DNA of 33,588 nucleotides from Hyphomicrobiales bacterium (GTDB lineage Bacteria > Pseudomonadota > Alphaproteobacteria > Rhizobiales > Methyloligellaceae). Position 1 is the stretch's first letter. Every line of letters starts with the position of its first letter. The notes beneath the pieces were generated by a model that ran no database searches, was not told the origin of the DNA, and saw nothing but the letters and a program-made list of their open reading frames with translations. A program made the translations under genes and the position numbers. Below are positions 1-33,588 of this stretch, in pieces. Location: contig JAJFHO010000019.1 of the NCBI GenBank assembly GCA_021775575.1, positions 1 to 33,588 of the forward strand. Reading direction: 5' to 3'.

Positions 1-210
1 CCCGGCGGCGGCATGGGCGGACCAGGCGGCGGCATGGGAGGCAGTCCAGGCGATTGACCCGGAGGACCCGGGGGACCACGCCCGCAGGCCAAAGGAGCAG
101 GTCCAGGCGGCAAAGGCGGAGGCCCGGGCGGAGAGGGTCCCGGCGGCGTTGAGCCTTACTACTGCTGGCGCAATTGGCGGAACTGCTACTGCTGGCGGAA
201 CTGTTACTAA
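1..210 (+). pseudogene. Gly/Pro-rich (collagen-like) RiPP precursor-like ORF, truncated at window edge and interrupted by in-frame TGA at 55-57; C-terminus ...GGVEPYYCWRNWRNCYCWRNCY*
   Basis: Frame 1 translation: [68 protein letters not shown]. Gly-rich coding on both sides of the TGA in the same frame; no ATG/GTG/TTG between TGA and core. Not in the ORF track. Confidence 0.6.
154..210 (+). repeat. Core-encoding repeat copy 1 (57 nt), PYYCWRNWRNCYCWRNCY + stop
   Basis: Differs from 508-564 only by aat/aac, tgt/tgc and taa/tag. Confidence 0.9.
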
Positions 211-294
211 TCCTGGGATGGACACGGCAATGCCGTCGGAGCATTCCGCGCCAAACTGGCGAGCTGTGGCGGCAGTGTCCGTGTCCGGGATCTA

Positions 295-318
295 AACCGG
301 CAATTGCCGGTTGTTTTT
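295..318 (+). terminator. Putative Rho-independent terminator/attenuator
   Basis: Perfect stem AACCGGC-AATT-GCCGGTT (295-312) followed by G and TTTTT (314-318). Confidence 0.65.
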
Positions 319-357
319 AAGCGTTGTGTCCGTCGCTAACTTAGAAGGAGAGAAGTA

Positions 358-564
358 ATGGCAATACTGAGAAGCGTTGAAGGAAAATTCTACGAGGTTC
401 CCGATAAGGAGCTTTCCAAGCTCGAAGTCCCGGCCGAGAAGGTCAAGGACATTATCGGTGCGCAGGGCGCGCCCGGACCGCAGGCCGGTCCTTCTGAAGG
501 CGTCGACCCTTACTACTGCTGGCGCAACTGGCGGAACTGCTACTGCTGGCGGAACTGCTACTAG
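358..564 (+). CDS. RiPP precursor-like peptide (68 aa), leader + short GxP linker + WRN/Cys-rich core
   Basis: SD-like AAGGAGA (344-350) 7 nt upstream of ATG; MAILRSVEGKFYEVPDKELSKLEVPAEKVKDIIGAQGAPGPQAGPSEGVD-PYYCWRNWRNCYCWRNCY; core identical to copy 1; immediately upstream of an MNIO gene. Confidence 0.85.
   Translation: MAILRSVEGKFYEVPDKELSKLEVPAEKVKDIIGAQGAPGPQAGPSEGVDPYYCWRNWRNCYCWRNCY
508..564 (+). repeat. Core-encoding repeat copy 2 (57 nt)
   Basis: See 154-210; all coding differences synonymous. Confidence 0.9.
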
Positions 565-625
565 AACTGGTACGGGGATCGACTGAGGGTTCACAGGCAA
601 CCAACTCTATTGGAGGCGAGGAAGT

Positions 626-1858
626 ATGGTAAACAAACAGCCAGCTTATGGCGTCGGCCTCGCATATCGGAGGTTCTTTCATTCCGATATTCTTGCGAAC
701 CGTAACTCAATCGATTTCCTAGAATTACCGACCATCGACTATGTGGAGCGGTCCCGGCGGATCCTGGGCGATCCGTCGGGGAGCTTCATGCGCGAGATCC
801 GTGAGGCGCTGCCATGCGTTGCTCACGGTATCTCGCTGTCGGTCGGTTCAGTGGAGGCGCCGGCGGTAGATATTCTGCATAAGACGCGCGCCTTTCTCGA
901 CGAGTTCGAAGTCGACGAATTTTCCGATCATCTGACCTTCCACAGAATGGGAGACCAGGACCTGTCGGTCTTTATGTCGATGCCGTTCGAGGACAAAGCC
1001 GCTCAATGGATGGCGCATCAATATAATGAATCAAAGCGTGTTCTCGGCCAGGATTTCGGGCTTGAGGTCGTGACCTACACATTCCCCGTTGCAGCGTCGA
1101 AGATGACCGAGGTCGAGTTCATCAACCGCGTTGCCGACTATTGCGATTGCTGGTTCCTGTTCGATGCGGCGAATCTGTTTATCAATTCAACCAACCACAA
1201 ATATGACCCGCTCAAATATCTGGAGACCCTGAATGGCGAGCGCGTCCTGCACATGCATATGGCCGGCGGCCATTATCAGGACGGCGAATGGATCGACAGC
1301 CACAGCCAGCCGGTCCCCGATGAGGTCTTTGAAATGCTGGAACTTGCGCTCCAGCATACCTCGGCGCGGGCAATCATTCTGGAACGCGACGACGAACCGG
1401 GAAATTTCGGCTCGATCACCGACGATCTGGAGCGCGCGCGGGAAATTTTCTACAAATATCGCCCGCGCGAGGTGCCCGACGAACTCGTCAAGCATGGCGC
1501 GCCGAAATTCAAGGCGAGCAAGGCCCTGCCGGAAATCGACATCGCCAACCTGCCGCCGGAGCTGGCCGGGATGCGCGCTTATCAGGAAGCGCTGATCACC
1601 TGTGCGTTCGAGATGGCCGATGGCAAGCATCATGGCAGCAGCAAAGAGGAAATCATCGCCGGTTACGACCTTCCCGACGAGTGGAAGAACCGCTGGAGCC
1701 AAATGGACTGGAAACAGATGCTCAATCTCAAGCGGAAAATGGGCTACGTCCAGGAATTCGAGGACAATGCCGCGCGCTTCTACCGGATGGTGGAAATGCA
1801 GGAATGGGCGCAACAGCTCGGTCCGCAGGAAATCTTCAAGAGCCGCGCGGACGGGTGA
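626..1858 (+). CDS. DUF692/MbnB-TglH-type multinuclear non-heme iron oxygenase (MNIO) with ~120-aa C-terminal extension
   Basis: YGVGLAYRR, DFLELPTIDY, VAHGISLSVGS, FSDHL, DAANLFINSTNH, HMHMAGGHY, DSHSQPVPDEVFEML, IILERDDE: DUF692 TIM-barrel motifs. Confidence 0.85.
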   Translation: MVNKQPAYGVGLAYRRFFHSDILANRNSIDFLELPTIDYVERSRRILGDPSGSFMREIREALPCVAHGISLSVGSVEAPAVDILHKTRAFLDEFEVDEFSDHLTFHRMGDQDLSVFMSMPFEDKAAQWMAHQYNESKRVLGQDFGLEVVTYTFPVAASKMTEVEFINRVADYCDCWFLFDAANLFINSTNHKYDPLKYLETLNGERVLHMHMAGGHYQDGEWIDSHSQPVPDEVFEMLELALQHTSARAIILERDDEPGNFGSITDDLERAREIFYKYRPREVPDELVKHGAPKFKASKALPEIDIANLPPELAGMRAYQEALITCAFEMADGKHHGSSKEEIIAGYDLPDEWKNRWSQMDWKQMLNLKRKMGYVQEFEDNAARFYRMVEMQEWAQQLGPQEIFKSRADG

Positions 1859-1862
1859 GCTG

Positions 1863-2585
1863 GTGACTAGCCCGGAATTGCCGGACGGCCTCTACGACGA
1901 TCTGGTCAAGGAGTTCGGCGCCGTCAAGTCGGTGACCAGGCAGGTTCTTTCATTGCTTCTGGATACCGGCGCAAAATGCCTGCGGGTCGAGGACGCGGCG
2001 ATCCTCGTGCCGCGCTCCAACGACTCCCTCGGATTTCTGCAATCGACAAATCCGAAACTGACCCAGCTCGATCTGCCGCCGATCCCGATCGGCGCGAGCA
2101 TCGCAGGCTTCGTGTTCGTTTCGGCGCAGACGATGAGTTTCGATCAGGCGGCGTCCGCGGCGGAATTTTTCGACGAGATCGACAAGAAGGCCGGCTACTC
2201 GACAAAGGAATATCTCGCCGCGCCGATTGTCAGCGGCGACGCGACTGTCGGTGTCCTGACATTCGTGAACCGCGTCGAGGGGGCCGGTCATTTCACCAAG
2301 AGCGATATCGACCTGGCAAGCCGGCTGGCGGCGGTATGCGGAACGCTCATGGATCATATCGCCCGCTCGCGGCAACTTGTGGACGTGACGCTCGATCACC
2401 TCAAGGCGACCTTCGAAAGCGCCAGAGTCGCCGCTGGTCTTGCCGCTGCTAGCCCGTCGGGACAGCACCGCAACATCAAGTCTGACATCGTCGAGGCTCT
2501 CGAACCTCTGGAGGCGCGCGAATTGGAACTGATCCGAAACCTGATACACAGCCTGAATGGCAATGACTCCGATCTGGTTCTCTAG
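1863..2585 (+). CDS. GAF-domain protein
   Basis: GTG start 4 nt after the MNIO stop; TKEYLAAPIVSGDATVGVLTFVNRVEGAGHFTKSDIDLASRLAAVCG is GAF-like. Confidence 0.75.
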   Translation: MTSPELPDGLYDDLVKEFGAVKSVTRQVLSLLLDTGAKCLRVEDAAILVPRSNDSLGFLQSTNPKLTQLDLPPIPIGASIAGFVFVSAQTMSFDQAASAAEFFDEIDKKAGYSTKEYLAAPIVSGDATVGVLTFVNRVEGAGHFTKSDIDLASRLAAVCGTLMDHIARSRQLVDVTLDHLKATFESARVAAGLAAASPSGQHRNIKSDIVEALEPLEARELELIRNLIHSLNGNDSDLVL

Positions 2586-2606
2586 AACGGTGGAGGGGGC
2601 GGAGAA

Positions 2607-3350
2607 GTGAGCGCAATAATCGACCGCGAGGAGATCGTCGCGAGCCTTGGGCGGGGAACCGGGCGCGGCGTGAAAATCGGCCTGCTCGATACCGGCGTCG
2701 ACGAAGATCACGAAGATTTGAAGGGCAAGATCGCCGCGTCGTACGAATTGGTCGAGTCCGGCGGACAATATAGCTGCCGCGAGACCAAGGGCACCGACCT
2801 GATCGGACACGGCACCGCTTGCGCCGCAATCATCAACGGGATCGCTCCCGAGGCCGAGATTCACAGCATCAAGGTGATCGGGGCCAATTCCAAGGGGTCC
2901 AGCGCCGGGCTGGTCGCCGGTATGCACTGGTGCGTCGAATCGGGCATGAACGTCATCAATGCCAGCCTCGGTACGCTTGAGCGGCGCAGCCGGGAGAGCA
3001 TTTCCGATGCCGTTGACGAGGCTATCCTGAATGGCGTCGTCGTCGTCGCGGCGGCAAATAATGGCGGCTTCACCGCCTATCCGGCGAACCTCTCGTCGGT
3101 CCTTTCGGTAGAGAATGAGGCGATGCCCGACCCCTTGAAAATACGCTACCGCCTGGGCACGCCGATCGAAATCGAGGCGAACGGCATCTATATCGAAGCG
3201 CCATGCCCCGGCGGCGGTCACAAATTCTATACCGGGACCAGCTTCGCCTGCCCGCATGCCTCTGCTATCGTCGCCAGGCTGCTTTCGGTCTATCCGGACC
3301 TGCAACCTTTTGAAGTCCGCTCGCTGATGTGGCATCTCGGCAGGGAGTAG
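2607..3350 (+). CDS. Subtilisin-like S8 serine protease, compact, no evident signal peptide
   Basis: GTG start; catalytic motifs LLDTGVDEDHEDL (Asp), GHGTACAAII (His), AAANNGG (oxyanion Asn), GTSFACPHASAI (Ser). Confidence 0.88.
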   Translation: MSAIIDREEIVASLGRGTGRGVKIGLLDTGVDEDHEDLKGKIAASYELVESGGQYSCRETKGTDLIGHGTACAAIINGIAPEAEIHSIKVIGANSKGSSAGLVAGMHWCVESGMNVINASLGTLERRSRESISDAVDEAILNGVVVVAAANNGGFTAYPANLSSVLSVENEAMPDPLKIRYRLGTPIEIEANGIYIEAPCPGGGHKFYTGTSFACPHASAIVARLLSVYPDLQPFEVRSLMWHLGRE

Positions 3351-3359
3351 AAAGGCTTC

Positions 3360-4040
3360 ATGACGCAAACGCAGACAGCAGACGACAGCGCCGTGACCTC
3401 TGAAGGGGTCGCGGCCAAACTGGCCGATACGGGCATATGCGTCATCGATGAAGAGGTGGCGGACGCACGGTTTCGCGACATCAGCCGGCACTTCGGCGAG
3501 ATCGTCTATGAAGCGGAAATCCGTATGGGCGCGGAGCGTCCACGCAACTACCAGCTCCCCGCGGCGATCGATTTTCATACCGATCACGTGATGGCGGAAA
3601 CCATTGCCTGGCGCTGCGTCGCCAGCGAGCCCGGCGGCGGCGAAATGCGCTTTCTCGATCTGCAAAAAGTCGCCGATATGCTGGAGGAGGAAGAACAGCA
3701 GGCTCTCGGGCGCGTCGGTGTCACCGACAATGCCGCCTGGGGCGGAGGCGAGCCCATTCCCCTGGCGCTGCCGCGTCCCGGCGGGCTTCGATTTCATTAT
3801 GTGCCATGGCTGCGAAGCTACCCGTACGACGCCGCCGCGGCCGCGGCGCTGGAGAAGTTCGAGCAGGCTTTTCGCAAAGCGTCGCAAACGGACTATGTCG
3901 AAATCGAGCTGGCGCCCGGCCAATGCGTCTTTCTCGACAATCACAGGATTGCCCATGGGCGCGCCGCGATTCCCTCCGACAGCCCGCGAAATCTCACCCG
4001 GCTGTGGATCGGTTCAGGCGAGACCGGCCGCGTCGCCTGA
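3360..4040 (+). CDS. TauD/TfdA-like 2-oxoglutarate/Fe(II)-dependent oxygenase
   Basis: FHTDHV (HxD), distal His in FLDNHRIAHGR, and SPRNLTRLWI (2OG-binding Arg). Confidence 0.75.
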   Translation: MTQTQTADDSAVTSEGVAAKLADTGICVIDEEVADARFRDISRHFGEIVYEAEIRMGAERPRNYQLPAAIDFHTDHVMAETIAWRCVASEPGGGEMRFLDLQKVADMLEEEEQQALGRVGVTDNAAWGGGEPIPLALPRPGGLRFHYVPWLRSYPYDAAAAAALEKFEQAFRKASQTDYVEIELAPGQCVFLDNHRIAHGRAAIPSDSPRNLTRLWIGSGETGRVA

Positions 4041-4043
4041 ACG

Positions 4044-5888
4044 ATGTCGCGCGAGGAAATTCAGGAAATCGTGGAGCGGGTCGAAAAGGCGGAGAGCCTG
4101 GGCCAGTTTCTGACCGCCGCCGACAGGGCGCGCGAGGCGCTCGACGCGCTTGAGGACGATCTCCAGCAATCGGATCGCACCACCCTTCGCTATCTGCAGG
4201 TTCGCTCCATGGCGCGCGCCGGCGCGACCAGCGCCGCAGCCCAACTCTACAAGAATTACGAGCTTCGGTCGGTTGACGAGGCCGACTATCAGTCGCTCCA
4301 TGCCCGTATCCTCAAGGACCAGGCGTTCGAAACCTACGGACCGGAACGCGCTGAACGGCTGGCGGAAGCCGCCCGCGCCTATGAAGCCACTTACCAGGGC
4401 TACACGGATAACAAGAGCTATAATGCGATAAATGCTGCGACCCTGTATTTGCTGGCCGGCGACCGGGCGGCGGCGGCGATGGCGCGCGCCGCGCTTGAAG
4501 AATGCGCCAGGGAGCGTCCGCGCAGTGCAGCCTTGCGTTACTGGCACGCCGCAACGGTCGCCGAGGCGGCGCTGGTGCTTGGCGATTCAAAACAGGCGCA
4601 ACAGCAGCTTGCCAAAGCAGGCGAACTTACCGGAATAGATTTCGCCAGCCGGGCATCGACGCGCAAGCAGCTGAAACTGATTTGCGAATACTCCTCCATT
4701 GACCAGCATATCCTCGCCGCGATCAGCAATCCGGAAGTGGTTTTTTTCGCTGGACATATTATTGCGCCGCCGGGAGAAAAGGGGCGATTTCCGGCCGACC
4801 AGGAAACCCACGTCCGCGCCCGCATCGAGAGTTTTCTCGACGCCCACGACATATCGGCGGCGTTCGGCTCGCTCGCGTCGGGCACCGACATCATGGTCGC
4901 GGAAGCCTGCATAGCGCGCGAAAAAGACCTCGGCATTGTGCTGCCTTTCCAGAAACAGGACTTCATCCGCGAGTCGGTGGAGCGCTCCGGGGCCGGCTGG
5001 GTCGAGCGGTTTGAGAAATGCCTGGCCTGGGTCGAGCGCCGCTCGGCCAAGGGGCGTGGCGCCATCACCTACGCGACCGATGGCGCCTATTTGAACGACG
5101 ACGCCCTGTTTACCTATTGCGCCCATTTCGCGATGGGACTGGCAATGGTGCGGGCGCGCAATCTGGATGCCGGACTGCGCATGCTGGCCGTCTACGACAG
5201 CAAGGGCGGCCACGGCGTGGGCACCGACGGCAATATCGACATGTGGCGGGGATTCAACCTGCCCGTGGAAATCATCTCCGTGGAAGGCAATGGCAAGCCG
5301 GCGGCCAGCGCGGCGCGGCGGCCTCGCGAGATCCCTGAGCGGATACCGCGCGCGATGCTGTTTGGCGACGTCACCGGTTTCTCAAGCCTGAGCGATGAGC
5401 ATATCCCCTATTTTCACGCTAAATTCATGGCCCGCCTGTCGCAAGTCCTGAACGGGTTCGGGGATAAGGTCTTGTACAAAAACAGCTGGGGCGACGCGAT
5501 CTATGTGGTGTTCGAGGATGCCCTCACCGCCGCGCGATGCGGCCTCGCCTTGCAGGAGGCCGCCGAGGAAACCGATCTTGCCGAATATGGCTGCAACTCG
5601 CAGCTGGAGCTGCGGCTGGGCGGTCATTACGGTCCCGTGTTCGCGGGCAGGGACTTCATTCGCGACGAGGCCACCTATTTCGGATCGCATGTCACGCGCA
5701 CCGCGCGCATCGAGCCGATCACTCCGCCAGGCCAGGTTTATGTCACCGAGGCGATGGCCGCCGCGCTGGCCGTCGCCGGCGACCGGTCGCTCGAATATGA
5801 TTATGTGGGTGTGGTGCCGTCAGCGAAGAATTATGGCGCGATGCGGATGTATGTTCTGAAGGAAAATCCGCAGGCCGGGTCGGCGTGA
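4044..5888 (+). CDS. TPR-like N-terminus + uncharacterised Rossmann-like middle region + class III adenylate/guanylate cyclase domain
   Basis: Helical Ala-rich repeats; middle VVFFAGHIIAPPGEKGRFPADQE...GSLASGTDIMVAEAC; C-terminal MLFGDVTGFSSLSD, YKNSWGDAIYVVFED, FGSHVTRTARIEPITPPGQVYVTEAM. Confidence 0.8.
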   Translation: MSREEIQEIVERVEKAESLGQFLTAADRAREALDALEDDLQQSDRTTLRYLQVRSMARAGATSAAAQLYKNYELRSVDEADYQSLHARILKDQAFETYGPERAERLAEAARAYEATYQGYTDNKSYNAINAATLYLLAGDRAAAAMARAALEECARERPRSAALRYWHAATVAEAALVLGDSKQAQQQLAKAGELTGIDFASRASTRKQLKLICEYSSIDQHILAAISNPEVVFFAGHIIAPPGEKGRFPADQETHVRARIESFLDAHDISAAFGSLASGTDIMVAEACIAREKDLGIVLPFQKQDFIRESVERSGAGWVERFEKCLAWVERRSAKGRGAITYATDGAYLNDDALFTYCAHFAMGLAMVRARNLDAGLRMLAVYDSKGGHGVGTDGNIDMWRGFNLPVEIISVEGNGKPAASAARRPREIPERIPRAMLFGDVTGFSSLSDEHIPYFHAKFMARLSQVLNGFGDKVLYKNSWGDAIYVVFEDALTAARCGLALQEAAEETDLAEYGCNSQLELRLGGHYGPVFAGRDFIRDEATYFGSHVTRTARIEPITPPGQVYVTEAMAAALAVAGDRSLEYDYVGVVPSAKNYGAMRMYVLKENPQAGSA

Positions 5889-5974
5889 GCGACCCCTTCC
5901 AGACGCACGCCTCAAGCGCACGGCATGTGCCGCGCCGAACAAATTACTTTGGAGAGTGCGAAGGGATAACGGCG

Positions 5975-6253
5975 TCAGTAATTGCGCCAGTTGTTCCAGT
6001 TCTGCCAGTTGCCCCAAGCCATATTCTGGCCGCGCGCCGTCAATGCGCGGCCCTTGGGGCCGGCGGCCTTGACCGCCTCTTGCACATGCTGCAGCGACTT
6101 GGCGGCGGCAGCTCCGCGATCGCCGGAGGTCTGGGCAGTTGCGGCGGGCAGACTGACGGCAACGGTCAAACCGGCAACCCCGACCGCGCGGGAGACCGTG
6201 TGGCGCATATTTGCCACGAGGTCGTTGCTGCTGTTCCTCGAAGACATACTCAT
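5975..6253 (-). CDS. GrrA-like RiPP precursor: Sec-like N-terminus, C-terminal W-x-N repeats (WGN WQN WNN WRN Y)
   Basis: MSMSSRNSSNDLVANMRHTVSRAVGVAGLTVAVSLPAATAQTSGDRG...GQNMAWGNWQNWNNWRNY*. Start uncertain (ATG at 6253 or 6247; longest ORF starts at 6310). Confidence 0.75.
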   Translation of the reverse strand: MSMSSRNSSNDLVANMRHTVSRAVGVAGLTVAVSLPAATAQTSGDRGAAAAKSLQHVQEAVKAAGPKGRALTARGQNMAWGNWQNWNNWRNY

Positions 6254-6528
6254 TGCAATGATCCCGATATTCCTGTCGTACTGCTGTCGTACAATATACG
6301 AATTAAGCATCGAAAACCCGTCGCACAGCCGCGTTGCGCCATCCGTAACGCTGCCATAAATATAACTACTGGCCGTAGTATGGACAACCTAAAATCATGT
6401 CCCTAAACTTTACCATTGCGTGTGTGACCGCCATACAACAGCCTAAGAAATCAAAAAATTGCGTCGAAAATCGGGGCGAGGCAATAAAGTACGGTATTTC
6501 CGGCGAATTGTGTATTCGAGGCTGAGAA

Positions 6529-8079
6529 ATGGGTCTTATTGACGGATTCGAGTATGACATTTTCATCAGCTACGCCCATGACGACAATCTCGGCTATCTG
6601 GTCAACGATCCAGCCGAAGGATGGGTGCTCGACTTCGCCAAACGGCTGAAGCAGGACCTGTCGCGGCAACTCAAGAAGGAAATTGGGAAGGCCGGCCGGG
6701 ATCTGGAGATATTCTGGGACAAGGACAGCCTGCAGCAGGGCGAGCCGCTCGACTGGGAATTGAACGACCATGTCGAGAATTCGGCCATATTCTGCATCTT
6801 CATGTCACAAAACTATCTCGATTCCGCATGGTGCAAGCAGGAACTGGATTGGTTCTTGAAGACCATGGACACCAGAAAAGACCGGCTGATGCGCGAGCAT
6901 GCCGGGCGCTTGTGGCCGGTAATCGTCGTTGGCGTGGGTCCAACTGCGCAAGCGGACTGGCCGGATTCGCAAAATGTGCTGCAGCGCGCGGAGCCATTTG
7001 ATTTTTTCCACGCGAATGAGAAATCGGGCGATCCCCGATACGCCTATCCCTCGATCGTTATCAATCAGGATCGATGCTTTTACGATGAATTCACCAAGCT
7101 GGGCACGATGCTGTCGCGGCGGATCAAGAAGGCGCTGGAGAAAGAGTCTGCCGCGCCCGCCGAAAGCCAGGACAGCGCCGATGAGCCGCGCTCCGGCGAT
7201 ATCGTGCCTTATACCGGCGATGTGATCCTACTCGCGACCGATGACCTTGCGCAAAAAGCCAGGCGTCTCGAAGCCCAGTGCCATGAAGCCGGCATCGGCG
7301 CGGTGCGCGCCGAGCAGTTCTCGGCCGATGCCCTGGAGCCGGTGCTCAATTCCGCCAAGGCCGTCGTGGCGATGCTGGGCGTTTATCCCGGCGCCGACGA
7401 GGAGGACAAGGTGAAAGCGTTCCGGACCGCGCGCGACGTCGCGTCGGAGATGAAAATCCCCTTCCTGCCCTGGATGCAAAAAGGTCTGAAACCGGCCTTC
7501 ATTGACGATGACTTTGAAAACTACAAAAGCTTCGTGACCGAGATGCAGGCTTCGCTCGTCCCGGGCGAGATCGGCGATCTTGTCGACAGGCTCAAGAAGG
7601 AGACAGCCACAACCACCGATGAACCCGACGCGGCGCCGGTGGAGCGGCGGGTCAAGCTGTTTATCGATGCCGCCAAGATCGACATCGACATCGCCCAGCA
7701 GATTCAGGAGAAGCTGAGAAGCCACAGCATCTCGGCGCGGACCTACCTGCCTCAGGCCAACGCGGACCAGAAGGCCCATAATGAACAATGGAATAATCTC
7801 GTCGAGAAATGCGACGGCATTATTCTCGTATCCGGTCAGATCGACATTGACGCCATCGACGACAAGCTCGACCAGATTCTGCGGCTTTCCGCGAAACGCC
7901 GGGCGGTAAAGAAGGCGGAGATTTCGGTGGCCATCATCGACGCTCCGCCGCCATCGGGATTTTATGTCCAGGAGCCGGGTGTGCAGATCATCACGGCCGA
8001 CGACGAAATGGGTTTTTCGGGCATTGTCGAATTTATCAAGGGACTGCAGACGGAAGGTGGCTCGAACGCGGCCGCCTGA
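6529..8079 (+). CDS. TIR-domain protein (N-terminal TIR plus one or two further divergent TIR/Rossmann-like modules)
   Basis: YDIFISYAHDD; SQNYLDSAWCKQELDWF with candidate catalytic Glu105; later modules around GDVILLATDDLAQKARRLEAQ and VKLFIDAAKIDIDIAQQIQEKLRS. Confidence 0.85.
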   Translation: MGLIDGFEYDIFISYAHDDNLGYLVNDPAEGWVLDFAKRLKQDLSRQLKKEIGKAGRDLEIFWDKDSLQQGEPLDWELNDHVENSAIFCIFMSQNYLDSAWCKQELDWFLKTMDTRKDRLMREHAGRLWPVIVVGVGPTAQADWPDSQNVLQRAEPFDFFHANEKSGDPRYAYPSIVINQDRCFYDEFTKLGTMLSRRIKKALEKESAAPAESQDSADEPRSGDIVPYTGDVILLATDDLAQKARRLEAQCHEAGIGAVRAEQFSADALEPVLNSAKAVVAMLGVYPGADEEDKVKAFRTARDVASEMKIPFLPWMQKGLKPAFIDDDFENYKSFVTEMQASLVPGEIGDLVDRLKKETATTTDEPDAAPVERRVKLFIDAAKIDIDIAQQIQEKLRSHSISARTYLPQANADQKAHNEQWNNLVEKCDGIILVSGQIDIDAIDDKLDQILRLSAKRRAVKKAEISVAIIDAPPPSGFYVQEPGVQIITADDEMGFSGIVEFIKGLQTEGGSNAAA

Positions 8080-8110
8080 GCAGGTTGTCCGTCAATTGTG
8101 CGCATGAATC

Positions 8111-11100
8111 ATGGACACCGCTGAACAGGAGAAAACCGGTCCGGCCGTCGTTGCGGCGCGGCGGCGGCCCCAATTCCCCTACCCGGGGCTGCGCGCGTTC
8201 GAGGACAATGAAGCGCGGATTTTCTTTGGCCGCGACCGCCATATCGACGAGATTCTGGAACGATTGGCAACCTCGCATTTCGTTCCCGTGATCGGTCCGT
8301 CGGGTTGCGGAAAGTCATCCCTGATCCGAGCCGGCGTAAACCCCGCGCTTCGCGCCGGCCGCTACTATGACGCCGGGTCGCGCTGGCGCATTGCGACAAT
8401 GCGCCCGGAGAATTCTCCGATATGGAATCTGGCCAGCATATTGTGCGGGCTGACGCGCCAGGAAGACGAGCCTGAAGATTATGAGGCGATCAGCCGGGTG
8501 TCGACGATGCTGCTCGCGGACCCGGACGGTATCGAGGAATTCCGGCAGGAATCGAGCCTTGGCGACGACGAGAACGTCCTGCTCGTCGTCGATCAGTTCG
8601 AGGAGCTGTTTAATATCGAGAGCGACGCCGAGCGCGACGCCACCGAAGTGTTCATATCGATCATCCTGAATATCTTCGAAGAAAAATTCGACCGGATTCA
8701 CTGCATCATCACGATGCGAACCGACAATCTGGGCGACTGCGCCCGTTATCCGGGCCTTGCCGATGCGATCAACCAGACCCTCTATCTGACGCCCAATCTG
8801 ACCGAGGAGGAAATGCGTGAAGCGGTCGAGCTTCCCGCAATCCGGTTTGGCGGGACCTTCGAGGACGGTCTTATCGACCGCATACTTGAGGACATGACGC
8901 ATGAGGTCGACCAGCTGCCGCTGATGCAGCATGTCATGCAGCGGATCTGGACGACATTCGACGGCGCCGGCGACGCGCCGAGGGTTTTCACCCACGCGCT
9001 CTATGAAGCCTTCGGCTGCATCGCCGATACGGTGAACCTTCACGCCGCTGAACTGCTCGAGACGTTGAGGCCCGAGCAGAGCGTGTTCGTGCCGATCCTG
9101 TTCCGCCAGCTGACCGAACGCCGGCTCGGCGGCGCTTTTCAGGATGTGCGCAGGCCTACATTATTCAAGGATATCGCGCTTGTGGCCGATCTGAGCGCGG
9201 ATGCGGGGCAAGAGGCGCTACGATCCGTCGTCGATCATTTCCGCGCTCCCAACGCGCTTTTTCTGCGGCCGCAGATGACCGAACGCGCCGTCATCGATGA
9301 CGACACCAGCATCGATATCGTCCACGAATGCCTGATCCGCAAATGGGACAAACTGAAGGAATGGGTTGAGCAGGAGTCGAAATCGGTCCAGGACTTGCGC
9401 GATCTCGACAGCCAGTCCAAGCGCTTCCGCGCAAGGCGTTCCGATGCCGCGGCCACGCCGGACGACGCCGTGGCGGAATCAACCGATGAAAGCCAAAGTC
9501 ACTGGCTGCGCCGGATGTTCAGCGGCGGCAGGCGATATCTGGACAAGGAAGCGGCAGACGAGTTGCTGCGCTGGCGGCGGCGGGAGAAGCCGAATGCGGC
9601 CTGGGCCGGGCGCTACGGGATCGCTCAATCGCGCTTCGACCAGGCGATGGCGTTTCTCGACTCGAGCCACAAGAGGCACCAGCGCCGCAAATTTGCCACA
9701 TCCGGGGTCGTCGCGGTCACGGTCGTCGGCCTATTCTACTATATTTTGTCGAGCGTCCAGGAGCGCGCGGCTCTCGAACGCTCCCAGGTCTCGCTGATAT
9801 CCAGCGACCTGACCCACAGCGCGCGCCTGCTGTCGCCCGACATGACGAAGGGCAATCTGGAGCTATGGTCGAGCCAGTGGACGGGGTCCGATGTAAAGGC
9901 GTTCGAGAAAGACTATCCGCGCCTGAAACTCTGGCTCGATGCGCAGAAATCGATTCAGGAGGGCAACCTCAACCTGATGCTGGTCCCCGACAAGGGAAGC
10001 AGCACCGGGCCGATATTCCGGCCGGAAATAGCATCGGGCGAAATTCTCGGGCTCGATGCCCACCCCGACGGCAAGATCTGGGCGGTTCTCAGCCGCCGCC
10101 GCGTGCGGCTGGTCAGTGAAACCGGCGCGCCGATAAGGGACCGCGAGTGGACGTTTGCCGAAGGAACGGGCCAAGTGGACAGCCCCCGGGCGAACCGGCT
10201 TACCGGCGGCAATCACGTGGTGGCGTTTCATCCGGAAGGCAAATTCATTCATGTCATCAGCGACAGCCGCATTGTCAGGCGGATACCGGCCGGTGGCGGG
10301 AAGATGACAACCGTAAGGCTGCTTGAAGGCGCGATTGTCCGCAGCGCCCTGTCGCCGGACTGCGCGATGATGGCCGTCGTCAGACGGCTTTCGGGAGACG
10401 ATTCCGGAGCCTATGAGGTTGAAATTCTGGACCTTTTGCAGAACCGGCGGACGGGCGTCTTCCGCATCGGCGCGGGGCGTGGAAAACTAACCGCCATCTC
10501 CTACGATGCCGCAAGCAGCGGCCTGCTGGCCCTCGTTTTCAACGACACCCATGTAACACAGTGGCGCGTGCCGGAGGGCGATGGCGGGATGGCAAGCCCG
10601 GCCGTGGCCTTCACGTCGCCTGTCGAGGGCATCCACAAAATACAAATGTCGCGGGACGGCGCCTGGCTGGCAGCTGTCACCGACAGCATCGGTCATTTGT
10701 GGCACATGAGCGCCATCAAAACCGAGGGCAACGCGGACGAACCGCCCGTAATCGGGCCGACGCGGTCGCTGTTCGGCTACTCGCTGCCGATAAAATTGTT
10801 ACGATTCCTGGGTGGCGGCGAACTTCTCACGGTTCGTCAGAATGGCGAAACGCTGGTCTGGCGTTACGATGACGGTCTGTCGTTCCGCCGGCTGGTGAAC
10901 GAGCCGAGCGAACCGCTATACCAGACGGTGAGCCGGTCGGGCCGCCTCAGCTTCATCGACAAGAGCGGATCCTTCCTGCACCGCAATTTATGGCCTCCGC
11001 GCGATGACCGGTTCGAGATCAGGAAGCTTGCGGGGCTGGCGACCAAAATGAGCATAACCGAGGATGGCAGGATTATCGCGATCGGTTATGAGGATGGCTC

Positions 11101-12301
11101 GATCGAGCTCGTGACCCCCTATTTGCTGAAAGACAAGCAGCGTATCGGTTTCCGGTCCTTGCTGCCGACATCGCAAAGCCAGGGCGGTATCAAGCCCGCG
11201 GCCGCCGCCGGGGAATATCGCCGTGATCCAAGAGCAATCGGCCAGTTGGCCCTCTCCGGGAACGGCGCTACGGTCGTCGGCCTTCGCGATGACGGAACGC
11301 TCATTACCTCGACAAAAGGTGACGGGGACGCCGGCGCCTATATCACCGCGCAAACAGCGCCCCGGGCGTTGACCGGAGAGAAGGCCATTGCCCGCCTGGC
11401 GCTTTCTCCGGACGGCCGGCAGCTGGCAATATTGTCCGACATTGGCGAAGCCTCGGAGGCACAAGCAGCGGACATGGCCGCGCTGCGAGCGAGCCAACTG
11501 TCCTTTTATTCACGCGTCGGCGGCGCATGGGTCCCCTCGCCAAACCCGCCGAAGGTATCGACGGACTCGGCAATTTGCAGCATTGCCTATGGTTCGGGCG
11601 GGGACCATTTCGCAGCCGGCACAATCGGCGGCAATCTCTATGTCGCCAAAATCAAGAGCGGACGGGTGAGTAATTTCGGCAAGCCGCTCCAGTCTTTTCC
11701 GGGCAACTCGGTCGCCGCCATTCTGTTCGCCCGGCCGCAAAGCCAACTGCTGATCACGACGGTCCTGGCGGGGTTCAACGCGCCCAGCAAGTCCTGCCGC
11801 CATGCCGGCAGCCACCAGAATGCCGGAGATTCCCGATCGGTCGAGCAGCATGAGGTGGACAGAGATGTAAAAATTGCCGTTGCCAGGCTTGACGGCTCAC
11901 CGATACCCGCCGGCGTCAATCCGGGAAGCCTGCCCTCGCCGACGCTGCTGTTCCGTGGCATGTCCTTCCTGCCCGGGAGCGAAACATTACTGGTCACCGA
12001 TGTTGATCTTCTGGGCGAAAAGATAAAGGTCCGGTTTTTCGATCTGTTCCCCGCCGACGTCGCCAAAGTAGAAATTCAGGATACGTTCCGTGGCGAAATC
12101 GATCCGTCGAGATTCGTCGATCCGAAAATTCTGCGGCCCGACCGCAGAACCGCAACTGGCAAGCCCGACCTCTTCGCGGCCAAGATTGGCTGCCAGGATG
12201 ATCAGCAAACATGCTGGATGATCGTTCCGACAATATTGCGCAACCGGATGCTGGTTTTCGCCTACCGAAATCTGAAACGGGCGCTGCCCCCGGCGGATTA
12301 G
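8111..12301 (+). CDS. nSTAND1-like P-loop NTPase with predicted TM helix and C-terminal WD40/beta-propeller-like region
   Basis: FPYPGLRAFEDNEARIFFGRDRHIDEIL; Walker A GPSGCGKSSLI; Walker B VLLVVDQFEELF; TM SGVVAVTVVGLFYYILSS; repeated LALSPDGRQLAILS-type blades. Confidence 0.88.
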   Translation: MDTAEQEKTGPAVVAARRRPQFPYPGLRAFEDNEARIFFGRDRHIDEILERLATSHFVPVIGPSGCGKSSLIRAGVNPALRAGRYYDAGSRWRIATMRPENSPIWNLASILCGLTRQEDEPEDYEAISRVSTMLLADPDGIEEFRQESSLGDDENVLLVVDQFEELFNIESDAERDATEVFISIILNIFEEKFDRIHCIITMRTDNLGDCARYPGLADAINQTLYLTPNLTEEEMREAVELPAIRFGGTFEDGLIDRILEDMTHEVDQLPLMQHVMQRIWTTFDGAGDAPRVFTHALYEAFGCIADTVNLHAAELLETLRPEQSVFVPILFRQLTERRLGGAFQDVRRPTLFKDIALVADLSADAGQEALRSVVDHFRAPNALFLRPQMTERAVIDDDTSIDIVHECLIRKWDKLKEWVEQESKSVQDLRDLDSQSKRFRARRSDAAATPDDAVAESTDESQSHWLRRMFSGGRRYLDKEAADELLRWRRREKPNAAWAGRYGIAQSRFDQAMAFLDSSHKRHQRRKFATSGVVAVTVVGLFYYILSSVQERAALERSQVSLISSDLTHSARLLSPDMTKGNLELWSSQWTGSDVKAFEKDYPRLKLWLDAQKSIQEGNLNLMLVPDKGSSTGPIFRPEIASGEILGLDAHPDGKIWAVLSRRRVRLVSETGAPIRDREWTFAEGTGQVDSPRANRLTGGNHVVAFHPEGKFIHVISDSRIVRRIPAGGGKMTTVRLLEGAIVRSALSPDCAMMAVVRRLSGDDSGAYEVEILDLLQNRRTGVFRIGAGRGKLTAISYDAASSGLLALVFNDTHVTQWRVPEGDGGMASPAVAFTSPVEGIHKIQMSRDGAWLAAVTDSIGHLWHMSAIKTEGNADEPPVIGPTRSLFGYSLPIKLLRFLGGGELLTVRQNGETLVWRYDDGLSFRRLVNEPSEPLYQTVSRSGRLSFIDKSGSFLHRNLWPPRDDRFEIRKLAGLATKMSITEDGRIIAIGYEDGSIELVTPYLLKDKQRIGFRSLLPTSQSQGGIKPAAAAGEYRRDPRAIGQLALSGNGATVVGLRDDGTLITSTKGDGDAGAYITAQTAPRALTGEKAIARLALSPDGRQLAILSDIGEASEAQAADMAALRASQLSFYSRVGGAWVPSPNPPKVSTDSAICSIAYGSGGDHFAAGTIGGNLYVAKIKSGRVSNFGKPLQSFPGNSVAAILFARPQSQLLITTVLAGFNAPSKSCRHAGSHQNAGDSRSVEQHEVDRDVKIAVARLDGSPIPAGVNPGSLPSPTLLFRGMSFLPGSETLLVTDVDLLGEKIKVRFFDLFPADVAKVEIQDTFRGEIDPSRFVDPKILRPDRRTATGKPDLFAAKIGCQDDQQTCWMIVPTILRNRMLVFAYRNLKRALPPAD

Positions 12302-12311
12302 GATCGGGACT

Positions 12312-12480
12312 CTTAACCAAAATATCACGGTTGCCGCGATCGCGATCGTGCTCATGAAGGCGTGGGCGCGGCGGTCTTATCGGGTGGCAATCCGCCGCCA
12401 GTCCTTGGGACGGCCGAACATGCGCTCGATGCGATTTCGCAGCTTATACGCCTGTGCTTTCGGCGCTCGAACCGCGCGCC
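12312..12480 (-). mobile_element. Degenerate IS5-family transposase C-terminal remnant
   Basis: Minus-strand translation LAHWRAVRAPKAQAYKLRNRIERMFGRPKDWRRIATR*DRRAHAFMSTIAIAATVIFWL; conserved Tyr codon replaced by TAA (12377-12379). Confidence 0.8.
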
Positions 12481-12640
12481 AGTGAGCCAGAAGTGGTAAT
12501 CTGCCACGGTGAACTCCCGTCAGTTGGGTGTTGGAAACACATCCGCGACGCCACGGGAATCCCTTTTTTGAGCCTGAACTTGGGGGTGATACGCATACGC
12601 TACATCCTGCGATCACTGCGAATAATTTGATGACGAGGAC

Positions 12641-13168
12641 ATGATCGACGAGATTGAAATACGCGAAAGCCTGCCAAGTGACGTTGCCTCGATCGAGAAG
12701 CTTTATCCAGACGCGTTCCCCGATGAGGATTTGCTGCCTTTGGTGAGGGAATTGCTGAGGGAAGAACCAATCGTTCTCTCACTTGTCGGGATTACTGATC
12801 GGGCTCTCGTGGGGCATGCCATATTCACGGCATGCAGCATTGCCGGAAGAACTGATAAGGTTGCGCTCCTGGGACCGCTCGCCGTCGCTCCAGCTCGGCA
12901 AAGGCAGGGCATCGGCAGCGCAATCGTCCGTGCAGGCTTTCGCAAGTTGGAAAATGCCAGCGTGACTCAAGTCTACGTGCTCGGCGACCCTGCCTATTAT
13001 GGGCGCATGGGTTTTGAGGCCGATGACGGCGTCACACCACCATATCCCCTGCCAAAGGAATGGTGCGGGGCATGGCAATCGATCAGCCTGCGCGATGCCA
13101 GGCCGCCTCTCCACGGCAAGCTTTCGGTGCCGCGGCCATGGCTCCAACAGGCCTTGTGGGCGCCTTGA
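12641..13168 (+). CDS. GNAT-family N-acetyltransferase (COG3153/YhbS-like)
   Basis: IEIRESLPSDVASIEKL; LLGPLAVAPARQRQGIGSAIV; GDPAYYGRMGF. Confidence 0.85.
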   Translation: MIDEIEIRESLPSDVASIEKLYPDAFPDEDLLPLVRELLREEPIVLSLVGITDRALVGHAIFTACSIAGRTDKVALLGPLAVAPARQRQGIGSAIVRAGFRKLENASVTQVYVLGDPAYYGRMGFEADDGVTPPYPLPKEWCGAWQSISLRDARPPLHGKLSVPRPWLQQALWAP

Positions 13169-13242
13169 AACAATAGTGCGGCCCAGCCACCGCTCGTTTA
13201 TGGGTCCTGAGCCTGGGGTCGGGCTCCCGGATCGCAAAAAAC

Positions 13243-13887
13243 TCAGCCGGCCAGCAGCAGCAGCTTGATCTGCACGCTGTCGGATTGCCCGCCCGGCGCT
13301 TCCTCGACGATCAGCCTGTCGCGCCGCCACACGATGCCCTCGCCCGGTTCAATAACGAGCTCCACGCGGCCTTCCGCCCGCTGTCCGGCCTTCATCCCGA
13401 TATGCGCCCTATGCGCGTGATCGTCGAGATTGAGCCAGGCGCAGCGGGTCCACGCGTCGGGTTCGTCCAATCCGGCCGATTTTGCGGCCGCCGCGCAAAT
13501 ATCCATCCCCGGTTCGCTCGCCGGCGGCGCGGCCGCCTGAAAAACCGCCTCGACGGGTTTTGCGAAACCCTCCTCGGCTAGCTGCAACAGCATGGTCAGC
13601 GCATCGAGCGCCTTCCAGTCCTCTTCGCCGCCGCAGCCCTGCGCCGCCGCTCCCGTCAGGACAGGAATCTCGGCAAGCCAGAGGCGCTCATGGAGATGGT
13701 TGGGAATAGAGAAATAGCGTATCGCCGGAGTGTCATGCTCCGTGTCGCCGCCCTGGTCCGCCGCCCCGGCGGTAAAGCCCTCGATATTCCGCAGCTTGTT
13801 CGCGATATCGCCGCCGTCCAGATAGAGTCGCGAGCCCTCGACCCGGAAGGCGCCGGCGCGCCCGGATATGGCGATCGCCGCGTTCAC
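13243..13887 (-). CDS. Uncharacterised protein translationally coupled to the radical SAM gene
   Basis: GTG start (13887-13885) overlaps the rSAM TGA (GTGA). C-terminus NLDDHAHRAHIGMKAGQRAEGRVELVIEPGEGIVWRRD. Confidence 0.7.
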   Translation of the reverse strand: MNAAIAISGRAGAFRVEGSRLYLDGGDIANKLRNIEGFTAGAADQGGDTEHDTPAIRYFSIPNHLHERLWLAEIPVLTGAAAQGCGGEEDWKALDALTMLLQLAEEGFAKPVEAVFQAAAPPASEPGMDICAAAAKSAGLDEPDAWTRCAWLNLDDHAHRAHIGMKAGQRAEGRVELVIEPGEGIVWRRDRLIVEEAPGGQSDSVQIKLLLLAG

Positions 13888-15095
13888 TGCGCCGGGTGCC
13901 GGGCCGGCTGATTGCCCCAGCGTTCCGCGTCGAGGTCCCGCTCGCAGGCCGCCAGCGCGACCTCTGTGAGGATCTGCACGGTATAGCGGCAAAACATCGT
14001 TTCAGTGGTTTCGAAGGAACCCGTCTCGAACAGCTTGTTGGCCGGCGCCCCGCCGCCGCAAACCGGGAAAAAGGCGCAAGCCTCGCGGCAGTTGCTCACG
14101 CCCTTCCCGATTGCGGCATTCATGGCGATGAAATTATCGGATCGAGCCATGTCCGCGATTTCGTCGTTCAGCACATTGCCGAATACAAAGTCGCCAAACT
14201 GCTTGTTCTCCATGCCGAGCAATTCCGGCGAGAAGGTGGAAAGATCGCCATTGGCGGCAACCGTTGTGATGGCAAAGGGGCGCGTCTGCTGATTGACCGG
14301 CTCGTCGCCGCCCTCTCTCAATATATTGCCGAAAGCCTGCGCGAAATCACGCACCGATCTGATCTCGTCGCTGTTCGTCGCCAGCTCCAGGAAACGCTCC
14401 ATGAAACCGCGGTAAAGGGCCTCGCAGCGCCGGTCGGCAAGCGACGATTCGCCATGCGCGCCCTCGAGCTCCTCCACATTGAAGCAGATGTCACGGGCGC
14501 CATGGACGCGGTAGAAATCGAACAGCTCGTCGGGAAAGAACAGCGCCTCGCGCGTCAGAACGCTGATGACGTGAAACCCGACATCCTTCTCCCTCAGCAA
14601 TTGCAGGCCCTTGACGGCGCTGTCCCAGGTCCCTTTTCCGGCGCGGGTGACACGATTGGCGTCATGCAGCCGCTTCGGCCCGTCGATACTCACGCCGACG
14701 GTCACGCCGGGCCGGGAAAACAGCTCGCACCAGGCATCGTCGATCAGCATGCCGTTGGTCTGAAAACAATGCGTGATGCGGGTCTCCGCGGGAAGGTGCT
14801 TTTCAGCCAGCGCGAATGCTTTTTCATAATAGGCGGGCGGCAGGACAAGCGGCTCGCCGGCATGCCAGACGAGCGAGATCTGGTCGCCGACGAGACCGGA
14901 GCTGGCGCATCGATCGAAGGTGGCCGCCATCACGTCTTCGCTCATCCGGCTGTTGTCGGAACGTGACGGCAGATAACAATATTTGCAGTCGATATTGCAG
15001 AAGGGAGTCGGCTGAAGAATCAGCAGCTCAATCGCCGGGTCACCGGGCGAATCGGCACCGGGGCACTCCTCGATACGCGTCTTTCGCGATGTCAT
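13884..15095 (-). CDS. Radical SAM/SPASM peptide-modifying enzyme, GrrM/FxsB-like
   Basis: CNIDCKYCY (CxxxCxxC), LVWHAGEPLV, CFQTNGMLID, VGVSIDGPKRLHDANR; C-terminal CREACAFFPVCGGGAPANKLFETGSFETTETMFC. Confidence 0.85.
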   Translation of the reverse strand: MTSRKTRIEECPGADSPGDPAIELLILQPTPFCNIDCKYCYLPSRSDNSRMSEDVMAATFDRCASSGLVGDQISLVWHAGEPLVLPPAYYEKAFALAEKHLPAETRITHCFQTNGMLIDDAWCELFSRPGVTVGVSIDGPKRLHDANRVTRAGKGTWDSAVKGLQLLREKDVGFHVISVLTREALFFPDELFDFYRVHGARDICFNVEELEGAHGESSLADRRCEALYRGFMERFLELATNSDEIRSVRDFAQAFGNILREGGDEPVNQQTRPFAITTVAANGDLSTFSPELLGMENKQFGDFVFGNVLNDEIADMARSDNFIAMNAAIGKGVSNCREACAFFPVCGGGAPANKLFETGSFETTETMFCRYTVQILTEVALAACERDLDAERWGNQPARHPAQ

Positions 15096-15189
15096 TGCAC
15101 TCGATCGCTTCCGATGTGGCCGAACCAGTCTCCCACAATATGGGGAGCCGGACCACCGATCCAAACAGAATGAGGGAAGGCGAAAGACC

Positions 15190-15265
15190 TGGTGGAGCCG
15201 AGGGGAATCGAACCCCTGACCTCCACATTGCGAACGTGGCGCTCTCCCAACTGAGCTACGGCCCC
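15190..15265 (-). tRNA. tRNA-Ala(CGC)
   Basis: Reverse complement GGGGCCGTAGCTCAGTTGGGAGAGCGCCACGTTCGCAATGTGGAGGTCAGGGGTTCGATTCCCCTCGGCTCCACCA; anticodon loop TTCGCAA; G3:U70 pair. Confidence 0.95.
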
Positions 15266-15413
15266 AGGTCTCGTCTCGCGAGACGCCATTTACGGTTGGC
15301 GCCCAAGGCCTGTCAAGAAAGCATGCGGAACGGTTACCGCCGCCTTCCCCTTGCAGGGCGCGCCAAGGAAAGCTACATCAGTCGAAGCAGCATTCGGGAA
15401 AGCGCTTCAACAA

Positions 15414-15707
15414 ATGATTCCACTGATAAATTTCATCGCCTATGTCGTCGGCCTCTATATCTGGATCATCATCGCCGCCGCCATTATGAGCTGGCTGATC
15501 GCCTTTGGCGTGGTCAACACACACAACAAGTTTGTCTATGCGGTCACCGATTTCCTGTATCGGATTACCGAACCGGCAATTGCGCCGATCAGGCGGTTCA
15601 TGCCGAATCTTGGCGGGATCGACATTTCCCCGCTTGTCCTGATCCTGTTGCTCATTTTCGTTCGGGACGTGGTGCTGATCGGCTGGATCGCGCCAGCCTT
15701 CATCTAG
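15414..15707 (+). CDS. YggT family membrane protein
   Basis: Hydrophobic; RITEPAIAPIRRFMPNLGGIDISPLVLILLL. Confidence 0.88.
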   Translation: MIPLINFIAYVVGLYIWIIIAAAIMSWLIAFGVVNTHNKFVYAVTDFLYRITEPAIAPIRRFMPNLGGIDISPLVLILLLIFVRDVVLIGWIAPAFI

Positions 15708-15717
15708 TGCGGTACCG

Positions 15718-16107
15718 GTGAGCGCGCATGCGCCGGCGAAGCCCTATCGTCCCGGCGGCCGCGGCGTCTTGCTCACGGTTCGGTTAACCCCGAAATCCTC
15801 CCGGAACGCGATTGAAGGCGTGCGGAGCCATGCCGGCCGGCGAACAATTCTGGCGCGGGTGCGCGCGGCGCCGGAGAAGGGCAAGGCCAATGCGGCGCTT
15901 GAGGCAGTGGTTGCGAAATGGCTCGGCGTCGCGAAAAGCCATATATGCGTGGTGGCAGGCCATACCGCGCGGTTGAAAACGGTCCAGATTACCGGCGACG
16001 CAGCCGCCATAGCCGCCGCCCTGGATGCGAAACTAGAGCATTATCAGGGAAAGCCGGAACCGGTTTCCCACCCGGAAAATACATCAGAGCAATTGGATAA
16101 TGCGTGA
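15718..16107 (+). CDS. DUF167/YggU family protein
   Basis: VRLTPKSSRNAIEGV...VRAAPEKGKANAALEAVVAKWLGV; follows YggT as is common. Confidence 0.88.
   Translation: MSAHAPAKPYRPGGRGVLLTVRLTPKSSRNAIEGVRSHAGRRTILARVRAAPEKGKANAALEAVVAKWLGVAKSHICVVAGHTARLKTVQITGDAAAIAAALDAKLEHYQGKPEPVSHPENTSEQLDNA
16038..16103. repeat. Palindromic element overlapping the DUF167 3' end
   Basis: Outer arms gcattatc (16038-16045)/gataatgc (16096-16103); inner near-palindrome gggaaagccggaaccggtttccc. Confidence 0.6.
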
Positions 16108-16120
16108 GAACAATTGGATA

Positions 16121-16158
16121 GAGCATGTTCGGTGATCCAGAAAGCATCGAACATGCTC
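16121..16158. repeat. Perfect 11-bp inverted repeat upstream of folD
   Basis: gagcatgttcg (16121-16131)/cgaacatgctc (16148-16158), 16-nt loop. Confidence 0.75.
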
Positions 16159-16195
16159 CGAAGGAGACGGCCTGACGCTATGGGGGAAACAGGAA

Positions 16196-17083
16196 ATGAG
16201 CAAAGCGAACATCATTGACGGCAAGGCGCTGGCGCTGTCGCTGCGGGCATCCATTGCCGAAGCGGTTGCGGAACTGACGGACAAACATCAGCTGGTGCCG
16301 GGTCTGGCGGTCGTGATCATCGGCGACGATCCGGCAAGCCAGGTCTATGTGCGCTCGAAGCGAAAGAGCACCGAAAAGGCCGGAATGGCGTCCTTCGCCC
16401 ATACCCTGCCAGGTTCCACGAGCCAGCAGGAATTGCTCGACCTGATCGCCGGGCTTAATGCCGACCCGGCGGTGCATGGCATTCTCGTCCAGCTCCCCCT
16501 GCCTGAGCATATCGATGAAAGCACCGTCATCTGCGCCATCGAGCCGGCCAAGGATGTGGACGGCTTTCACCCCATGAATGCCGGACTTCTGGCCACCGGC
16601 CAACCGGCGCTCGCGCCCTGTACGCCGGTCGGGTCGGTCATGCTGGCCAGGCAGGCGGCGCGCAACCTCTCCGGGCTGGAGGCGGTTATCATCGGCCGCT
16701 CCAATATTGTCGGCAAGCCGCTGGCGCAACTGCTGCTGCGCGAGAACTGCACGGTGACGCTGGCTCATTCGCGCACCCGGGACCTTGCCGGCGTCGCGCG
16801 GCGCGCCGATCTTCTGGTCGCCGCCGTCGGCCGACCGGAAATGGTCAAGGGCGACTGGGTGAAGCCCGGCGCTGTCGTAATCGATGTCGGCATCAACCGC
16901 ATTGCCACCGATGACGGCGGCACCCGGCTCGTCGGCGATGTGGACTTTGGCGAAGCGGTTCAGGTGGCCGGCGCGATAACGCCGGTGCCGGGCGGCGTCG
17001 GGCCGATGACCATCGCCTGCCTGCTGCGCAACACGGTACAGGCGGCTTGCGCGATTGCCGGCGTGGAGATGCCGAAACTCTAG
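16196..17083 (+). CDS. folD: Bifunctional methylenetetrahydrofolate dehydrogenase/cyclohydrolase
   Basis: [51 protein letters not shown]. Confidence 0.95.
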
Positions 17084-17123
17084 GTCCTGATGCCGGGTTG
17101 ACCGCACTCGGGCGCGAAGCGCT

Positions 17124-17414
17124 CTAGTCGGCGCCCTCGACGATGGTGATCGTACCTGTGCTGGCGCCCTCGCGGATTTTCGCGGCTTTTTGATATTGCT
17201 CGGAATGATAGCAGGCGAGCGCCTTCTGCTTGCTGTCGAATTCAATCACCACATGGCGTTGGCCCGAATTGCCCTCGACGCAGTCGTGCTCGCCGCCACG
17301 CACCAGAAACCGCGCGCCATACTCCTGAAAAGCCGGCTTGGCGGTCTCGATATAGTCGGGATAGTTTGCCGGCTCCGTGATCGTCACATGGGCAATCCAA
17401 TAGCCTTTGGGCAT
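17124..17414 (-). CDS. DUF1330 family protein
   Basis: KGYWIAHVTITEPANYPDYIETAKPAFQEYGARFLVRGG...HVVIEFDS. Confidence 0.85.
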   Translation of the reverse strand: MPKGYWIAHVTITEPANYPDYIETAKPAFQEYGARFLVRGGEHDCVEGNSGQRHVVIEFDSKQKALACYHSEQYQKAAKIREGASTGTITIVEGAD

Positions 17415-17454
17415 CGTCTTCTCCTTGTTTTGTGTTTGGCTGCCCGGCGTGGGC

Positions 17455-17745
17455 TTATTCGCCGCCGTCGGCAATGACGAAATCGCTCAGCGCATATTGT
17501 TGGCGCAGCGCGAGCGCGGGGGCATAGTCATCCGACTCATAGCATTCGATGGCGCGTTCGTAGCTTTCAAACTCAACGACGACATGGCGCTCGCGCGCCT
17601 CGCCCTCGCGCAGTTGCGCGGGGCCGCCGCGGATCAGAAAATTACCGCCATATTTCGCTATCGCCGGTGTTGCCACCGCCACATAGTCCGGATAGCTGTC
17701 CGGCTTCGTCACGGTGATATGAACCACCCAATATCCCTTGGCCAT
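17455..17745 (-). CDS. DUF1330 family protein (tandem paralog)
   Basis: KGYWVVHITVTKPDSYPDYVAVATPAIAKYGGNFLIRGG...HVVVEFES. Confidence 0.85.
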   Translation of the reverse strand: MAKGYWVVHITVTKPDSYPDYVAVATPAIAKYGGNFLIRGGPAQLREGEARERHVVVEFESYERAIECYESDDYAPALALRQQYALSDFVIADGGE

Positions 17746-17779
17746 CTTGCCACCTCCCTTCGGCTTGTCCACCGGCAGT

Positions 17780-18949
17780 CTATGACGGACGCGGCGAAAA
17801 GTGCAGTGTTGTTGCAAGCACTGCGAGCGCTATGCCAGCGGCGCCGACTGGCGCGAACGCCATGGCCGGTATGTGTATCGCGTCCCACAGCGCGCCGCTG
17901 ACGATTGGTGTGACGAAAGCAATGAAATAGCCGATGACAAATACGCCGGCGGAAAAATGATGAACATCGTCTTGCGCGGCGAGGAGCGGTGGAAGCGCAA
18001 GGGTGAGAATGAGGATAAAGGCGCCGACGAAGCCGACGACGCCCGACCAGAAGATGATACCGCCATCGCTTGCGGCGAGCGTCAGCCCGCCCGCGCCCGC
18101 CGCGCCCAGCAGGCCGACGCTGACCAGCGGCCAGGCTCTGCCGGCCAGCCGGTCGCCGAGACCCAGCAGCAGAAAGGAGGCCGGGAGCTGCCCGGTGTTA
18201 AGCGCGATCAGCGACGCATCGACAAGGTGCGGGCGTTTCGTTGCATACAGGAAATCGGGCAGGAAGGCGTTGGAGGTGAAATAGATCGAAGCCGCGCAGC
18301 CGAGGATCAGGCCGCAGCGGATCATCCCGCCGTCGCGCCAATTGGGCCACCAGCGCGCCGCCTCGTGCGCGCCCTTCAGTCCGGGCCCGGTCACCAAACC
18401 CAGCTTCAGCGCCCAGACCAGCAGGAGAATGTTGGCGAACAGCGGCAGCGACCAGATGGCGAGCGCGCCGCCCCAGCTGCCACCGGCGAGCGGCAACGCA
18501 AGCGGGGTCGTCAGCGCGGCGCCAATAATTTCGCCAACCAGGAGCCCGTTGACATAGGCCGCCGTGGCAAGGCCGACATGGTTGCGGAACCAGTGACCGG
18601 TGAATGTCGGCATGGCCGGCTGCATGATGGCAATGCCCAGCCCCATGATGCCGGTCATCGCGAACAGGACAAGGACGTCGGGTCCCAGGCCCCGCAACGC
18701 GCCGGCCACGCCCGTCAGCGCCAGTCCCGCGATGAGCGCGCGCACCGCCCCGGTCCGGGCCAGCAACAGCGACCCGAACAGCGCGCCTCCGGCGAACATC
18801 AGCACCGGCAGGCCGCCCAGCGCGCCGACCGCCTTCTCGCTCAAATCCAAATCCTGATGAATGAGCGGGATCAGCGGCGGGACCGCCAAAGTCGTGATCC
18901 GCAGATTTATCCCGGCAAGCCACAGCAGCCCCAGCGCCCACCAGTTCAT
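17780..18949 (-). CDS. MFS transporter (CynX/NimT-like)
   Basis: Multiple hydrophobic segments, NLRITTLAVPPLIPLIHQDLDLS and PAMPTFTGHWFRNHVGLATAAYVNGLLVGEIIGA. Confidence 0.8.
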   Translation of the reverse strand: MNWWALGLLWLAGINLRITTLAVPPLIPLIHQDLDLSEKAVGALGGLPVLMFAGGALFGSLLLARTGAVRALIAGLALTGVAGALRGLGPDVLVLFAMTGIMGLGIAIMQPAMPTFTGHWFRNHVGLATAAYVNGLLVGEIIGAALTTPLALPLAGGSWGGALAIWSLPLFANILLLVWALKLGLVTGPGLKGAHEAARWWPNWRDGGMIRCGLILGCAASIYFTSNAFLPDFLYATKRPHLVDASLIALNTGQLPASFLLLGLGDRLAGRAWPLVSVGLLGAAGAGGLTLAASDGGIIFWSGVVGFVGAFILILTLALPPLLAAQDDVHHFSAGVFVIGYFIAFVTPIVSGALWDAIHIPAMAFAPVGAAGIALAVLATTLHFSPRPS

Positions 18950-18958
18950 GGGGCGGGC

Positions 18959-19657
18959 TCAGCCAAGGGCATTCTCGATATCCCGAGTGATCGCCATGGC
19001 CGCGGCGCGAGGGTCGTCCGCCCTCGTGATCGGCCGGCCGACGACCAGATAGTCGGCGCCGGCTTGAATCGCTTTTGCCGGGGTCATGATCCGGGCCTGG
19101 TCGCCTGTGGCGGCCCCTTCGGGGCGTATTCCAGGGGTTACGATCAGGAAGTCAGTGCCGGTCGCCTTGCGGATGTCAGCCGCTTCGTGACCCGACGCGA
19201 TAACGCCATCGAAACCGGCTTCGCTCCGCAGTTTTGCCCGGTGCAGAACCAGATCGGCGGCATTCATGGCGCTGCCCTGCTGCTTGAGATCGTCGTCATC
19301 GAGGCTGGTCAGCACAGTGACGGCCAGCAATTTCAAATCGCTTTTGCCGCGTCCGCGCATGGCCGCGTCCATGGTCTTGATGTCATGGCCGTGAACGGTC
19401 AGAAATGCCGCGCCCAGGGCCGCTATATTGGCGGTAGAGCGCTCGACCGTATGGGGAATGTCGAGCAGTTTTGCATCGACGAAAACCTGCTGCCCCTGAT
19501 CGGCCAGTTCGCGCACCAGTTCGATGCCGCCGCCATAGAGCAGCTCCAGCCCGACTTTCCAGACGCCCGCGGCATCGCCGATTCTCGCGATAAGGTCGCG
19601 GGCCTCTTGCGGCCGGGCTACGTCGAGCGCGACGATCAGCCGGTCCGCTCCGTTCAC
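18959..19657 (-). CDS. pyrF: Orotidine 5'-phosphate decarboxylase
   Basis: [38 protein letters not shown] start overlaps dnaJ stop (GTGA). Confidence 0.93.
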
Positions 19658-20796
19658 TCGCCGATTCCGTCGAAGAATTCCTTCACCCGGGCAAAGAAGC
19701 CGGCTGAATTCGGATTGGTTTGGTCGCTGGAAGCCTCGTCGAATTCCCGCAAAATGTCTTTCTGCTTGCGGGTGAGGTTTTTCGGTGTCTCCACTTCGAC
19801 CTGGATATACATGTCGCCCATCACCTTGGAGCGCAGCACCGGCATGCCCTTGCCCTTGAGCCGAATCTGGCGGCCGGTCTGGGTGCCCTCGGGTATTTTC
19901 ACGCGGCCCCGCCCGCCCTCGACCGTCGGCACTTCGATCTGCCCGCTGAGCGCCGCGGTCGGCATCGATATCGGCACGCGGCAAAACAAATCGGCGCCGT
20001 CGCGCTGGAAGAATTCGTGCGGTTTGATGGCGAGGAAAATATAGAGATCGCCGGAGGGGCCGCCGCGCACGCCCGCCTCGCCCTCATTGGCAAGCCGGAT
20101 GCGGGTGCCGTCCTCGACGCCGGGGGGAATATTGACCGACAAAGTGCGATCCTTGGTGGTGCGTCCCGCACCGCGGCAGGACTCGCAAGGGTCCTCGATC
20201 ATCTCGCCACGGCCCTGACAGGCCGGGCATACGCGCTCAATGGTGAAGAAACCCTGGGAAGCGCGGACCTTGCCGGCGCCGCCACAAGTACGGCATTGCA
20301 CCGGGCTGGTGCCCGGTTTAGCGCCCGATCCCGAACAGGTTTCGCAGGTGATGGAAGTTGGCACGCTGATCTGCGCGGTCTTGCCGGAGAAGGCGTCGCC
20401 CAGCGAGATTTCCATATTGTAGCGCAAATCGGAGCCGCGCTCGCGCACCGTTCTCGGGCGCCCGCGCCGGCCACCCATGAACTCGCCGAACAGATCGTCG
20501 AATATTTCCGACATCGAGGCGGAGAAGTCGCCACCGAAGCCATGCGGTCCGCCGGGACCGCCCATACCACCTTCGAAAGCGGCATGGCCAAACTGATCAT
20601 AGGCCGCGCGCCGCTGCGGGTCCTTCAGCGCCTCGTAAGCCTCGTTGACTTCCTTGAAGCTCTGCTCGGCGCTGTCATCGCCGGGGTTGCGATCGGGATG
20701 CAGTTCCTTGGCGCGCTGGCGGAACGCGCTCTTGATCTGCGCATCGTCCGCATCGCGCTGTACGCCAAGCGTCTCGTAATAATCCCGTTTCGCCAT
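19654..20796 (-). CDS. dnaJ: Chaperone DnaJ
   Basis: J-domain [24 protein letters not shown], four CxxCxGxG-type zinc motifs. Confidence 0.97.
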
Positions 20797-20896
20797 GAGG
20801 TCGCCTCAACCGGACCGGTGAGCCTGATAAGCCCCGTCCCGCGTGCAGGCTACAATCCTGCGGGAGACGGGGGCATTTCTGTTTACCTGCTGCCGG

Positions 20897-22834
20897 TCAG
20901 GCCGACTTGGATTTATCGTCGTCTTCCTCGTCCTTGACTTCCTCGAAGTCGGCGTCGACGACATCGTCTCCAGCGTCCTGGCCGCCCTCGCCGGCATCTC
21001 CCGGTGCGTCTTCGCCACCGGCCTCCTCGGCCTGGGCCGCCTGATACATCGCCTCGCCGAGCTTCATCGAAGCCTGGGCCAGCGCATCCATCTTGGCTTT
21101 GACGGCGTCATTGTCGTCGCCCTCGAGCGCCGTCTTCAACTCCGCCGCCGCTTCCTCGATGGTGCTCTTGTCGGCATCGGAGATCTTGTCGCCGAGATCG
21201 GCAAGCGTTTTCTCCGTCGAGTGCATGAGGGACTCGGCCTGGTTGCGCACCTCAACGTCGTCGCGGCGCTTCTTGTCTTCCTCCGCATGCGCCTCGGCGT
21301 CCTTGACCATCTTTTCGATGTCATCGTCGCTGAGGCCGCCCGAGGCCTGGATACGGATCGACTGCTCCTTGCCGGTGGCCTTGTCGGTCGCCGCCACGTT
21401 GACGATGCCGTTGGCGTCGATATCGAAGGTCACCTCAATCTGCGGAACGCCGCGCGGTGCGGGCGGAACGCCGACGAGATCGAACTGGCCAAGCATTTTG
21501 TTGTCGGCCGCCATCTCGCGCTCACCCTGGAAGACCCGGATCGTTACCGCGTTCTGGTTGTCCTCCGCAGTCGAGAAGGTCTGGCCCTTCGTGGTCGGAA
21601 TTGTCGTGTTGCGGTCGATCAGGCGGGTGAACACGCCGCCCAGCGTTTCGATGCCCAGCGACAAGGGCGTGACATCCAGCAACAGCACATCTTTCACATC
21701 GCCCTGCAGAACGCCGGCCTGGATTGCCGCGCCGATAGCAACGACTTCATCCGCGTTGACGCCCTTGTGCGGCTCGCGTCCAAAGATAGTCTGCACGGTC
21801 TCGACGACCTTGGGCATACGGGTCATGCCGCCGACGAGAACAACTTCCTGGATTTCCGCGGCCTTGAGGCCAGCATCCTTCAGCGCCTCCTGGCATGGAC
21901 CAACGGTCTTCTGAATCAGGTCGTCGACCAGGCTTTCCAGCTTCGCCCGGGTCAGCTTCATCGTCAGATGCTTCGGACCGGACTGGTCGGCGGTGATAAA
22001 GGGCAGGTTGATCTCGGTCTGGGCAGCGGAAGAAAGCTCGATCTTGGCCTTCTCCGCGCCTTCCTTGAGGCGCTGCAGCGCCAGTTTGTCGCCGCGCAGG
22101 TCGATGCCTTGCTCTTTCTTGAACTCATCGGCCAGATAGTCGACGAGGCGCATATCGAAATCCTCGCCGCCGAGGAAGGTGTCGCCATTGGTCGACTTCA
22201 CCTCGAAGACGCCGTCGCCGATCTCGAGAATGGAAATATCGAAGGTGCCGCCGCCAAGGTCGTAGACCGCGATGGTCTTGCCGTCCTTCTTGTCGAGGCC
22301 GTAGGCGAGCGCGGCCGCGGTCGGTTCGTTGATGATGCGCAGCACTTCAAGCCCGGCAACCTTGCCGGCGTCCTTGGTCGCCTGGCGCTGGGCGTCGTTG
22401 AAATAGGCGGGGACGGTAATGACCGCCTGCTCGACCTTCTCGCCGAGATAGCTCTCGGCCGTTTCCTTCATTTTCTGCAGAATGAAGGCTGAGATTTGCG
22501 AAGGCGAATATTTCTCGCCATGGGCCTCGACCCAGGCATCGCCATTGTCCGCCTTGACGATCTTGTAGGGAACGAGCTTCTGGTCCTTCGCGACCGTTTT
22601 GTCGCTGTAACGCCGCCCGATCAGCCGTTTGATCGCGAACAGCGTATTTTCCGGGTTGGTGACCGCCTGGCGCTTGGCCGGCAGGCCGACAAGGCGCTCA
22701 TCCTCGGAGAATGCGACGATCGACGGCGTCGTGCGCGCGCCTTCCGCATTCTCGATGACTTTCGGACTGGATCCCTCCATGACCGCGACACAGCTATTGG
22801 TTGTGCCGAGATCGATTCCGATGACTTTCGACAT
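20897..22834 (-). CDS. dnaK: Chaperone DnaK (Hsp70)
   Basis: [56 protein letters not shown]. Confidence 0.98.
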
Positions 22835-22962
22835 GTCTTTCTAATCTCCGTTCTGCGGCAGACCGGCCGGGCCTCCAATGGCACCCGGAATACCCTGCGC
22901 GGTTGTCACACCGTACAGGGCCGGCCCCCTAACGATTCTAATGAACATCGGCTCCTGCGGTT

Positions 22963-22991
22963 ATATAAGCGGCGCGTCGGCGCGCTGCAAG
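22963..22991 (-). promoter_or_regulatory. Candidate RpoH (sigma-32) promoter upstream of dnaK
   Basis: Minus strand CTTG-N18-CTTATAT; fits alphaproteobacterial heat-shock consensus CTTG-N17/18-CYTATNT. Confidence 0.55.
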
Positions 22992-23024
22992 CCGCCGTGA
23001 CGATGTAGATTAAGGGTAAACAGC

Positions 23025-23687
23025 ATGAAAATGGCGAAGGTTGGGAGAGTGAAAGGCGTCCGCGCGCCCTTGCTGGCGGGATTCCGCCATTTCCCGCATG
23101 TTTTGCCGCCTGCCGCGCAGCGCGTTCTGCTTGAGCATTTGCGCCGGGTCGTCGCGGCCGCGCCGCTGTTCACGCCCACCATGCCGCGCTCGGGCAAACC
23201 CTTTTCGGTGCGAATGACCAATTGTGGCCCTCTGGGATGGGTTTCCGACAAGGACCGCGGCTACCGTTATCAGGCCGAACATCCCGTAACCGGGGAGGCG
23301 TGGCCGGCGATCCCGCAAATGCTGCTCGATCTTTGGGCCGAGCTGGCCGGCTATCGCGCGCCGCCGCAAGCCTGCCTCGTCAATTATTACGATCCGCGCG
23401 CCAAAATGGGCCTGCACCGCGACGAGGATGAGGAGGATTTTTCAGCCCCCGTTCTCTCGGTATCGCTCGGCGACACGGCCCGCTTTCGCATTGGCGGCAC
23501 CAAACGCAAGGACCCGACGCGGTCCTTCGATCTTGCCTCCGGCGACGTCGTGGTGCTCGGCGGAAAGGCCCGCCTCGCCTATCACGGCGTCGACCGCATC
23601 AAGGCGGGAACGTCGGGCGTGCTGCTGGATGATTTCGCGCAAGGCGGGCGGCTCAATCTGACGCTGCGGCGGGTGACAACACCCTAA
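23025..23687 (+). CDS. AlkB-like alpha-ketoglutarate-dependent dioxygenase
   Basis: CLVNYYDPRAKMGLHRDEDE (HxD), SVSLGDTARFRIGG, AYHGVDRI, LNLTLRRV. Confidence 0.9.
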   Translation: MKMAKVGRVKGVRAPLLAGFRHFPHVLPPAAQRVLLEHLRRVVAAAPLFTPTMPRSGKPFSVRMTNCGPLGWVSDKDRGYRYQAEHPVTGEAWPAIPQMLLDLWAELAGYRAPPQACLVNYYDPRAKMGLHRDEDEEDFSAPVLSVSLGDTARFRIGGTKRKDPTRSFDLASGDVVVLGGKARLAYHGVDRIKAGTSGVLLDDFAQGGRLNLTLRRVTTP

Positions 23688-24067
23688 ATCTGTGCCTCCA
23701 CAAATGTCACCGCTTCGATACGGTTGCCGTCCGGGTCGCGGACAAAAGCCGCAAAGTAGCTCGGATTGTACTGTTCACGGAAACCCGGCGGGCCATCGCA
23801 GATCCCGCCCCGGGACAGCGCCGCGGCATGAAACGCCTCGACCGCGGATTTGTCCCGGGCACGAAGCGCCACATGAGCACCGCCTGTCTCCGGCGCCGGG
23901 CCGGCACCGGCGCGCGCATTCAGCCAGAATTCCGGATATTTCTTGCCAAAGCCGATCGTCGTCTTGCGGGTCACGAGTTTTTTGTGCCCCAGGGCCGCCA
24001 GAACCGGCTCATAAAATTGCGCCGCGCGAGCGAGGTCGGACACGCTGAGTGAGATGTGGTCGATCAT
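23684..24067 (-). CDS. VOC (glyoxalase/bleomycin resistance) family protein
   Basis: MIDHISLSVSDLARAAQFYEPVLAALG...FVRDPDGNRIEAV. Confidence 0.88.
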   Translation of the reverse strand: MIDHISLSVSDLARAAQFYEPVLAALGHKKLVTRKTTIGFGKKYPEFWLNARAGAGPAPETGGAHVALRARDKSAVEAFHAAALSRGGICDGPPGFREQYNPSYFAAFVRDPDGNRIEAVTFVEAQI

Positions 24068-24097
24068 GGCGCCGGCGCTCGAAGGCAATGCAAGCCG

Positions 24098-24481
24098 TCA
24101 GTTCTTCGGCTCCGGCGTTATCAGGCCGATTGCCGCGCCGGTCGGGTCGCTCAGAATGGCGATACGGCCAACGCCTGGAATGTCGAACAGATCGCGCATC
24201 AGTTCGCCGCCATTTTGCTTTGCGGCCTCGGCCCGCGCATCAACGTCGTCGACAGCGATATAGCTGAACCAATTGGGTGGAATGCCTTCGAATTCCGGTC
24301 CCGACATATCGAAGATCCCGCCCGCCGGCTGGCCGTCCGACATGCAGACCCAATAGATGCCGCCTTCGGCCATCGGGAACTGTTCATACGTCCAGCCGAG
24401 AGACTTGCCGTAAAAGGTTTTCGCACCCTCCGCGTCGCGCGTCATCAGCTCGTTCCAGTGAAAGATACCATGCTGTGTCAT
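24098..24481 (-). CDS. VOC family protein
   Basis: GIFHWNELMTRDAEGAKTFYGKSLGW...GRIAILSDPTGAAIGLI. Confidence 0.87.
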   Translation of the reverse strand: MTQHGIFHWNELMTRDAEGAKTFYGKSLGWTYEQFPMAEGGIYWVCMSDGQPAGGIFDMSGPEFEGIPPNWFSYIAVDDVDARAEAAKQNGGELMRDLFDIPGVGRIAILSDPTGAAIGLITPEPKN

Positions 24482-24520
24482 GATCCCTGCTCCTTGCATG
24501 CTCCAACCAGGGTCGCGAGC

Positions 24521-25291
24521 CTAAGCGGAGGTGTCGAATTTCCCGCCGACGTCTTTTTCGTCCAGCTTGCCACCCGCCGCCGCACCCGCTTTGGGAGTAT
24601 CGTCATTGGCGGCTTTCGGCGCTGCGTCGGACGCGGGCTGCGCCTTTACCGGCTTTTCGCCGCCTTTGGAGACGCCGACCATGGCCGGGCGCAACACCCG
24701 CTCGGCGATCACATAGCCGGCCTGGACGACCTCCATGATGGTGCCCTCCGGCACGTCCGGATTGGGCACCTCGAACATTGCCTGATGCGAGTTGGGATCA
24801 AAACGCTCGCCTTTCGGATCGATCCTTTTGATGCCGTGGCGCTCCATTACATTCAGCAATTCGCGCTCGGTGACCAGAATGCCGTCGCGAAAATTCTTCA
24901 GCGCATCGTCTTTTTCCAGCGCATCGCCGGGCACATGACCGATGGCGAGCGCGATATGGTCGGCAATCGTGAGCACGTCGCGGGCGAAATTGGAAATCGC
25001 ATATTTCGCCGTGTCGGCTTTGTCGCGCTCGGTGCGGCGGCGGAGATTCTCCATCTCCGCGACCGCGCGCAGAAGCCTGTCCTTCATCTCGACGTTGTCC
25101 GCGCGCAGCGCTTCCAGCTCGCCGGCTGACCAGCCGCTCTTCTGGTCCAGATCGCCAACGTCTTCGCTGGCGTCCTTCGTGGCCGGCGGCTCCGCCTTGG
25201 CAGCGGGTTCCGGTTTTTGCGCCTCGGGTTTCGGGGTCTCGGCCCGGCCTTTGGCGCGCGATGGCTTTGATTTGGATTTCTTGTCGCTCAT
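24521..25291 (-). CDS. grpE: Nucleotide exchange factor GrpE
   Basis: MKDRLLRAVAEMENLRRRTERD; GERFDPNSHQAMFEV; VLRPAMVGVSKGG. Confidence 0.95.
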   Translation of the reverse strand: MSDKKSKSKPSRAKGRAETPKPEAQKPEPAAKAEPPATKDASEDVGDLDQKSGWSAGELEALRADNVEMKDRLLRAVAEMENLRRRTERDKADTAKYAISNFARDVLTIADHIALAIGHVPGDALEKDDALKNFRDGILVTERELLNVMERHGIKRIDPKGERFDPNSHQAMFEVPNPDVPEGTIMEVVQAGYVIAERVLRPAMVGVSKGGEKPVKAQPASDAAPKAANDDTPKAGAAAGGKLDEKDVGGKFDTSA

Positions 25292-25339
25292 GGGTCCGCT
25301 CGAATTCGCGCTCGAATCGTCAATCGCAAGTCAGCCCCG

Positions 25340-25368
25340 ATATCAGGGCCCGGAAGAAAAAAATCAAG
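25340..25368 (-). promoter_or_regulatory. Candidate RpoH promoter upstream of grpE
   Basis: Minus strand CTTG-N18-CTGATAT (one mismatch to CYTATNT); -35 overlaps the hrcA stop codon. Confidence 0.35.
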
Positions 25369-26464
25369 GGAGCAGGCGTCCAACCAGCGTCGCGGTATAG
25401 TCGACCATCGGGATGATCCGCGCATAATTGAGCCGCGTCGGGCCGATAATTCCGAGCACGCCGACAATCTGCCGGTCGGAATCCTTGAACGGCGCCACAA
25501 TCAGCGAGGAACCCGACAGCGAGAAAAGCTTGCTCTCCGAGCCAATGAAAATGCGCACGCCGTCGGCGCGCTCCGCATGTCCAAGCAGGTCGATCAGCTC
25601 CTCCTTGGTCTCCAGATCGTCGAACAGCAGCCGGATCCGCTCCAGATCCTCGATCGCGGTAAGATCTTCAAGCAAATGCGAGCGCCCGCGCACAATCAGA
25701 TTCTTGCGCCCGTCCGTTTCGCCCGACCAGGTGGCAAGCCCCTGGCGAACGACGCGTTCGGTCAGCTCGTCGAGTTCGGCGCGCTTTGCCTTCAACTCGC
25801 TCTGGATGCGGCCCTTCGCGTCGTCGAGCGTCAGCCCGGCGATGCGGGCATTCAGATAGTTGGCCGCCTGCGCCAGAGCGGACGCCGGCAGAGCCTCGGG
25901 CAGGGTAATGATACGATTCTCCACTGAACCGTCCTCGCCGACCAGGACGACCAGCGCCCGGACCTTGTCGAGGCTGACAAATTCGATCTGTTTCAGCCGC
26001 CGGCTCTGCTTGTCGGCCAGCACCACTCCTGCGCAGCGCGCGAGGCCAGAAAGCATTTCGCCGGCGTCGGCAAGAACGTCCTCGATACCCATATCCTGCG
26101 GCTGGCCGGTCATCCTCGCCTTGATCTGTCCCCGCTCGTTCTCGCTCAATTCGCCAACCTGAAGAAGACCGTCAACGAACAGGCGCAAGCCGGTCTGTGT
26201 CGGCATCCGTCCCGCACTTGTGTGCGGGGCGTAGATAAGACCGAGCGCATCCAGATCGGACATTACATTGCGCACCGACGCCGGCGACAGGGTGATCGGC
26301 AGCTGGCGCGCTATGTTGCGCGAACCCACCGGCTCTCCGGTCGCCAGATAGGTCTCGACGATGTCGCGGAAAATCGTCCGCGAGCGCTCGTCCATATCCA
26401 TCAGCATCGACCGTCCTGCCTGCCGCGCGCGCTGTGCCGCTTCATGGAGTTCCTTCTCTCTCAT
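25364..26464 (-). CDS. hrcA: Heat-inducible transcription repressor HrcA
   Basis: [68 protein letters not shown]. Confidence 0.96.
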
Positions 26465-26595
26465 GGATCGGACTGTAGGTTTGCATGAACCTCCCGTCAA
26501 ACCGATTGCTTAATGCCGCGACCATTATGTTGATCCCTCACGCCGCCTCCCTTAGGCTGCCCGTCCCAATCACACGGCCTGGAGATATTCCCGAC

Positions 26596-27309
26596 ATGCG
26601 ACCTTCAAACCGTCAGCCGGACGAGTTGCGCCCGGTCACCATTGAGCGCGCGGTGTCGCTGCACGCGGAGGGCTCCTGCCTGGTCAAGTTCGGCAACACC
26701 CATGTGTTGTGTATCGCAAGCCTGGAGGAACGCGTGCCGCCCTGGCTGAAGGGCCGAGGCCGCGGCTGGGTAACGGCGGAATATGGCATGCTGCCGCGCT
26801 CCACCGGCGAGCGCATGCGCCGGGAGGCGACGGCGGGCCGCCAGGGCGGACGGACGCTGGAAATCCAGCGCCTGATCGGGCGCTCTCTGCGCGCGGTTGT
26901 CGATCTGGTGGCGCTGGGCGAACGGCAGATAACGGTCGACTGCGACGTGATCCAGGCCGATGGCGGCACACGCACCGCGGCGATTACCGGCGGCTGGGTG
27001 GCGCTGCATGACTGCATTCACTGGATGCAGGCGCGGGACATGGTGAAGGATGGCATCATCCGCGACCATGTGGCCGCGGTATCGTGCGGGCTCTATGGCG
27101 GCAAGGCGGTGCTTGATCTGGACTATGCGGAAGATTCAGAAGCCGACGCCGACGCCAATTTCGTGATGACCGGGTCCGGCGGCATTTGCGAAGTGCAGGG
27201 CACGGCCGAAACCGACCCCTTTAGCCAGGAACAGTTCGACGAGCTTATGTTGCTGGCGAGAAAGGGCATTGCTGAACTGGCCGACCTGCAGAAGCTGGCC
27301 GTCGGCTGA
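26596..27309 (+). CDS. rph: Ribonuclease PH
   Basis: [55 protein letters not shown]. Confidence 0.96.
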
Positions 27310-27926
27310 TGGACCGCAAGCTCAAACGGGGCGACAGGCTGGTCGTCGCCAGCCATAATCCCGGCAAAGTGCAGGAGATCCAGGAACTGCTTGCGCCGTG
27401 CGGCGTCGACGCGGTGAGCGCCGGCGAGCTTGGTTTGCCCGAGCCCGAGGAAACCGGAACCACCTTCGCCGCCAATTCCCAGCTCAAGGCATTGGCGGCG
27501 GCCGAAGCGAGCGGGCTGCCCGCGATCGCCGACGATTCGGGCCTCGAAGTCGACGCGCTTGGCGGCGCGCCGGGCATCTATTCGGCGCGGTGGGCGGGAA
27601 AGAGCAAGGACTTCTGCTTCGCCATGATGCGCGTTCACAACGCCCTGGAGCAGGAGGGCGCCCTGACGCCGGGAGCGCGGCGCGCCAACTTCACCTGCGC
27701 CCTTACTCTCGCCTGGCCGGATGGCGCCGGCGATACATTTGAGGGTAAGGTGTTTGGAACACTGGTCTGGCCGCTGAAGGGCACAAGAGGTTTCGGGTAT
27801 GATCCGATGTTTCTTCCCGACGGCGCGATCGAGACCTTCGGTCAAATGGACCCCGACACGAAACATGCCATCTCTCACCGCGCTAAAGCCTTCGAGCAAT
27901 TTGTCGCCGCCTGCCTCGAAAAATAG
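27309..27926 (+). CDS. rdgB: XTP/dITP diphosphatase (RdgB/HAM1)
   Basis: [42 protein letters not shown]; 1-nt overlap with rph stop. Confidence 0.94.
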
Positions 27927-29070
27927 CGAAACCGGCCCCGGCTTCGCAGTCTATGTGCACTGGCCTTTCTGCCAGTCGAAATGCCCCTATTGCGATTTCA
28001 ACAGCCATGTCCGCAAACAGGGCATCGACGAGGAGCGGTTTCTCAAGGCCTATCTGACCGAGCTCGATCATATGGCCGGGCTTACCGGTCCACGTGACGT
28101 GCGCAGCGTTTTCCTTGGCGGCGGCACGCCATCGTTGATGCAGCCCGCAACCGTCGCCGCTATCCTCAATCGGATTGCCCTCAACTGGCGCCTTGGCGAT
28201 GACGCGGAGATTACACTCGAAGCCAATCCGACCAGCGTCGAGGCGGATCGGTTCGCCGGGTTCCGCGCCGCCGGCGTCAACCGCGCCTCGCTCGGTATCC
28301 AGTCGCTCGACGACGCGGAACTGAAGGCGCTCGGGCGGCTTCACACCGGCCAAGAAGCACTCGCCGCGCTCGGCATTGCGCGAAAGACCTTCGACCGGGT
28401 GTCCTTCGATCTGATCTATGCCCGGCCCGGCCAGACGGTCTCCGCCTGGCAGAAGGAACTGCGCGCGGCTCTGGCCCGCGAGACCGGCCACCTGTCGCTT
28501 TATCAACTGACAATCGAACCGGACACGATGTTCGCGGCGCTTTCCATGGCCGGCAAGCTGCAAACGCCGGGCGAAGAACAAGCGTGCGCGCTCTACAGCG
28601 CTACCCAGGAGGAGTGCGAGGCGGCGGGTCTCCCGGCCTATGAGGTCTCCAACCATGCGCGCGCCGGCGAGGAATGCCGCCACAATCTGGTCTATTGGCG
28701 TATGGGCGACTATGCGGGCGTGGGACCGGGCGCACACGGACGGCTCGCCGTCGATGGCCGACGTCATGCGCTTGCAACGGTCCGCTCGCCCGAAAGCTGG
28801 CGCGAACAGGTCGAAGAGCAGGGCCATGGACTTGCCGAAAGCAGTCCGCTCGATGCCACCGATACGGCGCGCGAAATGCTGCTGATGGGCCTGCGGCTCA
28901 ACGAAGGCATCGAAACGGCCCGCTATGAACAGGCCGGCGGGACATTGCCGGAAGAAAAGCTCGGCTGGCTCGCCGAAGACGGATTGATCGAGCGGCGGGA
29001 GGGGCGGTTGCGCGCGACACCGGCGGGGCGGCTGTTGCTGAATACCCTGATCGCGGAGCTTGTGGCCTGA
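27865..29070 (+). CDS. hemW: HemW-like radical SAM protein; start uncertain (62-nt overlap with rdgB)
   Basis: [41 protein letters not shown]. Confidence 0.92.
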
Positions 29071-29072
29071 AA

Positions 29073-29492
29073 ATGCTCGCGATCACGCCGCAAATCCATA
29101 TTCGCGAAGACGAGCTGGAGGAGAAGTTCGTCCGCGCGTCAGGCCCCGGCGGACAAAATGTCAACAAGGTCGCGACTGCGGTCGAGTTGCGCTTCGATGT
29201 CCGCCATTCGCCGAGCCTGGCGGTGGCGGTGCGAGCCAGGGCGGAACGCCTCGCCGGCGCCCGCCTGACGAATGACGGAGTAATCGTGATCCGCGCCCAG
29301 CGCTTCCGCACTCAGGAGCGCAACCGCGCCGACGCCCGCGACCGTCTGGTGCGGCTCATCCGCCGCGCCGCCGTGCCGCCAAAACCGCGGATCAGGACCA
29401 GGCCGACCAAAGCGTCGATCGAGCGCCGCATCAAGGCCAAGACGCACCGGGGGCGGGTGAAAAGTCTGCGGCGGAATACCCCTTCGGAGTGA
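29073..29492 (+). CDS. arfB: Alternative ribosome-rescue peptidyl-tRNA hydrolase ArfB
   Basis: FVRASGPGGQNVNKVATAVELRFD (GGQ) and Lys/Arg-rich tail. Confidence 0.92.
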   Translation: MLAITPQIHIREDELEEKFVRASGPGGQNVNKVATAVELRFDVRHSPSLAVAVRARAERLAGARLTNDGVIVIRAQRFRTQERNRADARDRLVRLIRRAAVPPKPRIRTRPTKASIERRIKAKTHRGRVKSLRRNTPSE

Positions 29493-29509
29493 AGCTTCGC
29501 GCGGCCCGG

Positions 29510-30751
29510 CTAGAATTGCGCCGTTCCGAAAACGCTTGGCGCGGGATCGACGGTGCGGCTGTCGAATTTCTGAACTTCAAGGACCGCCAGTCCGCGCTGA
29601 GACGTGCCGTCGCTCAGCAGGCGGAACAGGCCGTCGACACCGGCGAAGCCGCTGGCGCGGGTAATCTGCCGCGCCGTATAACGCTGGCCCTTCGGGTTGG
29701 TTGAGAGCGATACCGCGAGGCTGACCGCGTCATAGGCGAGGCTGGCGAGCCGGGGCGGCGTTTTCTCATAGGTCTTTACATAACGCTGGGTGAATGCGCG
29801 CCAGCCTTTCGGGTCGGGTGCGGGATACCAGCCGCCGACCAGCGGTTTCTCCTTGCCGATATTGGGATAGTCCCACAGGCCGGTACCGAGAAGCTGCACC
29901 TGCTCGGTGTTGATCTCGTAATAAGGAATGAGCGCGGAGATGGTCGGCAATGAATCGGGTCCCGCCGGGATAAAGATCGCATCGACCTGAGCCGGAAACT
30001 GCGGATCTTCCGACTTGGCCAGCGCTGCAATGCGCTTGGTCGGCTCGAGCATGCCGTTAGCGTCGAGCGGGATACGCTCAAGGGCGACCAGCTGTGCGCC
30101 GCCCCGGCTGATCGCGCTGCGAAAATTCTGCGCGACAATGTCGCCATAGGCCCCTTTGGGGATCAGTCCGGCGAAGCGACTTTTGCCCCGCGACATGGCA
30201 TAGGAGATTATTCGCGGCACGTCGCGCCCGGCCAGGAAGCTCAGCAGATAGACACCGTTGCCGGCGACCTTGCGGTCGGACGAGAAGGCGATCATCGGAA
30301 TGTTGGCCTGGCGCGCAATCGGCGCGGCGGCGGCCACCGATTCGGCAAATAGCGGCCCGATGATCAACTCCGCTCCCGAAGAAACGGCAGCGAGCGCCGC
30401 GGTCTTGGCGCCGTCCGCGGTGCCCCTGGTGTCCTTGGCCATCAGCGTGACGTTCGGATTGTCGAAGTCGAACAGGGCAAGCTCGCCGGCCTGCTTGAGC
30501 GCCCGCGCGATGCCCGCGGTATTGCCCGGTGCGCCAAGCGGCAGCAGCAGCGCGACCTTGACGGCGGGCCTCGCCGGCGCTTGCGAACCAGGCAGCGGCC
30601 GGCCGTCGGGTCCATAACCCTGTCCCGGCTGCGCCATCTCGCGCCGTCCGCCATTGCTCGCGCAAGCGGCGACGAGCCCCAGCAACAGCATCAAGGCTAC
30701 AAGATTCGCTATCGCGTGATTCAGCGAACTGACGGCGGTTCGAACCCGCAT
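29510..30751 (-). CDS. Penicillin-binding protein activator (LppC/LpoA-like) lipoprotein
   Basis: Lipobox LGLVAAC; periplasmic-binding fold VKVALLLPLGAPGNTAGIARALKQAGELALFD. Confidence 0.85.
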   Translation of the reverse strand: MRVRTAVSSLNHAIANLVALMLLLGLVAACASNGGRREMAQPGQGYGPDGRPLPGSQAPARPAVKVALLLPLGAPGNTAGIARALKQAGELALFDFDNPNVTLMAKDTRGTADGAKTAALAAVSSGAELIIGPLFAESVAAAAPIARQANIPMIAFSSDRKVAGNGVYLLSFLAGRDVPRIISYAMSRGKSRFAGLIPKGAYGDIVAQNFRSAISRGGAQLVALERIPLDANGMLEPTKRIAALAKSEDPQFPAQVDAIFIPAGPDSLPTISALIPYYEINTEQVQLLGTGLWDYPNIGKEKPLVGGWYPAPDPKGWRAFTQRYVKTYEKTPPRLASLAYDAVSLAVSLSTNPKGQRYTARQITRASGFAGVDGLFRLLSDGTSQRGLAVLEVQKFDSRTVDPAPSVFGTAQF

Positions 30752-31101
30752 GAGACCCTTTCGTGCAACGTCGCCGCCAAAATGGCCTGGCGCTCGTCAC
30801 TATTCCTGAATTCCTACCCTAGGCAGCAGTGGTTAAAAGCCTGTCAACCATAGCGTCAGTTTAGGCCATGCGCGCAAAAATGGCATCCATTCAGTCGCCA
30901 CCGGAGGCCCATGGCAAAATCCGGCGGCCGCGGAAGGGACATCATTTGTGATCGCATAACCTCGGTGCAGCACGCCCTGGCATCGCTGCCTCAAATTGTT
31001 ACTAACAGTTACGCGCCCCTATACCCTAGGTTTGCTGACGCGGCGAACGCGGAGGGCGAGCGCCATAGAAACCGGTGGTTGATGACGATATTGAGGCGCA
31101 G

Positions 31102-32055
31102 ATGAGCAGGCCTGACAAGCCGCCGTCGCAAACTGGCGGCGGCGAGACTGCCGCCGGGCCGGGAAACCGGCTCATCTCACGGGTCTCGGCTGCGCTTGAA
31201 CAGGTGCTGAGCAGCCCTCTGGAGCCTGGTCTCTACCTCGTATCGACGCCGATCGGAAATCTCGCCGATATCAGCTTGAGGGCGCTGAGCGTGCTTGAAC
31301 GCGCCGAGCTGGTGTTTGCCGAGGATACCCGCCATACCCGTAAGCTTACCTCGCATTTCGGGCTTTCCTGCGCGCTTCAGCCCTATCATGAGCATAACGC
31401 GGCGAAGGAGCGGCCACGGATTCTCGCCCGTATCCGCGCCGGTCAGGCGGTTGCCCTCGTGTCGGACGCCGGGACGCCGCTGGTCTCCGATCCCGGTTAC
31501 AAGCTGGCGCGCGCGGCGCTCGACGCGGAAGAAAAGGTGATCAGCATTCCCGGCGCCTGCGCGCTGATTGCCGCTCTCACCAGCACCGGGCTTCCCTCTA
31601 ACCATTTTTTCTTTGAAGGCTTCCTGCCGCCGAAAAGTGCGGGGCGCTGCAAACGGCTCGACCAACTCGCCTCGCTTCCCGGAACGCTGATTTTCTATGA
31701 ATCTCCCTCCCGGCTCGCCGCCATGCTCGCCGACGTCTGCGCCATATTCGGAACCCGCGACGCGGCGGTCGCCAAGGAGTTGACCAAATTGCACGAGACG
31801 GTGTTGCGCGGCACCCTTGAACAAGTTGTGGAAAAAGCAAGCGGCCCCTTCGCCGAAAAAGGCGAATTCGTAGTCCTTGTCGGGCCGCCGACGCCGGCTG
31901 AGATGACGGATGGGGAAATCGAGACGCATCTTCGCCGCGTCATGGATGACCGTTCCCTGCGCGACGCGGCGCGCGAGGTCGCCGACCTCCTGGGCGTCAA
32001 CCGCAACCGCGTCTACAAGCTCGCGCTGGCGCTCAAGGACGCCGGCGCGCCGTGA
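31102..32055 (+). CDS. rsmI: 16S rRNA 2'-O-ribose C1402 methyltransferase
   Basis: GLYLVSTPIGNLADISLRALSVLERAELVFAEDTRHTRKL; VALVSDAGTPLVSDPGYKL. Confidence 0.95.
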   Translation: MSRPDKPPSQTGGGETAAGPGNRLISRVSAALEQVLSSPLEPGLYLVSTPIGNLADISLRALSVLERAELVFAEDTRHTRKLTSHFGLSCALQPYHEHNAAKERPRILARIRAGQAVALVSDAGTPLVSDPGYKLARAALDAEEKVISIPGACALIAALTSTGLPSNHFFFEGFLPPKSAGRCKRLDQLASLPGTLIFYESPSRLAAMLADVCAIFGTRDAAVAKELTKLHETVLRGTLEQVVEKASGPFAEKGEFVVLVGPPTPAEMTDGEIETHLRRVMDDRSLRDAAREVADLLGVNRNRVYKLALALKDAGAP

Positions 32056-32411
32056 AGCGGGCCCGCAAGGACGCCGAACGCAGGGGTCAAAACGCAGAGC
32101 TGGCCGCGGCGGCGCTGCTTGCGTTAAAGGGATACCGGCTTCTGGAGAGGCGCTGCAAAACGCCGGTCGGCGAGATCGATCTGATTGCCGTGCGCCGCCG
32201 GCGGCTCGCCTTCGTCGAAGTCAAGCTGCGCGCCAGCACCGGCGACGCCGCCTGGTCTTTAAGCCCCCGCCAGCAAGGCCGTATCGCGCGTGCGGCCGAA
32301 TATTGGCTGGCGCGCAAGCCGCCTTTTCAGGGCCATGACATCGCTTTCGACGTCGTGCTGATGGCGCCCTGGCGCTGGCCCGTGCATCTGCGCGATGCAT
32401 TTCGGGTTTGA
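32052..32411 (+). CDS. UPF0102/YraN family nuclease-like protein
   Basis: GQNAELAAAALLALKGYRLLERRCKTPVGEIDLIAVRRRRLAFVEVK; 4-nt overlap with rsmI. Confidence 0.93.
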   Translation: MKRARKDAERRGQNAELAAAALLALKGYRLLERRCKTPVGEIDLIAVRRRRLAFVEVKLRASTGDAAWSLSPRQQGRIARAAEYWLARKPPFQGHDIAFDVVLMAPWRWPVHLRDAFRV

Positions 32412-32456
32412 CGCGCGCGGCGCCAAGCGATAGCCAAATCGAGGGAACAAGAGGGC

Positions 32457-33404
32457 GTGCAAATGGCGTTGAACGTAGCCTTTCAAATGGATCCGATCGA
32501 CCGGATCGACATTCACGGCGATTCCACCTTCGCATTGCTGCTGGAAGCGCAGTCGCGCGGGCACGATATTTTCTACTACACACCGCCAAATCTGACGCTG
32601 CGCGCCGGCGAGTTGATCGCCCATGGCCACACGCTGAACGTGGTCGACAAGCCGGACGATCACTACAGCCTGACCAAGGCGCGCACCGTCGATCTCGGCG
32701 ACCTCGACGTGGTCCATCTGCGCCAGGACCCGCCTTTCGACATGAGCTACATCACCACCACCCATTTGCTGGAGCGCATTCACCCCGAGACGCTGGTGGT
32801 GAACGATCCCGGCCATGTCCGCAATGCGCCGGAAAAGGTGTTCGTGCTCGATTTTCTCGATTTGATGCCGCCGACCACCGTCACCCGGTCCCTCGACGAG
32901 GTGAAGGCGTTCCGCGCGCAATACAAGGACATCATCATCAAGCCGCTCTACGGCAATGGCGGGGAGTCGGTGTTTCTCATCAAACATGACGACACCAATC
33001 TGGCATCGCTGGTCGAGCTGTTCCAGCTGATGCTGCGCGAGCCATTCATGGTGCAGCAATACCGGCCCGAGGTGCGCGGCGGCGACAAGCGGATCATCCT
33101 CGTCGACGGGGAGCTGGCCGGCGCCATAAACCGCGTACCGGCCAAGGACGAGACCCGCTCCAACATGCATATCGGCGGCACGCCGACGCCGGTGGAACTC
33201 ACCGACCGCGATCATGAAATCTGCGAGCGGCTGGGCCCGGAACTCAAACAGCGGGGGCTGATTTTCGTCGGTATCGACGTGATCGGCGACTATCTCACCG
33301 AGATAAACGTGACGTCGCCCACCGGCATCCGCGAAGTGAAGCGATTCGGCGGCAACGATATCGCCGCGATGATCTGGGACGCGATCGAGGCGCGGGCGGG
33401 GTAG
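32457..33404 (+). CDS. gshB: Glutathione synthase
   Basis: [71 protein letters not shown]. Confidence 0.96.
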
Positions 33405-33420
33405 CTGTGGCGCCGCCCGG

Positions 33421-33588
33421 CTAGGTCACCTTTTCGGGCGCCGGCTTGCCCCGTGCCGCGGGCTTGCGCCGCGTGGCGGGCTTTTTGGCCGGCGATTTTG
33501 CCGGTGACTTCGCTGACGATTTTTCCCGTGCCTTGGAAGCGGCATTCGCGGAAGGCTTCTTTTTGGCCGCCGTCTTTGCGGTTCTCGT
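33421..33588 (-). CDS. Partial CDS: Lys/Ala/Pro-rich C-terminal tail of an unidentified protein
   Basis: TRTAKTAAKKKPSANAASKAREKSSAKSPAKSPAKKPATRRKPAARGKPAPEKVT*; N-terminus outside window. Confidence 0.6.
   Translation of the reverse strand, partial: TRTAKTAAKKKPSANAASKAREKSSAKSPAKSPAKKPATRRKPAARGKPAPEKVT

Follow-up and report, generated by a model that had tools for sequence, protein, structure and literature searches.

In the 33,588-nucleotide stretch of a Hyphomicrobiales contig analyzed here (the window), the gene on the minus strand at 5975..6253 (P0001) probably encodes the precursor of a secreted triceptide, i.e., a three-residue cyclophane RiPP, of the GrrA/OscA functional type, matured by the radical SAM enzyme encoded at 13884-15095. 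The reading frame (coding 6253..5978, stop codon 5977-5975) translates into 92 aa, MSMSSRNSSNDLVANMRHTVSRAVGVAGLTVAVSLPAATAQTSGDRGAAAAKSLQHVQEAVKAAGPKGRALTARGQNMAWGNWQNWNNWRNY, without a single Cys and with a predicted core at the C-terminus, AWGNWQNWNNWRNY (5978..6019, minus strand), delimited from the sequence and from pattern statistics, in which WGN, WQN, WNN and WRN are contiguous. The segment at 6131..6253 (minus strand; MSMSS...LPAATAQ) is predicted to be signal-peptide-like on the basis of its hydropathy maximum, which falls in VGVAGLTVAVSLPAA (residues 24-38, mean Kyte-Doolittle value 1.85) with PAATAQ at its end, and the gene is flanked by those of a cyclase (end 5888) and a TIR protein (start 6529), both on the plus strand. 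The translation, the hydropathy and the coordinates therefore bear out the original prediction of four W-x-N triplets in a C-terminus devoid of Cys, of a Sec-like hydrophobic stretch ending in ATAQ, and of a placement between cyclase and TIR genes on the opposite strand. An alternative ATG upstream, at 6310, would give a protein of 111 aa, and the 92-aa start is favored only because the hydrophobic segment then sits like a signal peptide. The GC content of the frame by codon position (0.59/0.57/0.79) resembles that of genuine genes in the window (GC3 of 0.72-0.76), unlike which the overlapping plus-strand ORF has a GC3 of 0.56; a weak promoter-like site lies upstream of the peptide gene.

The pattern TGGNNNAAYTGGNNNAAY occurs five times in the window, three of them within the 92-aa peptide, against an expectation of 0.00 from 100 shuffles, and this peptide is the sole site in the 4.06-Mb assembly with at least three consecutive aromatic-x-Asn triplets, reversed controls giving none. 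Elsewhere in the genome, W-x-N-W-x-N is found in the two Cys-rich precursors of the window, in one on contig C254, and in three further matches on contigs C7, C50 and C161. No close homologue of the peptide emerged within its taxonomic family or among plasmids: the search of its own genus and family returned only weak matches (E of at least 0.002) lacking W-x-N-W-x-N, and that of plasmids returned none. When contigs of other genomes were scanned for the pattern, the counts are to be read as at least the values obtained, many of the listed matches being unrelated frames; in the order, three genomes besides the one studied here (G000) matched the triple W-x-N, with no GrrA-type precursor in the stretches fetched. 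Peptides of another sort were observed in Syntrophobacterales/Deltaproteobacteria MAGs (L032 and L110); they have no signal peptide, and their W-x-N runs terminate in FNWWT, WGNWGNWRNWRNWHNWGNWFNWWT of L032 being one example. A weak radical SAM match (28% to GrrM) lies nearby in L032.

The enzyme proposed as the maturase, encoded on the minus strand at 13884..15095, is of the cyclophane-forming radical SAM/SPASM type known as GrrM/OscB, reaching 405 bits with TIGR04261 (cut-off 310 bits), and is the only GrrM above the cut-off in the genome. It is 35-48% identical to the sampled GrrM homologues, and all seven Cys expected to ligate [4Fe-4S] clusters are intact, namely residues 33/37/40 of the CxxxCxxC motif and 336/340/346/369 of the SPASM domain, which are invariant among 17 homologues. 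Adjoining a tRNA-Ala gene, it is accompanied by a 214-aa ORF (13243..13887, minus strand) that begins at a GTG overlapping the stop codon of GrrM and is possibly a co-operonic companion; this ORF had no match in a Pfam search, a marginal one at locus L172 and none at L038. No precursor-like ORF with aromatic-x-Asn/Asp triplets was found beside the window GrrM. The presence in one genome of a single GrrM and a single such peptide, together with the enzyme's score above the family cut-off and the similar precursors beside GrrM at homologous loci, supports the pairing put forward in the original prediction. We infer this pairing, as well as the number and regiochemistry of the rings, export and any biological role. 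OscB crosslinks C7 of Trp to the beta-carbon of Asn or Asp at i/i+2 (PMC11002830, review). By analogy, the cytosolic GrrM/OscB-type enzyme would recognize the 92-aa precursor and couple a carbon of the Trp ring with the beta-carbon of Asn inside each W-x-N, yielding up to four Trp-Asn rings, at -2.016 Da apiece, before the ringed peptide is exported by Sec, its signal peptide removed and the rigid tail released. For AWGNWQNWNNWRNY, the calculated monoisotopic neutral mass would fall from 1907.824 to 1899.761 with four rings (-8.063 Da).

Triceptide precursors are expected to show repeated aromatic-x-Asn triplets at the C-terminus, an export-type N-terminal leader as at homologous loci, and adjacency to grrM; the peptide has four consecutive W-x-N and, judging by hydropathy, such a leader, but is separated from grrM by 7.6 kb, with TIR, nSTAND and GNAT genes of the opposite strand in between. 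At the GrrM loci sampled in other genomes, a precursor with a W/F-x-N-rich C-terminus adjoins the enzyme in 14 of 16, mostly within 150 bp, and usually combines a hydrophobic stretch at its N-terminus with a short spacer. The loci include those of Alphaproteobacteria MAGs (L043, L057, L040), a Roseobacter (L056), a Phaeobacter plasmid (L167), a myxobacterium (L038), Bacteroidota (L047, L094), and genomes of the order and class (L151-L155, L170-L175). The layout of the window peptide is that of the precursors at L043, L057, L040, L175 (together with L130, an unlinked paralogue), L167, L056 and L153. Several GrrM-adjacent precursors start their core with (R)LAWGNW or AQW, and the window peptide with MAWGNW; most have a spacer motif, [S/D/E]RL..[IVL]R, which the window peptide keeps loosely (AKSLQHVQEAV). 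As for the distance, genome G790 offers a precedent for a precursor unlinked to grrM: besides the precursor adjoining its single GrrM, it has a second one on a separate contig. Adjacency is usual, not obligatory.

Outside the core, the leader bears a weak likeness to those of GrrM-adjacent precursors. An HMM built from 14 leaders gave the window leader 3.0 bits, a score matched by 118 of 1997 shuffles and thus not significant. Against the L130 precursor, the whole peptide scored 117; one of 3000 blockwise shuffles that preserved the core reached this, and 43 of 3000 did when only the mature leader was shuffled, a figure uncorrected for several comparisons. Nor does the curated precursor model, NCBIfam TIGR04260, place the peptide in its family, since no match was returned at E<=10 (family threshold 31 bits). 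This model is narrow, however, for it also missed the GrrM-associated precursors of L130, L056 and L047 and gave the cyanobacterial precursor of L061 just 20.5 bits, below the cut-off. The resemblance to GrrA that had been claimed is supported by the tail and the layout, which match GrrM-adjacent precursors; the leader homology is weak, and the curated model gives no match. Compared with the GrrA/OscA and GrrM/OscB pair (TIGR04260, TIGR04261), the peptide has in common a signal-peptide-like N-terminus, a spacer, a C-terminal W-x-N run and a GrrM above the cut-off in the same genome; it differs in being unmatched by TIGR04260, in lying 7.6 kb from grrM instead of beside it, and in having a short core of four triplets with no Gly-rich repeats. 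It is, in our reading, a further example of a known peptide type, oddly placed.

The surroundings of the gene suggest other readings. A second W-R-N RiPP system was observed in the window (1-564 and 626-1858) and at L150 (620-2053), L164 and L166, and is conserved in three genomes; its members are a PapB-like radical SAM enzyme, an MNIO, a GAF protein, an S8 protease, a TauD dioxygenase and a cyclase. Its Cys-containing precursors in the window (358-564 and the first 210 bases) end in CWRNWRNCYCWRNCY, the corresponding core in relatives being YWGWWRNCWRNCWRNCY. Contig C254 starts with the second radical SAM gene (rSAM2, L150 860-2053) together with another precursor of this type and one rich in Gly (L150 1-430), which is cut off by the contig end within a (GGPGGGM) repeat. 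The window (1-211) opens with the same repeat, so that the Gly-rich precursor appears to be split and we take the two contigs to be probably adjacent. An in-frame TGA at 55-57 of the window may be a real stop codon or a sequence error near the contig end. Located within this cluster, just past the cyclase gene, and having W-R-N triplets in common with the precursors there, the 92-aa peptide could be a third substrate of rSAM2 and the MNIO rather than of GrrM. We consider this improbable, since the peptide has neither the MAIL(K/R)S..GKFY(D/E)VP leader nor Cys, and since rSAM2, whose best NCBIfam match is PapB, below the cut-off, reaches just 72 bits with the GrrM model. The equivalent clusters of genomes G066 and G169, both of the same order, encode an ABC protein, TauD, a cyclase, radical SAM (60-63% identity), MNIO (54%), GAF and S8 proteins and three to four Cys precursors with a GKFYEVP-type leader; GrrM, TIR/nSTAND homologues and any counterpart of the 92-aa peptide are absent from them, which indicates that peptide and GrrM behave as a separate unit. 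The Cys-W-R-N precursors (window 358-564, C254, G066 and G169) thus resemble the 92-aa peptide in their C-terminal W-R-N triplets and differ from it in a GKFYEVP-type leader that is no signal peptide, in the Cys of the core, and in going with a different radical SAM enzyme and no GrrM. Listed in the original prediction as a third, different precursor, the peptide does not share one system with the other two, which belong with the second radical SAM enzyme and the MNIO.

Between the peptide gene and grrM, the window encodes (6529-12301) a TIR protein with a weak FxsC_Nterm match (36 bits) and then an nSTAND1-WD40 protein, a conflict-type pair that is missing from the MNIO clusters of G066 and G169. 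In genome G143, of the same order (L170, 3097-10887), genes of a trypsin-like protein, presumably EAD1-like at its N-terminus, a 620-aa protein and an nSTAND1 protein immediately precede those of a GrrA-type precursor with FPN repeats and of GrrM. This is the only sampled locus with nSTAND1 near GrrM, making two cases with that of the window, and since the other sampled loci show none, we regard the linkage as a lead and not as a rule. That the peptide and GrrM work within the TIR/nSTAND conflict locus they bracket, for example as a secreted ring peptide sensed by STAND/TIR proteins or protecting against them, is a doubtful proposition. The peptide might also be a relic grrA that lost its place beside grrM when the TIR/nSTAND genes were inserted and is no longer matured or expressed, as the unusual 7.6-kb separation, the tRNA-Ala gene beside GrrM and a sequence between the nSTAND and GNAT genes (about 12377-12616; translation ending AYKLRNRIERMFGRPKDWRRIATR), which we take to resemble an IS transposase remnant, would allow; this is unlikely given an open frame with good codon bias, four perfect triplets, an intact GrrM and the promoter-like site, weak as it is. 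Least credible of all is that the ORF arose by chance or specifies a small secreted protein, rich in Trp and Asn, that stays unmodified: no homologue of high significance covers the peptide, and unrelated frames of other genomes also hold W-x-N runs, but the codon bias, the genome-wide uniqueness of the motif and the co-presence of the genome's only GrrM speak against it.

Taken as a GrrM substrate, the peptide widens the range of GrrM-type ring peptides: gene-neighborhood mining would overlook this precursor, because its gene lies away from that of the enzyme and the curated model does not detect it. Two W-x-N systems can be told apart in one stretch of DNA, one with GrrM and no Cys in its precursor, the other with rSAM2, an MNIO and Cys-containing precursors, and their occurrence in one organism makes the choice of substrate by two radical SAM enzymes directly testable.
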